Source of the DNA: Rhodospirillaceae bacterium
Lineage (GTDB): Bacteria > Pseudomonadota > Alphaproteobacteria > Rhodospirillales > JABHCV01
Direction: 5' to 3'
Assembly: GCA_018662005.1 (NCBI GenBank)
Contig: JABJHA010000002.1
Location: forward strand, 1 to 64,000
DNA length: 64,000 bases
The notes below the pieces were generated by a model, which had not been told where the DNA came from, did not search any database, and saw nothing but the letters and a program-made list of their open reading frames with translations. The translations under genes and the position numbers were made by a program. This document shows positions 1-64,000 of this stretch, in pieces. Each line of letters opens with the position of its first letter. Position 1 is the first letter of the stretch.

Positions 1-173
1 CCTGTGAAAAACGTGGTTTTTGCTACTTGCTCAGCTTTTTCCAACGTCTTTTCTTTAGTTGAAAATACCTTCCAACTATTATCTGCAGCTTTAACTCTAG
101 CCCTGATATTTTTGGTGCCATTGACGGTCTCTAGAACGATTTTACCGTCTTCAAACTCTGCCAGTTTCGCCAT
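1..173 (-). CDS. Partial CDS, probable tyrosine integrase N-terminus
   Basis: An open frame starts at an ATG at 173 and runs without a stop off the left edge (57 codons seen). It begins MAKLAEFEDGKIV and continues with a basic stretch (RARVK) and a charged helix (STKEKTLEKAEQVA). That resembles the N-terminal arm-binding region of phage-type integrases, which typically reads R-x-R-x-K ... TK-x-L-EA. The catalytic domain lies outside the window, so this is inference. GC is clearly lower than in the chromosomal genes to the right. The frame starts 30 bp after the CCA end of a tRNA-Leu gene on the same strand, the usual place for an integrase of a tRNA-targeting element. No good Shine-Dalgarno is seen; an in-frame upstream TTG is an alternative start. 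Confidence 0.55.
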   Translation of the reverse strand, partial: MAKLAEFEDGKIVLETVNGTKNIRARVKAADNSWKVFSTKEKTLEKAEQVAKTTFFT

Positions 174-202
174 TGCATTATATCCATACAATAACGGAGA
201 GT

Positions 203-506
203 TGGTGCCCCCGGCCCGAATCGAACGGGCACTCCCTTGCGAGAACCAGATTTTGAATCTGGCGCGTCTCATACCTACACTTGCTTTCACAAGCCACCCT
301 ATCAACTAGGGCTTGTGGGTCTGGACTATCCCATCATCCCGAAGGATGGAGTGATTATAGTCTCTGAACCTTCCCAAAACTTCTGGGCTTGGCTGCGGAT
401 TACCATATCATTTCTGACTTAGGCTTCCCCGCAATTTACACTCTGCATTCTCACCAATTACTTGATGAGTGGGCAAACATTTGTCTACCAGTTCCGCCAC
501 GGGGGC
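203..506 (-). tRNA. tRNA-Leu(CAA) interrupted by a group I intron in the D-loop
   Basis: Exon 1 is 487-506 (20 nt: acceptor GCCCCCG, TG, D-stem GCG, D-loop up to GGT). Exon 2 is 203-269 (67 nt, from AGACGCG to an encoded CCA). Joined, they give an 87-nt class II tRNA with a 7-bp acceptor stem, anticodon loop TTCAAAA (anticodon CAA, codon UUG), a long variable arm, a T-arm with TTCGATT and discriminator A. The 217 bp between the exons match a group I intron. A promoter lies about 100 bp upstream. It is probably the working tRNA-Leu(CAA) of this locus, because the neighbouring copy at 712-751 is truncated. Confidence 0.93.
270..486 (-). ncRNA. Group I (IC3-like) self-splicing intron, 217 nt, no ORF
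   Basis: On the minus strand the core elements are easy to read. P/Q strands are GCGGGGAAGCCTAA and AATCCGCAGCCAAG, where GCGG pairs with CCGC as P4. R/S strands are TTCAGAGACTATA and GATAGTCC, pairing as P7. P8 has a CATCC-TTCG-GGATG hairpin and P9 a CACAAGCC/GGCTTGTG stem. P1 forms between exon GGT plus intron AGAC and the guide GTTTGCC, placing a U-G wobble exactly at the 5' splice site. The intron ends in G. The 3' exon also begins AGAC, so the same guide can form P10. Layout and size resemble the small Azoarcus and Agrobacterium tRNA introns. No endonuclease gene is present. Confidence 0.93.
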
Positions 507-711
507 ACTGCACACTCCGTAACATTTAACATTTGCCCAATCAATCACAAACTTCAGGTAGTCCGCTTTTTGTATAGGGCAAAGCCAAATTAATTTAGTG
601 CGTGGACGTATTATACACGACAGGCACAAGCTGTAAAGCTGTACAAAAACTGTATAAATATTTTACTGATGTTTTTCAATGTGTTAGCGCGAAAAATAGC
701 CGTATTACTAG
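507..711. other. AT-rich spacer between tRNA-Leu and its truncated copy; possible attachment flank
   Basis: About 205 bp with no credible gene. It holds the tRNA-Leu promoter and three direct CTGTA repeats (631-635, 639-643, 650-654) that could be integrase or excisionase arm sites; that role is inference. The base composition is lower in GC than the chromosome to the right. The border at 711/712 is where similarity to tRNA-Leu stops. Confidence 0.4.
610..637 (-). promoter_or_regulatory. Promoter of the intron-containing tRNA-Leu gene
   Basis: Reading the minus strand, a -35 TTTACA (632-637) and a perfect -10 TATAAT (610-615) are separated by 16 bp. They lie about 100 bp upstream of the tRNA 5' end. 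No other gene on this strand would use them. Confidence 0.7.
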
Positions 712-751
712 CTTTTGAATCCCGCGCGTCTACCAGTTCCGCCACAGGGGC
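712..751 (-). pseudogene. Truncated tRNA-Leu(CAA), 5' half only
   Basis: The minus strand reads GCCCCTGTGGCGGAACTGGT followed by AGACGCGCGGGATTCAAAA, a normal intronless tRNA-Leu from the acceptor 5' strand to the anticodon loop. It then runs into GCTAGTAATACG, which cannot pair with the CGGGA stem strand. The variable arm, T-arm and acceptor 3' strand are absent. Exon sequence is close to the intact gene at 203-506, including the preceding TGCAGT, but the D-loop is uninterrupted. Its upstream promoter is preserved, so this was the resident gene. Probably an integration event separated it from its 3' half. Confidence 0.85.
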
Positions 752-769
752 ACTGCATTGGAAGCGGCC

Positions 770-797
770 ATCATAGCCAAGGCTTGGGCCGGGTCAA
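770..797 (-). promoter_or_regulatory. Resident promoter of the broken tRNA-Leu
   Basis: On the minus strand a -35 TTGACC (792-797) and -10 TATGAT (770-775) are 16 bp apart, about 19 bp upstream of the truncated tRNA-Leu. Transcription from here would now run through the tRNA fragment into the intact tRNA-Leu gene and the integrase-like gene. Confidence 0.65.
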
Positions 798-871
798 TCG
801 CGATATTGCAGATCGCTCAAGGGACTGCTAAACCTCCGCCACGGCAATCTTGTAAGGCGGAGAATATTCAA

Positions 872-1453
872 GTGATCAGAGGCCTCTACGACTGGACCAT
901 GAAACTGGCAGAGCACCGCAATGCCTTGGCCGCATTGGCTTTGGTGTCGTTCATCGAAAGTTCGGTGTTCCCCATCCCCCCCGATATCCTGATTATCCCG
1001 ATGGTTCTGGCAGCCCGTGAAAAAGCCTGGACCATCGCCCTGATTTGCACGGTTGCTTCCGTCCTTGGCGGCGTCGCCGGTTACGGCATCGGTTATTTTC
1101 TTTATGAATCCATTGGCAGGGCGCTGCTCGATTTCTATGGCTACGCAGACAAATTCAGCCAGTTTCAAAATTATTACCACGAATGGGGCGCCTGGATCGT
1201 GGGCGGGGCCGGGCTGACACCCTTCCCCTACAAGGTTATCACCATCGCCAGTGGTGTCGCCGACCTGAATCTGGTCGTTTTCATCGTCGCCTCGGTGCTG
1301 TCGCGGGGCCTTCGCTTCTTTTTGGTCGCTGGCCTGCTGTGGTATTTCGGCGAACCGATCAGAGCCTTTATCGAAAAAAATCTGGGGCTCCTGGCAACCG
1401 CCTTTTTCGTCCTGCTGTTTGGTGGATTTGTCCTGATCAAGTTCCTGCATTAG
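872..1453 (+). CDS. DedA/YqaA-family (SNARE-associated) inner-membrane protein
   Basis: The protein has 193 residues from a GTG start with GGCGGAG about 10 bp upstream; an ATG at 899 is the alternative. It is polytopic. The segment ESSVFPIPPDILIIPM near residue 30 and the later GGAGLTPFPYKVITIASG are characteristic of the YqaA branch of the DedA superfamily, membrane proteins linked to lipid carrier recycling and envelope integrity. The exact substrate is unknown. It is the first chromosomal gene to the right of the tRNA-Leu junction. dsbB follows 9 bp downstream on the same strand, so the two are probably co-transcribed. Confidence 0.85.
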   Translation: MIRGLYDWTMKLAEHRNALAALALVSFIESSVFPIPPDILIIPMVLAAREKAWTIALICTVASVLGGVAGYGIGYFLYESIGRALLDFYGYADKFSQFQNYYHEWGAWIVGGAGLTPFPYKVITIASGVADLNLVVFIVASVLSRGLRFFLVAGLLWYFGEPIRAFIEKNLGLLATAFFVLLFGGFVLIKFLH

Positions 1454-1462
1454 TCTATTTCA

Positions 1463-1951
1463 ATGCCCTTTAACCGCCTGATCCCCGCTTTCATTTTTCT
1501 GGTCACCGTCGGCGCCCTGTCGCTGGCGTTAACGGCCCAGCATGTCTACCGGCTGGAGCCCTGCATCCTGTGCCTGTACCAGCGCATTCCCTTTATTGTC
1601 ACAGGTTTGCTGGCCGTCCTGGCGCTACGCCTGAAAGCCTCATCGGTACTGATCCCCCTGATTATTATCATCTGCGGCCTGGTCTATCTTGTCGGCGCGG
1701 GCATTGCCGTTTACCACGTCGGGGTAGAGCAGCACTGGTGGCTTTCGGGCTGTTCGGGCACCTTGTCCGACACCGTCAGTCTGCAGGATTTGCGGTCAAG
1801 CCTGATGCAAAAGCCGGAAAAATCCTGTGATGATGTGGACTGGACCCTTTTTGGAATCAGCATGGCGACCTATAATGTTATCGGCTCGGGCGTGCTTGGG
1901 ATGGCCAGCATTGCGGCGGGCATACAATTGTCAAAGACACGCAAAACATGA
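1463..1951 (+). CDS. dsbB: Disulfide bond formation protein B
   Basis: This 162-residue, four-helix membrane protein reoxidises periplasmic DsbA and passes electrons to ubiquinone. The CxxC pair is visible at C34-I-L-C37 in the first periplasmic loop. The second pair is C97 and C122 in the second loop. Hydrophobic segments surround both. The stop overlaps the start of coq7 by 4 bp (ATGA), implying translational coupling with a ubiquinone biosynthesis gene, which fits because DsbB uses ubiquinone. Length is within the range of the short alphaproteobacterial DsbB group. Confidence 0.92.
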   Translation: MPFNRLIPAFIFLVTVGALSLALTAQHVYRLEPCILCLYQRIPFIVTGLLAVLALRLKASSVLIPLIIIICGLVYLVGAGIAVYHVGVEQHWWLSGCSGTLSDTVSLQDLRSSLMQKPEKSCDDVDWTLFGISMATYNVIGSGVLGMASIAAGIQLSKTRKT

Positions 1952-2526
1952 GCAAAGAGCAAAAAGCCTATTCATCCGTAGACGGCCGCCTGCCCGGCGA
2001 CCCCAGCCGCGAGTCCTTGATTGAACGCTTCATTCGTGTCGATCAGGCGGGCGAGTATGGCGCTGTGCGTATCTATGAAGGGCAGATGAGCGTTCTGGGA
2101 AAATCCGAAAGCGGACCGGTCATCAGTCACATGCTGGCCCAGGAAGAAGCCCACCTTGAGACATTTTCAAAAATGATCGGCAAGCGCCGGGTCCGGCCAA
2201 CGGCCCTGCTGCCGCTGTGGCACCTGGCCGGGTTCGCACTGGGCGCCGGTACGGCATTAATGGGCGAGAAAGCGGCGATGGCGTGTACTGTCGCCGTCGA
2301 GGAAGTGATTGATGAGCACTACGCGGCCCAGGTCGAAAAACTTGAAGCCATGGGCGGTGACGAAAAAGAGTTGAGCGAAACGTGCGAGAAATTCCGCCTC
2401 GAAGAACTTGAGCACCGTGACACCGCCATTGAGCATGGCGCTGAAAAAGCTGCCGGTTACGAAGGCTTGAGCGCCCTGGTTAAAACCGGATCACGCATGG
2501 CGATCTGGCTGTCGGAACGCATTTAA
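1948..2526 (+). CDS. coq7: Demethoxyubiquinone hydroxylase (COQ7 family)
   Basis: The 192-residue di-iron enzyme hydroxylates 2-polyprenyl-3-methyl-6-methoxy-benzoquinol in ubiquinone synthesis. Iron ligands can be placed: E36 in VDQAGEYGA, the E66-x-x-H69 pair in QEEAH, glutamates 118/119 in VAVEEVIDEHY, and the E153-x-x-H156 pair in EELEH. The central hydrophobic stretch (about 88-113) is the membrane-associated part of the family. It starts inside the dsbB stop codon. Its stop abuts the convergent methyltransferase gene. Confidence 0.94.
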   Translation: MSKEQKAYSSVDGRLPGDPSRESLIERFIRVDQAGEYGAVRIYEGQMSVLGKSESGPVISHMLAQEEAHLETFSKMIGKRRVRPTALLPLWHLAGFALGAGTALMGEKAAMACTVAVEEVIDEHYAAQVEKLEAMGGDEKELSETCEKFRLEELEHRDTAIEHGAEKAAGYEGLSALVKTGSRMAIWLSERI

Positions 2527-3312
2527 TTAGCGTTCGTGCTTGCGAATAAGTCCTGAAATAATACCCCTGAATGTGCGAACTTCCTGTTCGGTCATGTTTG
2601 CGCGCTGGAACATGTTGCGGATATTGCGGACCATGGCCGGACGTTTTTCAGGTGGCCTCAGGAACCCACACGCGTCCAGCTCGGTTTCCAGATGCTCGAA
2701 CATACCAACCAGTTCGGACTTGTCGGCAAGGCGTGTGTTTTTGGGGATCCGCTCGTCAATGGCCGGTGTCGTATCGCCGGACTGGAACCATTCATACCCG
2801 ATCAACAGCACCGCCTGGGCCAAATTAAGCGAACTGAAAGCCGGGTTCATGGGAATAGTGACCAGGGTGTCGGCCAGAGCCACATCGTCATTGTTGAGGC
2901 CCCAGGCTTCTCGTCCGAAAATCACGCCGGGAGTTCCGCCCGCAGCTATAACCTCGCGCATTTCCTGTGCGGCCGCGCGCGCGCTCAACACCCGTTTGGT
3001 CATGTCCCGGTCCCGGGCGGTGGTCGCGTAGACATGACTTAAACCGCTCAGGGCTTCAGGCGTCGTATCAAAAACCCGGACCGCATCAAGAACCACATCG
3101 GCCCCGACCGATGGCTTGATAGCATTTTCGTTTGGCCAGCCATGAACCGGTGCGACAAGCCGCAAATCACCCAGGGCGTTATTGAGCATGGCCCGGGCGC
3201 TCATGCCGATATTTTCACCCAGTTGTGGGTTAATCAGGATAATTGCCGGTGCGCTTTGGACCGCCGTCGCACTTGATTTTGGCGGCCTGCGGGTTTTCTT
3301 GCTTCCAGTCAT
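2527..3312 (-). CDS. trmJ: SpoU/TrmJ-type tRNA 2'-O-methyltransferase
   Basis: The 261-residue SPOUT enzyme probably methylates the ribose of nucleotide 32 in the tRNA anticodon loop, as TrmJ does. Motif 1 is NPQLGENIGMSARAM (about 28-42). Motif 2 is GVIFGREAWGLNNDD and motif 3 is IPMNPAFSSLNLAQAV, which form the SAM-binding trefoil knot. In motif 2 the usual RERSGL reads REAWGL. A helical C-terminal TrmJ extension follows. A basic N-terminal tail of about 20 residues is extra. It lies 6 bp downstream of cimA on the same strand. Confidence 0.85.
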   Translation of the reverse strand: MTGSKKTRRPPKSSATAVQSAPAIILINPQLGENIGMSARAMLNNALGDLRLVAPVHGWPNENAIKPSVGADVVLDAVRVFDTTPEALSGLSHVYATTARDRDMTKRVLSARAAAQEMREVIAAGGTPGVIFGREAWGLNNDDVALADTLVTIPMNPAFSSLNLAQAVLLIGYEWFQSGDTTPAIDERIPKNTRLADKSELVGMFEHLETELDACGFLRPPEKRPAMVRNIRNMFQRANMTEQEVRTFRGIISGLIRKHER

Positions 3313-3318
3313 TGGATT

Positions 3319-4908
3319 CTAGGTCACGCCGTCGCGATACAGCTTGTAGACGATACTGTCACGTAGCGCTTCATAAGAAGCCTCGATAATATTTGTCGAA
3401 ACCCCGACCGTCGACCAGTGATCGCCGTGGTCGTCAGCGGACTCGATCATCACCCGCGGCATGGCGGCGGAGGCATCTGTGGAACGCAGGATGCGGACCT
3501 TGAAGTCAACAAGACGCAAATCTTCAAGGGCCGGATAAATTGGTGTCAAAACTTTCCTGAGCGCCATATCCAGTGCATTGACCGGGCCGTTACCTTCGGC
3601 CACCGTCATGTGTTCCTCGCCATCGACCGTCAGCTTGACGGTGGCTTCAGAGACGATCACCAGTTCACCCTTGGCGTTCCAGCGCCGCTCATCCAGAACC
3701 CTGAAATGGTTACAATGGAAATAGTCAGGCACCTTGCCAAGCGCGCGCCGCGCCAAAAGCTCGAAGCTGGCTTCCGCGCCATCGTAGGAATAACCGTCGA
3801 ATTCCCGCTCCTTGACCTGTTCGACAAGCCGCACAACCTTGGGATCATCGGCTTCGACATCGATGCCGATTTCCCGGAACCGGGCCAGGATATTAGCCTT
3901 GCCCGCCTGATCGGAAACAACAATCTGGCGTGCATTGCCAACCAGACCGGGCTCTACATGTTCGTAGCTACGCGGGTCTTTTTCGACAGCTGACACATGC
4001 AAACCGCCCTTGTGGGCGAAAGCGGACTCACCCACGTACGGCGCACTGCGATCAGGTGAGCGATTGAGGTGCTCGTCAAGAACCCGTGACACATGCGACA
4101 GGTGGGTCAAGTCGTCAGCTGAAATGCCGGTCTCGTAACCCATTTTCAGAATCAGCGACGGAATAATCGTTATCAGGTTGGCATTGCCACAACGCTCGCC
4201 CAGGCCGTTCAAGGCCCCTTGAACCTGACGCGCACCGGCGCGAACGGCAGCCAGTGAATTGGCGACCGCGTTGCCCGTATCATCATGGCAATGGATACCC
4301 AGGTTGGTGCCCGGAATCTGTTCGCACACGGCGCTGACAATTTCCTCGATCTCATGGGGCAAGGTGCCGCCATTGGTGTCGCACAACACGATCCAGCGGG
4401 CACCAGCGTCAAAAGCCGCCTTCAGGCAAGCCATGGCGAATTCCGGGTTGGCCTTGTAGCCGTCAAAAAAATGCTCGGCGTCGAACATCACTTCTTCGAC
4501 TTTGGATTGGGCGTGTTTTACGGAGTCTGAGATCATCGCGATGTTTTCGGAATGCTCGATTTCCAGGGCCACATCAACGTGGAAATCCCAGGTCTTGCCA
4601 ACCATGCAGATGGCGTCAGTTCCGCAATCGAGCAAGGCGTTAAGTCCCGGATCATTATCGCTGGAGCGTCCAGCTCGCCTGGTCATGCCAAAGGCGGTCA
4701 GGCGCGCCCGTGTGAATGTTGGCGGGGCATTGAAAAAAGCATCGTCAGTCGGATTGGCGCCGGGCCAGCCACCTTCGATGTAGTCAACGCCAAGTTTGTC
4801 CAGTTCGGTGGCGATCAGCATCTTGTCGGACACGTTAAAATCGACGCCCTGGGTTTGGGCACCATCACGCAAGGTACAGTCATACAAATAAACGCGGTTG
4901 TCGCTCAT
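3319..4908 (-). CDS. cimA: (R)-citramalate synthase
   Basis: The 529-residue enzyme condenses pyruvate and acetyl-CoA to citramalate, giving 2-oxobutyrate for isoleucine without threonine. The N-terminal TIM barrel opens with YLYDCTLRDGAQTQGVDF and has the HCHDDTGNAVANSLAA metal-binding motif around residue 205. The C-terminal third is a LeuA-type allosteric dimer domain. N-terminal DGAQTQG and the overall length match CimA rather than 2-isopropylmalate or homocitrate synthase. It is probably transcribed with the downstream trmJ-like gene. Confidence 0.9.
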   Translation of the reverse strand: MSDNRVYLYDCTLRDGAQTQGVDFNVSDKMLIATELDKLGVDYIEGGWPGANPTDDAFFNAPPTFTRARLTAFGMTRRAGRSSDNDPGLNALLDCGTDAICMVGKTWDFHVDVALEIEHSENIAMISDSVKHAQSKVEEVMFDAEHFFDGYKANPEFAMACLKAAFDAGARWIVLCDTNGGTLPHEIEEIVSAVCEQIPGTNLGIHCHDDTGNAVANSLAAVRAGARQVQGALNGLGERCGNANLITIIPSLILKMGYETGISADDLTHLSHVSRVLDEHLNRSPDRSAPYVGESAFAHKGGLHVSAVEKDPRSYEHVEPGLVGNARQIVVSDQAGKANILARFREIGIDVEADDPKVVRLVEQVKEREFDGYSYDGAEASFELLARRALGKVPDYFHCNHFRVLDERRWNAKGELVIVSEATVKLTVDGEEHMTVAEGNGPVNALDMALRKVLTPIYPALEDLRLVDFKVRILRSTDASAAMPRVMIESADDHGDHWSTVGVSTNIIEASYEALRDSIVYKLYRDGVT

Positions 4909-5056
4909 GCTCTCAAGTAATCCCAGGATTGTAATTTCTATAAAATAACCAGCCTAATGCCGGAGAATGAACAATTTAAGCACTTTGCTCAAGGCTTTCT
5001 GCTAGAAAACAATGGTTTGAAGGTTCCCCACACCCGATTTCTTGATATAAGAAAGT

Positions 5057-5572
5057 ATGAATGATCGTCCTGACCTGAGCGGTATTGGTGAAGAAGAACT
5101 TGCAGACTTTCTGGCTTTCCAGGAAAAAGTCCGCGACACCAATATCAATGAACTAACCTTGCTTGCGACTGATTACCTGAACCATTTCAACGAAATTGTC
5201 ATGACCCTGGAAATGATTCCCGACATGCCGGAGCTGCTTGAGGACGCCAAGGAATGGCACCCAAAAGGTTATCAGGAACACATGCTGGATAGCACATTTT
5301 CGGACCGTGAGCTGGCGGCGGAGGCCTACAACCATGTGCCGAACAAATTTCGTGCCCCGTTCGAGCAGACGATCTCCCAGATCGATAACCTGATCGCCAC
5401 CACCATCGACCGCATCGAAGGTGACCTGGCACAGGGAAACATGGATCTGGTCCGTGAAAACGCGACCGCTCTATCGAGGGTCATTCAACAATTGATGGAT
5501 GTCGCAGGTGGCATTATCAACGGCAGCGCCAAAACCATGGAACAGTCGGAAATCGATATCATGATCGGCTAA
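5057..5572 (+). CDS. Conserved helical protein of unknown function
   Basis: The 171-residue protein was not recognised. It is acidic, nearly all predicted helix, with no signal peptide, membrane segment or cysteine. A central segment is rich in aromatic and acidic residues (LEDAKEWHPKGYQEHML). The C-terminal half looks like a long amphipathic helical pair (SQIDNLIATTIDRIEGDL). A cytosolic helical-bundle or partner-binding role is possible but not shown. It is divergent from cimA, with 148 bp between, and overlaps the convergent DUF188 gene by 4 bp. AAGAAAG precedes the ATG closely. Confidence 0.75.
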   Translation: MNDRPDLSGIGEEELADFLAFQEKVRDTNINELTLLATDYLNHFNEIVMTLEMIPDMPELLEDAKEWHPKGYQEHMLDSTFSDRELAAEAYNHVPNKFRAPFEQTISQIDNLIATTIDRIEGDLAQGNMDLVRENATALSRVIQQLMDVAGGIINGSAKTMEQSEIDIMIG

Positions 5573-6018
5573 GTCTGACGGCCTGCCACAATAGCCGTTT
5601 CCAGTGCCTGCAAAAATCGTGACCTGTCCTGCTTTGAAAACGGCGCCGGGCCACCGGTGACGGTACCCGTCTCACGCAGGTCGGCCATCAAATTTCGCGT
5701 CGCCAGGGCCATGCCGATGGAATCTTCACTAAAAGCCTGACCGTTTGGGCGAATGGCCCCGGCGCCTTTTTTCAATATACGGTCGGCCAACGGAATATCG
5801 TTGGTGACGGCAATATCGCCGGTTTGAATGTGCTCGACGATCCAGTCATCGGCAGCGTCCGCACCCTGCGTGACCACGACAATACGGACCATAGGATTAG
5901 CATGGGGGCGGATCCCGCCGTCACTGACCATATGAACCATCAAGCCGTGGCGATCGGCAACCTTAAGGATTTCCTCCTTAACCGGGCAGGCATCGGCGTC
6001 GATGTAAATTTCGATCAT
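5569..6018 (-). CDS. UPF0178/DUF188 (YaiI/YqxD) family protein
   Basis: The 149-residue protein has the family hallmarks: IYIDADACPVK at the N-terminus, VSDGGIRPH (family consensus has similar V-x-x-x-G), DIAVTNDIPLADRIL in the middle, and GGPAPFSKQDRSRF at the C-terminus. The fold is PIN-like, suggesting a nuclease, but no activity is established. Its Shine-Dalgarno (GAGGG) lies inside the terminal inverted repeat of the element at 6027-6205, so insertion of that element must have rebuilt the translation start region. Confidence 0.9.
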   Translation of the reverse strand: MIEIYIDADACPVKEEILKVADRHGLMVHMVSDGGIRPHANPMVRIVVVTQGADAADDWIVEHIQTGDIAVTNDIPLADRILKKGAGAIRPNGQAFSEDSIGMALATRNLMADLRETGTVTGGPAPFSKQDRSRFLQALETAIVAGRQT

Positions 6019-6026
6019 GATATTTA

Positions 6027-6205
6027 TCCCTCAAGCGCCGGGCGGGTTCTCCGAACCCTTGGCTCGCCGCAGTGGCGTCGGCCCGCAGTCGCGGGCTTGG
6101 GGAACCATGTGACGCGGTAGGAGAATAGAGCTCCTGTCGCCATTTGAAACTTGACTTCCAGAGGCCCAACCAAGCGAACGGAGTGAGCGCCCGGCGACTG
6201 AGGGA
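6027..6205. repeat. 179-bp GC-rich element with 18-bp imperfect terminal inverted repeats (MITE-like)
   Basis: Left end TCCCTCAAGCGCCGGGCG (6027-6044) is the reverse complement, with 2-3 mismatches, of the right end CGCCCGGCGACTGAGGGA (6188-6205). Inside are hairpins GGGTTC-tcc-GAACCC (6044-6058) and GCCCGC-agtc-GCGGGC (6081-6096), and AGGAG/GCTCCT further on. It fills the gap between the DUF188 gene and the cysS stop. Open frames cross it in several registers but have no Shine-Dalgarno or domain. No transposase is present, so any mobility would be in trans. Confidence 0.6.
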
Positions 6206-6220
6206 CCGAAACTCTAAGAC

Positions 6221-7615
6221 TCATTCCCGCCGCCAGGTGGTGCCACCAGCGCCGTCTTCAAGGACGACCCCCTGCGCCGCCAGTTCATCACGGATACGGT
6301 CAGATTCGGCAAAGTCCTTGTCGGCGCGGGCCTGCGTGCGCTTGGTGATCAAATCCTCAATGGTGGCTTCGTCGAAACTGTCCGCACTTTCAGGCTGCCA
6401 TTTGAACCAGTCCACGGGATCTTGTTGAAGAATTCCAAGGGCGCGACCGGCCCCAAGAAGTTTTTCCTTATACGGGGAAAATTCTTCAACCCATCCGCTA
6501 TTTCCCATTGAAGAATTGAGTTCGTTTAAGATTGTGTGCAGATGAGAAATAGCACTTGGCGTATTTAAATCGTCAGAAAGTGCCTCCAAAACTTTTTCTG
6601 GCACTTTTGGTTCACCTTCAATTTTTGCTGCTGAAAGTTTTTGAATCGCTATGTAAAAACGATCCAGAATATGCTTCGCCTCCCTGATCCCATCCTTTGT
6701 AAAATCCATTGGCTGGCGGTAGTGGGTTTTGAGCAGCGCCAGTCTGATCGCCTCGCCGGGGAATTCTTCCAGCAGGTCGTGGACGGTGTAGAAGTTGCCG
6801 AGGCTTTTCGACATCTTCTCGCCTTCGCTCATCAGGTAGCCGTTGTGCATCCAAAGCCGAGCCATGTGCTCGGTGCCGTGGCTGCAACGGCTTTGCGCGA
6901 TTTCGTTTTCGTGGTGTGGGAAAATCAAATCCTGGCCGCCGCCGTGAATGTCGAATTCTTCGCCCAGATACTTCTTGCTCATGGCCGAGCATTCCAAATG
7001 CCAGCCGGGACGGCCATAACCCCAGTCGCTTTCCCAACCGGGTTCAGTACCGCTAGAGGGCTTCCACAACACGAAATCGGCGGCGTCCTTCTTGTATGGC
7101 GCAACCTCAACCCGGGCACCGGCGACAATTTCATCGCGGGTATTGCCAGACAGCTTGCCGTAATCATCCCAGGAATTGGCCTCGAACAGTACGTGGCCGT
7201 CTTTTACGTAAGCGTGACCCTTTTCGATCAGGGTTTTGATCATCGCGATCATTTCAGGAATATGGTCCGTGGCGCGGGGTTCCTGATCCGGCTCAAGCGC
7301 ATTCAGGGCCGCCATATCCTGATGAAAGACGGCGGCGGTGCCTTCGGTGAGGGTGCGGATATCGACACCGGTTTCGGCGGCCTTGGCGTTGATCTTGTCA
7401 TCAACGTCGGTGATGTTGCGCACGTAGGTGACGTTCTCATAAAGGCTCTTGAGCAACTTGTAGAGGACATCAAAGACAACGACCGGGCGGGCGTTGCCGA
7501 TATGGGCTAGGTCATAAACCGTCGGTCCGCACACATACATGCGGATATCGTCCTTGTCGATAGGCTCGAAAACTTCCTTCTGACGGGTCAGGGTATTGTG
7601 CAGTTTCAGTGTCAA
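6221..7615 (-). CDS. cysS: Cysteinyl-tRNA synthetase
   Basis: The class I synthetase has 464 residues from a TTG start at 7615 (MTLKLHNTL), with AAAGG 9 bp upstream. A longer in-frame extension upstream would overlap the previous gene and lacks family similarity. MYVCGPTVYD carries the first zinc cysteine. HIGNARP is the HIGH motif and EKMSKSLGNF the KMSKS loop. WHLECSAM and HHENEIAQS supply the remaining zinc ligands. It is the last gene of the run nadE-gltX-SIMPL-cysS. Confidence 0.95.
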   Translation of the reverse strand: MTLKLHNTLTRQKEVFEPIDKDDIRMYVCGPTVYDLAHIGNARPVVVFDVLYKLLKSLYENVTYVRNITDVDDKINAKAAETGVDIRTLTEGTAAVFHQDMAALNALEPDQEPRATDHIPEMIAMIKTLIEKGHAYVKDGHVLFEANSWDDYGKLSGNTRDEIVAGARVEVAPYKKDAADFVLWKPSSGTEPGWESDWGYGRPGWHLECSAMSKKYLGEEFDIHGGGQDLIFPHHENEIAQSRCSHGTEHMARLWMHNGYLMSEGEKMSKSLGNFYTVHDLLEEFPGEAIRLALLKTHYRQPMDFTKDGIREAKHILDRFYIAIQKLSAAKIEGEPKVPEKVLEALSDDLNTPSAISHLHTILNELNSSMGNSGWVEEFSPYKEKLLGAGRALGILQQDPVDWFKWQPESADSFDEATIEDLITKRTQARADKDFAESDRIRDELAAQGVVLEDGAGGTTWRRE

Positions 7616-7631
7616 GATTAGGAACCTTTGT

Positions 7632-8324
7632 TTACCTGATTGCCATGACCATGTGAACGCGCACCATGATTCTAATCTCACCGGGCATCACCGGTGCCCC
7701 GGCCCTGGCCGAACTGATGGCCATCATGCGTTGTTGCGGGAGCGGGCCACCGGCGGCGGCGTCCGTAATGGAGATCACCTGACCCAACTCAACCCCCGCG
7801 GCGGTGCTTAGTTGCGCCGCCTTGGCCAGGGCATCCTTGACCGCTTTTTTACGGGCTTCGGCCATCAGGGCGTCAGTATCGGCCAGAAAAAAGTGAATAC
7901 CATCGAGCCTGTCAGCCCCGGCCTGCAACAGATCATCGATGACCTTTCCCAGGCTTTCCATGGCCCGCAACCGAACCAGGTTGTCGATGGCGGCCCGGTA
8001 ACCGATCACCTTGGGTTCCTGCTGTTGGTTGTTCTGATTTCTTTGGTAGACCGGGTTCAGCGAAACAGAACCGGTTTGAATGTCTTTATCGGCAATGCCA
8101 TGGGCGGAAAGTTTCTTTAACACCGCAGCAGCCTTGTTGGAGGCCGTGGTCATCGCCACTGCCGCGCTGGCCGCATTACCAATGACGGCGACGCGCAGCT
8201 CCACCGTATCGGGCTTTGCCGACACCTCGCCAACACCATCAATACTGATCGTGCGCTCAGCGGCCTGAACCGGTAAAGCGATCAGGACAACACAAAGGAA
8301 CATCACATATTTAATTATTCTCAC
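7632..8324 (-). CDS. SIMPL-domain (DUF541) periplasmic protein
   Basis: The 230-residue protein has a signal peptide ([21 protein letters not shown]) with likely cleavage after VQAA. The SIMPL domain follows: [23 protein letters not shown], then the usual coiled region and NPVYQRN. The family includes outer-surface and oxidative-stress related periplasmic proteins such as YggE; the molecular role is unresolved. The ATG overlaps the gltX stop by 4 bp and cysS follows 16 bp after its stop, placing it inside a tRNA-synthetase operon without an obvious functional link. Confidence 0.88.
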
Positions 8325-9658
8325 GGGCTTTCCCCCTTCAAGCGTTGCAACACCCGGTCACGACCGATCAGCGGCAGCAACAATTTCAGTTCCGGGCCAT
8401 GGTCCAGGCCGGTTAACGCCAGGCGCAACGGCAGGAACAACTCCTTGCCCTTGCGGCCCGTTGCTTCCTTGACCGCGCCGGTCCAATCCTTCCATGTCGT
8501 TTGATCCCACCCGCCATCAGGAAGAAGGTCAATGGCGGCCTGTGCAAAACCGGAATCTTCGATCACCGGATCAATAGCCCCGAAACAAACCTTGTGCCAC
8601 AGGGCGGCATCGTCGAAGCGTTCAAGATTGGGGCGAACCGCCTCCCAGAAAGCTGGGTCGGCCTGATCCAGTCCAAGAGCTTGCAAACGGAGTTCGGCTG
8701 CCGCGAAATCCGTGCCGTGCAACAAGGCAGCATTCAGTGTTTTCAAGTGATCCGGGTCGAACTTGGGGGTGCCGCGCCCAGTGTGACTGATATCGAAATC
8801 AGCGGCCAGATCGGCAAGACTGGCACGCGGCTCAATCGCGTCTGAGGTGCCGATGTGGGCGAGATAGCTGTTCAGAGCCATCGCCTCGACACCGTCCTCC
8901 CTAAGCGAAGAAACGGTCATCGAGCCCAGCCGTTTCGACAACCCCTTACCGCCAATATCCGTGAGCAATGGTGTGTGGGCGAAAACGGGTGGCTTCGCGC
9001 CCAGTGCTTCAAATATCTGGATTTGCACGGCGGTGTTGGCAACATGGTCCTCGCCGCGAATGACGTCGGTGACAGCCATGTCGATATCGTCAACGGCGGA
9101 AGGCAGCATGTACAGATAAGTACCATCGCCGCGCACCAGCACCGGGTCGCTCAGATTTTGACCGTGAAAGTGAACGGCCCCGCGGACAAGATCATCAAAG
9201 TTAATATCGGTGTGGTCGAGCTTGAAGCGCCAGTGGGGCTGGCGGCCTTCGGCTTCGTATGCTTGGCGTTGTTGATCGCTTAAATCGATCGCCGAACGAT
9301 CATAGATCGGTGGCTTGCCACGGCCCATCAACCGCTTGCGTTTGTAATCCAGTTCTTCCGGCGTTTCGTAGCAGGCATAAACACGCCCCGATTGCTTCAG
9401 CAGTACGAGAGTTTCCCGGTAGCGCTCCATACGGGTCGATTGGCGTTCCAACTGATCCCACTGAAGGCCAAGCCAGGTCAGGTCATTTTCAATTGAGGCC
9501 GCAAATTCGGCGGTTGAGCGCTCCGTATCGGTGTCATCAAGGCGCAGGATAAACGTGCCGCCCTTGGCCCGGGCATGAAGCCAGTTGGCCAGGGCCATAC
9601 GGACGTTGCCGACATGCAGGTTGCCGGTCGGGCTGGGCGCAAAACGAACGATGGTCAT
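8321..9658 (-). CDS. gltX: Glutamyl-tRNA synthetase
   Basis: The class Ib synthetase has 445 residues. The N-terminus [19 protein letters not shown] contains the HIGH equivalent (HVGN). [11 protein letters not shown] follows, and the KMSKS equivalent is KGLSKRLGS near residue 243. The anticodon-binding C-terminal domain is a little short compared with the 470-residue norm. Alphaproteobacteria often carry two gltX genes, one of which charges tRNA-Gln for the amidotransferase route; which type this is cannot be told here. It overlaps nadE and the SIMPL gene by 4 bp each. Confidence 0.93.
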
Positions 9659-11313
9659 AATTGGCCCCCGGTAAATCCGTTGGTAATGGGATAGCGCCGA
9701 TCACGCCCAAACGCGCGCGACGAAATTTTGACCCCCGGCGGGGCCTGACGACGCTTGTATTCAGCCCGGTCCAGCATCCGCCAGACCCTGTCGACAGTAG
9801 CCGGATCATGACCACGCCCGGCAATGTCATCAGCCGACAGCTCGGCTTCGATCAGGCCATGCAGGATATCATCGAGTTGGTCATAAGGCGGCAAGCTATC
9901 CTCGTCCTTTTGATCCGGTTTCAGCTCCGCAGAAGGCGGCTTGGAAATGACGCGGGCGCCCATGACCGGGCCTGCAGGCCCAAGCACGCCCGTGGGGACA
10001 TTCTGGTTACGCCACTCTGACAGGGCGAAAACCGTCGTTTTGTATATATCCTTGAGCACCGAATAGCCCCCGCACATATCACCATAAAGGGTCGCATAAC
10101 CGACCGACATTTCCGATTTGTTGCCGGTCGACAAAACCATGTTACCGAACTTGTTCGATAGCGCCATCAATGTAACGCCACGGGCGCGTGCCTGCAGGTT
10201 TTCCTCAGTGATGTCGGGACTTGTGTTCTTGAAGGAAGGCTCCAGCATCGTCTCAAACGCCGCCATTGCCGGTTCGATGGAGATACTGTCGAGGCGGCAG
10301 CCCAAAAGGGCAGCAATTTCGGCGGCATCATCAAGACTTTCCGTTGACGTATAGGGCGAGGGCATCATGACACAGTGGACCCGATCAGGACCGATAGCAT
10401 CGACGGCGACAGCGGCGCTGAGGGCGCTGTCAATGCCGCCGGAAAGGCCGATCAGGATACCGGGGAAACCGTTTTTGTTAACGTAGTCGCGAAGCCCCAA
10501 GCAAATCGCCCGGTACATTTGTTCCAGATCACCGGGGTGTTCGAGTTCCCCCTGCCCCTCACATGCCCAACCCTCGGCGTCCTTGCGCCACATGGTTTCA
10601 ACAACGCCTGAGTCCCATGAATTGGCGCGAACCACTATTTCACCGCCCCCGTCCATAATGAAACTGTCACCATCAAAAACCAGTTCATCCTGACCACCGA
10701 CCAGATTGACATAAACCAGCGGCAGGCCGGTTTCGGAAATACGAACGCGGGCATAATCGAAACGGGCGGTTTTTTTCTCAATATCGAAAGGCGAGCCGTT
10801 AAGCACGATTAAAAGGTCGGCACCGGCTTTGGAAAGGGTGTCCGTAACCGCCTCAAACCACATGTCCTCGCAAATCATCACCCCCAGCTTGAGCTTGCCA
10901 AAGGGTATGGGTTGTTGCATATCGGCGACCTTGAAGACCCGTTTCTCATCGAACACCCCATAATTGGGCAGTTCGCGCTTGAAGCGGGCGGCGCTGATCT
11001 TGCCATTCTCGATCAACAGAACAGCGTTATAAAGGCGACCATCCTGTCGCCAGGGAGTACCCAGCAGAACAGCCGGGCCGCCGTCAGCTGTTTCTTTGGC
11101 AAAGACGTGGACATGCTGCTCCAGCGCATCCTGAAATGATGGTTTAAGGACCAGATCTTCGGGCGGATAACCACTGAGCACGAGTTCGCCTGTGACCAGC
11201 AAGTCAGCAGACCCGGCCTGGGCCCTTGCCGCGCGGACCAATTCCAGATTCCCCTCAAGGTCCCCGACAGTCGGGTTTAACTGGGCCATTGCGATGTTGA
11301 GTGTCTCGGTCAT
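9655..11313 (-). CDS. nadE: Glutamine-dependent NAD+ synthetase
   Basis: The 552-residue two-domain enzyme has an N-terminal nitrilase-type glutaminase with triad E43 ([13 protein letters not shown]), K112 ([15 protein letters not shown]) and C148 (GVMICEDMW). The C-terminal ATP-pyrophosphatase synthase domain has [10 protein letters not shown] at about residue 293, and [19 protein letters not shown] further on. It amidates deamido-NAD with ammonia channelled from glutamine. It is the first gene of the nadE-gltX-SIMPL-cysS run. Confidence 0.95.
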
Positions 11314-11439
11314 ATTTATAATATATCCGTTTTGGTTGGCGGAGCCTACGGGCCAGCCTCATGCCTGTCAACGGGACGATGACCGCTTGCACTGACGGGC
11401 CTGATGGGGGAAAATTTACTTTCAAAATAAGGAAGATTT

Positions 11440-12243
11440 ATGACCACCCAGGAAAGCAAAGCCAACCCCAGCGTCGATGAACGCGAAGTCTGCGAGAAAA
11501 TCCTTATGGATGCCTTGAGTGGCCTGCTGGAAAGTATCGTTTCCAGCGGTTCCACCAGTGCCGAAGAATTACACACAGCAGGCGCAAATTACCTTGCAGG
11601 CGATGGCGAGACCTATCGCAAGGAGCTACGCGACCATATCCGCCAAAGCATCGTTCAGCATGAAAAGGAGTTGTGGGACCAGACCCGGAAACGCCCTTTC
11701 GATCGTATGCTGGTCAAGCGATTCTCGCATCTTTTTCCGTCCGAAGGCGAATTGGCCGATCATGACGGGCACCTGTCACGCAGAATTCTTCCCGGTTTCT
11801 TCACCGCCATCGAGATGATGACAGGGCCGGAGCTTTTCGAGCAATGCCAGCTTGCCTGTAAAGCCCTTGTGCGAGAGCGCAAGGAGGCACTCGGCGAGGA
11901 CTTTCTATGGCGCGACTTCTATAATGAAGAAACCCCGAACGAACTTGTCAACGACGCTTTTGCCGTCATCGTTCCGCATTTCAACAATTTCGACAAACGC
12001 AGCCAATGGCTGCTGGACCTGATCAACAGCCATTTGGCGTCACCCGAAGATTACGCCTTCGAGGGCGCGTCGGTAAAAGACTGGCAAATGGACGATGCCG
12101 CTATGCAGCTTCTTCTGAACTCCCTGTTTTCAAATTTCCGAGAAAATCTGGCAATCCCCGAAGGCCGTGAAGCCATTGTTAATCGCTACGGTCTTAAGGC
12201 GAGCCGCGCCCTGGAGGATGTCCTTGCCCACCTTGAGGGTTAA
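11440..12243 (+). CDS. Unknown protein, paralogue A of a tandem pair
   Basis: The family was not recognised. The protein is 267 residues, soluble-looking, without signal peptide or cysteine cluster. It shares a collinear domain with the next gene: W-DQ-RK-PFDRM-VK-FS, then SRRILPGFF-A---M--GP, then F---DKRS-W--D--NSHL. It lacks the basic N-terminal tail of the neighbour. AAGGAAG precedes the ATG by about 5 bp. The two genes are 41 bp apart and probably co-transcribed. The conserved arginine, aspartate and histidine residues could be structural or catalytic; no function is proposed. Confidence 0.75.
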   Translation: MTTQESKANPSVDEREVCEKILMDALSGLLESIVSSGSTSAEELHTAGANYLAGDGETYRKELRDHIRQSIVQHEKELWDQTRKRPFDRMLVKRFSHLFPSEGELADHDGHLSRRILPGFFTAIEMMTGPELFEQCQLACKALVRERKEALGEDFLWRDFYNEETPNELVNDAFAVIVPHFNNFDKRSQWLLDLINSHLASPEDYAFEGASVKDWQMDDAAMQLLLNSLFSNFRENLAIPEGREAIVNRYGLKASRALEDVLAHLEG

Positions 12244-12284
12244 AACTGGAAATTTGCAATCGGAACACGTAACCTGTTGACATC

Positions 12285-13388
12285 ATGAGCAAACCGCCAG
12301 CCCCACCAACTGAACAAATCCACGTCGGAGAGGCCCGTCAGCCCGAACCGCAACGGGCCGAAATCTTCATGCCCGGAGCTGGCAACGCCTATGGCCCCGC
12401 AAGCCAGGGCGGGGTTACAACAGCGCAGGTGAAACCGGTAGCCAAACCTGCCGCAAAGCCAGTCGCCAAGAAAAGAACGGCATCGCAAATTGCCAGCGTT
12501 AAAGCCGACGTGAAACCGAAAGTGGCGGCCAAGACCGCAAAAAAGAATCCGCCCGTGCCGGGGCGCAAGATTCCGGCAAAAACCAAAAAGCGTGTGCCCT
12601 CGCCCGAGGAGCAAACCCAGGAACTGGCCCAGTCGGTCGTATCTTCGTTTACCAGCCGCCTGACTGAGGAAGCCAATGCCAAGGGTGGTTATTTGTCGGT
12701 CCAGGACCTGGAAGTCCTTAACAAGGAATTCGAGCAGAAGACGACCGAACTCAAAGCGACTTTGGATAAATCCTTCGAGAATTATGTCAGCGCCCGCGAA
12801 AAAGCGTCGTGGGACCAATCCCGCAAGTACCCGTTTGACCGGATGATCGTTAAGACCTTTTCCTACATGCTTGAAACCGACAGCCGCAAACTCCGGCGTT
12901 CTGATTCGGTCTCCCGGCGGATTTTGCCGGGATTTTTCATGGCCCTGTCAATGATCCTGGGGCCCGATCAGATGGAAGCCTATCAGGGCAAATGCCGGGC
13001 CGTGGTCCAGCTGGTCAAGAAAGCCTACGGCAACAAGTTCGAGTGGGAGGACATCTACGAAAGTGATGACGCCCGCGCCATCGTCATCGACGCCCTGATC
13101 GACATTGCTCACAGTTTCGATGATATCGATAAACGCTCCGGATGGTTTATCGACATGGTCAATTCCCACCTGCCGCCAGCCGACGACAACACCACCCAGA
13201 CCGAAGCCGAATGGACGTTCACGACCGAAGGCTTCAAACAATTCATCAAGGCGCTTCTGTCGGACCTGAGCGAAGCGCTTGAAAGTGAAGGCGGTCGATT
13301 GCTAATCACCCGTCGCCACGGCGTCGATGAGACCGTCGAATTGGTCGCTCTAATGAAAAGCCTGAACATCGGCCTGAAAGGCCTTTAG
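12285..13388 (+). CDS. Unknown protein with histone H1-like tail, paralogue B
   Basis: The 367-residue protein has two parts. Residues about 1-115 are low-complexity and rich in Lys, Ala, Pro and Val (repeats such as KPVAKPAAKPVAKK), like histone H1-type or phasin-associated tails. Residues about 165-365 are paralogous to the preceding protein, sharing WDQ-RK-PFDRM-VK-FS, SRRILPGFF and IDKRSGWF-DMVNSHLP. The tail suggests binding to an acidic polymer (DNA, RNA or polyphosphate), which is inference. The tandem arrangement points to a duplication followed by tail gain or loss. Confidence 0.75.
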   Translation: MSKPPAPPTEQIHVGEARQPEPQRAEIFMPGAGNAYGPASQGGVTTAQVKPVAKPAAKPVAKKRTASQIASVKADVKPKVAAKTAKKNPPVPGRKIPAKTKKRVPSPEEQTQELAQSVVSSFTSRLTEEANAKGGYLSVQDLEVLNKEFEQKTTELKATLDKSFENYVSAREKASWDQSRKYPFDRMIVKTFSYMLETDSRKLRRSDSVSRRILPGFFMALSMILGPDQMEAYQGKCRAVVQLVKKAYGNKFEWEDIYESDDARAIVIDALIDIAHSFDDIDKRSGWFIDMVNSHLPPADDNTTQTEAEWTFTTEGFKQFIKALLSDLSEALESEGGRLLITRRHGVDETVELVALMKSLNIGLKGL

Positions 13389-13391
13389 ATT

Positions 13392-14774
13392 TTAAGCCCC
13401 TGATGCCATACGCGTACTCTTGTCCGCGCGGTCTTCTTTCAGGGTTTCGGCGATCAGAAAGGCCAGTTCCAGCGATTGCTTGGCGTTCAGGCGCGGGTCA
13501 CAGTGGGTGTGATAGCGCGAACCCAGATCCGCTTCCGTAATGGCCTGATCCCCGCCAACGCATTCGGTGACGTTCTGGCCGGTCATTTCAAAATGAACGC
13601 CGCCAGCGTGACTGCCTTCCCCTTTATGAACGGCGAAAAAGCCGCGAACTTCTTCAAGGATCGTATCAACAGGACGGGTTTTAAAACCGTTTGAGCTTTT
13701 GATCGTATTGGCGTGCATGGGATCACAAGCCCAGACCACTGTGCGTCCTTCACGTTGAACAGCCTGAATCAGGGGTGGTAGTTCGTTTTCAACCTTGTCT
13801 GCACCCATCCGCACGATCAGGGTCAGGCGACCGGCCTCGTCTTGCGGGTTAAGCAGATCGATCAGTTTAATCAACTCGTCGGCATCCATGGTCGGGCCAA
13901 CCTTGACTCCGACAGGGTTTGCAACGCCGCGCAAAAATTCAATATGAGCCCCATCCAGCTGGCGGGTCCGGTCACCAATCCACAGCATGTGGGCGGAGGT
14001 GTCATACCAGTCACCCGACGTACTATCGACACGGGTCATGGCCTGTTCGTAATTCAGTAACAGGGCCTCGTGGGAGGTGAAAAAATCAGTCTCGCGGATT
14101 TGTGGCGTTGTCTTGGAGGTCACACCACAGGCAGCCATGAAGGCCAGGGTTTCATCAAGACGATTTGCCAGATCGCGATAGCGTTCGCCTGACTCACTGT
14201 CGGCGACGAAGCCCAGATTCCACTGATGAACCTTGTGCAAATCCGCATAACCGCCCTGGGCAAAGGCGCGCAGCAGGTTCAACGTTGCCGCCGCCTGATT
14301 ATAGCCGCGTTCAAGACGCTCGGGGGCAGGAATGCGCGCTTCGGAGGTAAAGTCCATACCATTGACCATATCGCCACGGTAACTGGGCAGGGTCACACCA
14401 TCGATTGTTTCGTTGTCATCAGAACGCGGTTTGGCGAACTGGCCAGCCATGCGGCCAACTTTAACGACAGGGCAAGCGGCACCGTAGGTCAGCACCACCG
14501 CCATCTGCAACAACACCCGGAAGGTGTCACGAATGTTATCGGGATGAAATTCGGCAAAGCTTTCGGCGCAATCACCGCCCTGCAATAAAAACGCCTTGCC
14601 CGTAGCCGCATCAGCCAGCACACGCTTGAGCTTGCGGGCTTCACCAGCGAACACCAAAGGCGGATAGGCGCGCAGACGTCCCTCGATAGCATCAAGGGCT
14701 TCACCGTCCGGGTAGGTCGGCATTTGCAAGGCGGTTTTCGCACGCCAGCTGTCGGGCGACCACGTTTTGGTCAT
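13392..14774 (-). CDS. aroG: Class II 3-deoxy-7-phosphoheptulonate (DAHP) synthase
   Basis: The 460-residue plant/AroA(II)-type enzyme joins phosphoenolpyruvate and erythrose 4-phosphate in the first step of the shikimate pathway. Diagnostic segments are [29 protein letters not shown] (metal cysteine), [13 protein letters not shown], and the C-terminal HCDPRLNA. It is unrelated in sequence to the class I AroF/G/H of enterics, and is the usual form in alphaproteobacteria. It converges with the unknown gene at 12285 (3 bp apart); cysK lies 63 bp upstream on the same strand. Confidence 0.95.
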
Positions 14775-14837
14775 AACTCAATCCCCTTTAATCAAAATCG
14801 GATCAAGGCTATAGCCCCTAAGGGAAAATATCTCAAG

Positions 14838-15887
14838 TTATCCTTCAAGATGGAAGCCCGGGGTTGAACGCGAAATGTCCTGCTCTTCTTCGGTCATATC
14901 AGCCGGGACATCGCCAAACAACGGCGTGCTTAAATAGCGCTCGCCCGTATCTGGTAACATGCACAGAATGTTCGAGCCAGGGGCCGCGTCCTCGCAAACT
15001 TTCAGGGCACCTGCCAAAGTCGCGCCGGAACTAATACCGACAAAGATGCCTTCTTCTAATGCCAGCTGTTGGCTGCAACGGATAGCATCGGCCCCGGCGA
15101 TTGTCAGCACACGATCAATGACACCCGTATCGACGGCATCGCCGGTCAGTTTGGGGATGAAATCCGGACTCCAACCCTGCATGGGGTGGGGTTTAAATGC
15201 CGGGTGGCTTGCCGCCGGTGTGTGATCGGCATTTCTTTCCTGGGCCGTGCCACTGGTTAACATCGCGGCGTCCTCAGGCTCGCAGACGACGATTTTTGTA
15301 GCCGGGCTTTCTTCTGCCAATACCCGTGCAACCCCCTTTAGGGTGCCGCCGGTACCAAAGCCCGTGACCCAGTAATCAAGATTTTCACCTTCAAAATCAT
15401 TGATAATTTCCCGCGCCGTGGTTCGGGTGTGCATATCGGGATTGGATTCATTTTCAAACTGGCTGGTCAGGAACCAGTCGTTGGCCTTGGCCAGTTCCTG
15501 TGCTTTGGCGACCATGCCTGTGCCTTTGGCGGGGGCTGGTGTCAGCACCACTTTAGCACCCAGAAAACGCATCAGTTTGCGACGCTCGACACTGAAACTT
15601 TCCGCCATGGTGACAACCAGCGGGTAGCCCTTCTGGGCACAGACCATGGCCAGGCCGATGCCTGTATTGCCGCTGGTCGCCTCGATCACCGTCTGGCCGG
15701 GTTTCAGGGCACCCGATTTTTCGGCATCCTCGATAACACCCAATGCCAGGCGATCCTTCACCGAACCCATAGGATTAAAGGCCTCGATTTTAACAAAAAG
15801 ATTAATCCCCGCCGGGGCTAGTTTTCCGATGCGAACAACCGGCGTATTGCCGACGGTTCCCAGAATATTTTCATATATACCGCTCAT
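14838..15887 (-). CDS. cysK: Cysteine synthase A
   Basis: The 349-residue PLP enzyme makes cysteine from O-acetylserine and sulfide. The Schiff-base lysine is in MGSVKDRLAL (about residue 44). TSGNTGIGLAMV binds the carboxylate substrate. GTGGTLKGVARVL is the phosphate loop and GISSGATLAGAL lies near the C-terminus. It is about 35 residues longer than many CysK because of an acidic C-terminal extension, where CysE-binding normally occurs near the active site. The MBL-fold hydrolase gene is 21 bp upstream. Confidence 0.93.
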   Translation of the reverse strand: MSGIYENILGTVGNTPVVRIGKLAPAGINLFVKIEAFNPMGSVKDRLALGVIEDAEKSGALKPGQTVIEATSGNTGIGLAMVCAQKGYPLVVTMAESFSVERRKLMRFLGAKVVLTPAPAKGTGMVAKAQELAKANDWFLTSQFENESNPDMHTRTTAREIINDFEGENLDYWVTGFGTGGTLKGVARVLAEESPATKIVVCEPEDAAMLTSGTAQERNADHTPAASHPAFKPHPMQGWSPDFIPKLTGDAVDTGVIDRVLTIAGADAIRCSQQLALEEGIFVGISSGATLAGALKVCEDAAPGSNILCMLPDTGERYLSTPLFGDVPADMTEEEQDISRSTPGFHLEG

Positions 15888-15908
15888 GATTTATCCCTCC
15901 CTTATGAT

Positions 15909-16682
15909 TTAGAAATCAGCGCTGTCGCCGGGTTGCATGATCTTGATGCCGGCAGTTCCGCCAAGTTCAGCCTTAACGTCTGCCTCTGCGGACAGGATCG
16001 GCCATGTTCCGTAGTGCATGGGTATCACCACATCAGCCTTGAAATATTTCTTGATTGCCAAAGCCGCAATCCCGGGATCCTGATTGTAAGGCCCGCCACC
16101 CGCCTGCAACAGAACGATGTTGGGCGAGAAGATTTCATCAATCAGCGCCATGTCACCGAAAATCCATGTATCGCCAGTATCATAGAGCGAACGCCCGTCA
16201 GCGAACTGGACAACATAACCCAGGGGTCTGCCGCCGGGGCTGCTGGAATGCATCGCCGGAACCAGATTCACGGTCACATCGCCAACCTTGAACTTGCCAC
16301 CGGGATTACCTCCCATAGCCGCCCCTTCGGGCAAGTTAAGGCTTTTCAAATGATCAAACACACCGATAACCTTGGCCCCGGAGGCCGCAGCGATGGCTTC
16401 TGCGTCACCAACATGATCACCGTGGGAATGGGTCAGCAGGATTGCATCAGGCTTGTACCTGGACAAATCCTTGAATTTTTCAGGTGTCTTCGGGTTGTTC
16501 TTGATGAAGGGATCAAACAGCAGCGTCGTTCCCCCCGGCGACGTTACCTGAAAGGCGGCATGGCCAAGCCAGGTGACATGAATTTTTCCGTCCGATGCCA
16601 GTGTCGAAGAAGGCGCAGCAAACAGAAAAACAAACCAGACCGCCGCAAAAAATGCGCAGCCAAGGCGTGAGAACTTTGTCAT
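15909..16682 (-). CDS. Secreted metallo-beta-lactamase-fold hydrolase (UPF0173)
   Basis: The 257-residue protein has an N-terminal signal sequence (hydrophobic stretch FFAAVWFVFLFAAPSS, cleavage near LASD). It belongs to the UPF0173 group: VTWLGHAAFQV, LLFDPFI-NNP, and the metal motif LLTHSHGDHVGDA. A second histidine is in AMHSS and an aspartate in YDTGDTWIFGDM, completing a two-metal site. The substrate is unknown. Most UPF0173 members are cytosolic, so export is a mild peculiarity. Probably co-transcribed with cysK. Confidence 0.87.
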   Translation of the reverse strand: MTKFSRLGCAFFAAVWFVFLFAAPSSTLASDGKIHVTWLGHAAFQVTSPGGTTLLFDPFIKNNPKTPEKFKDLSRYKPDAILLTHSHGDHVGDAEAIAAASGAKVIGVFDHLKSLNLPEGAAMGGNPGGKFKVGDVTVNLVPAMHSSSPGGRPLGYVVQFADGRSLYDTGDTWIFGDMALIDEIFSPNIVLLQAGGGPYNQDPGIAALAIKKYFKADVVIPMHYGTWPILSAEADVKAELGGTAGIKIMQPGDSADF

Positions 16683-16778
16683 TATTTCCTCCCCGTATTA
16701 AGGTTTCAGCCTAAAAATCTTTATTCTTTGCGCTTAAACGTACCCTATTTTTTCCCTGTATTGGAATAATTCCATTTA

Positions 16779-18158
16779 TCAGGCAGATGGGCCCTCATGA
16801 TCGGGGCGCTTTTCACGCATGGTGACAAATTCTTCCGCCGCCGAGGGGTGAATCCCGACGGTGGCGTCAAACTGCGCCTTGGTCGCACCGCACTTAATGG
16901 CGATACCCAGTCCCTGAATGATTTCCGGTGCGTCCAGACCCATCATGTGGCAACCGATGACGACATCGCTGCCAGCATCAACGATCAGTTTCATGAAGGT
17001 TTGCTCATCACGACCCGAAAGGGTGTACTTCATTGGCCGGAAACGCGACACATAGACATCGATGTCGCCGTATTGCTCGCGGGCTTGCTGCTCGGTTAGA
17101 CCAACCGTGCCAATGGGCGGGCTGGAGAACACGGCGGTCGGGATATTGCCGTGATCGACTGCGGTCGGATTGTCTTTGAAAACCGTCTCAACGAATGCCA
17201 CCCCTTCGGCGATGGCGACAGGAGTCAGGTTGGCCCGGTCGGTAACATCACCAACAGCCCAAATGCTGTCGACAGCGGTTGACGAGAAGGCATCGACGAC
17301 GACGGCGCCTTTTTTGTTCAATTCAACGCCGACCTCTTCCAGGCCGAGGCCCGCTGTATTGGGGGTACGCCCGGTGGCGTACATGACCAAATCGGTTTCG
17401 ATGATTTCACCACCGGCGAGCCTTAGGGAATACAAATCATCCTGTTTCTCAATACTGCGGATAACGGACTCGGTCTTAACGGTAATACCGCGTTTTTCCA
17501 TCTCGTCGGCCAGACACATACGGATATCATCATCGAAACCACGCAGGATCGTATCGGCGCGCAACACCAGCGTCACATCTACGCCCAGGCTATTAAAGAT
17601 ACCGGCAAATTCGACGGCAATATATCCGGCCCCGACGATGACAATACGTTTGGGAAGTTGTTTCAGGTCCAGGGCCTCGTTGGAACTGATGACGTGTTCA
17701 ATACCGGGAACTTCCGGTGTTGATGGCCAGCCGCCAACGGCGACCAAAATATTTTTGGCACTGTAGCTTTTTCCCGCAACCTCGATGGAATGTTCACCGG
17801 TGATCACAGCCCGCCCGTCAATCAGGTCAACCTTGTTCTCTCCCAGAATACGCAAGTAGACGTTGTTTAAACGATCAAGCTCCTTGTCCTTGGCGGCAAT
17901 CAGCCTAGGCCAGTCGAACCCAGGTTCGGAAACGTTCCAGCCGTAACCGGCGGCATCTTCAAAGTCGTCGGCAAAGTGCCCGGCATAAACCAGTAATTTC
18001 TTTGGCACGCAGCCCCGAAGCACACAGGTGCCGCCGACCCGACTTTCTTCCACCACCGCCACCCGGGCACCTGTTTGCGCGGCCAGGCGTGACGCGCGCA
18101 CACCACCCGAACCGGCGCCAATGGTGATCAGATCGTAATCGAATTGGGGTAAATTCAA
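16779..18158 (-). CDS. gor: Glutathione-disulfide reductase
   Basis: The 459-residue class I FAD disulfide reductase reduces GSSG with NADPH. GAGSGGVRASRLAA binds FAD. The redox pair is in GGTCVLRGCVPKKLL. The GxGYIAVEFAGIF Rossmann segment binds NADPH. The catalytic H-P pair is in TVGIHPSAAEEFVTMR. The absence of an N-terminal extension and CVLRGCVPKK fit glutathione reductase rather than dihydrolipoamide dehydrogenase. gabD lies 15 bp upstream on the same strand, so the two are likely one unit. Confidence 0.93.
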   Translation of the reverse strand: MNLPQFDYDLITIGAGSGGVRASRLAAQTGARVAVVEESRVGGTCVLRGCVPKKLLVYAGHFADDFEDAAGYGWNVSEPGFDWPRLIAAKDKELDRLNNVYLRILGENKVDLIDGRAVITGEHSIEVAGKSYSAKNILVAVGGWPSTPEVPGIEHVISSNEALDLKQLPKRIVIVGAGYIAVEFAGIFNSLGVDVTLVLRADTILRGFDDDIRMCLADEMEKRGITVKTESVIRSIEKQDDLYSLRLAGGEIIETDLVMYATGRTPNTAGLGLEEVGVELNKKGAVVVDAFSSTAVDSIWAVGDVTDRANLTPVAIAEGVAFVETVFKDNPTAVDHGNIPTAVFSSPPIGTVGLTEQQAREQYGDIDVYVSRFRPMKYTLSGRDEQTFMKLIVDAGSDVVIGCHMMGLDAPEIIQGLGIAIKCGATKAQFDATVGIHPSAAEEFVTMREKRPDHEGPSA

Positions 18159-18173
18159 TTTTAGTCTCCTGTC

Positions 18174-19625
18174 TTACATGCCGCCCAGGCACATATATTT
18201 GATCTCTACATATTCCTCGATGCCATATTTTGAGCCTTCGCGGCCAATGCCGGATTCCTTGACCCCGCCGAAGGGCGCGACCTCGCTTGAAATGATCCCT
18301 TCGTTGGCACCGACGATGCCGTACTCCAGTGCTTCGGATACACGCCAGACACGACCGATATCACGGCTGTAAAAATATGCCGCCAGCCCGAAGGGGGTAT
18401 CGTTGGCCATGGCGACCGCCTCGGCTTCCGTTTTAAAACGGTAGAGGGGCGCTACGGGTCCAAAAATTTCCTCGTTGGCCATGCGCATACCGGGATCAAT
18501 GTCCGTCAGAACAGTCGGTTCATAGAAAGTCGCGCCCAGATCGCTGCGCTTGCCGCCCAGAACCACTTTGGCTCCCTTCTCAACAGCGTCAGCAACCAGG
18601 CCCTCGACCTTCTCAAGAGCCTTCTCGTTAATCAACGGCCCCTGGGTCGCATTAGATGTCAGGCCCGGACCAACGCTCAGCTTGGCAACAGCGGCGACCA
18701 GCTTTTCGGCGAATTCATCATAGATACTGTCCTGAACCAAAATACGGTTAGCGCAAACACAGGTCTGTCCGGTGTTGCGATACTTCGACGCCATCACTCC
18801 GGTGATGGCGGCGTTGATATCGGCATCATCGAAAATGATAAACGGTGCGTTACCGCCAAGTTCCATGGAGACTTTCTTGACCGTATCGGCGCACTGTTTC
18901 ATCAGCAACTTGCCAACCGGTGTCGAGCCTGTGAACGACAGTTTTCGGACCACAGGATTAGACGTCAACTCGCCGCCAATATCGGCCGGAACACCGCTGA
19001 TAATATTGATAATCCCGGCAGGGATACCCGCCCGTTCGGCCAATTCGGCCAGGGCAAAGGCTGAATACGGCGTGTCCTCGGCAGGTTTGATGACAACCGG
19101 ACAGCCTGCCGCCAGGGCGGGAGCGCATTTTCGGGTAATCATCGCAGTCGGAAAATTCCACGGCGTGATCGAGGCGACAACCCCGATCGGTTGCTTGATA
19201 ACGACGATGCGCCGGTCGTTTGACGGGGCCGGGATGGTGTCCCCGTAAACGCGCTTGGCTTCTTCGGCGAACCATTCAACGAAGGACGCTCCGTAGACAA
19301 TTTCAGCCATCGCCTCAGCCAGGGGTTTGCCCATTTCCGCCGTCATGATCATCGCCAGATCGGACTGGTTCTCAAGGATCAATTCGTACCAGCGACGCAA
19401 AATGGCTGATCTTTCCTTGGCCGTTTTGCCTGCCCATGCCGGCATCGCAGCCTGGGCGGCGTCAATGGCGCGGGCTGTTTCGCTGGCCCCCATTTTGGGA
19501 ACCGCCCCCAGCACGGAGCCATCGGCGGGGTTCAGGACATCAAAGGTCGCCCCGTCATCGGCATCGGCCCATTGGCCGCCTAAGTAACATTGTTGCCTGA
19601 ACAGACTGGAATCATTGAGTTGCAT
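18174..19625 (-). CDS. gabD: Succinate-semialdehyde dehydrogenase (NADP+)
   Basis: The aldehyde dehydrogenase has 483 residues from the ATG at 19625 (MQLNDSSLFRQQCYLGG), preceded by GAGA 8 bp away. An in-frame extension to 19757 is too long for the family. Key parts are ITPWNFPTAMITRK, the catalytic glutamate in SMELGGNAPF, the catalytic cysteine in NTGQTCVCANR, and EEIFGPVAPLY. Sequence details match GabD-type enzymes that oxidise succinate semialdehyde; glutarate semialdehyde is an alternative substrate. Co-transcription with gor is likely. Confidence 0.9.
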   Translation of the reverse strand: MQLNDSSLFRQQCYLGGQWADADDGATFDVLNPADGSVLGAVPKMGASETARAIDAAQAAMPAWAGKTAKERSAILRRWYELILENQSDLAMIMTAEMGKPLAEAMAEIVYGASFVEWFAEEAKRVYGDTIPAPSNDRRIVVIKQPIGVVASITPWNFPTAMITRKCAPALAAGCPVVIKPAEDTPYSAFALAELAERAGIPAGIINIISGVPADIGGELTSNPVVRKLSFTGSTPVGKLLMKQCADTVKKVSMELGGNAPFIIFDDADINAAITGVMASKYRNTGQTCVCANRILVQDSIYDEFAEKLVAAVAKLSVGPGLTSNATQGPLINEKALEKVEGLVADAVEKGAKVVLGGKRSDLGATFYEPTVLTDIDPGMRMANEEIFGPVAPLYRFKTEAEAVAMANDTPFGLAAYFYSRDIGRVWRVSEALEYGIVGANEGIISSEVAPFGGVKESGIGREGSKYGIEEYVEIKYMCLGGM

Positions 19626-19780
19626 GGATGATCTCGCTTGTTTTTGAAGAGCCGGAGTATAGTCAGTGGAATATGGTGAGTGAACCACCTTTCCGCCAGT
19701 CGGAATTGCTGGATTGCCAACCCAGACACCCCATATGATGATGTGAGAGTAATCCATTAACCACCCGGGGAGGACAAACC

Positions 19781-19996
19781 ATGGCCGGAGACAAAATCTC
19801 GGTAACCTTTGAAATTCAGCCTGACGCTGAAAAAATGCTGGAATACGCGGCGACCCAATACGGCCTTCCCAGTAAAGATAAGGCTTTGCGTTGCCTGCTT
19901 GATTATCTGGCCAAGGACGCCAACTGGAATCAGATATTCACCCTGATCCGCTGCACCCGCTGTAAAGACAGCAGCGGCTGGAAGCCACCGGAATAA
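19781..19996 (+). CDS. Small protein of unknown function with CxxC
   Basis: The 71-residue protein starts after a strong GGGAGGA Shine-Dalgarno. The N-terminal part (ISVTFEIQPDAEKMLEYAATQYGLPSKD split into strand and helices) has the strand-helix-helix pattern of ribbon-helix-helix proteins. The C-terminus carries CTRC, which could bind metal. No assignment beyond that. It is 63 bp upstream of the membrane cytochrome c gene on the same strand. Confidence 0.7.
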   Translation: MAGDKISVTFEIQPDAEKMLEYAATQYGLPSKDKALRCLLDYLAKDANWNQIFTLIRCTRCKDSSGWKPPE

Positions 19997-20059
19997 CTTT
20001 ACGCCCTTGACCTTACCGTTGCTGGAAGCCTGAGAATTCACATTCACTCAAGGATTTTC

Positions 20060-20554
20060 ATGATCATGGCCGGAAAAACAAATATCATCATAATCGGGGT
20101 TATCATCGTCGTTGTCGGCGTCATCGGCAGCGCTTACGTCAATGTCTTGGGTGTCAGCGAGGAAACACAGGCAATCGACTGGGCTGATCCGGGCAACAAG
20201 GAACTGGTTACACGCGGAGCGGTAATTTACGACGAGGTGTGCGGAACCTGTCACGGCAACAACCTGCAAGGCCAGCCCGACTGGCGGACCAAAACAGAAG
20301 ACGGCATGTTACCCGCCCCACCCCATGACGCCAGCGGCCATACCTGGCACCACCCGGATCAACTGCTGTTCGAGATTACCAAATTCGGTGGTCAGAAAAA
20401 CGCCCCCGAAGGATTCATCAGCGCCATGCCCGAATTCGGCGATATTTTAAACGATGAAGAGATATGGGCCTCGCTGGCATACATCAAAAGCCGCTGGCCC
20501 GAAAACATCCGCAAACGCCACGCCCAAATGTCCGAACGGATGAAGGTGAACTAG
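20060..20554 (+). CDS. Membrane-anchored class I cytochrome c
   Basis: The 164-residue protein has one N-terminal membrane segment (NIIIIGVIIVVVGVIGSAYV, about 8-27) that anchors it on the periplasmic face. There is a single haem site CGTCH at about residue 61-65, and a candidate axial methionine in ISAMPEFGD. LQGQP-W after the haem site is common to cytochromes that serve terminal oxidases or dehydrogenases; the partner is not encoded nearby. AAGGA lies 5 bp before the ATG. Its TAG stop lies in the CTAG end of the hairpin element at 20551-20659. Confidence 0.88.
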   Translation: MIMAGKTNIIIIGVIIVVVGVIGSAYVNVLGVSEETQAIDWADPGNKELVTRGAVIYDEVCGTCHGNNLQGQPDWRTKTEDGMLPAPPHDASGHTWHHPDQLLFEITKFGGQKNAPEGFISAMPEFGDILNDEEIWASLAYIKSRWPENIRKRHAQMSERMKVN

Positions 20555-20659
20555 ATCAAACTGCATTAAAGTGAAGCTACTTTAATGCAGATAATTTTGA
20601 TCGTTTTCTAAATATATCGAGCAACTAATCTGCGTTTAATTAAACGCAGGTTGCTCTAG
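20551..20659 (-). repeat. Paired-hairpin element, copy 1
   Basis: The element is bounded by CTAG on both sides (20551-20554 and 20656-20659). Hairpin B: GATCAAA (20554-20560) pairs with TTTGATC (20596-20602), enclosing a perfect 12-bp stem (561-572 with 579-590) and a one-sided ATAAT bulge. Hairpin A: GAGCAAC (20619-20625) pairs with GTTGCTC (20650-20656), enclosing a TAAT bulge and a 20-bp perfect palindrome (20630-20649). Relative to copy 2 it is in reverse orientation. The two CTAG ends supply the TAG stop codons of the converging genes on either side. Confidence 0.85.
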
Positions 20660-20860
20660 GCTTTATCGTCGAAGATTCTTCGGGCGATCCTGAGAAGGTG
20701 TTCGACCTTCTCGCAACGACAATCACACTTTAAGGGATATTTCAGATCGATTGTATGAAGAGCCTTCCGCTCGTCCGTACAGGGCTCGCAGAACCCTTGC
20801 CGCACATCGTGCAGCAACAATTTCGCATCTTTTTTGTAGTCGTGATCCGAATATAACGTT

Positions 20861-20868
<8 letters not shown>
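20656..20868 (-). CDS. Small cysteine-containing protein downstream of glmS
   Basis: The 70-residue frame opens with TTG at 20868, overlapping the last codons of glmS by 8 bp, so translation would be coupled. It contains CEPC and a CDCRC cluster, a possible zinc or iron site, in an otherwise charged helical protein (RIARRIFDDKA at the end). Not recognised. The stop TAG is the CTAG end of the adjacent hairpin element. The TTG start and lack of known relatives leave doubt that it is a real gene. Confidence 0.5.
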
Positions 20869-22683
<1,815 letters not shown>

Positions 22684-22684
<1 letters not shown>

Positions 22685-24033
22685 TATTTTTTCTTCTTTG
22701 CTTTTTCGGCGCTTTTGCGCTCGCGGTTGGCTTTGGCCCAGCCATCGACTTGCCGATAGTTGGCACGGGTAACGCCAAGTGCGTCCGCGTCAACGTCCTT
22801 GCTGAGCGTTGATCCGGCCCCGACCACCGCACCCTCGCCAATCGTCACAGGCGCCACCAGGGCGGTGTTGGAACCAATAAACGCGCCCTTGCCAATAACG
22901 GTTTTCGACTTGAAAAAACCATCGTAATTGCAGGTGATGGTGCCGGCGCCGATGTTGGCTCCGGCGCCGACTTCCGCATCACCGATATAGGACAGGTGCG
23001 AGATCTTGGCCGCGGGTTCTATTACCGCATTTTTTATTTCAACAAAATTGCCAACCTTAGCGCCTTCGCCAAGGTTGGTCCCCGGGCGCAACCTGGCGAA
23101 CGGACCAACGCTGGCCTTGGGGTTAACGGTTGCCCCTTCAAGGTGACTAAAAGCATTGATCGTCGCACCCTCGCCAACGCTGACACCCGGCCCGAAAAAC
23201 ACATTCGGGCCGATCGAAACATCAGAGCCAATGACTGTATCGTAGCTTAGAAATACGGTTGTCGGATCGGTCATGGTGACGCCATCCGACATTGCTTCAA
23301 AACGCAGGCGATCCTGCAAAATAGCTTCGGCTTCGGCCAGATCGGCACGACTGTCGATGCCGATCAACTCATCCGGGTCGCCTTCCCACACGACGCATGT
23401 CAGTCCGTCGGCGCGGGCAAGGCCAATAATGTCGGTCAGGTAATATTCACCCTTGGCGTTGTCGTTGCCAACACGCTCAAGCAGGCTCCACAACACCGTG
23501 CCGTCTATGGACATGACCCCGGAATTGCAAAGATCAATTTCAAGTTGCGCGTCGGTGGCGTCCTTGGCTTCGACAATAGCCTCAAGGTTTCCATCTTCAC
23601 CAACAATCAAGCGGCCATAGAGACCCGGATCATCGGGCCTGAAGCCGAGCACCGCAACAGCCGCGTCCTGAGCGCGCACATCAAGAAGATGCTCCAGTGT
23701 CGATAAGGTGATCAAGGGGTCGGCCCCGAAGATCACCAGCACGTCACCATCAAAATCACCGATTGTTTCGCGCGCCGCCAAAACCGCGTGCGCCGTGCCC
23801 AAGCGTTCGGACTGGACCGCTGTCGGGAATGGTGAAACAGCCTCTGACACCGAATCCATGAAATCGCCAACGACGACACAGACATTTTCAGGATCGAGTC
23901 CCTCGACAGTTTCCATCAGGTGGCTGATCATCGGTCGCCCCGCCAAAGGGTGCATGACCTTAGGCAGTTTTGACTTCATACGGGTGCCAAGTCCTGCGGC
24001 CAGCACGATAACGGCGATTTTTGAAGTGGTCAT
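22684..24033 (-). CDS. glmU: Bifunctional UDP-N-acetylglucosamine pyrophosphorylase / glucosamine-1-phosphate acetyltransferase
   Basis: The 449-residue protein has an N-terminal nucleotidyltransferase with LAAGLGTRMKSKLPKVMHPLAG and YYLTDIIGLA. A left-handed beta-helix of hexapeptide repeats follows (from about residue 250; VGNFVEIKNAVI, NIGAGTITCNYDG). The C-terminus is lysine-rich (EKAKKKK). It performs the two steps after glmS product isomerisation. It is the first gene of the glmUS pair and is divergent from gph. Confidence 0.97.
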
Positions 24034-24127
24034 CGGAATAGATTTGCCCTAAAAAGCGTTTCCTTGGTGGGGAACTTGCCACATGGCGGGAATCCCGCCA
24101 AGTCAAAGATTGTTACGGAGTTTTGCA

Positions 24128-24814
24128 ATGAATAAGAAGAGCCCCCTGAAAGCTGTCCTGTTTGATCTGGATGGAACCCTGATTGACAGTGCCCCGGATC
24201 TGCACAGCGCCGCCAATAAGCTGCTGGCGGAAGAAAATCGCCGTCCGGTCAGCCTTTCGGAATTGACCAATATGATCGGCGACGGGGTTCCTAAACTGGT
24301 TGAGCGTGCTTTTGAGGCGACGGGTGAACCGGTACCTGCTGGCGGCCTTGAGGCCCTTGCGAAGCGTTACCTTGAGTTTTACGAACCCCACTGCGCTGAT
24401 TTGACCACAGCCTTTCCCGGCACCATCGACTGCCTGAGGGCATTAAAGGGAGACGGCTACGCCCTCGCCGTTTGCACCAACAAGCCTTATGTGGCGACCC
24501 TGGAAATTCTTGCCCCCCTGGGCCTTTCGGAATTCTTTGACGTGATCATCGGTGGCGATACCCTGCCCGGCATCAAAAAACCCGATCCACGCCATTTGCT
24601 GGCGGCGCTCGATAAATTGGGCCTGACACCTGACCAGGCGATCATGATCGGCGACAACGCAAATGACGTAAACGCCGCCAAAGGTGCTGGCATCCCGGTT
24701 ATTGTTTGTCGCTTCGGCTACACAAAAGGAGCCGCGGAAAATTTGGGCGGTGATCTGATTATCGATCATTTCGACGACCTGGCCCACACCATCAACGACT
24801 TTGCTTGCGCTTGA
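24128..24814 (+). CDS. gph: Phosphoglycolate phosphatase (HAD family)
   Basis: The HAD hydrolase has 228 residues from the ATG at 24128, preceded by ACGGAG. Motif I is FDLDGTLIDSAPDL (nucleophile and acid/base aspartates near residue 12). Motif II is CTNKP. The motif III lysine is in GIKKPDPRHLL, and motif IV is MIGDNANDVNAAKGAG. A helical cap lies between motif I and II. It removes 2-phosphoglycolate arising from DNA repair or photorespiration-like chemistry. Its TGA stop overlaps the -35 box of the tRNA-Val promoter. Confidence 0.92.
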   Translation: MNKKSPLKAVLFDLDGTLIDSAPDLHSAANKLLAEENRRPVSLSELTNMIGDGVPKLVERAFEATGEPVPAGGLEALAKRYLEFYEPHCADLTTAFPGTIDCLRALKGDGYALAVCTNKPYVATLEILAPLGLSEFFDVIIGGDTLPGIKKPDPRHLLAALDKLGLTPDQAIMIGDNANDVNAAKGAGIPVIVCRFGYTKGAAENLGGDLIIDHFDDLAHTINDFACA

Positions 24815-24840
24815 CAATCAGCGCCCGGCGACCCTATATC
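24811..24840 (+). promoter_or_regulatory. tRNA-Val promoter
   Basis: A perfect -35 TTGACA (24811-24816) is followed 18 bp later by TATATC (24835-24840), and the tRNA starts 24 bp downstream. The spacer is GC-rich (CGCCCGGCG). The -35 overlaps the gph stop codon. Confidence 0.65.
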
Positions 24841-24863
24841 TCGGCTTCCTTGGGAATATCTAA

Positions 24864-24938
24864 GGGCGCGTAGCTCAGCGGGAGAGCACTCGCTTCACAC
24901 GCGAGGGGTCACTGGTTCAATCCCAGTCGTGCCCACCA
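24864..24938 (+). tRNA. tRNA-Val(CAC)
   Basis: The 75-nt gene includes an encoded CCA end. The acceptor GGGCGCG pairs with CGTGCCC with one G-U. The D-arm is GCTC-AGCGGGA-GAGC. The anticodon stem CTCGC/GCGAG surrounds TTCACAC, anticodon CAC, decoding GUG. The T-arm is ACTGG-TTCAATC-CCAGT. A strong terminator follows at once. Confidence 0.97.
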
Positions 24939-24943
24939 AAGAA

Positions 24944-24969
24944 CCCAGACCTAAAGTCTGGGCTTTTTT
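24944..24969 (+). terminator. Rho-independent terminator of tRNA-Val
   Basis: A 7-bp stem CCCAGAC/GTCTGGG with loop CTAAA is followed by C and seven T residues. Confidence 0.88.
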
Positions 24970-25000
24970 TGTGGATAAGCACGACTGAATCATATGAAAG

Positions 25001-25036
25001 CAAGCCGCAAAAGCGGCTTGGCGCGTGCCCACCAAA
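25001..25036. repeat. Hairpin plus 13-bp duplicate of the tRNA-Val 3' end
   Basis: A perfect 8-bp hairpin CAAGCCGC-AAAA-GCGGCTTG (25001-25020) is followed by CGTGCCCACCAAA (25024-25036), an exact copy of the tRNA-Val 3' end and next three bases (24928-24940). The hairpin may terminate the sensor kinase gene on the minus strand. The duplicated tRNA end could be a scar of a tRNA-targeting element. Confidence 0.5.
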
Positions 25037-25045
25037 ATCTCATTT

Positions 25046-26227
25046 TTATTGACGCAGACGCGTTGAGGGGAAGGTTAGCCTCACCTTTGTCCCTTCGCCG
25101 GGCGTGCTTGAAATTTCCATACTGCCATCATGCATTTCAACCAGGGATTTGGTTATGGGCAAGCCAAGGCCGGTGCCTTCGTTATTTCTGATCAAGCTCT
25201 GATCGACCTGACCAAATTGTGTCAAGGCGATGGAAATATCTTCATCGGTCATACCGATGCCCGTATCGGCAACAGATACAAGCAGATCGCCCTTGTCATT
25301 CAGACCACTTTCGATGGTGATAGAGCCACCTTCCGGGGTGAACTTGATGGAATTTGTCAGCAAGTTGAGGATGATTTGCTTGATCCGTCGCTCATCAATA
25401 AAAAGTGGCGGAATGGCATTTGGAACTTTTAGGTAAATGCAGACGCCAGCAGCGGCAGCTCTTTGTTCAACAAGCCTCTGACAGGCCGAAATGATATCCT
25501 CAATGTCGACCGCAACTTCATCAACTGACAGCTCGCCAGCTTCAATTGCGGATACATCAAGAATATCATCGATCAGCTGCAACAGATGTTTGCCCGAACC
25601 GTAAATAAGGTCGACATATTCCTCGTACTTGGGATTATCAATAGCCCCGAATATCTGCGTTTTCATGGCGTCGCTAAAACCGATAATGGCGTTAAGCGGT
25701 GTCCGTAATTCATGGCTCATAGAACCCAGGAAAAGCGATTTGACCCGATTTGCCGCTTCGGCAGCGTCGCGGGTTTTAATAAGGTCCCGGGTTTGCTCAT
25801 CGACCAGTTGTTGAAGCTGGTCACGGTGATTGGCAAGTTCTTCTTCCAGACGTAGCCGTTTGGATATATTGCGCCACACCACATGTATGAGTTTGCGTTC
25901 CTGAAATGGTATCGCCGTTAACAATACTTCGACGGGGAAGTCCTCGCCGTTGGCGCGGGTGTGTATCCAGACAAAGCGGTGACTCCCCGAAGCCATGGCA
26001 ATGGAAATCATTTCGTTGGCTTTATCAAAGGAATTCTGACCATCGGGCTGGTGAGACGGGGATAACTGCGAGGGGTGCGTTTGAAGCATTTCTTCCCGGT
26101 TCGCATAGCCCATCATTTTCAGGACAGCATCATTGCAATCAACGAATTTCTCATGATCAATAATCAGCATGGCATCAGCCGAATGCTCGAAAAGAATTTG
26201 ATATTGATCGCGCTTGAATTCCGTCAT
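25046..26227 (-). CDS. PAS-domain sensor histidine kinase
   Basis: The protein has 393 residues from the ATG at 26227 (MTEFKRDQYQ), which has AAGGTGG upstream; a longer frame to 26320 is possible. A PAS sensor covers about 8-122. A coiled linker (ISKRLRLEEEL...) leads to a HisKA domain with the phospho-acceptor H172 in SMSHELRTPLN. The HATPase domain shows the N box NLLTNSIKFTPEGG, G1 DTGIGM and G2 GTGLGLPI. There is no membrane segment, so it is a soluble sensor, and no receiver domain or adjacent regulator gene, making it an orphan kinase. Confidence 0.9.
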   Translation of the reverse strand: MTEFKRDQYQILFEHSADAMLIIDHEKFVDCNDAVLKMMGYANREEMLQTHPSQLSPSHQPDGQNSFDKANEMISIAMASGSHRFVWIHTRANGEDFPVEVLLTAIPFQERKLIHVVWRNISKRLRLEEELANHRDQLQQLVDEQTRDLIKTRDAAEAANRVKSLFLGSMSHELRTPLNAIIGFSDAMKTQIFGAIDNPKYEEYVDLIYGSGKHLLQLIDDILDVSAIEAGELSVDEVAVDIEDIISACQRLVEQRAAAAGVCIYLKVPNAIPPLFIDERRIKQIILNLLTNSIKFTPEGGSITIESGLNDKGDLLVSVADTGIGMTDEDISIALTQFGQVDQSLIRNNEGTGLGLPITKSLVEMHDGSMEISSTPGEGTKVRLTFPSTRLRQ

Positions 26228-26330
26228 CGGGTATGCGCCACCTTTTTGAAAAAGGATATGCAGCCTTTTGTCATTGTAACGCCCAACGCCAAAAACAGGA
26301 AGCGGCCAGTCGTTCAACAAATAGCGATCT

Positions 26331-27224
26331 TCAACGCCCTAGAACAAGCGTTCGCCAGCCCTTGATATGATAAGACCTAACCAGCCGAAACCCTTGGCGA
26401 TAGTAGGCGGCGTAAACACGATTGGCATCGATTTCCAGAAAGCCGCCCAAAATGACTATGCCGCCACCCATGGCACGACTTCTTGACCTCGCACCGACGG
26501 CCTTGGCCATTTTACAAAGAGGGTTGGCGAGAATATTCGAGACAATCAAATCGTAAGGCCCGTTTTGCTTGACCAGGGCTGAGTGATACCCGTTGGAGCG
26601 CGAAATCCGCACCAGCGGCCCAACACCGTTGCGGCGGCTGTTTTCGTGCGCCACCAGTACGGCGTTGGTTTCCAGGTCCATCCCATGGACGTGCACCCGC
26701 CAGGCCTTGGCAATGGCGATGGAAAGAATGCCCGATCCACAACCCATATCCAGTGGATTGATAACGTTTTGCCGCCCGACAAGATCACTGAGCGCCAGCA
26801 GGCAGCCCATGGTCGTGGCGTGTTCACCCGAACCAAAGGCCCGGCCGGGATTAAGACAGATCGGAATACGGGCTTGCGGAATATCCATATCGTAATGTGT
26901 GCCATAGATAAAAAACCGGCCCGCATTGGTCGGTGGGAACATCCGCAAACTTTCAGCAACCCAGTCGCGGGGAGCCACCGGGATCACCGTCACTTCGGGA
27001 ACGGGAATGGAAAATTCACCAGCGACGACGCTCATGGCCACAGCCAAGGCAGCCCCTTCGGGCTTGCGCTCTGTGAAGCCTTCGATGCGCCATTCACCTT
27101 CGCTGTCGGTGGCGAACCAGGAAATCGACTCACAGAACGGATCAAGGGCTTCTTCAAAAGCGTTGACGCTTAGCGCCGTAGCGGCGACTTCGATACGCCA
27201 AAGAGCATCCGGTTTATTGTTCAT
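26331..27224 (-). CDS. prmA: Ribosomal protein L11 methyltransferase
   Basis: The class I SAM methyltransferase has 297 residues from the ATG at 27224 (MNNKPDALWR). An N-terminal L11-recognition domain is followed by the catalytic domain with PGRAFGSGEHATT, PLDMGCGSGILSIAIAK (SAM loop) and the diagnostic SNILANPLCKMA. It trimethylates L11. The gene begins 7 bp from the hairpin element at 27231-27367, so its leader RNA would contain those hairpins unless its promoter lies between. An alternative start at 27242 would lie inside the element. Confidence 0.88.
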   Translation of the reverse strand: MNNKPDALWRIEVAATALSVNAFEEALDPFCESISWFATDSEGEWRIEGFTERKPEGAALAVAMSVVAGEFSIPVPEVTVIPVAPRDWVAESLRMFPPTNAGRFFIYGTHYDMDIPQARIPICLNPGRAFGSGEHATTMGCLLALSDLVGRQNVINPLDMGCGSGILSIAIAKAWRVHVHGMDLETNAVLVAHENSRRNGVGPLVRISRSNGYHSALVKQNGPYDLIVSNILANPLCKMAKAVGARSRSRAMGGGIVILGGFLEIDANRVYAAYYRQGFRLVRSYHIKGWRTLVLGR

Positions 27225-27230
27225 CTGGCA

Positions 27231-27367
27231 AGAGCCGATCACGCTTAAACAGAATCATTACTTGATTCCGTTTAAGCGTGTGAATCGGCTCGCTCCTTAA
27301 AGAATCGATCAGTTTTTCACGTTTCGTTCGAACACAACGTGTTCAAACTTAACGTGAACTGATCTAG
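27231..27367 (+). repeat. Paired-hairpin element, copy 3
   Basis: Hairpin A: GAGCCGAT (27232-27239) pairs with ATCGGCTC (27284-27291), an 11-bp inner stem (27240-27250 with 27270-27280), a further 5-bp stem and a one-sided TGA bulge. Hairpin B: GATCAGTT (27307-27314) pairs with AACTGATC (27357-27364), a TTT bulge, a 6-bp stem CACGTT/AACGTG and a 10-bp stem with one mismatch. The right end is GATCTAG; the left end is AAGAGC where other copies have CTAGAGC. Frame, bulge side and spacing match copies 1 and 2, but the stem sequences do not. Confidence 0.85.
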
Positions 27368-27442
27368 GTATGGGGGAGCGCGCCTTGCGGCGTCAACAAA
27401 AATTCGGCGCTTACGCCATCGGGCAACATCTTTTATCCGACT

Positions 27443-27706
27443 TCAGTCGTAATGCCGCACGTTCCACGCATTCAATTGGCGGGCAAGTTCCAAATATAGA
27501 TCTTCTTTATGATTCCTTAAGTGGAGCGACAGAGACAAAGTACGTAAGCGGCCCTCAAGGCAATGCGCACATTTCATCGGGCTTGTTGGCCCGCCCCAGA
27601 CGCAAACATCAACACATAACCCGGATTCAGTTCGCGTCTGAGTCCATATTTCCACGGCCTTTTCCCATGCTTCTAAAGAAAGCAAATCGATGATTCTTTG
27701 GTCCAT
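27443..27706 (-). CDS. Hypothetical small protein, possibly spurious
   Basis: The frame has 87 residues from the ATG at 27706 (a TTG at 27712 is also in frame). It has a plausible protein-like composition (LEAWEKAVEIW, LYLELARQLNAW) and a KCAHC pair in the middle. No family was recognised and the Shine-Dalgarno is weak. It lies between prmA and the LuxR-type gene in an AT-richer region. An overlapping plus-strand frame is less protein-like. Confidence 0.4.
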   Translation of the reverse strand: MDQRIIDLLSLEAWEKAVEIWTQTRTESGLCVDVCVWGGPTSPMKCAHCLEGRLRTLSLSLHLRNHKEDLYLELARQLNAWNVRHYD

Positions 27707-27782
27707 AGGCAAAAGAAGCTAAATTACAAATATAGGTTTAGTTTCTACATAGAAACGCTACCTGTTAAAAATTAGCTCTGCA

Positions 27783-27802
27783 ACCTATACATTTGCATAG
27801 GT
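27783..27802. promoter_or_regulatory. lux-box-like 20-bp palindrome
   Basis: ACCTAT-ACATTTGC-ATAGGT has the length and the ACCT...AGGT ends of the classic lux box. The inverted repeat extends to 8-bp arms (CAACCTAT 27781-27788, ATAGGTTG 27797-27804). It lies about 50-70 bp upstream of the LuxR-type gene at 27852, suggesting autoregulation. The role is inference from position and form. Confidence 0.55.
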
Positions 27803-27851
27803 TGTATTGCACGACGACTCATTCTAGTCATGAATAGAAAAAGAGAGGCTG

Positions 27852-28451
27852 GTGGAAAGAAAGCAGATTATGAACCGGTTTTTCTCATCACTAAAGCAGG
27901 CGAAAGATGTGGAAGAGATCAGCCAGCTCACCGCCAGATTTCTCTCTCGTATTTCCGACAAGCTAAACAAGCATATGGTCTGGATGGTCGATAGTTCAGG
28001 AAAAAGAACTGCGGTGCACGGCGAGGGTAATAATCAGGGGTTCAAGGAAAGCCCGCAAAACCTGCCCGTCACAAACCATTTATGGATGCTTGTTGAACCG
28101 CCAGAGAGCAACACCGAAGCACCGAAATATCCATCCCTGGCGCATTCCCGAAAAAACGAACACAGGAATTCACAGCAAGCCGTCGCCGCCTGTATTGTCT
28201 ACGCCCACACCTGCATCATATCCTTAAAGCAGAGAGAAAGAGCGTTAAAGGCGGGGATATCGCCTCGGGAACGCGAAACCCTGTTGCTATTAGCGCGGGG
28301 TTTTCGAAGTGACAAAATTGCCCATCGCATGGGGATCAAACGGGTCACCGTAAACCTGCATATTTCTAATGCCCGGCGCAAACTGGCCTCTACAACCCGC
28401 GAACAGGCCGTCGCGCAAGCGGTTCACATGGGCATTATTTCACCCAGGTAA
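27852..28451 (+). CDS. LuxR-type transcriptional regulator with divergent N-terminal domain
   Basis: The protein has 199 residues from GTG 27852, or 193 from ATG 27870. The C-terminal quarter is a GerE/LuxR helix-turn-helix: ISPRERETLLLLARGFRSDKIA then RMGIKRVTVNLHISNARRKL. The N-terminal part is about 130 residues, shorter than the 160-170 of an acyl-homoserine-lactone domain, with a few tryptophans (MVWMVD, HLWMLV). It may be a solo LuxR with a reduced ligand pocket. No luxI-type synthase is nearby. A lux-box-like site lies directly upstream. Confidence 0.8.
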   Translation: MERKQIMNRFFSSLKQAKDVEEISQLTARFLSRISDKLNKHMVWMVDSSGKRTAVHGEGNNQGFKESPQNLPVTNHLWMLVEPPESNTEAPKYPSLAHSRKNEHRNSQQAVAACIVYAHTCIISLKQRERALKAGISPRERETLLLLARGFRSDKIAHRMGIKRVTVNLHISNARRKLASTTREQAVAQAVHMGIISPR

Positions 28452-28467
28452 AAAAATCAGCCGGCGA

Positions 28468-28797
28468 TCAGGCGACGCTTCGGGTGCGCGGGGGAGCGGA
28501 ACTGGGTATGAAATCGCCATATTTGTCGACAGGTTCGTTCTCGCGTTTTTGCTTCGCGCCCTTTTCGAGTTTACGCAAGGTTTCCTGGCTGCTTTGGCGG
28601 GCCCGTCTTAGTTCCTGAACTTCCTGTTTCAGGGAAGCCAGTTGTCCGTCCTTGTTATCCAGATCAACACGGATCTGCTTAACGTAAGATTTCAGAAATT
28701 CTTCGTTCTGGCCATTAATTCGGCGCAAAGCCTCAGCACTGACCACAACAGCTGAAATCGCCAACAACAATGCCGCAACGGATAAAAATAAAGCCAT
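28468..28797 (-). CDS. Small single-pass membrane coiled-coil protein
   Basis: The 109-residue protein has an N-terminal membrane helix (ALFLSVAALLLAISAVVV, residues 2-19). A long charged coiled coil follows (about 25-85; DLDNKDGQLASLKQEVQEL). The tail is Pro/Arg/Ser-rich. Function unknown; the layout is that of small anchored scaffold proteins. It lies 62 bp downstream of the UvrD-like helicase on the same strand. Confidence 0.7.
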   Translation of the reverse strand: MALFLSVAALLLAISAVVVSAEALRRINGQNEEFLKSYVKQIRVDLDNKDGQLASLKQEVQELRRARQSSQETLRKLEKGAKQKRENEPVDKYGDFIPSSAPPRTRSVA

Positions 28798-28859
28798 TCT
28801 GGCCCTCCTTCGTTCAAGAAGTCAGGCTAATGGCCGTTTCTCAACAAATAGTTAAAAAG

Positions 28860-31100
28860 TCAGGTTTGCTCGACAAAACCCGCCATTACCTTCTTTGTTC
28901 CAGCTTTCTCGAAGGCAATTTCCAGTTTGTCGCTATCAATAGACAGTATTTTGCCGTAGCCGAACTTCTGGTGAAAGACCCGCTGTCCGAGTTCCAGAAA
29001 TTCAGCATCCTCACCACCGCCACTGCTTTTAGGGCCGGCCCAGCGCCCCGGTTGCTCGGAAAAACCGGTGCGGCGACTGCGCTGACGGGGCACATCCAGA
29101 AAATTACCAGACTCACCCCCAGTACCATACAGTCCCTGATCAGCCGATTGCTCGACGTTATCGGGTGGCAATTCATCGATAAAGCGTGACGGAATGGCCG
29201 ATTGCCAGTTGCCATAGATGCGCCGATTGGCAGCAAAACTGATCATGGCGCGTTTTCGGGCCCGGGTTAGACCGACGTAAGCAAGCCGACGTTCTTCCTC
29301 CAGTGCCGAAGAACCACCTTCGTCCAATGCCCGCTGATGGGGGAACAGGCCCTCCTCCCATCCAGGCAGGAAGACGGTGTCGAATTCAAGCCCTTTGGCA
29401 CCATGAAGGGTCATTAGGGTGAGTTTATCTTCAGCTGTCGTCGCTTCGTTTTCCATAACCAGCGACACATGTTCAAGAAAGCCTTGCAGATTCTCGAAAT
29501 CCTCCATGGCGGTGAGCAGTTCTTTCAAGTTCTCAAGTCGTCCCGGCGCTTCGGGGGCTTTGCTCATTTTCCACATGACGGTGTAGCCGGATTCGTCCAG
29601 CACCTGCCGGGTCAGGTCCACATGATTGACCTCTGCGGCGAGGGTGCGCCAACGGCTGAAATCATTGAGCAGTTCCTGCAAGGTGGTACGCGCCCTGGCC
29701 CGCAGCTCATCTGTTTCGAGCAGCTTGTGGACGGCCACAATCATCGGAATGCGCTCTGCCCGGGCGTAGATGTTTATGGTTTGAATGGTGGTATCGCCAA
29801 GCCCCCGTTTGGGCGTATTGACAATCCGCTCAAAAGCCAGGTCATCGTCGGGCTGGGAGATCACCCGCAGATAAGCGATGGCGTCGCGAATTTCCAGGCG
29901 TTCGTAAAACCGGGCCCCACCGATAATCCTGTAAGGAAGACCCAGCGTGATCAGCCGTTCTTCAAATTCGCGAGTCTGAAAACCGGCCCGCACCAATACC
30001 GCCATGTCGTTGAGTTTGTGGCCCCTGTTTTGCTGGACTTCGATTTCATCGCCGACGATGCGGGCTTCCTCGACCCCGTCCCAGACGCCGCGAACTCCGA
30101 CCTTCTCGCCTTCATTTAATTCGGTCCACAAGGTTTTACCGAGACGTCCCTCGTTGTGAGAGATCAGACCTGAGGCCGCCCCAAGGATATGCGGGGTGGA
30201 GCGATAATTGCGTTCAAGACGAACAACCTTGGCACCGGGAAAATCTTTCTCGAAACGTAAAATATTGCCGACTTCGGCGCCGCGCCACGAATAAATCGAC
30301 TGATCATCATCACCGACACAACAGATATTTTTATGTGTTTGGGCGAGCATACGCAGCCACAGGTACTGGGCAACGTTGGTATCCTGATATTCATCAACCA
30401 GAAGGTAACGGAACTTGCGCTGATATTCCTGCAGGATCGATGGCTGGGCTTTAAACAGCTCCAGACATAACAACAGCAGATCACCAAAATCAGCAGCGTT
30501 AAGGGTCGTCAAGCGGTCCTGATATTCTTTATAAATCAGCACCGCCTTGCCATCGGCACTGTCCGAACCTTCCGTATCGCCCACCGCGTCCGGCATCAGG
30601 CCACGATCTTTCCAGCGCTGAATAAGGTTCGATATAACCCGCGGCGGCCAGCGTTTTTCATCAATATTGTGAGCTTCCACCAGTTGTTTGAGCAGCCGCA
30701 CCTGATCGTCCTGATCAATAATGGTGAAGTTTGATTTAAGGCCGACTGCCTCTGCATGACGGCGCAGGATGCGCGCACCCAAGGCGTGAAAAGTGCCGAT
30801 CCACCAGCCTTCTGTGGCCCGCCCCAATAGCCCGCCGACCCGATCCTGCATTTCGCGCGCCGCCTTGTTGGTAAAGGTAACGGCGAGCACTTCCCAGGGT
30901 GCGGCTTTACCCTGCACCAAAATATGGGAAAGCCGCGTCGTCAGAACCCGGGTCTTGCCCGTACCGGCACCGGCCAATACCAGAACCGGCCCCTCAACAG
31001 CCTCGACAGCGTCGCGCTGGCTCTCATTCAAACCATCCAGATAGGCAGGAGCGGACGGTGCAGGAGGTGGTTCGGCGGCAAGATCAAAAGAATCAGACAT
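28860..31100 (-). CDS. UvrD/PcrA-type DNA helicase
   Basis: The superfamily 1A 3'-5' helicase has 746 residues from the ATG at 31100 (MSDSFDLAAE); the longer frame to 31259 lacks family similarity. Motifs: Q motif LNESQRDAVEA, Walker A LAGAGTGKTRVL, Ia TFTNKAAREM, II LLVDEYQDTN, III GDDDQSIYSWRGA, IV NYRS, V TLMTLHGAKGLEFD, VI YVGLTRAR. The C-terminus is a Tudor-like segment (GYGKILSID) typical of PcrA/UvrD, which binds RNA polymerase. Roles in nucleotide excision repair and replication conflict resolution are expected. Confidence 0.94.
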   Translation of the reverse strand: MSDSFDLAAEPPPAPSAPAYLDGLNESQRDAVEAVEGPVLVLAGAGTGKTRVLTTRLSHILVQGKAAPWEVLAVTFTNKAAREMQDRVGGLLGRATEGWWIGTFHALGARILRRHAEAVGLKSNFTIIDQDDQVRLLKQLVEAHNIDEKRWPPRVISNLIQRWKDRGLMPDAVGDTEGSDSADGKAVLIYKEYQDRLTTLNAADFGDLLLLCLELFKAQPSILQEYQRKFRYLLVDEYQDTNVAQYLWLRMLAQTHKNICCVGDDDQSIYSWRGAEVGNILRFEKDFPGAKVVRLERNYRSTPHILGAASGLISHNEGRLGKTLWTELNEGEKVGVRGVWDGVEEARIVGDEIEVQQNRGHKLNDMAVLVRAGFQTREFEERLITLGLPYRIIGGARFYERLEIRDAIAYLRVISQPDDDLAFERIVNTPKRGLGDTTIQTINIYARAERIPMIVAVHKLLETDELRARARTTLQELLNDFSRWRTLAAEVNHVDLTRQVLDESGYTVMWKMSKAPEAPGRLENLKELLTAMEDFENLQGFLEHVSLVMENEATTAEDKLTLMTLHGAKGLEFDTVFLPGWEEGLFPHQRALDEGGSSALEEERRLAYVGLTRARKRAMISFAANRRIYGNWQSAIPSRFIDELPPDNVEQSADQGLYGTGGESGNFLDVPRQRSRRTGFSEQPGRWAGPKSSGGGEDAEFLELGQRVFHQKFGYGKILSIDSDKLEIAFEKAGTKKVMAGFVEQT

Positions 31101-31226
31101 GACAAATATATAACGCGCCGGTGATCTGATTAGAACCCGAATCCTTTGGCATTTTTTCTCAATAGAGCGGACGATAAGGTAAAGCGGCGTTATACTATGA
31201 AAGTTCCATATCCGGAGATGATGCAG

Positions 31227-32258
31227 ATGCCGGAAACAATGAAGACCTTGCTTGATCAAACGCGCGCCCTGCTGCTATGGGCCGCACTGGCCGTTAGCGC
31301 CTGTTCGACGACGCCACCGCCAGCCCCCGAAGTGACGACTGCGCCCTTTGATTCTGCCCTTTCCGCCGTTGTTGGTGTGTACGCTAATATTCCCGAAGAC
31401 GCCCGCACGGCAGATAGTCTTGGCGTCCAGCGCCAGGGTAGCGGGGTTTTAATAGATAACGACGGACTGGTTTTAACCATCGGTTATCTGATTTTGGAGG
31501 CCGATGAGATTGCTGTTGTCGGACCTGAGGGAAACCAGATTGAAGCCGACCCCGTCGCCTATGACCACACCACCGGCTTCGGCCTGATCCGCGCCCGCGA
31601 ACCGGTGGGGGCGACAGCCCTAAAGATAGGGTCTTCAAAAAATTTAGGCGATGGGACTCCGGTTCTGGCCGTCAGTTTCGGTGGCCCGGACGCCATTGTC
31701 GCAGCCCAGGTGGTTTCGCGCCGCTCGTTTGCCGGATACTGGGAATACCTGCTGGAAAAGGCCATTTTCACCATACCTCCCCATCATGAATTTGGCGGGG
31801 CAGCGTTAATCGACCGAAAAGGTGAACTGGTTGGTATCGGCTCGCTGATGGTCAATGACGCTGTTGTCGGCGATCACCCGGTAATCGGTAACATGTTCGT
31901 TCCCATTGACAGCCTGAAACCAATCCTTGCCGATTTGCTGACAAGCGGACGCCGCAAACCGCCGGTGCCACCGTGGCTTGGACTTAATACGGACGAGGCC
32001 CGCGGCCGGGTTTACATCACCCGCCTGAGCGAAGGCGGTCCTGCTGAACAGGCGGGGCTTAAACAGGGTGACATCATCATCGGCGTCGGTGGCAAGCGCA
32101 TTGGTACGATGATTGAATTTTTCCGAAAGGTGCGCATTCAGGGAAATGCCGGAAGCCCGGTTCAACTGGACGTCCTTCCGGTGGCCTCGACGGACCTGAC
32201 CATCAAGAAAATCAACGTCAAATCCATCGACCGTTATGACTGGCTAAGCAACCCTTAG
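31227..32258 (+). CDS. HtrA-like lipoprotein with PDZ domain, catalytic triad missing
   Basis: About 343 residues from the ATG at 31227 (several in-frame ATGs exist between 31197 and 31239). A lipobox AVSAC follows a hydrophobic helix. A trypsin-like fold is recognisable (GSGVLIDNDGLVLTIGYLI; DPVAYDHTTGFGLIR; GGAALIDRKGELVGIGS). However, the three active-site positions are changed: NNHV to IGYL, DLA to GFG, and GNSGGP to HEFGGA. A C-terminal PDZ domain has WLGLNTDEA and GGPAEQAGLKQGDIII. It is probably a non-proteolytic periplasmic chaperone or sensor. It overlaps the convergent ClC gene by 4 bp. Confidence 0.8.
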   Translation: MPETMKTLLDQTRALLLWAALAVSACSTTPPPAPEVTTAPFDSALSAVVGVYANIPEDARTADSLGVQRQGSGVLIDNDGLVLTIGYLILEADEIAVVGPEGNQIEADPVAYDHTTGFGLIRAREPVGATALKIGSSKNLGDGTPVLAVSFGGPDAIVAAQVVSRRSFAGYWEYLLEKAIFTIPPHHEFGGAALIDRKGELVGIGSLMVNDAVVGDHPVIGNMFVPIDSLKPILADLLTSGRRKPPVPPWLGLNTDEARGRVYITRLSEGGPAEQAGLKQGDIIIGVGGKRIGTMIEFFRKVRIQGNAGSPVQLDVLPVASTDLTIKKINVKSIDRYDWLSNP

Positions 32259-34024
32259 TGCCCGCGTTCTTCACGGCGATGTGCGACAAGGGCCCGGTTA
32301 TAGGCGCTCATCACCCGGCCTTCACGGACACAACCAAGGAACTTCATATTGTCCCGGTTTTCAACCACGGCGATGTATTCCTCGCCATTGTCACGCATTG
32401 TCGTCATGGCCGTTTCCAGATCATCACCAGCGGCCAGAACCGGTGGGTGACGGCGCGCCACGTCGCTTGCGGTGATCAATTGATCGAGTTCCGGGTCGAA
32501 GGCGAACTCGCTCATATCGGCCAAGGTGATGGTGCCAAACAAGACACCGTCTTCATCAATGACAAAAAGCTCGCCAGCATCTGAATTCTGCAACATCGAG
32601 CGGATGTCGGGCAGGCCGACCCCCAGGGTAACCAGTTCCCCGGCGCTTGACAGGACGGAGCGCACTTTAAGGTTTCGCAGCAGGGCAACTTCAAGACCAT
32701 CACGAAGATCATGGCCACGCCGTTCAAGCTGCCAGGCAAAAAACGATCCGCCATGAAACTGCCGGGTAATCATCGAAGCAATAACGACGGCGACCATCAG
32801 GGCCATTGTCAGGGCGTAATCACTTGTCATTTCAAAGATAATCAGGGCGGTGGAAATCGGTGCCCCAAGTACGGCTGCCGCCATCGCCCCCATGCCGAGA
32901 ATAGTATACGCGCCAATGCCGGTGGAAAGATCAGGAAACAAGCCAGTGAAAATCATCCCGTAAGCACCGCCCAGCATGGCCCCAATCACCAGTGCCGGTG
33001 AGAACACGCCACCGCCAAAACCGAAACCGATGCTGATGGACGTCGCCAGTATTTTGGCGATGCATACCGAAACCAGCAACATCAGCGGGAAGGATTCCAT
33101 GACGGCGGCCTCGGTCGCACCGTAACCGACACCCAGGACCTGTGGAAACCAAATCGCGATTATACCGATCAGCGCACCACCAATTGCCGGTTTCAGAATA
33201 TCCGGGACCGGCACCCGCCCGGCCAGAGAATTGCTGAGCATGATGCTTTTCATAAACGCCATCGCCGTCAATCCGGCAATGATGCCAAGAACGATGAAGG
33301 CAGGAAATTCCCAAAACGACTCGATGATGTGTTCAGGAATAACAAAGGCCGGGAAATCGCCAAAATAGTAGCGCGAGATAGCCGTCCCGGTGACGCTTGC
33401 AATAACGATGGGCGCAAACGCGCTCAAGGCGTAATGGCCAATCACCACCTCGGATGCAAACAGGGCCCCGGCAATGGGCGCATTAAAGGAAGCCGCAACC
33501 GCTGCCGCCGCCCCGCAACCCAATAGAGTGCGCGAAACCGAGCGGGTAAGATGCAGGGAAGAGGCCAACCAGCCACCGAACGCAGCGCCGATATGAACTG
33601 CCGGACCTTCCCGTCCGACGGATGCGCCAAAACCGATAGAAACCGCATTGACCAGCGCCGCCTTGATGCCGGTCAGCAAAGACATTCGTCCACCGCGCAG
33701 CGCCCCCGCCTCGATAACGTCAGCAACGCCCTCAGGACGTTTTTCGGGCATCAGGTATTTGACAAGCAAGCCAATGATGAGACCACCAAACGCCGGCACC
33801 GCCACAATCTGCCACGAGGGTAAATTATCAAGATGCTGAAACAATCGCTCGCTGTCGGTACCGAAGGCTACGTTCTGGACAAGGCCAATGGCTTCCCGAA
33901 AAAGCACAACTGCCCCACCGGCACCGCCACCAATCAAAAAGGCAAGAATGGTTAGGGCCATCTGGCCACTTTGGGTCAGGCGACGAAGAAGAACTGTAAG
34001 CCGACTAAATGAAAGATAACGCAT
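32255..34024 (-). CDS. ClC-family chloride channel/antiporter with CBS pair
   Basis: About 589 residues from the ATG at 34024; a TTG at 34066 overlapping the upstream stop is the alternative. The membrane part has the ClC signatures: GREGPAVHIGAAFGGW with the gating glutamate, and GGGVFSPALVIGAMLGG. The usual GSGIP loop reads PEGVADVIEAG. Residues about 455-575 are two CBS domains (VIDEDGVLFGTITLADMSE; AVVENRDNMKFLG) that may bind adenine nucleotides. It likely exchanges chloride for protons. Confidence 0.9.
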   Translation of the reverse strand: MRYLSFSRLTVLLRRLTQSGQMALTILAFLIGGGAGGAVVLFREAIGLVQNVAFGTDSERLFQHLDNLPSWQIVAVPAFGGLIIGLLVKYLMPEKRPEGVADVIEAGALRGGRMSLLTGIKAALVNAVSIGFGASVGREGPAVHIGAAFGGWLASSLHLTRSVSRTLLGCGAAAAVAASFNAPIAGALFASEVVIGHYALSAFAPIVIASVTGTAISRYYFGDFPAFVIPEHIIESFWEFPAFIVLGIIAGLTAMAFMKSIMLSNSLAGRVPVPDILKPAIGGALIGIIAIWFPQVLGVGYGATEAAVMESFPLMLLVSVCIAKILATSISIGFGFGGGVFSPALVIGAMLGGAYGMIFTGLFPDLSTGIGAYTILGMGAMAAAVLGAPISTALIIFEMTSDYALTMALMVAVVIASMITRQFHGGSFFAWQLERRGHDLRDGLEVALLRNLKVRSVLSSAGELVTLGVGLPDIRSMLQNSDAGELFVIDEDGVLFGTITLADMSEFAFDPELDQLITASDVARRHPPVLAAGDDLETAMTTMRDNGEEYIAVVENRDNMKFLGCVREGRVMSAYNRALVAHRREERGH

Positions 34025-34062
34025 GAACACGACAGGCCCCCCAGGCCCTACATGGAGGAGCG

Positions 34063-35127
34063 TCAATTATCGAAGGATAATTCCTTGCTGTCGACCATGG
34101 TTTCGGAAACAACCCGATTGCGCCCTGTTCGTTTAGCCGCGTACATGGCTTCATCGGAGCGCAGAATCAACTGAGAAAGCGGTTCACCGTAGCGGAATTC
34201 ACCGACACCGACGGAAACCGTAACCTGGCCCATGGATTCGCCCGTCTTGCGGTTCAAGACTTGTTTCTTGCCAACCTTGTTTCGGATGACTTCGGCTACT
34301 TTGATGGCGTTATCAAGACCGGTGCCCGGCAGGATGACGCAAAACTCTTCACCCCCAAAACGGGCCGCCAGGTCCTGGCCCTTGATGCTTGAGGTCAAGG
34401 TCTGGGCGAGAAGTTTAAGCACCTGATCACCGACCTGATGGCCATAGGTATCGTTGAATTTTTTGAAATGATCGATATCAAGGATCAGCAGACACAAAGG
34501 CTCACCGTCTTCCATCGCCTGGATCGCGCAACGCCGTAATTCCGCATCGAAAAGTTTGCGGTTGGCAATGCCGGTCAATCCATCGGTCATAGCCTCAAGA
34601 CGCATGGTTTCCAGATCTTCGCGCAAGCGATTGATCTCGACCGAAGAAGCGTTGAATTTCTCTTCAAGGCTTTTGTTCTGGCGTTCCATATCGCGGGTTG
34701 CGTTCAGCGCGTTGGTAATCACCGACTTGATTGTTTCAGGTTCACCACTACCGCTGATATCACCCGAAAACGTCTCAAGTGCTTTACCGTATTCGGCAGC
34801 GCCATCACCGGCGACGCCCAGGTATTCAAGGATGCGGGTTAATTCGGCCTCCGCACGGGTGGCCGCGTCACCAATAGCTTGGGTCTCATGGTCAAAAGTG
34901 AAGAATTTTTTGTGAATTTCTTCGTTTCGCCCCTCACTGAAATCCTGATCGTTATCGATCAGGATTTCGAGGGCTCTTTTCAGATCGGGAATCTGACCGG
35001 AAAAATAATGGTACCAAACCGTAAAATTGTTCGGATTCGCCGCAATTCCGTTCTTTTTCATCATTTCCAGGGCCGAATTACCGTATTCAGCGGCCTGTTC
35101 AAGCGATTCCGTATAGTCCAATGACAT
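34063..35127 (-). CDS. Diguanylate cyclase (GGDEF)
   Basis: About 354 residues from the ATG at 35127; a TTG two codons later has the better-spaced GGAG. The N-terminal 185 residues are helical with a coiled coil (MERQNKSLEEKFNASSVEINRL) and contain no named sensor domain. The C-terminal GGDEF domain has LTGIANRKLFDAEL, LDIDHFKKFNDTYGHQVGDQVL and an intact active site RFGGEEFCVILP. The inhibitory RxxD site is KGQD, so product inhibition may be weak. It should make cyclic di-GMP. No EAL domain. Confidence 0.9.
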   Translation of the reverse strand: MSLDYTESLEQAAEYGNSALEMMKKNGIAANPNNFTVWYHYFSGQIPDLKRALEILIDNDQDFSEGRNEEIHKKFFTFDHETQAIGDAATRAEAELTRILEYLGVAGDGAAEYGKALETFSGDISGSGEPETIKSVITNALNATRDMERQNKSLEEKFNASSVEINRLREDLETMRLEAMTDGLTGIANRKLFDAELRRCAIQAMEDGEPLCLLILDIDHFKKFNDTYGHQVGDQVLKLLAQTLTSSIKGQDLAARFGGEEFCVILPGTGLDNAIKVAEVIRNKVGKKQVLNRKTGESMGQVTVSVGVGEFRYGEPLSQLILRSDEAMYAAKRTGRNRVVSETMVDSKELSFDN

Positions 35128-35193
35128 CTCCAGATTTCGATCTGTTCCCCACACCTGACAATAGACTTCCCGTCGTTGAGTCCAAGCAAAAAA

Positions 35194-35688
35194 TTATCTT
35201 TGTCTTATTCCAATAACCGCGCCACATTGGCTGGGGAGCTCAAAGGGTTGTTGGTTTTCTGTAAAAGTCCGCAAATTTTCCTTCACATGACCCGGAAATT
35301 TCGCCGAGCGTCTGGATTTCATATCGACGTGAACCAGCATCAGTTCAATAGTCGCGCAAAGTTGCTCACTTTGCCTGTGATACATGTGATGGAAAAGATG
35401 CAGCCGCTTGTCATCAAAACCCAATAAAAGCGAGGTAACCTGTAAAGGGTCTTCTTTAACAACCTCAGACAAATAGCTGACGTGGGATTCTATGACGAAA
35501 TCCGAACTGTCGGTCCGCTCCCGGTAATCAGCCCCCATATCAAGAAGCTCCAGCATGGCGTCAGTGGCGTGATCGAACACCAGTACGTAGTACGCGACAT
35601 TCATGTGTCCGTTGTAATCAACCCAGTCAGCATCCACGATTTCCTCGTGAACAAGCCTGCCACCATCGCCCATGAATATCGCCGTCAT
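35194..35688 (-). CDS. Hotdog-fold acyl-CoA thioesterase
   Basis: The protein has 164 residues from the ATG at 35688, which has GGAG 8 bp upstream; a longer frame to 35826 would run across the divergent glycosyltransferase start. The 4HBT signature is DADWVDYNGHMNVAYYVLVFDHATDAML, with the usual D-x-N-x-H-MN motif. YLSEVVKEDPLQV and a late HVDMKSRRSAKFP complete the fold. Related proteins hydrolyse medium-chain acyl-CoA or betaine-type CoA esters; the substrate is unknown. Confidence 0.83.
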   Translation of the reverse strand: MTAIFMGDGGRLVHEEIVDADWVDYNGHMNVAYYVLVFDHATDAMLELLDMGADYRERTDSSDFVIESHVSYLSEVVKEDPLQVTSLLLGFDDKRLHLFHHMYHRQSEQLCATIELMLVHVDMKSRRSAKFPGHVKENLRTFTENQQPFELPSQCGAVIGIRQR

Positions 35689-35812
35689 TTCATCACTCCA
35701 TCCTTTCAACCATAATGGCCCATTACCCGGGAATTCGGAAAGACCTTTGCCGAACTGGCCCTCAATGATAAGTATCGGTTCTGTCCATTCCACCTTAAGC
35801 GATCCGTTAGAA

Positions 35813-36613
35813 ATGACTGAGCCCAACCAACAGGAAAATCAATCCAGCCCCCCGGAATTGGCTGTCGTCGTGCCCGTCTATAACGAGGCCGAAAATCTTG
35901 GCCCGTTGATTACTGAAATCCGGGCTGCTCTTGATCCTGTCTGCGGGCACTATGAAATCATTTATGTCGATGACGGCAGCTCCGATGACAGCGCCCAGAA
36001 GTTACTTGATATCAAAACTGATTGCCCGCACTTGCGGGTTTTGAACCATCTCAACTGTTGCGGTCAAAGCGCCGCTATTATGACCGGCATCAAAGCCGCC
36101 AAAGCGCCTATTATTGCCACCCTGGACGGCGACGGGCAAAACGATCCGGGCGATATTCCGGCCCTCTATGCAGCACTTAAAGGGGCGCCGGAACGCGACT
36201 ATCTGATGGTTGCGGGACTGCGGGCCAAGCGCCGGGATACATGGATCAAGCGCGTTTCCTCAAAAATAGCCAACGCTGTTCGCTCCCGTCTGTTAAGGGA
36301 CGATACGCCTGATACGGGCTGCAGCCTGAAAGTTTTCACCCGTACGGCGTTCATGGATATGCCGCGTTTCGACCATATGCACCGCTTTCTTCCGGCCCTG
36401 ATGATCCGCCGTGGCGGCACGGTAATCTCGCTAAACGTTAACCACCGGCCACGCGAACGGGGGCTTTCCAAATACGGAACCTGGGATCGCCTACGTGTCG
36501 GCATCGTTGATTTGTTTGGCGTGCTTTGGCTGTTACGCCGGGCCAACAAGCCTGAAGTTCGGGAATTAACCACCAATAATAAGACAAAGCCCCAAAAGGC
36601 TATTTCTCAATGA
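35813..36613 (+). CDS. Polyprenyl-phosphate glycosyltransferase, GT2 family
   Basis: About 266 residues from the ATG at 35813. The GT-A fold is clear: AVVVPVYNEAENLGPLI, IIYVDDGSSDDS and the metal motif ATLDGDGQNDPGDI. HMHRFLPALMIRRGG and HRPRERGLSKYG are typical of DPM1/ArnC/GtrB enzymes that load a sugar on undecaprenyl or dolichyl phosphate. There is no C-terminal membrane pair, unlike GtrB. It is the first gene of a three-gene operon with a TVP38 protein and a GT83 transferase, joined by ATGA overlaps. Confidence 0.88.
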   Translation: MTEPNQQENQSSPPELAVVVPVYNEAENLGPLITEIRAALDPVCGHYEIIYVDDGSSDDSAQKLLDIKTDCPHLRVLNHLNCCGQSAAIMTGIKAAKAPIIATLDGDGQNDPGDIPALYAALKGAPERDYLMVAGLRAKRRDTWIKRVSSKIANAVRSRLLRDDTPDTGCSLKVFTRTAFMDMPRFDHMHRFLPALMIRRGGTVISLNVNHRPRERGLSKYGTWDRLRVGIVDLFGVLWLLRRANKPEVRELTTNNKTKPQKAISQ

Positions 36614-37308
36614 CACCCAAAATCCTGTTTCGAGGACTGATCTGGATCACGTCACTTGTCGCCATTGGCTACGCCTTGAAAGTCAGTGGCCTGGGCTCAT
36701 CCATCGACAAAGCCTGGGTCGACAGTGATATCAGGGGTCAGGGTTTCACCGGTGAGTTGTTGTTTGTTGGCGTTGGAATGATGTTCACCGCCGTTGGCCT
36801 GCCCCGTCAGATCATCTGTTTCCTTGCCGGATATGCCTTTGGCTTGCTCGAAGGGACGGCGCTGGCAATGGTGGCGACGGTATTGGGCTGTATCGTCGCT
36901 TTTTTCTATGCCCGCATCATGGGGCGATCATTCGTTGTCGGTCGTTTTCCGGACCGGGTTCAACGCATCGACGACTTCCTTCACGAAAATCCGCTCAGCA
37001 TGACCCTGCTTATTCGCCTGTTGCCCCTGGGCAGCAATGTGGTGACGAATCTGGCGGCAGGGGTATCCGGTGTCGGCGCAATTTCTTTTTTCCTTGGCTC
37101 GGCTCTTGGTTATTTGCCGCAAACGCTGGTCTTCACGCTTGTCGGTAGCGGTTTTAGCGTCGATCCCGAGATTCGCATCGCCATCAGTGTCATTTTATTT
37201 GCAGTATCGGGTTTTCTTGGCGTCTTCCTTTTTCGTAAATACCGTCACGGCAAGTCCTTCGATGTCCGTGTTGAACGCGAACTGGGCGTCGAGGATAGCC
37301 AGCCATGA
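36610..37308 (+). CDS. TVP38/TMEM64-family (DedA superfamily) membrane protein
   Basis: The 232-residue polytopic protein has the VTT domain: GLPRQIICFLAGYAFGLLEGTALAMVATVLGC in the first half (family G-x-x-FG-x-x-x-G) and LLIRLLPLGSNVVTNLAAGVSG in the second. Members act as lipid scramblase-like proteins, including undecaprenyl-phosphate translocases. In this operon it could return or flip the lipid-linked sugar carrier between the GT2 and the GT83 step; that is inference. Both neighbours overlap it by 4 bp. Confidence 0.83.
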   Translation: MTPKILFRGLIWITSLVAIGYALKVSGLGSSIDKAWVDSDIRGQGFTGELLFVGVGMMFTAVGLPRQIICFLAGYAFGLLEGTALAMVATVLGCIVAFFYARIMGRSFVVGRFPDRVQRIDDFLHENPLSMTLLIRLLPLGSNVVTNLAAGVSGVGAISFFLGSALGYLPQTLVFTLVGSGFSVDPEIRIAISVILFAVSGFLGVFLFRKYRHGKSFDVRVERELGVEDSQP

Positions 37309-39026
37309 ACGATACAGCTTCGACGAGTCGCCTGTCGGCCAGCGCTTACGCATTGTTGTGGAGCGCCATGTGGCTGGCGTTGATGGCGGCGATGCTGAAA
37401 TTTCGCCCGTTAATGCCGGTCGACGAGACCCGTTATTTCGCCGTCGCCTGGGAAATGTGGCGGGACGGGCATATTCTGGTTCCGCACCTGAACGGTGAGC
37501 CCTACAGCCACAAGCCCCCCCTGTTGTTCTGGTTGATGAATGCTGGCTGGGCGGTTTTCGGTGTCAATGAATGGTGGCCCAGGCTGGTCGCCCCCCTGTT
37601 CGGGCTGGCCAGCCTGTTCCTGACGTCCATGCTGGCCCGCCGTTTGTGGCCCAGCCGTTCTACCGTTGCCGTGGCCGCACCCTTGATTTTGTTCGCCAGC
37701 CTGTTCTGGACCTTGTTTACGACATTGACCATGTTCGACATGCTGCTTGCATTTTGCGCCCTGTTGGCAATGTTGGGCATTCTGCGCGCCTGGCAGGATA
37801 ATAAAACTGATGGCCTTGTCTGGCTGGCCCTGGCCATTGGCCTTGGCGCCCTGGCCAAGGGACCGGCTATTTTACTATCGACCCTGCCGGTCGCCCTGCT
37901 GGCACCATTGTGGGCGACCAGCGATAACAACGCAGAACCCGAGACCGACAGTGATGACCTGGATTTAACGCCTGCGGCCCCATCATCAATGTGGGATCGA
38001 GGTTGGAAGCAATGGTACATGGCCATAGGCTTTGCCGTTCTGGGGGGCATCGCCATTGGTCTGGCCTGGGCCATCCCGGCGGCGATTGTCGGCGGCGAAG
38101 AGTACCGATACGCTATTTTCTGGGGCCAGTCAGCCGGACGCATGGTCGACAGTTTCGCCCATGGCCGTCCGTGGTGGTGGTTCCTGGCCGTCCTGCCGGG
38201 GCTGGTGCTGCCGTGGACTCTATGGCCGCCGTCATGGCGTTCAATCCGCGGCTTTCTTGATGTGGGAAAAGACAATGGGATTCGCTTCTGCCTGATCTGG
38301 TTTGTCCCCGCCCTGATTACTTTTTCTGCTATCAGCGGCAAACAACTGCATTATCTTTTGCCCGTCTTCCCGGCCTTGGCCCTACTGGCGGGCCGCTTGC
38401 TGGTCGATTATCACAGTAATTCCCCTGATCAGGTGTCCTGGACTGGTTGGGGACTGCACATACCCTGCGCCCTGTTTATCATTCTGGGTGTGGCTTTAAG
38501 TGTAGCCCCTTTTAGCGCCGGTCTGTTCGAGTTGCCGGTTGTTGTCAGGGAAACTGATTTTATCTGGGGTTTGGTGCTGGCGCTGCTTGCCTTGTCCATC
38601 CTTTTCCTGACGCGTTCAACTGTCAGCCTTACGGGGCGACTGAGCGCCATCAGTATCCTTTCCATGGCGCTCGTGTTGTGTATCAATTTAAGTCTGCGCC
38701 CGGTGCTGACAGAGCGCTTCAATATGAAAGAAATTTCGCAAAAATTTGGCAATTGGCAGCGCGCCGGCACCCATCTTGCCTATGTTGGTAAATATCATGG
38801 TCAGTTTAATTTCCTGGGACGCCTGAGCGAGACCATTGCCACTGTCGGCTTGCAAGCCCCGGATTTGAAAGACTGGCTCGCCGAAAATCCCGAAGGACGG
38901 CTTATCTACATCCGCGCCGAACTGCCTGTCATGACGACCCCTGTTCATGTGCAACCTTATCGCGGGCAGTATCTTATTGTCATCGACACCGCCCAGGCTC
39001 TGGCACATCCGACCATTCTGGATTAG
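37305..39026 (+). CDS. ArnT-like GT83 glycosyltransferase (PMT family)
   Basis: This integral membrane enzyme has 573 residues and about 12 helices. The first periplasmic loop has MPVDETRYFAVAWEM with the catalytic acidic motif, and SHKPPLLFWLM. A PMT_2 domain covers about 40-250. SGKQLHYLLPVFPALALL is the conserved loop of ArnT-type transferases. It should transfer a sugar from a polyprenyl phosphate donor, made by the first gene of the operon, to lipid A or another envelope acceptor in the periplasm. Insertion of an acidic loop (EPETDSDDLDLTPAA) is lineage-specific. Confidence 0.86.
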   Translation: MNDTASTSRLSASAYALLWSAMWLALMAAMLKFRPLMPVDETRYFAVAWEMWRDGHILVPHLNGEPYSHKPPLLFWLMNAGWAVFGVNEWWPRLVAPLFGLASLFLTSMLARRLWPSRSTVAVAAPLILFASLFWTLFTTLTMFDMLLAFCALLAMLGILRAWQDNKTDGLVWLALAIGLGALAKGPAILLSTLPVALLAPLWATSDNNAEPETDSDDLDLTPAAPSSMWDRGWKQWYMAIGFAVLGGIAIGLAWAIPAAIVGGEEYRYAIFWGQSAGRMVDSFAHGRPWWWFLAVLPGLVLPWTLWPPSWRSIRGFLDVGKDNGIRFCLIWFVPALITFSAISGKQLHYLLPVFPALALLAGRLLVDYHSNSPDQVSWTGWGLHIPCALFIILGVALSVAPFSAGLFELPVVVRETDFIWGLVLALLALSILFLTRSTVSLTGRLSAISILSMALVLCINLSLRPVLTERFNMKEISQKFGNWQRAGTHLAYVGKYHGQFNFLGRLSETIATVGLQAPDLKDWLAENPEGRLIYIRAELPVMTTPVHVQPYRGQYLIVIDTAQALAHPTILD

Positions 39027-39057
39027 CCAAAAGTCACAGAAATTTTGCTCGATATCC

Positions 39058-39086
39058 TTGACAGCAGCCTCAAAGACACCTAAATC
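39058..39086 (+). promoter_or_regulatory. groESL promoter
   Basis: The -35 TTGACA (39058-39063) and -10 TAAATC (39081-39086) are 17 bp apart, directly before CIRCE. The same bases also fit an alphaproteobacterial heat-shock sigma32-type promoter (CTTGA ... CCTAAAT), so control by both HrcA and RpoH is possible. Confidence 0.6.
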
Positions 39087-39087
39087 C

Positions 39088-39114
39088 TTAGCACTCGAGC
39101 GAAGAGAGTGCTAA
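39088..39114. promoter_or_regulatory. CIRCE operator (HrcA site)
   Basis: TTAGCACTC - 9 bp - GAGTGCTAA is a perfect match to the CIRCE consensus. It lies 50 bp upstream of groS and overlaps the likely transcription start. It implies HrcA repression of groESL. Confidence 0.97.
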
Positions 39115-39163
39115 CAAGCGCTCTTTTCTTGTTATTTATCAATAAGTTCACGGAGTATGAACG

Positions 39164-39475
39164 ATGAAATTCAGGCCTCTGCATGATCGCGTGCTCGTCA
39201 AGCGCGTAGAGCAGGAAGAAAAAACCGCTGGCGGCATTATTATTCCCGATACCGCCCAGGAAAAACCCAGTGAAGGTAAAGTTGTCGCAGTCGGTTCCGG
39301 CGCACGCCGCGACGATGGCACCGTTGTCGCCCTTGACGTCAAAGCTGGCGACAATGTGCTTTTCGGCAAATGGTCCGGCACTGAAGTCACGGTTGACGGG
39401 GACGACCTGTTAATTATGAAAGAATCCGATCTTCTGGGCATCATCGAAGGTGCCGCCAAGAAGAAAAAGAAATAA
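39164..39475 (+). CDS. groS: Co-chaperonin GroES
   Basis: The 103-residue protein caps the GroEL barrel. [16 protein letters not shown], the mobile loop [20 protein letters not shown] and [11 protein letters not shown] are typical. The C-terminus has an unusual lysine run (AAKKKKK), making it a few residues longer than the 95-97 norm. GGAG lies 8 bp before the ATG. First gene of the HrcA-controlled operon. Confidence 0.97.
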
Positions 39476-39493
39476 TTTAAAGCCCAATTGTAA

Positions 39494-41266
<1,773 letters not shown>

Positions 41267-41302
41267 CCACCGTTTACCATAAGCTCATAAGTTATAGAAA
41301 TC

Positions 41303-41335
41303 GGGGTCGTATCGAAAGATACGGCCCCTTTTTTT
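41303..41335 (+). terminator. groESL terminator
   Basis: An 11-bp stem GGGGTCGTATC/GATACGGCCCC with GAAA tetraloop and one T-G pair is followed by seven T residues. It lies between the convergent groL and flippase genes; the T run overlaps the flippase stop codon. Confidence 0.92.
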
Positions 41336-42653
41336 ATTGCGGTTCCCGCACCAGCGGCGTTCCGTACAGCAGCACGCCGCCTTTGAAACCCAGCCACTTC
41401 CAGGTCGCCCCATTGATCGCGATTGAAGCAATAGCAAAGGCGATGGCCGTCGCAACCGCCGCCCCGTAAAGCCCATACAGCGGGATCAGCGCCAGATTAA
41501 GCGCCACATTGACCAACACATTGAACGTCATAAGCAGGCTCTGCCTGCCGGGCATCCCTGCCTGCAAAACAATCATGTCCACTGGAATCATCACGGCGTA
41601 AAGGATCAGTCCCCCGCTCAGCACCAACAGCAGCGGATAACTGAGGTTCACCAGATCATCAGGGAAATATGGGCCGAGATAGGGATATATAAAGAGCACA
41701 ATGGCCGCAACGACACCAAACACACCAAGGCTCACAGCACCTACACTTCGGCAAAATTGCGCTGTCGCCAGCTTCTCACCGGATTTGAAAAACCGCACCA
41801 GTTCCGGATTGGCCAGAGTGCGGAAAATTATCGGTATCTGGAATAATCCGTCTACAAACATGGCGGCGAATGTATAGATGCCAACGTCATGATCGCCGAC
41901 AAATATTCCCAACATAATGACATCAATACGGATATATGACTGAATTAATAACCCATTGATCAGAGCCCGTGATCCGAAATGAAAGTGAACCCTGACCCAA
42001 CGCTTGAAGGCCTCAAACGAAGAAAAGTTGGTTAAATGCGGATGGACAAAATACAGCAGCAGTGGCAGCAGCACGATCTCGGCAATGGTGAAACCGAGGC
42101 CCAACATGTACGGTGGATATTCAAACAGCATGATACCGACACAGCAAAGCAGGATGGCGACCGCCCTTAATGCCTGTGCCCCTGCAAAATGTTTCATCAT
42201 CCGCATGCCATTCAAGACCCCCATGAGAACCTTGTTTATGGCAATAAACATTAACCCGGGAGCGGCCAGCGCAATCCCCGAACCGACAGGCTCGCTTTCA
42301 AATAGGATACCGATGGGATCAGCAAGAAAATAAATCGCAAAGGCGACAAGCAGCCCGAACCCCGCCGCCAGCACTAACGCCGCCAATGAAACCACACCCA
42401 GGTGTTCAGGCTCCATGTCCAGTTCAGATACGTATTTTTGGGCAGAGTCGTGGAACCCTAGAACGGCAAACTGGGAACTGATGATGTAAACCACATAAAT
42501 CTGATTGAAGATGCCCAGGGCTTCGACCCCGTAGAATGCCGCAATAAACAAATTCAGAAACATTCCCGTCGCAGCCATGGCTGCAAATGCCCCGTAATTC
42601 CAAACCGCATCAAAAAGGAATTTTGATTGAAGTTTAAATTTGACATTCGGCAT
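41334..42653 (-). CDS. Wzx-type polysaccharide/lipid-linked oligosaccharide flippase
   Basis: The 439-residue MOP-superfamily protein has about 12 membrane helices. The N-terminus (WNYGAFAAMAATGMFLNLFIAAFYGVEALGIFNQIYV) and the late NVLVNVALNLALIPLYGLYGAAVATAIAF are characteristic of Wzx/RfbX flippases. The cargo is unknown. It is divergent from the GT-C-like membrane gene, suggesting a shared envelope polysaccharide or lipid-glycosylation role together with the operon at 35813-39026. Confidence 0.82.
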   Translation of the reverse strand: MPNVKFKLQSKFLFDAVWNYGAFAAMAATGMFLNLFIAAFYGVEALGIFNQIYVVYIISSQFAVLGFHDSAQKYVSELDMEPEHLGVVSLAALVLAAGFGLLVAFAIYFLADPIGILFESEPVGSGIALAAPGLMFIAINKVLMGVLNGMRMMKHFAGAQALRAVAILLCCVGIMLFEYPPYMLGLGFTIAEIVLLPLLLYFVHPHLTNFSSFEAFKRWVRVHFHFGSRALINGLLIQSYIRIDVIMLGIFVGDHDVGIYTFAAMFVDGLFQIPIIFRTLANPELVRFFKSGEKLATAQFCRSVGAVSLGVFGVVAAIVLFIYPYLGPYFPDDLVNLSYPLLLVLSGGLILYAVMIPVDMIVLQAGMPGRQSLLMTFNVLVNVALNLALIPLYGLYGAAVATAIAFAIASIAINGATWKWLGFKGGVLLYGTPLVREPQ

Positions 42654-42835
42654 GCGAAATTCTCGCCTGATATTTATGATGGTAATTACGAGGGCCCGTT
42701 AGATAGCGGAAACTATCACTTTTCACCCATGCAGCCTAGCGTGATGATGCCAGAGATACCTGTTATTCGGGTTGGATATTCCATGATATCCGTGTACGAT
42801 CCGGCCACCGACTGAAACGGATTTTTCTGGAAATC

Positions 42836-44680
42836 ATGATAGACTATTTGGACTATTTCCTTGATGGCGCGAACAAGGGGCAAACTGTTCTGTCTGCGCT
42901 TTTCATACTCCTTCTGCTATCCGCGTTGGGAGCCGTCCTTGGCGGTCGCCGCCGCATTTTGGAAGCCGATATTTTTGTCGGCTGGGGCCTGCTCACCGTC
43001 ATCTTTACGCTAGCCGCCGTATTTCTGTCCAACCCCCTTGGTGTGTTGAGCTGGTGTTTCTTTGCTGCGGGCATCGCCTGTCTGATTTATGTTTTACAAA
43101 GCCAGCAACCGTTATTGCCCCCTGGTTCAATTCGCATTCTTATCGTTTTATCGCCATTACTGATGATCACGGCTGCAATGGAACCGTCACAATGGGACGA
43201 GTTTTCACACTGGCTTTCCGCCCCAAAATCTTTATTCCTCAGCCTTGATGTGCCATCCGATGATAACCCGCCCCAGGGAACGGCCATGCTGTCGGCCTAT
43301 CCTTATGGATGGCCTTACCTGATCTATCTGGGAAGTCGCGCAGCCGGAATTTTTCTTGACGGAGTCGGACGCATTTATAACGTCGTGTTTCTGGCTTTAT
43401 TCGGACTTTTGGCCCTGAAAATCGCCCTTCGTGCGGCCCATGATCAAGAGCCAGGTCAGCTCAATTGGAAAATGACCGGTCTGGCCGCTTTTTTTATTCT
43501 TGGAATGAACCCGACGTTTATCCAGAAAATCATCCTGACGGCTTACGCCGACACGGGCACAGCTGTCGCCGTCGGCATTAGCGCGTATCTCTTGTGGATG
43601 CTCCTAGACGCTGAAGCGAAAGGAGACAGGGAAAAAGCAACCCGGACAGCCTGGCAGGCGGCCTTTGTCGCCGCGGCCCTAATCAACATCAAGCAAGTGA
43701 ATCTGATACTTTTTTTGGGTCTGCTCATATCGTTTTTAATTGCCGCGTGGCGGGACCCCGAAATCCGCCTGTCGAGATGCCTGTATCTGGTTATCGGCAT
43801 CTCTGTGTTGCCATTATTTACTTATTTTGTTTGGCGCTATCATGTTGGCTTTAACATCACAACGGCAATAGGCGGGGAAGCACATTTTAACCCGTTCGAG
43901 CAATGGCGCTTCGCCCTCATACCACAAATAATTTTGCAAATGCTGGTTGTCGCCACGAAGAAAGCGGCCTTCTTTATCGTCATGACAATAGCCGTGGTTT
44001 TAGCGATCCGCGCCTTCTTCCGTCCCTCCGGCCACTACGGAAGACTAGCTATCATTGGCGGTGGGGCTTTTGTCTCGTACAATGTTTTCTTACTGTTTAC
44101 CTATGTCGCCTCCTTTGGGGAAAGACAAGCCTTAACCGCGGTTTCTTACTGGCGCTACAACACACACTTGGGAATGATCGCGACCCTGCTGATTGCCGCC
44201 TGGGCCGGTTTGTTATGGAAACGCTGGGGGCTGGGTACCCGCGTCCCCGAAAAAGTTAAATGGCTGCCTTTGTTGCTGGTCGTCGCAGCACCGTTTCTAT
44301 TCGCCCACAAGCTGCGCTTTGATCTTGAACCAAATAAACCGCATTACACTGCTATTGCCCGGGAAATTGCCGCGACAATCCCCAATGAGGTTCCCCTTGT
44401 TATAGTTGATCCCATGGGATCAGGGGAATCGGTCGTTATCACGCGCTATATAACCGGACGAATAAGTATTCCGTATCTGTCTGCTTTCCATAACACAGGC
44501 ATGAAAAATATCCTGGCCCGGTTGAATTATTTCGGCGACAAGACGCAAACAATTATTCATTCGGTCACCCCGGAAATGACGAATAAGCTCGGGGATCAGT
44601 TCGTCGACAGAAAAACTTATCTGGTGCACTGGAAAGATGGGAAGTTGCAAATTATCAAGGAATGGCCCTATCCGAAATGA
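42836..44680 (+). CDS. Large polytopic membrane protein, probable GT-C glycosyltransferase
   Basis: The 614-residue protein has about 12 predicted helices. After the third helix an acidic extracytoplasmic loop reads MEPSQWDEFSHWLSAPK, resembling the DE/DxD loop of GT-C (GT39/GT83-like) enzymes that use polyprenyl-phosphate sugars. A soluble C-terminal region (about 505-614) follows the last helix. The specific family was not recognised. Its neighbours, a flippase and a radical SAM enzyme, are compatible with envelope glycolipid synthesis. Confidence 0.65.
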   Translation: MIDYLDYFLDGANKGQTVLSALFILLLLSALGAVLGGRRRILEADIFVGWGLLTVIFTLAAVFLSNPLGVLSWCFFAAGIACLIYVLQSQQPLLPPGSIRILIVLSPLLMITAAMEPSQWDEFSHWLSAPKSLFLSLDVPSDDNPPQGTAMLSAYPYGWPYLIYLGSRAAGIFLDGVGRIYNVVFLALFGLLALKIALRAAHDQEPGQLNWKMTGLAAFFILGMNPTFIQKIILTAYADTGTAVAVGISAYLLWMLLDAEAKGDREKATRTAWQAAFVAAALINIKQVNLILFLGLLISFLIAAWRDPEIRLSRCLYLVIGISVLPLFTYFVWRYHVGFNITTAIGGEAHFNPFEQWRFALIPQIILQMLVVATKKAAFFIVMTIAVVLAIRAFFRPSGHYGRLAIIGGGAFVSYNVFLLFTYVASFGERQALTAVSYWRYNTHLGMIATLLIAAWAGLLWKRWGLGTRVPEKVKWLPLLLVVAAPFLFAHKLRFDLEPNKPHYTAIAREIAATIPNEVPLVIVDPMGSGESVVITRYITGRISIPYLSAFHNTGMKNILARLNYFGDKTQTIIHSVTPEMTNKLGDQFVDRKTYLVHWKDGKLQIIKEWPYPK

Positions 44681-44689
44681 TGCCGGGTA

Positions 44690-46219
44690 TCAGGCATTCG
44701 ACGAGTCGAGTTTTTTTCTTCTTAAAATATTCGCCAGCGCCATTTCGGAACGGGATTCCTGGGTTCCCCGCAGAACATTCAAAACCATTTTGAAGGGCCT
44801 GAGCGGACGCCTGGCCCATGCTGAGCTGTAAAACAGAACAACCCCAATCCAGCGCAGGGTTTTAAGTTTTTTGTCGCTGAAGTTCTTGCTGTAGGAAACG
44901 GTCCGGGACGCATCGGCGTAGGAACGAAGGCTGTCATAATATTTGTCATCAAGGACGATGCCTTTTTCGTCCCGGATTTGTTCAAACAATTCAGACCCCG
45001 GATAAGGCGAGAAGGCCCAGACGCTGATATCATAAGCGCCAGCGAACCCCATACGAATGATAAAGCGGTAACTTTCAACGACTTCCTTCAGGGTTTCACC
45101 GGGAAAGCCGAAAATAATATTGCACTTAACGTTCATACCCTGGGCGAAACTGCTGGAAATCGACTCGATAACGGAGTCAGCCGTGATCTTCTTCTTGATA
45201 CGGGCCAGCACACCCGGCGAGCCGCTTTCGGGCGAATAGGACAGATTTCGACAGCCCGACTTGAAAAGCAGTCCCGCCACTTCATCATCAATGGCCTCGG
45301 AACGGGTGCCACTGGGCAGTTGCCAGGTAAAGGTCAGGCCGCGCTTTTCAATTTTGTGGCAAAAATCGACGATCCAGCTTTTTTTAACAATCGCGGTCAA
45401 GTCATAAAAATCAAAATTGACCGCCTTGTATTGCTCCTGATAAGCGACGATTTCATCCAGCAACAGGTCCGGGTCACGGGCGATCCAGCGGGTCGTCCAC
45501 ATTAATGGGTTAGAACAGAAGGTACATTGATAGGGACATCCGCGACTTGCCATAAGCGGCATAGAACGCCCGCGATCAACGCCAAAACCAAACCCGCGCT
45601 CCAGATAATTCTCAATAGGGGTAATATCCCAGGCCGGAACCGGAATGTTGTCCAGGTCGCGTTTTCGCGCCCGCCGGGGGTTGCTCTCAGCCTTGCCGTT
45701 CGAATCCTTATAAACGATCCCTTCGATCAGGGTCTTATCCATTGTTCCTGTCGCAAAGGCATTAACCACTTCAAGCGCGGTTTCTTCGCCTTCGCCAAGC
45801 ACACCCAGATCAAGCTCACTTTCCTCGATACTTTGCACCGGCATCGCCGTGACATGCTCACCGCCCCCGATCAGAAGGGCTTCGGGAAACTTTTCTCGAA
45901 TGTCCCCGATCAAATCCCGACAAGTTGGCCATTCAAACGAAAAGCCGCAGGCAACGCCAATGACTTGCGTGTCTGACGGAATCCGTTTGACAATATCCTC
46001 CAACGAAAGACCATAGAGGAAACAGTCGTTCTTGACCGTGTGGCGGGTATCCAGGGCCTCGCCCACGCCGTCAATAAAACTGACATCATGGCCACCCTCA
46101 CGCAGAGTGCCCGCCACATAGGCCAGGCCTAAGGGCGGTGTAAACATGGATGTCTGGTTATTGGCCGGCACCACAATCGATGGCCTGATCAGGCAAACTT
46201 TTACGGGTCTATTGGTCAC
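44690..46219 (-). CDS. B12-binding-domain radical SAM protein
   Basis: The 509-residue protein has an N-terminal cobalamin-binding Rossmann domain (about 1-160; TPPLGLAYVAGTLREGGHDV, IGGGEHVTA). The radical SAM core follows with SRGCPYQCTFCSNP (CxxxCxxC binding a 4Fe-4S cluster at about residue 230), and a helical C-terminus rich in Arg/Lys. The related class includes methyltransferases such as HpnR/TsrM and the ring-modifying BchE. The substrate cannot be told; a lipid or sugar modification would fit the neighbours. It converges with the GT-C-like gene. Confidence 0.86.
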   Translation of the reverse strand: MTNRPVKVCLIRPSIVVPANNQTSMFTPPLGLAYVAGTLREGGHDVSFIDGVGEALDTRHTVKNDCFLYGLSLEDIVKRIPSDTQVIGVACGFSFEWPTCRDLIGDIREKFPEALLIGGGEHVTAMPVQSIEESELDLGVLGEGEETALEVVNAFATGTMDKTLIEGIVYKDSNGKAESNPRRARKRDLDNIPVPAWDITPIENYLERGFGFGVDRGRSMPLMASRGCPYQCTFCSNPLMWTTRWIARDPDLLLDEIVAYQEQYKAVNFDFYDLTAIVKKSWIVDFCHKIEKRGLTFTWQLPSGTRSEAIDDEVAGLLFKSGCRNLSYSPESGSPGVLARIKKKITADSVIESISSSFAQGMNVKCNIIFGFPGETLKEVVESYRFIIRMGFAGAYDISVWAFSPYPGSELFEQIRDEKGIVLDDKYYDSLRSYADASRTVSYSKNFSDKKLKTLRWIGVVLFYSSAWARRPLRPFKMVLNVLRGTQESRSEMALANILRRKKLDSSNA

Positions 46220-46270
46220 TGAAATGGATTCCCTCTAACAACCGTGACGCATGGCATACAATTTATCACC

Positions 46271-47161
46271 CTAACCCGTCCAGTTCCGATCAAGGGCCTT
46301 GATCAGGGCCGAATGATCCAGGCCGCCATCGCCGTCTTCAATCAGCTTCTCGTAAAGGCTTTTATTCAGGTTTGTGGCTGGCATTTCTATATCCAGTTCG
46401 GCCGCCAGTTCCAGGGCCTGGGCCATATCCTTGCGCTGGGTTGTGACCTTTCCACCAGGGGCAAACGCCCGCTCAATCATACGTTGGCCATGGACCTCAA
46501 GAATACGGGAATCGGCAAAACCGCCTTTTAAGGCCTCGCGCACGCGGGCCGGATCGGCGCCGGCATGGGCGGCCAGCATCAGGGCTTCGGCGACGGCCCC
46601 GATATTAAGCCCGACAATGACCTGATTGGCCGCCTTGGCAACCTGCCCGGTGCCAACAGGACCAACATGGGTCAACCGCGAGCCGAGCACTTCAAGAACC
46701 GGACGGGCCCGCTCAATGGCCTGTTCATCACCACCAGCCATAATGGTCAGGGAGCCAGCTTCCGCCCCCAGGGTGCCACCCGAAACGGGGGCATCGACGT
46801 AAGCACCACCAGCTTCCGCAATGCGGGTCGCATAGGCGCGTGTCCGGGTCACCGCCGTCGTTCCCATATCAATGACCAGACTGGACGAGGCGACACCGGC
46901 CAGAATGCCCTGTTCACCAAACAGGACGGCTTCTACGGCGATGGTATCGGCGACCATTATGACAACCACATCGGCACTTTCGGCGACGGTTTGGGGATTG
47001 GCAACCGTCTTGGCCCCGGCCCCGGCAATTGTTGTCAAGGCGTCAGGGGAGCGGGTCGTGGCGACCACATCGGCACCGGCGGCGATCAGGTTTTTGCACA
47101 TTGGCATACCCATCAGGCCGAGGCCGACAAAACCGATGGTTTGGTCTTTTAACGACGTCAT
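46271..47161 (-). CDS. NAD(P)-dependent beta-hydroxyacid dehydrogenase (GlxR/HIBADH type)
   Basis: The 296-residue enzyme has GFVGLGLMGMPMCKNL for the dinucleotide fold, the substrate motif DAPVSGGTLGAEAGSLTIMAGG and the catalytic lysine in GTGQVAKAANQVIVG. It is of the 2-hydroxy-3-oxopropionate reductase / 3-hydroxyisobutyrate dehydrogenase class, probably acting on tartronate semialdehyde or a similar acid. It overlaps the second, related dehydrogenase by 4 bp. Confidence 0.88.
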   Translation of the reverse strand: MTSLKDQTIGFVGLGLMGMPMCKNLIAAGADVVATTRSPDALTTIAGAGAKTVANPQTVAESADVVVIMVADTIAVEAVLFGEQGILAGVASSSLVIDMGTTAVTRTRAYATRIAEAGGAYVDAPVSGGTLGAEAGSLTIMAGGDEQAIERARPVLEVLGSRLTHVGPVGTGQVAKAANQVIVGLNIGAVAEALMLAAHAGADPARVREALKGGFADSRILEVHGQRMIERAFAPGGKVTTQRKDMAQALELAAELDIEMPATNLNKSLYEKLIEDGDGGLDHSALIKALDRNWTG

Positions 47162-48054
47162 GACTGTCCTAGTCCCCTAAAATAATCGATCAGATTTGGC
47201 ATAGATTGTCCTTCCAAACCGGCAGTCCTGGCTTGCTCGAGAAGTTCATGAACGGCCTCCGATCCTGCTCTCGCCGCTCCAAGTTCCTCAGCCATAGCCG
47301 CATAATAACGTAAATCCTTTTCGGCGTTGGCGACGGAAAACTTGAAACTGCCGTCATCGCCATTTTGTATATAGGGTAGCAGACGCCTGAAAACGAGACT
47401 ATCTCCGCCGCCACTCATAATTACTTCGCTGTAAACATCCATATCGACCCCGCACTTTTCCGCACAGGCCGTCGCTTCTGCCGCCAATACGGCGTTGCCC
47501 AAGGCCAGATAGTTATGCAGCAGCTTCATCTTGTGGCCCGATCCGACCGGCCCGGTACGATAAATATTTTCGGCGTAACAGTTGATGATGTCGATGACCG
47601 CCTCGATAGCCGACGTCTCGCCCCCAAGCATGACATTCAAACGTCCTTCTTCGGCTTCCTTGGGCGTTCGCGTCATCGGCGCGTCGATCAGTGAACCACC
47701 TTTCTCGGCCACCGCAGCGGCCAACTTTATTGTTGAATCGGGAAGGGCTGTCGAGCAATCGACAACGATGGAGCCTTCGCGCAATCCCGCCAGAACACCA
47801 TCTTCACCGAGCATGACACTTTCAACTTCCGGGGTTCCGGTGACACAAATGAAGACGATATCGGCAGCAGCGGCCAATTCCCCGGCACGCTCTCCAAGCT
47901 GCGCCCCGGCTGACACAAGGTCATCAACGGGACGGTTTCCCGGATGATCCAGGATGCTGAGCCCGTAACCACCGCGCAAAATATTTTTAACAATGCCATG
48001 GCCCATAAACCCGACACCAATAAAGGCGATGGCCTGGCTTTTATCTTTGCTCAT
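47158..48054 (-). CDS. Second beta-hydroxyacid dehydrogenase, divergent paralogue
   Basis: The 298-residue protein has IAFIGVGFMGHGIVKNI for NAD(P) binding. The substrate motif DAPMTRTPKEAEEGRLNVMLGG departs from the usual DAPVSGG, so the substrate pocket differs. The catalytic lysine is in GSGHKMKLLHNYLALGN. Tandem placement with the preceding dehydrogenase, joined by a 4-bp overlap, suggests two steps of one catabolic route. It is the upstream gene of the pair. Confidence 0.85.
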   Translation of the reverse strand: MSKDKSQAIAFIGVGFMGHGIVKNILRGGYGLSILDHPGNRPVDDLVSAGAQLGERAGELAAAADIVFICVTGTPEVESVMLGEDGVLAGLREGSIVVDCSTALPDSTIKLAAAVAEKGGSLIDAPMTRTPKEAEEGRLNVMLGGETSAIEAVIDIINCYAENIYRTGPVGSGHKMKLLHNYLALGNAVLAAEATACAEKCGVDMDVYSEVIMSGGGDSLVFRRLLPYIQNGDDGSFKFSVANAEKDLRYYAAMAEELGAARAGSEAVHELLEQARTAGLEGQSMPNLIDYFRGLGQS

Positions 48055-48076
48055 CAGTTTTTCCTATCTGACATCT

Positions 48077-50884
48077 TCAGGTTTCATCATCGGCCAGGAA
48101 ACCACGAATTTCCACCACCGCTTCCTTCAAGCCAACCCGCGAGGCCTGCACCCCATCGGGAAAAGCGTTTAGCAGTCGTGATGGCAAGGCGCGGTCGAGC
48201 ATGACAAAGACTCCTTTGTCGCTGGTCCGCCTGATCAGCCGTCCGTAGGCCTGTTTCAGTTTAAGCCGTGTCAGGGTTTCATCGTAAGCGCGACCACCGA
48301 AAGCGGCACGCCGGGCCCGGTGCAAAATATCAGGGCGCGGCCACGGCACCCGGTCAAAAACAATCAACCGCAGTGAGCGGCCCGGCACATCGACCCCGTC
48401 CCTGACCGCGTCGGTACCAAGCAAACAGGAATCTTCCTCTGCCCTGAAAATGTCAATCAGGGTTCCCGTATCAAGAGCCTCCACATGTTGGGCCAAAACC
48501 TGCATACCAGCCTCATCAAGGGGTGCTGCAATGCGATCATGAACGGCCCGTAATCTGGAAATCGCCGTGAACAGGCCAAGTCCGCCACCACCGCTGGCCA
48601 GAAACAGTTCCCGGTAAGCCGCCGCAACCTGGGTTACATCTGATTTATCGACGTCACCGACAACCAGGACACGGGTCCGCCCGGCGTAATCAAAGGGTGA
48701 GTCGACCGCCGCCAGGATGGCTGGTGTGGGCAAATGCCGTGAGCCTGTCCGTGTCTCCGCGCCGGTCCAGCCGGAGAGATCCTCCGTCTCATTTTCATCG
48801 CGCATATGAGCCGGTTCGTCGCCGCCTTCAGGTCCATGGTCGCGCAGTGTCGCCGAGGTTATCAACGCACCATGAGCAGGGGCAAGCACGGTTTCGGAAA
48901 AAGGCAAGGTCGGATCAACGTAATGACGGTGCATACCGACATCAACCTCGCGCCCATCGATGCGTTCGACACCGAACCAGTCGATAACTTCTTCGGGCGT
49001 TTCGTTATGAAGCGCCTTCAGCATCGAGGCCCAGGCGTTTAATTGATCGACCCCGCGGCGCTGCAAGCCACGGCTGACCGCCTCGATACGATTGCGGGTG
49101 GCGCTGTCCAAAGTATCGGCCTCCACATCAAGCAGACGAACCAGTGACTGGATTAGTAATTGCAAGGGTTTGCGCAGACGAATCAGCGCGGCTTCAAGAG
49201 CCCCGGCGGCCTCGAGCAATCCGGGAACCGGACTTTCCGTTCCCGCTTCCAGGCTGTAGGTCGCTGCGCCACCGGTTTCGCGGGCGTAGACCTGTTGGCG
49301 CACGAAGCTTAAGAATTCTTCAGTCGGCCCGACCGCCTCGCCACCGGCAACCCGCTGTCGCCAAGCTGGGCCGGGAAGCACCCGGGCGGCGCGAAGGGCT
49401 TCATCTAATGCGGCCATGGCCTCGTCATCTCCAGCGATCAGGTCTTCCATACGGGCGGCAAGGCCCCGCGAACGTGAATGACGACCAGCCTCGGCCCCCA
49501 GCAACCAGCGCCGAAGATCTTCAGCCTCAAAACCGGTCAGGTCGGCGGAAAAAGCACTGTCAGCGGCGCCGAAAATATGATGGCCCTCGTCGAACACGTA
49601 ACGGGTCGGAAGCTGACCTTCCTCACCACCCATGGCAGCCTGAATCATCACCAGGGCGTGGTTGGCGACAACGATGCGGGCTCCACGGGCGCGCCTGATT
49701 GTGCGTTCTATAAAACAGCGACTGTAGTGTAAACAGGCAGAATAGGTGCACTCGCCGCGCTTGTCTGTCAGATCAAGGGTGGTGCCGCGACCGACCAAAT
49801 CGGCGAGCCAGGAGGGAAAGTCGCCCCCGATCATATCGCCATCGCGGGACTTAAGTGCCCAGCGTGCCATCAGGCCCAGGCCGATAGCCTCACCGGGGGC
49901 ACCTGCACCCGAACGCAGTCGGCCGGTTGCCTCGGCGAAATTGAGCAGGCAGAAATAATTCTCGCGGCCTTTACGAATAACCACCTTGTCGATTTTTTCA
50001 ACCGGGTCGGGGTAAAGTCTGTCCAGCTCGGCGTCGAGCTGGCGTTGCAGGTTGCGGGTAAAGGTCGAAATCCACACCGCCCCTTCATTCTTTTCAGCCC
50101 AGACACTGGCCGGTGCGATGTAACCCATAGTCTTGCCGACGCCGGTTCCTGCATCTGCAAGGACGACGTTGGGTTCGCCGCGCTTGTTTCTGGCATCGAA
50201 GGCCGGGGCGACGGCGCCCGCATAATCGGCTTGTCCGGGCCTGTTTTCTGCTCCTGAGCCCAGCAACTTGACCAATTGAGCGCGAGCCTCAACCGGTTCG
50301 ACGGGCAAGTCGCGGGGCGGTGTTTCAGGGCCACGGTCATTCCATTCCGATAATCGATCCCAGACCGCAAGCCCGGCCGCCGCACTGCCCGAATGGGGTT
50401 GCTCGCCTGCACCCAAAGCCGCCAGCACCGGCTCCGCCCAACGCCAGCCACCGCGCTGCATGGCCCAGGCGATAGCGCCGGAATCGCGATCTCTGGGCAT
50501 CGTCGCCAGTTCGGAAATCAGGGCGTGGGCCGCAGCCATCAGGCTTTCAGCTTCCTGCTCGTGGCTGGTTGGCAAGGCGAGACCCAGCACTTCGGCCAAC
50601 CCACGCGGTGTCGGCAGGGTGAATTCGGCGGGGCGGACGAAGGCGTACAGTTCGAGCACATCAAAGACGGCAAACGGCTTTACACCCAGCCTGGCAAAAA
50701 AACTTCTGCCGTGGCAAATGATCGGCGGCTGTGCAGATTGAAGACGCCGTGCAACCTCTTGCCCGGCCAGGGTATCAACCTCGCCATCGGCACTCAGCCA
50801 GACCACACCCCTGACCCCGGCGATCAGGGCCGGGGCGTCAGGTAACAGGACAGGGCGGGTTGGGGTGGGCGTGTCTTCAATCAT
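48077..50884 (-). CDS. DinG-type ATP-dependent DNA helicase
   Basis: The 935-residue superfamily 2 XPD-like 5'-3' helicase has an N-terminal region of about 230 residues without clear motifs. Walker A is LADAGTGVGKTMGYIAPA. The iron-sulfur cysteines are in CLLNF, and CTYSACLHYSRCF. The DEAH box is YVFDEGHHIFG and motif VI lies near KLKQAYGRLIRR. The alphaproteobacterial form lacks a recognisable exonuclease domain. Role: unwinding of R-loops and replication-transcription conflicts. Confidence 0.9.
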   Translation of the reverse strand: MIEDTPTPTRPVLLPDAPALIAGVRGVVWLSADGEVDTLAGQEVARRLQSAQPPIICHGRSFFARLGVKPFAVFDVLELYAFVRPAEFTLPTPRGLAEVLGLALPTSHEQEAESLMAAAHALISELATMPRDRDSGAIAWAMQRGGWRWAEPVLAALGAGEQPHSGSAAAGLAVWDRLSEWNDRGPETPPRDLPVEPVEARAQLVKLLGSGAENRPGQADYAGAVAPAFDARNKRGEPNVVLADAGTGVGKTMGYIAPASVWAEKNEGAVWISTFTRNLQRQLDAELDRLYPDPVEKIDKVVIRKGRENYFCLLNFAEATGRLRSGAGAPGEAIGLGLMARWALKSRDGDMIGGDFPSWLADLVGRGTTLDLTDKRGECTYSACLHYSRCFIERTIRRARGARIVVANHALVMIQAAMGGEEGQLPTRYVFDEGHHIFGAADSAFSADLTGFEAEDLRRWLLGAEAGRHSRSRGLAARMEDLIAGDDEAMAALDEALRAARVLPGPAWRQRVAGGEAVGPTEEFLSFVRQQVYARETGGAATYSLEAGTESPVPGLLEAAGALEAALIRLRKPLQLLIQSLVRLLDVEADTLDSATRNRIEAVSRGLQRRGVDQLNAWASMLKALHNETPEEVIDWFGVERIDGREVDVGMHRHYVDPTLPFSETVLAPAHGALITSATLRDHGPEGGDEPAHMRDENETEDLSGWTGAETRTGSRHLPTPAILAAVDSPFDYAGRTRVLVVGDVDKSDVTQVAAAYRELFLASGGGGLGLFTAISRLRAVHDRIAAPLDEAGMQVLAQHVEALDTGTLIDIFRAEEDSCLLGTDAVRDGVDVPGRSLRLIVFDRVPWPRPDILHRARRAAFGGRAYDETLTRLKLKQAYGRLIRRTSDKGVFVMLDRALPSRLLNAFPDGVQASRVGLKEAVVEIRGFLADDET

Positions 50885-50995
50885 GGGGCCGGATTATAAG
50901 CGGCACAGAGACGAGAGCATTAAAAAACGAAAAATTTTTCCAATTAACAAAAATCTGTCAGTATGCAATTTGGGCTTAGCGGGAAAGAAACGATT

Positions 50996-52252
50996 ATGGC
51001 CAATGAACGGCCCAGTCCAGTCATTATCGATTCCAAGGGTGGAAAGCCGTGGGAGTTTCCTGACGGCTTGTGGCAAAAGATTCCGGCCCTGCAAGCCATT
51101 CGCCTGCGCCGCACGGTCAATGAGAAAATCCTTCCCCTTCTTTATCAACTCGATGACATGTTCCCGCGCGCCGGTGACAGCAAACACCGCCACATAAAAG
51201 GCATGTCAATAAACGATATTGAATCCGATATATCATCCACCGTTCTGGCCCTGCATCTGTTTGACATTGCCATTGAAATGGGACTATTGAAATTCGCCAA
51301 CAAGGGCGCAAAAAAAGGCGCAAAACCGGGCCCCAAGACGCCCGTCGGCAGTTGTGGCATGAGCATTGCCGAAGCGCGGCGCTATTTCCTGGAAGACGCC
51401 GCCCGCAATATCCTTAAAGAGGCCGGACATGATCCAAAAAAGCTGCACGACATGCTTGGTAATTATGATCTGAAAGATCCATCAAGCCTTTTTAAATTGA
51501 AACTGATGGCGACCTTTGACCCGCTGACCATTTCCGAACTGAAGGAAGGGTTGCGCGGCAACATGGGCAAGCTGTTTGATTGTGACGAGGAATTCTTCAG
51601 GGTCTTGAAAAAGGCCAAGCCCACGAACTTCCTGCGCCCGTTACGCCAAACCCTGGGTAAGAATTTCCCCGATATTCTTGAATGGGACGGGACGTTTATT
51701 CGCGCCGTTGCCGAAGGCCTGGAGCATAGCGCCAAGATTATCGCCCTCGGGCGGAGCCTGCTTGAGATAGAAGACCCGGAAATCGCCCGCGCCCTTGGTC
51801 GCTGGCCCATAGAAGAAGCCGTCGTCAAGGACAAGGTGAAGGGCAAGAAAAAAACCTACATCACCCGAATTGAGCAGGTCCGAAAATTGCTGGGGGACGA
51901 ATTTCGCATTTTAATGAAATCAAACGCTGCCGTTATTGATCAGGCCGGAAACTGGAAAGATGACGAAATCGAACGCATCAAATTCTTTGTCGGCTATATT
52001 AACGGTGAAGTAATCGAAACCCTGTCAGAACTTCCCTTCGCCTATACGGTCAACATCATGGAAGGTTTGTGGAGCACCGTCAGTCGTGAATTTATGGAAG
52101 AGCAGCTGACCACGCCTGAGGCCATCAGCGCACTGAAATCGATTATCGCAAAGATCAAGCAGATGGGCATCGACTCGACGACACCGGAAAAGGTCAAAGG
52201 CATGATTGAGAACAAATTCTTCGACGAACAACTATCCCAATTTTACAAATAG
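50996..52252 (+). CDS. Conserved protein of unknown function, 418 residues
   Basis: About 418 residues from the ATG at 50996, preceded by GGGAAAG; the longer frame to 50963 is less likely. Not recognised. It is soluble, rich in Lys, Ile and Glu, all-helical in appearance, with a basic loop (KGAKKGAKPGPKTP, about 105-118) and a late EGLWSTVSREFMEEQLTTPE. No signal, membrane segment or catalytic motif is seen. It sits 9 bp upstream of the ABC transporter genes, probably co-transcribed with them, and is divergent from dinG. Confidence 0.72.
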   Translation: MANERPSPVIIDSKGGKPWEFPDGLWQKIPALQAIRLRRTVNEKILPLLYQLDDMFPRAGDSKHRHIKGMSINDIESDISSTVLALHLFDIAIEMGLLKFANKGAKKGAKPGPKTPVGSCGMSIAEARRYFLEDAARNILKEAGHDPKKLHDMLGNYDLKDPSSLFKLKLMATFDPLTISELKEGLRGNMGKLFDCDEEFFRVLKKAKPTNFLRPLRQTLGKNFPDILEWDGTFIRAVAEGLEHSAKIIALGRSLLEIEDPEIARALGRWPIEEAVVKDKVKGKKKTYITRIEQVRKLLGDEFRILMKSNAAVIDQAGNWKDDEIERIKFFVGYINGEVIETLSELPFAYTVNIMEGLWSTVSREFMEEQLTTPEAISALKSIIAKIKQMGIDSTTPEKVKGMIENKFFDEQLSQFYK

Positions 52253-52261
52253 ACCAGGACC

Positions 52262-52855
52262 ATGCTGAGCATCCGCAATCTTGCCGGAACCGGCATTGGC
52301 CCCATCGACCTGAAACTGGCCGGTGGCGAGGTGGCGGCCATCACCGGTGCCTCGGGGGCCGGCAAATCCTTGTTGCTTCGCGCCATCGCCGATCTGGATC
52401 CCAACGAAGGGGAGATTATGCTTGATGGCGAGGAGCGCTCAACAATGCCCGCCCCAAACTGGCGCGCCCAAGTCGCCTACGTCGCCGCCGAGACCAGCTG
52501 GTGGGCGGAACGGGTTGGCGATCACTTTGAAGAAAAGCGATCCGCGACACAGCTGCTGGAGCAAGTCGGCCTGGGGGAAAGCGTCCTTGACTGGTCAATC
52601 CCAAGAGTATCCACAGGCGAGAAACAACGCCTCGCCCTGGTCCGTTCACTTGTCGGCAAGCCCCGGGTTTTACTTCTGGATGAACCAACCTCCGCCCTGG
52701 ACGCTACCAATCGGCAACTTGTCGAACAGCTGCTTATCGGACGGCTTGGTGAGGGAACATCCATTATCATCGTCACCCATGACCCGGAACAGGCCAAACG
52801 CTTAAAGGCCAAACGCTATCATCTTGAAGCCGGGGTTTTGGAGGCCAGCCCATGA
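52262..52855 (+). CDS. fetA: ABC transporter ATPase, FetA/YbbL type
   Basis: The 197-residue ATPase is short, as in FetA. Walker A is GASGAGKSLLLRAI; the signature reads VSTGEKQRLALVRS; Walker B is VLLLDEPTSALD; the switch histidine is in IIVTHDPEQ. Its partner permease starts at an ATGA overlap. The FetAB system of E. coli exports iron and raises peroxide resistance; the substrate here is inferred from family only. Confidence 0.85.
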   Translation: MLSIRNLAGTGIGPIDLKLAGGEVAAITGASGAGKSLLLRAIADLDPNEGEIMLDGEERSTMPAPNWRAQVAYVAAETSWWAERVGDHFEEKRSATQLLEQVGLGESVLDWSIPRVSTGEKQRLALVRSLVGKPRVLLLDEPTSALDATNRQLVEQLLIGRLGEGTSIIIVTHDPEQAKRLKAKRYHLEAGVLEASP

Positions 52856-53643
52856 CCTTCATCGCCCTTGGCTACGCCGACCTTGTCATTGCCTCGTTGT
52901 TACTGCTGCTCAGTGGTCTGCTGTCCATATTTCTGCGTTTGGGAATAGAGCGGCAGATCGGCATCGCCGCCCTGCGCATGGTCATTCAATTGATGTTGAT
53001 CGGTCTGGTTTTAAAGTTCCTCTTTCAAATGGTCTCGCCGTTGTGGACCGGGGTCGCAGCGGCGATCATGATTGCCCTTGCCGGACGCGAGGTGATGGCC
53101 CGGCAAAAACGCAAGTTTTCCGGCTGGTGGACTTATGGGCTTGGTACATCAAGCCTGATGATTGCCTGTTCCATCGTCACCGTGCTCGCCCTGACCACCC
53201 AGATCAGGCCGGAACCCTGGTTTGACCCGCGTTTCGCCATACCGATTCTTGGTATGATATTGGGCAACACCATGAACGGCGTTTCTATTGGTCTGGACAG
53301 GTTGATGAGCTCTGCCGTTGAGGGACGGGCCATCATCGAAACACGGCTGTCACTGGGCCATGACCGGGTGCGGGCATTCAAACCGCTGGTTCAGGAATCC
53401 GTGCGCGCCGGGCTTATTCACATCATCAACGCCATGTCGGCAGCCGGGTTGATATCGCTACCCGGCATGATGACGGGGCAAATTCTGGCCGGTGTCGACC
53501 CGACCGAGGCCGTTAAATACCAGATTTTGATCATGTTCCTGATCGCCGGTTCGACAGCCCTTGGCACCCTGGCCGCCGTGGTCTTCGCCGCCCGTAGGCT
53601 GACCGACAGCCGTCACCGCCTGCGCCTGGACCGTTTGGCGTGA
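52852..53643 (+). CDS. fetB: UPF0014 permease, FetB/YbbM type
   Basis: The 263-residue membrane protein has about 7 helices. The UPF0014 signatures are GMILGNTMNGVSIGLDRL, followed by a cytosolic loop EGRAIIETRLSLGHDRVRAF, and INAMSAAGLISLPGMMTGQILAG. It pairs with the preceding ATPase through a 4-bp overlap. Function as metal (iron) exporter is inferred from the family. Confidence 0.88.
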   Translation: MTFIALGYADLVIASLLLLLSGLLSIFLRLGIERQIGIAALRMVIQLMLIGLVLKFLFQMVSPLWTGVAAAIMIALAGREVMARQKRKFSGWWTYGLGTSSLMIACSIVTVLALTTQIRPEPWFDPRFAIPILGMILGNTMNGVSIGLDRLMSSAVEGRAIIETRLSLGHDRVRAFKPLVQESVRAGLIHIINAMSAAGLISLPGMMTGQILAGVDPTEAVKYQILIMFLIAGSTALGTLAAVVFAARRLTDSRHRLRLDRLA

Positions 53644-53740
53644 TGATTCATTATTCCTAAACTGAATCAAAATAGAGTCGTCAGCCAGTCATAGAATCGC
53701 CTATGCTGATTCCAGATCAGTGGAGAGGATTTGTCCCGAC

Positions 53741-54577
53741 ATGGCCCACGCAACCCCCGACGCACCCGGCATCAAGATGCCCAGGAAGCCCGATCTGGCC
53801 GACCATTTCATCGCCTGTAGCTCACTGGGGCGCTATTTGACGGTCTTTGATGAAAGCCGTTTTGTCATTACAGATGATTTCAACCAGGAAGGCGCGGTCA
53901 ACCGGACTGCCGCCGCCGTCGCTTCAATTTTCTCCAATGATCCGCTGGTCGCCGAAGCCGCCCTGCTGCCGCTTAGCAAGGCAGCGCTGGCCAAAGACAG
54001 CAGCGAGCGGGAAAGTTACGAGGAACTGTTCACGCTTATCGAGGCCCAGGCGCTAAATTCGACAGTCAAGGAATCGGCTCAGTCCTTGCTGGAATCAGGT
54101 TTCCGCGAGGCCCGCATCCGCGAGATAGAAGAAACCCTGGGCGGCAAATTAAGCCCGGCCCGGGTCCGCTATCGTGCCTTCCTTGAAATTGTCCGCCACC
54201 TGACCGAACACAAGATCACACCGCAGCTTTTCCGGGACGAATTTCTGGATTTCACTTACGCCGTGGCCGGTCGTCTTGATTTCGGCATTTACAGCTTCTG
54301 CCTGGACCGCATTTTCTCAAACGAGCAAATTCCCATGAAAGCCAAAGGCTTTGTGGTTTCCGAACTGCTTGGCTTCCCGGCGACCATTCGTCGCGAGTTG
54401 TTGACCAATCTTCTGACTCTTGAGGGTCTGGAAAAACGCCTTGGCGAGTTTGTCCGCGACGCCATTATTCAGAAACTGGGCGACGTGGCGGCAACGGAAA
54501 TCGAGTTGCTGGCAGCGCTTAAGACATCGCAGATGTCCATGGACGACATCAACAACATGATCGCCGGTAGCGCCTGA
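53741..54577 (+). CDS. Unknown helical protein
   Basis: About 278 residues from the ATG at 53741, with GGAGAGGA 12 bp upstream (GTG 53720 and TTG 53730 are alternatives). Not recognised. It has no signal or membrane segment. The sequence is highly helical with heptad-like stretches (REARIREIEETLGG; LLTNLLTLEGLEKRLGEFV). It may be a scaffold or adaptor; no function is assigned. It is 98 bp after fetB on the same strand and converges on the lipoprotein gene. Confidence 0.72.
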   Translation: MAHATPDAPGIKMPRKPDLADHFIACSSLGRYLTVFDESRFVITDDFNQEGAVNRTAAAVASIFSNDPLVAEAALLPLSKAALAKDSSERESYEELFTLIEAQALNSTVKESAQSLLESGFREARIREIEETLGGKLSPARVRYRAFLEIVRHLTEHKITPQLFRDEFLDFTYAVAGRLDFGIYSFCLDRIFSNEQIPMKAKGFVVSELLGFPATIRRELLTNLLTLEGLEKRLGEFVRDAIIQKLGDVAATEIELLAALKTSQMSMDDINNMIAGSA

Positions 54578-54584
54578 CAACGGT

Positions 54585-55763
54585 TCAGGTGGCTTTCTTC
54601 TTGCAACTGTCAATAATAGCCTGAAGTTTCCCGACAATTGCGGCTGCTGAGTCCCCGGTTTCCTCGGACTTTGCAGCCAGTGTCTTAAATCCATTAAAGG
54701 AATCAACGCTGGCGACGGCTATCCCGTGATTCTGATTGTTTACCCACAAGGCAAAATTATCTTTATCTGTATCAGAACCCACAATGGCCTGAACGGCTAA
54801 CAGTTGGGTCTTGGGATCTGGTTTTTTGGCATCTTCTTTCAGTTTTTTCATCTTGGCGAGCAAATCAGATTGAAGTTCGGTTGTCCGGGCCAAGGTTGAT
54901 TCGAAGATCTTGCCAAGATCGACAACATCGATTGTTAAAAGATGAACGACTTCCCGACGAATGTCGCGAACGTTGTTCCACAAGACCATACCTGCGGCAT
55001 TTTTTGCAGAATCGAGGGCACCATCGGCGGCAAGTGCCGACTGATGAGCAATCGTATCCGCAATGATAGTATCGCTAAGATCTTTCTGCATCCGGATTAA
55101 CTGGCTCAGGCGTCCCATTTGTTCATCACTCGGTGGGACTCTTCGAGTTACTAATTCAACCTGAATATCTTTTTGCTGCCCCGAGAATATCTCATGAGCC
55201 CGTTGCTCGACGCCCTCGAAAGCATTAAACCCGGTCGAATTGCTGGTTACCCCGGCAAGGATTAAACCATCAATACCGGTGGCCTGATCAACGGCGCAAT
55301 CAAGGGCGGCCAAACCCGCTTTCAAAACTTCGCCGCCGTGCTGGGTGTTGGCAAAATCCTCGAACACCAATGTACCGGCCGCCCCGAACCCCAGTCCTTT
55401 AAGGACATCGACAGAGGCATCATAACCAGCTGCAACGGCACCGGCAAAACCGAGAGTCGAGAGCAGCCCGGATGCCGTTCTGTTAGCCTTTACGTAGTCG
55501 GACCTCAAGCCATCAAAGGCCTTTCGAGTTCGCTCAGCGAACAACAACGCATCTTTAATGTCGCCTGAATTCAAAACCGGGTCTTTTTCCTCGTCGGGAG
55601 CAGGCTCTGTATTGCGGGCCCGCGTCGCATCACTGGGTTCCAGGCTCGGGCCCATAAAGATTGTGCCCAGGCAACCGCTGAGCAGACTGGCAACAATGAA
55701 AACAAAAACCAGCTGATAAAAACCAAATGCGCGCCTGGCACGGTGAAATGTAAGTCTGTTCAT
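54585..55763 (-). CDS. Predicted outer-membrane lipoprotein of unknown function
   Basis: About 392 residues from the ATG at 55763, chosen because GGGAGGA lies 5 bp upstream. The lipoprotein signal LVFVFIVASLLSGC has its lipidated Cys31 in the LSGC box. The mature protein is helical with a long coiled coil (about 285-330: KIFESTLARTTELQSDLLAKMKKL) and a central segment of small residues (AGAVAAGYDASVDVLKGLGFGAAG). Not recognised. The mature start has no Asp at +2, so outer-membrane sorting is expected. Confidence 0.75.
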   Translation of the reverse strand: MNRLTFHRARRAFGFYQLVFVFIVASLLSGCLGTIFMGPSLEPSDATRARNTEPAPDEEKDPVLNSGDIKDALLFAERTRKAFDGLRSDYVKANRTASGLLSTLGFAGAVAAGYDASVDVLKGLGFGAAGTLVFEDFANTQHGGEVLKAGLAALDCAVDQATGIDGLILAGVTSNSTGFNAFEGVEQRAHEIFSGQQKDIQVELVTRRVPPSDEQMGRLSQLIRMQKDLSDTIIADTIAHQSALAADGALDSAKNAAGMVLWNNVRDIRREVVHLLTIDVVDLGKIFESTLARTTELQSDLLAKMKKLKEDAKKPDPKTQLLAVQAIVGSDTDKDNFALWVNNQNHGIAVASVDSFNGFKTLAAKSEETGDSAAAIVGKLQAIIDSCKKKAT

Positions 55764-55915
55764 GAAATCCTCCCACACGGGTCACAACACCGCCGTTGTG
55801 CGGCTCGGTTATGCCCAGGGAAGTGAGTATCAAGATAATCATAAGGGGAAAATCTTACAAGTACAATCTATGTAAAGGGGCACTACAAGTGTGGTCATTG
55901 TCGTCCGAAAGTGTA

Positions 55916-56683
55916 TTAAGAACCTTCGGTTTCGATATTCAGACCCTCACCACAATGCTTACAGTGGATGGCATCCGGGTCGTGACGCTTGAGGCCACAG
56001 GTCGGGCATTTGTAGCGCACTTTTGCCGGTTGAAAGATGGTCTGCACAAGGCGCAGGAACAGCGCCACCCCAAACACCATAATCACCACCGAAAGCACCC
56101 GCCCCATGTCGTCGTGCAGGGTGATGTCGCCAAAACCGGTGGTCGTCAGGGTGGCGACGGTGAAATACAGGGCATCCATGTAGGTGGAAATTTCAGGGTT
56201 TATGCGCTCTTCAAGAACGTAAACGATGGCCGTGATGAAGAAGATAAAGACGAGCAGGTTGGTGATCGAATGGATGATGTCTTCATTGCGGGCGAAGAAT
56301 TTAAACTCGCTTCGCAGGTCTTTAAGAACGTGATAGGAGCGCAGCAAGCGAAGGGCCCGCATCACCCGCAGGAAGGCAAAATTACCGGTCAGCACCGGCG
56401 CCAGCAGGGTTGCAATGACGATCAAATCGACCCACGTCATCAATTGCATCATGTAGCGGGGACGGTCTTTTTCGATCCACAGGCGGATCACGAAATCCAC
56501 CGACAAAATAGCTGCCAGGATAAAATCCAGGGTAATGATAAGCGGCGTTATCTCGACCATGGAGGTGGCGATAAAAAAGGTGATAGTGGCGATATCGAAG
56601 GCCAGTAGCCCGTAACGAAATCGAACCGCCTGACGGGATCGCCCGTTGTAAAGTTTTCCAAGTTTGTCGTGCAGTTTATTCAT
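55916..56683 (-). CDS. Voltage-gated-like potassium channel with C-terminal zinc ribbon
   Basis: The 255-residue protein has six membrane helices. The S4-like helix FLRVMRALRLLRSYHVLKDLR has arginines every third to fourth residue. The pore helix and filter are YFTVATLTTTGFGDITLHDD, where TTGFGD replaces TVGYGD. The C-terminus carries two CxxC pairs (CPTCG and HCKHCGEG), a zinc ribbon. It is a Kv/KvLm-type prokaryotic channel; ribbon-tipped versions may sense metals or assemble as tetramers. Confidence 0.86.
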   Translation of the reverse strand: MNKLHDKLGKLYNGRSRQAVRFRYGLLAFDIATITFFIATSMVEITPLIITLDFILAAILSVDFVIRLWIEKDRPRYMMQLMTWVDLIVIATLLAPVLTGNFAFLRVMRALRLLRSYHVLKDLRSEFKFFARNEDIIHSITNLLVFIFFITAIVYVLEERINPEISTYMDALYFTVATLTTTGFGDITLHDDMGRVLSVVIMVFGVALFLRLVQTIFQPAKVRYKCPTCGLKRHDPDAIHCKHCGEGLNIETEGS

Positions 56684-56948
56684 GGTCGTCCCGATGCATG
56701 GTGTTTGCTGCAGTCAGTTTAGTTTGTCACTTCATAGCTTAGAATGGCACGGAAATTCTGGATCAATATGAAATTTTTTTTCCAGTTTTAGTACGGATTA
56801 AAAGTGCAAAGTCACAACATGGAAGTTTTATCATTGTTTTGTAACAATATATTGCTACTGCCAGGGCGTTGTTTTTCCGTATCCTGAAAATATTATTCTC
56901 AACAACCCGTTGGAATAATCAAATTAGGCATCGTCAAAGGATAACGGT

Positions 56949-58106
56949 ATGAACAATGTCCTCAATTGTACGGGTCATGAACTGAAACTTCCCAATATCG
57001 TTGATAGCGACGGAGCCTTTGTATTCGATGAAAGGGGGGAACGCTATCTCGATCTGGAATCCGGCATTTGGTGTACGCCTTTGGGCCACAAGAACGCCGG
57101 GGTCAATGCGGCAATCACACGACAGATCAATTTGCTTACCCATGCCGGTTTCTGCTTTTCCAATGACATTGTTGAGGACGCCGCGAAGGCCGTTCTTTCC
57201 ATTACCGGTTTTCAGGATGGCAAATGTGTATTTTTAAGTTCAGGCAGCGAAGCCATCGAACTAGCCCGACAATTATGCAAACACATCACAAAAAAAACTG
57301 TCACCATGTGCCTGCATGATGCCTACCTTGGATCTTTCCGTTCCGTTACTAACCGGGACGACGACTGGCATCTGTTTGACTGGAGCCAATGCGCGGTTTG
57401 CCCCGAAAGGGAAGATTGCAACAGCGAATGTCCAAAGCTGAAAAACATCCCTGATGATATTTCGGAGTTTGTTTTCGAACCAGGTAGCGCTTCCGGTTTT
57501 GTACGGTTTCCCAGTGTTTCACTGATAAGAAATATTGTTGACATTATCCGGGCGCAGGGCGGCAAGATCATTGTCAATGAAGTGACCACCGGAATGGGGC
57601 GGACCGGTAAATGGTTTGGTTACAACCATTACTCAATCGAACCCGATCTTGTAACCATCGGAAAAGGTCTCGGAAACGGCTACCCGGTCAGTGCTGTGGC
57701 CATCAATCACGAGACGGCAGGTGAGTTGGAAGGAGGGACTTTCAAGTACGTGCAATCTCACCAGAATGACCCACTAGGGGCCGCCGTTGCCCGTACGGTT
57801 ATAAAGTTACTGGATGAAAAGGGATTGATCGACAGAGCGGCCATTTTGGGCAAAAAAATCCTGCAAGAACTAGAAACACTCACCATGAGCAAACACGTCA
57901 CAGAGGTTCGCGGACGCGGTATGATGTTTGCTGTTGAGTTCGCGCAAAAAACAGTTGGCGACAAGATTTATGACCAGTTGTTGGATAGGGGCTACATTGT
58001 CTGCAACAGGGGAGGAATGTTTCGGCTCGACCCGCCACTGATGATAGAGGAATCGGATATCCTTGAATTTGTAAGTGTGTTCAGGGGCTTGTTGGCCGAT
58101 ATATGA
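56949..58106 (+). CDS. Class III PLP aminotransferase with extra cysteine cluster
   Basis: The 385-residue protein has the class III fold: FVFDERGERYLDLESG, FLSSGSEAIELARQL, and the Schiff-base lysine K239 in TIGKGLGNGYPVSA. Two oddities. The PLP-ring aspartate of the usual DEVxTG is N210 (VNEVTTGMGRTG). An inserted loop has four cysteines, C148-x2-C151-x5-C157-x3-C161, suggesting a metal or Fe-S site. The gene stands alone in an AT-rich stretch; no synthesis pathway neighbours it. The substrate is unknown. Confidence 0.82.
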   Translation: MNNVLNCTGHELKLPNIVDSDGAFVFDERGERYLDLESGIWCTPLGHKNAGVNAAITRQINLLTHAGFCFSNDIVEDAAKAVLSITGFQDGKCVFLSSGSEAIELARQLCKHITKKTVTMCLHDAYLGSFRSVTNRDDDWHLFDWSQCAVCPEREDCNSECPKLKNIPDDISEFVFEPGSASGFVRFPSVSLIRNIVDIIRAQGGKIIVNEVTTGMGRTGKWFGYNHYSIEPDLVTIGKGLGNGYPVSAVAINHETAGELEGGTFKYVQSHQNDPLGAAVARTVIKLLDEKGLIDRAAILGKKILQELETLTMSKHVTEVRGRGMMFAVEFAQKTVGDKIYDQLLDRGYIVCNRGGMFRLDPPLMIEESDILEFVSVFRGLLADI

Positions 58107-58136
58107 TGACGTTGATCGTATTGTCGATTTCGTTCC

Positions 58137-61100
58137 CTACCGCTCATAATCCAAACTTGGGGCCAGCCAGCGTTCGGCTTCTTCTATGCTGATCCCTTTG
58201 CGGGTGGCGTAGTCTTCGAGCTGGTCTTTTGAGATTTTACCGATGCCGAAGTATTGCGCTTCCGGGTGGGCGAAATAGAAGCCGGATACCGAGGCCGCCG
58301 GCAGCATGGCCATGCTTTCGGTCAACGAAATGCCGGCCTGCGCCTCCGCATCAAGCAAATTGAACAGGGTCGATTTCTCCGTGTGGTCCGGGCACGCAGG
58401 GTAACCCGGGGCCGGGCGGATGCCCTGGTATTTTTCCTTGATCAGCTCTTCGTTGGCCAAATCTTCGTGGACCGCGTAGGCCCAGAATTCCCGGCGCACC
58501 CGCTGGTGCATGTGTTCGGCGAAAGCCTCTGCCAGACGGTCGGTCAGGGCTTCGAGCAAAATCGCGTTATAATCATCGTTTGCCGCCTTAAAGGCCTCGA
58601 CCCGCTCGCGCATTCCATGACCCGTGGTCACGGCAAAACCGCCGATGTAATCGGCGACCTTGGTTTCCCTGGGGGCGATGAAGTCAGCCAGCGAGAAATT
58701 GGCGCGATCGGAATTCTTAAGCATCTGCTGGCGCAGAAAATGCAACGTCGAGGCAACATCGGTACGGCTGTCGTCTTTATACAATTCCACATCGTCATGA
58801 CCGACTGTGTTGGCAGGAAAAAAGCCGATAACGGCGCTGGCATCGAGCCATTTCTCTTCAATGATTTTCTCGAGCATGGCCAGGGCGTCGTGAAACAGCG
58901 CCCGCGCCGCCTCACCGCTGGTCTCGTCTTCCAGAATTGCCGGATAGTTTCCCTTCATCTCCCAGGTTCGGAAGAATGGCGTCCAGTCGATGCATTCGAC
59001 CAAATGGGTTAAATCGTAATTTTCAAAAGTTTTGACGCCTAAAAAAGTTGGCTTGGGCGGCGCTGCGTTCGACCAGTCGATGTTCAACCGGGCCTGCCGG
59101 GCCGCTTCCAGCGTATGTTGACGTCCGCTGCGGTTGCGATTGGCATGGCGTTCACGCAAATCCTCATAATCGGCGGCCACCCCGGCCACATATTCTATAC
59201 GCGAACTGTCAGATAGCAGGTTGGTTGCGACGCCGACGGCGCGTGACGCATCGTTGACGTGGACGATGGGGCCTTCATAATTGGGCGCAATCTTGACCGC
59301 CGTATGAACCGGCGAAGTGGTCGCCCCGCCGATCAGAAGCGGTATATCCAATTCTGCGCGCTGCATTTCGGCGGCAACTGTACACATTTCATCGAGCGAC
59401 GGCGTAATCAGGCCGGACAGGCCGATCATATCGACATTTTCCTGTTTGGCGACTTCCAGAATTTTGGCATAGGGAACCATGACGCCCAGATCGATGACCT
59501 CGAAGTTGTTGCATTGCAGAACCACGCCGACAATGTTTTTGCCGATGTCATGAACATCGCCCTTGACCGTCGCCATCAGAATTTTGCCCTTGGCCGACGA
59601 GCTGTCGCCGGAGGCTTTCTTTTCGGACTCGATAAACGGCAGCAAATGGGCCACCGCCTGTTTCATCACCCGCGCCGATTTAACCACCTGCGGCAGGAAC
59701 ATTTGACCCGAACCGAACAGGTCGCCGACCACATTCATGCCATCCATCAGCGGCCCTTCAATAACCTCGATGGCGCGATCCGTAGCCTGACGGGCTTCTT
59801 CGGTATCCTCGACCACGTATTCCGTGATCCCTTTGACCAGGGCGTGTTCCAGTCGCCCCGCAACGGGGGCTTCGCGCCAGCTTAAGTCAGGGACCATGTC
59901 CTTGGCGGCGATGCCTTTGGTAGCGTCGGCAACATCAAGCAAGCGTTCGGTGGCATCATCACGGCGGTTAAGAACCACGTCTTCAACCCGTTCGCGAAGT
60001 TCCTCGGGGATATCCGCATAAATCGCCAACTGACCGGCGTTGACGATACCCATGGTCATACCGGCGTTAATGGCGTGGTAGAGAAACACCGAGTGCATGG
60101 CCTCGCGTACCGGGTTGTTGCCGCGGAACGAGAACGACATGTTTGAAACGCCACCGGAAATGGAGGCGCCGGGAAGATTTTCTTTAATCCAGGCGCAGGC
60201 ACGAATGTAATCGACAGAGAAATTGCGATGCTCGTCAATGCCCGTGGCAATAGGGAAAATATTGGGGTCGAAAATAATATCTTCAGGCGCGAAGCCAACC
60301 CGCTCGGTCAGCACTTTGTAGGAACGCCCGCAAATGTCGATCATCCGCTCAAAACTATCGGCCTGACCCTGCTTGTCAAAGGCCATGACGATAACGGCGG
60401 CACCGTAACGCAAAACCTCTCGCGCCTGGTTGGCGAAGATATCCTCGCCTTCCTTCATGCTGATCGAGTTTACCACCCCCTTGCCCTGCACACATTTAAG
60501 CCCGGCGACAATAACCGGCCATTTCGACGAATCAATCATCACCGGCACCCGGCTGATATCGGGTTCGGAGCCCAAAAGGTTCAGGAACGTGTGCATTTCC
60601 TTCTCTGCATCAAGCATGGCATCGTCCACATTGACGTCGATAATCTGGGCCCCGCTTTCGACCTGACCCCGGGCGATATCAAGTGCCGTTTCATATTCGC
60701 CTTCGCGGATCAGCCGGGCAAACTTGGCTGAACCGGCAACATTGGTACGCTCACCAATATTGATAAAGCCTGTGACGTCATCAATGCTTAAGGGTTCCAG
60801 CCCGGACAAATGGGCATGACCGTCAGGGCTGGCATAGAGCCGAGGCTTGATACCATCAACCGCCGCTGCAATGGCGTTGATGTGACCCGGCGTGGTGCCG
60901 CAACAACCGCCGACAATATTGACAAGGCCGCTTAAGGCGAATTCCTTGAGCATATCGGCCATATATTCCGGGCTATCGTCATAGCCGCCGAATTCATTAG
61001 GCAGACCGGCATTGGGGTGGACGCTGACGGCGATCTGAGCGACGTTTGAAACCGCCTGCACATGGGGACGCAAATCCTTGGCACCGAGGGCGCAATTGAA

Positions 61101-61823
61101 GCCGATGCTGATGGGTTTTACATGGGCGACGGAATTCCAGAACGCTTCGGGTGTTTGCCCGGTCAGGGTGCGTCCCGAAGCATCGGTAATGGTTCCCGAC
61201 ACCATCACCGGGACATGGATGTCGTGGTCATCAAAATATTTCAACACAGCATAAATAGCGGCCTTGCAGTTCAAGGTGTCGAACACGGTTTCGATCAACA
61301 GAAGATCAGCCCCGCCTTCAAGCAATCCATCTATTTGCTCCGCGTATGCTGCGACCAGATCATCAAACAGGATATTGCGATAACCCGGATCATTGACATC
61401 AGGCGATATGGAAGCGGTTCGATTGGTCGGCCCCAGGACACCGGCGACAAAGCGCGGTTTATTCGGCGTTTTCGCCTGCGCCTCGTCAGCAGCCTGTCGG
61501 GCAAGACGGGCCGAAGCAACGTTCATTTCGCGGACCCGGCCTTCAAGCCCGTAATCGGCTTGAGAAATCGTCGTCGCATTGAAGGTGTTGGTTTCAACAA
61601 TATCAGAACCGGCATCAAGGAACGCGCCGTGCAATTCCTTGATCAGATCAGGCATGGTCAGGCTCAACAAATCATTGTTACCCTTCAAGTCCTGGCCATG
61701 ATCTGCAAACAACTGGCCCCTGTAATCAGCTTCAACCAGTTTTCTGTCCTGGATCATCGTCCCCATCGCCCCATCAAGGACAAGGATGCGTTCGGTCAGT
61801 AGTTTTTGGATCGGGTTGTTCAT
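58137..61823 (-). CDS. metH: Cobalamin-dependent methionine synthase
   Basis: 1228 residues from the ATG at 61823, with AGGAA about 8 bp upstream; the frame to 61934 would overlap metF. Domains: homocysteine-binding barrel with Zn cysteines in FNCALGA and GGCCGTTPG (about 1-330), pterin-binding barrel (about 350-620), cobalamin module with [13 protein letters not shown], and the C-terminal AdoMet reactivation domain ending near APSLDYER. Length matches E. coli MetH. It is the last gene of arsR-metF-metH, 5 bp after metF. Confidence 0.97.
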
Positions 61824-61828
61824 ATCAA

Positions 61829-63726
<1,898 letters not shown>

Positions 63727-63795
63727 AATGTGGCTCTTTCTGCTCCGATTTCGGGGTTTAAGAGGCTGAAAATTGAATTTAAATGTTATTAAATC

Positions 63796-63813
63796 AAGAT
63801 ATAAGCATATCTT
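63796..63813. promoter_or_regulatory. Likely operator of the ArsR-methyltransferase/met operon
   Basis: A perfect 7-bp inverted repeat AAGATAT-AAGC-ATATCTT about 70 bp upstream of the regulator gene. AT-rich palindromes of this form are typical ArsR-family operators. Assignment is by position and symmetry. Confidence 0.55.
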
Positions 63814-63900
63814 TATATGGTTTTGACAAAAAGGTCCATTCCTTTTTACAAACCTTGTACAGGCATGTTTTTATTTAAGAATCCGGACTCTTGATAAATT

Positions 63901-64000
63901 TTACCTAAAATCGGGGTTGCCGTTGTTTTGGTCGCGAAGCTTGATGCCTTCATCTGTGTGGCTTTTTTGCAACATAGGTCTCCGCTCGTTTTGAAAGCGG
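63901..64000 (-). CDS. C-terminal end of an unidentified gene
   Basis: Reading from the right edge on the minus strand there is an open frame of 32 codons ending in TAA at 63901. It contains RFQNERRPMLQKSH and ends NNGNPDFR. Its charged tail suggests a real protein end, but no family is recognisable from so little. No stop is seen upstream within the window. It lies 174 bp before the ArsR-methyltransferase gene. Confidence 0.4.
   Translation of the reverse strand, partial: RFQNERRPMLQKSHTDEGIKLRDQNNGNPDFR

Follow-up and report, generated by a model that had tools for sequence, protein, structure and literature searches.

The 64,000-nt stretch of DNA analysed here (the window, from genome G000, which is 96.5% complete) contains a tRNA-Leu(CAA) gene whose D-loop is interrupted by a group I intron that is predicted to be self-splicing, and the gene is very probably a replacement tRNA carried by an integrative element. 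The initial annotation of the window had called the D-loop group I intron, and this call was borne out by the core match and by the tRNA obtained from the joined exons; what it missed is the context, in which an integrative element appears to have brought the intron gene as a replacement tRNA, and the tRNA fragment close by appears to be part of the host gene that was broken. The features are listed by position; a slash marks the splice site.

3-173, minus strand: first 57 codons of a tyrosine integrase gene, cut by the contig end; the frame continues on contig C14.
203-506, minus strand: tRNA-Leu(CAA) gene with interrupted D-loop and encoded CCA.
203-269, minus strand: 3' exon, with AGAC at its start, anticodon CAA, and CCA at its end.
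270-486, minus strand: group I intron, 217 nt, without an endonuclease gene, recognised by the RF00028 match and by relatives L082 and L089.
472-478, minus strand: internal guide sequence GTTTGCC (P1 computed).
483-489, minus strand: 5' strand of P1, GGT/AGAC, with U.G at the splice site; 7/7 pairs with 472-478.
487-506, minus strand: 5' exon, GCCCCCGTGGCGGAACTGGT, with GGT of the D-loop at its end.
507-712, no strand: spacer, 206 bp, element end, probably part of an attachment-site arm, as judged from the same layout at L092.
713-751, minus strand: 5' half, now displaced, of the intronless host tRNA-Leu(CAA), cut in the anticodon loop after ATTCAAAA (713-720).
872-1453, plus strand: dedA-like gene, the host flank beside the native tRNA-Leu(CAA); a VTT domain was found in the L089 relative.

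The joined exons were read by ARAGORN as a normal 87-nt tRNA-Leu(CAA). The unspliced gene gave no tRNA call at 203-506 with either ARAGORN or the Rfam tRNA model, and the sole ARAGORN tRNA in the window was a tRNA-Val at 24864; such genes escape tRNA finding by these two routes, so that a genome may seem to be without a tRNA that it has. The intron's conserved catalytic core (P3-P8) matched Rfam Intron_gpI (RF00028) from 492 to 286 at 63.3 bits, E 1.1e-13 (cut-off 50), from the first to the last position of the model (1-253). This covariance search had been proposed earlier as a check, and over the whole 3.5-Mb genome it gave one match at E <= 0.001, which was the intron at 270-486.

The tetranucleotide AGAC stands at both junctions, leaving five possible cuts that each restore the tRNA; of the five, only the cut after GGT leaves U as the last base of the 5' exon together with G as the last base of the intron. 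The earlier boundary argument from the U.G pair in P1 and the final G is supported. The same boundaries were found in two further genomes. The junctions read GGT/AAATTAATTTG...GGTATG/AGAC in G149 (Rhodospirillales MAG BS30m-G14, loci L082/L092, also L053) and GGT/AAATAAATTTG...GGTAAG/AGAC in G316 (Rhodospirillaceae MAG NP992, locus L089). Because both have GGT/AAAT at the 5' junction instead of the AGAC repeat, the ambiguity is absent from them and the cut after GGT is supported without the U/G rule. All three copies are inserted after the D-loop GGT, which we take to be between U20 and A20a in tRNA numbering; their introns start differently, end in TATG or TAAG (i.e., with a final G), and restore the exact mature tRNA in each case.

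All three sequences keep a 7-bp P1 (GGU plus four intron bases, with GUUUGCC) that places U.G at the splice site, and two one-sided changes among them retain the pairing. The window intron has one 7/7 guide site; when its first 60 nt were shuffled by mononucleotide, 292 of 10000 shuffles also gave 7/7, so P1 by itself counts for only a modest amount, and more weight falls on its being conserved and on where it lies. The window guide is complementary to the ligated exons because the four intron bases are themselves AGAC, and its GUUU (GTTT) is able to pair with the 3' exon AGAC at 266-269, a candidate P10 that was read off the sequence. All listed ORFs of at least 60 aa that touch the intron extend through an exon, and the 217-nt intron holds no endonuclease gene of the kind carried by homing group I introns. 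The conserved core leads us to expect that the intron would be removed in the cell by two guanosine-started transesterifications, where P1 would set the 5' site, the final G would set the 3' site, and P10 would align the 3' exon AGAC on the same guide.

We considered if the tRNA could be dead, its insertion being decayed or unable to splice, given that the D-loop is an unusual site for such an intron and that activity of the intron gene is predicted only. This is very unlikely, as compensatory changes in the stems preserve tRNA pairing in all three copies, both the window and the G149 intron pass the Rfam cut-off, the L089 intron is 90.5% identical to that of the window over 211 nt, and the genome showed no further tRNA-Leu(CAA): its 37 tRNA matches include the leucine anticodons UAA, UAG, GAG and CAG, and besides the intron gene none with CAA, by ARAGORN or by reading. 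As a separate observation on the tRNA complement of G000, the region G000:C13:31156-31262 (L039) matches the Rfam tRNA model over 107 nt, with additional bases near the anticodon and no ARAGORN call, and is possibly a disturbed tRNA.

Bacterial tRNA group I introns are known at the anticodon loop, in tRNA-Leu(UAA), tRNA-Arg(CCU), tRNA-Ile(CAU) and tRNA-fMet. Like the window intron these are small group I introns that restore the tRNA exactly, the exon ending in U and the intron in G; they lie mostly at 37/38, whereas all three copies described above lie in the D-loop rather than at or next to the anticodon. The accessible part of PMC4033280 places the majority of bacterial tRNA group I introns at 37/38, and those of PMC8450103 and (for cyanobacteria) PMC5733544 likewise give the anticodon loop, in agreement with the initial annotation of the window.

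We examined how often the D-loop is interrupted among relatives. A search of 199 relatives with RF00028 matched 32 genomes with one match each, and loci are given for 30 of these, the window included. Introns were placed by patterns for an uninterrupted D-arm and by inspection of flank sequence; brute-force exon joining with ARAGORN at the 30 loci was dropped for this purpose because it was too permissive. In 28 of the 30 order loci the D-arm was uninterrupted and the tRNA, by eye, resumed at the anticodon stem; the two D-loop cases were the window and G149. A class-wide run matched 27 of 337 genomes, with 29 loci besides the window, of which 26 had an uninterrupted D-arm by the pattern and one (L177) by a slightly wider pattern, two were left without placement (L174, whose 5' side is lost at a contig end, and L176), and none was a D-loop case. 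Taking order and class together, G149 was the only other D-loop case among 58 other group I intron loci (two of them unplaceable). The anticodon-loop introns of the order (L044-L072) lie, by eye, in tRNA-Leu(UAA, CAA), Arg(CCU), Thr(CGU, GGU) and Lys(CUU), a wider tRNA range than the textbook list. The unplaced L176 (G527:C1:392306-392543) is a 73.8-bit group I match with no recognisable tRNA arm at its start, and may interrupt another kind of gene.

Searches by junction and by intron sequence gave similar results. A 3'-junction pattern with one mismatch allowed matched, among 317 order genomes, only G000, G149 and G316, and the latter two are interrupted at the same place; a search for other D-loop insertions had been proposed earlier. 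A related exact pattern matched 18 stretches of a genome-contig collection, two of them the D-loop introns L082 and L089 and 16 without a tRNA around the match by eye; such patterns would miss D-loop introns with another 3' end or core. The intron DNA compared with 385 class genomes gave seven matches: the window, five anticodon-loop introns by eye (L170 among them judged from its 3' junction only), and one chance match. The viral collection gave one stretch with the 3'-junction pattern and six with a guide-sequence pattern, none of which is the window intron by eye; two plasmid records matched, each over less than 30% of the query, and E. coli genomes gave no match. Among the literature matches listed, which were titles and abstract openings with subscription papers largely outside, a D-loop group I intron was named nowhere; novelty is not proven by this. 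The present cases add the D-loop to the sites of group I introns in bacterial tRNA genes.

The closest core seen was from another kind of gene. The window intron core was 80% identical over 85 nt (66.8 bits) to an intron between two DNA polymerase gene pieces of a Felixounavirus phage, group I by core match, whereas the best of the 28 anticodon-loop introns scored 55.4 bits. The likeness to the phage intron is confined to the core (about 84 nt) and the host gene is different; core covariation is thin with three D-loop cases. The scores hint at an origin separate from that of the anticodon-loop introns.

At 22 of the 29 other dedA loci, including L097 and L098 of the same genus, an intact intronless tRNA-Leu(CAA) lies no more than 1.5 kb from dedA, and in the window this native place is occupied by the displaced 5' half, not by the intron gene. 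The initial annotation had noted an intronless fragment about 200 bp away; it is intronless as stated, but belongs to a different tRNA-Leu(CAA) gene, being the 5' half (751-713) of that gene and not a copy of the intron gene. The stem strand of the half, CGGGA, does not pair with TCTGG of the intron gene, so that the latter is not the host gene made whole again. A search of G000 gave no host 3' half. We also considered that the intron lies in the host's own tRNA gene, beside which an element moved in, the fragment being an unrelated duplication. G316 gives this some encouragement, since its intron tRNA (L089) stands at the native dedA site and no half or integrase was seen there, on a contig that ends 631 bp beyond the gene; this arrangement is perhaps a resident end state. 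An own-gene origin is nevertheless improbable, because of the occupation of the native place by the half and its unpaired stem in the window, and because the host gene of G149 is complete in two halves apart from its intron gene.

The window's integrase was followed onto contig C14, which overlaps the window start by 108 bp with one mismatch and continues the reading frame; the adjacency of the two contigs rests on this overlap. The continued protein is of the same family as the G149 integrase (33% identity, E 2.6e-39). The 57-aa peptide in the window matched no Pfam family, and in its comparison with the G149 integrase the score was reached by at least 10 of 1000 shuffles, so that the identity of this start was accepted because the contig overlap settled it, the peptide similarity being unconvincing by itself. 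Beyond the integrase, at the end of G000:C14 (L139), is a truncated opposite-strand gene, sensor-like by eye, and no tRNA half, which suggests that the right end of the window's element was rearranged or lost. The spacer has too few repeat motifs for integrase arms to be recognised, and the integrase query found no confirmed relative in the viral collection.

G149 has the same order of parts: a cut half, 187 bp, the intron tRNA and, after it, a tyrosine integrase of 413 aa (PHROG 1, E 3.3e-32). Its host 3' half is on another contig; the two halves share the 8-bp core ATTCAAAA and rejoin to a perfect tRNA-Leu(CAA). Because both host halves rejoin perfectly, no half of a tRNA lies in the G149 attachment site, and the intron gene replaces the host tRNA in full. 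These findings bear on a classical arrangement in which the element brought an intron-bearing 5' half at its attP and the host 3' half restores the tRNA, as would fit, in outline, a complete tRNA with a displaced 5' half upstream; the accessible portion of PMC8371274 describes archaeal integrases whose attB is in the 5' half. Such an element would be only about 460 bp in the window, with the integrase outside it, and in G149 the scheme is refuted by a host 3' half that is elsewhere and completes the displaced half; we regard it as hardly credible. By the preferred reading, of a complete replacement gene on an integrative element, a tyrosine integrase would have crossed over in the anticodon loop of the host tRNA-Leu(CAA) and left a dead 5' half beside dedA, and the element would supply a complete, divergent tRNA-Leu(CAA) adjoining the integrase gene, repaying the tRNA destroyed. 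Integration in the window presumably took place as in G149, and an intron without an endonuclease gene would spread by riding the element.

The element resembles the Islander tRNA-targeting genomic islands, as outlined in the accessible part of PMC4383910, in its tyrosine integrase, anticodon-loop crossover and displaced tRNA fragment at one end. The attP of those islands carries a tRNA fragment that restores the gene, whereas in G149 ATTCAAAA is all that the element ends have in common with the halves, and the replacement tRNA is supplied whole; the G149 element is in this respect an exception to the rule that attP restores the target gene. The available text of PMC8371274 describes reconstitution of an intact tRNA gene after integration in archaea, and cites a proposal (Sugahara 2012) that attP carries archaeal tRNA introns between cells. 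Those elements are alike in that an integrating element would spread tRNA introns, but there the introns spread via attP, whereas the intron here is a bacterial one, of group I, in a replacement gene that stands apart. Tycheposons, by the description in the part of PMC10872708 available, are tyrosine recombinase elements that also adjoin a tRNA gene; that text mentions no intron, and the likeness is one of description. The present loci connect tRNA introns with integrative elements which disrupt a host tRNA and bring a substitute, and the spread of tRNA introns without an endonuclease becomes a testable question.

We examined if cut halves accompany intron tRNAs generally. An upstream cut 5' half of the same tRNA was found at 10 of the 30 order intron loci: L045, L051, L057, L062, L066, L067, L068 and L070 with one probe, and the window and L053/L092 counted separately because the first probe ran into their introns. 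None was found at 36 and 22 intronless control tRNA calls. One probe applied to both sets gave 9/30 intron loci (L053 missed) against 0/52 distinct intronless controls (30 distinct G000 tRNAs and 22 dedA-side tRNAs), a control count in which a shorter upstream 5' fragment seen by eye at L122 was missed by the probe. Integrases of the same family lie in L051, L053, L060 and L066, and that of the window on C14; four of the ten loci with halves have one, the window included by way of the overlap, and the other six have none in the stretch examined. Class-wide, one of 27 anchored intron tRNAs had an upstream half (L182); elsewhere in the class the introns may mostly be in resident genes, or the element may be gone. 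The control locus L122 (G020) is of interest in itself, having the shorter tRNA-Leu 5' fragment, then an intact intronless tRNA-Leu(CAA), and a same-family integrase in the locus, adjoining dedA.

The anticodon stems of the replacements (CCAGA/TCTGG in the window, TGGGA/TCCCA in G149) differ from the host CGGGA, and as an added idea, changed stems or the intron could hide the replacement from the integrase. More broadly, elements might kill the host tRNA at the anticodon loop and carry a replacement in which introns and compensated stem changes are kept to block their own integrase, an account that we hold to be unlikely. It was set aside as the main explanation: the account is weak for a D-loop intron because the 8-bp anticodon core, together with about 11 bp to its left, is left intact; a same-family integrase is in only four of the ten order loci with halves; and class-wide there was one half in 27. 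That the intron serves as a self-immunity device as well as a passenger, with a role against re-integration, is speculative.

Starting from the integrase, 35 of 314 genomes matched, and 30 loci were inspected by eye. A cut 5' half was present in 11 of the 30 (L136, L137, L140, L142, L143, L144, L147, L148, L151, L153, L156). A complete tRNA-Leu or tRNA-Thr was present in 12, upstream of the integrase, or downstream in L141, L147, L148 and L156; another complete tRNA was present in five, and 13 were without a complete tRNA, so not every integrase of the family has a replacement tRNA. Five of the 12 complete tRNA-Leu/tRNA-Thr loci have an intron, namely L136, L148 and L156 (by Rfam), L146 (the place of L060, 53.2 bits) and L147 (the place of L066, 40.8 bits, below the cut-off), and the other seven are intronless. 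Because replacements occur with and without introns, it is the replacement tRNA, not the intron, that marks these elements. In L151 (about 934-1440, read in the direction of the integrase), a complete intronless tRNA-Leu(CAA) is preceded by two consecutive displaced tRNA-Leu 5' halves, the second of which is a cut copy of this complete replacement. This suggests tandem integration into an intronless replacement; such a replacement seems to have been hit, as the self-immunity idea predicts.
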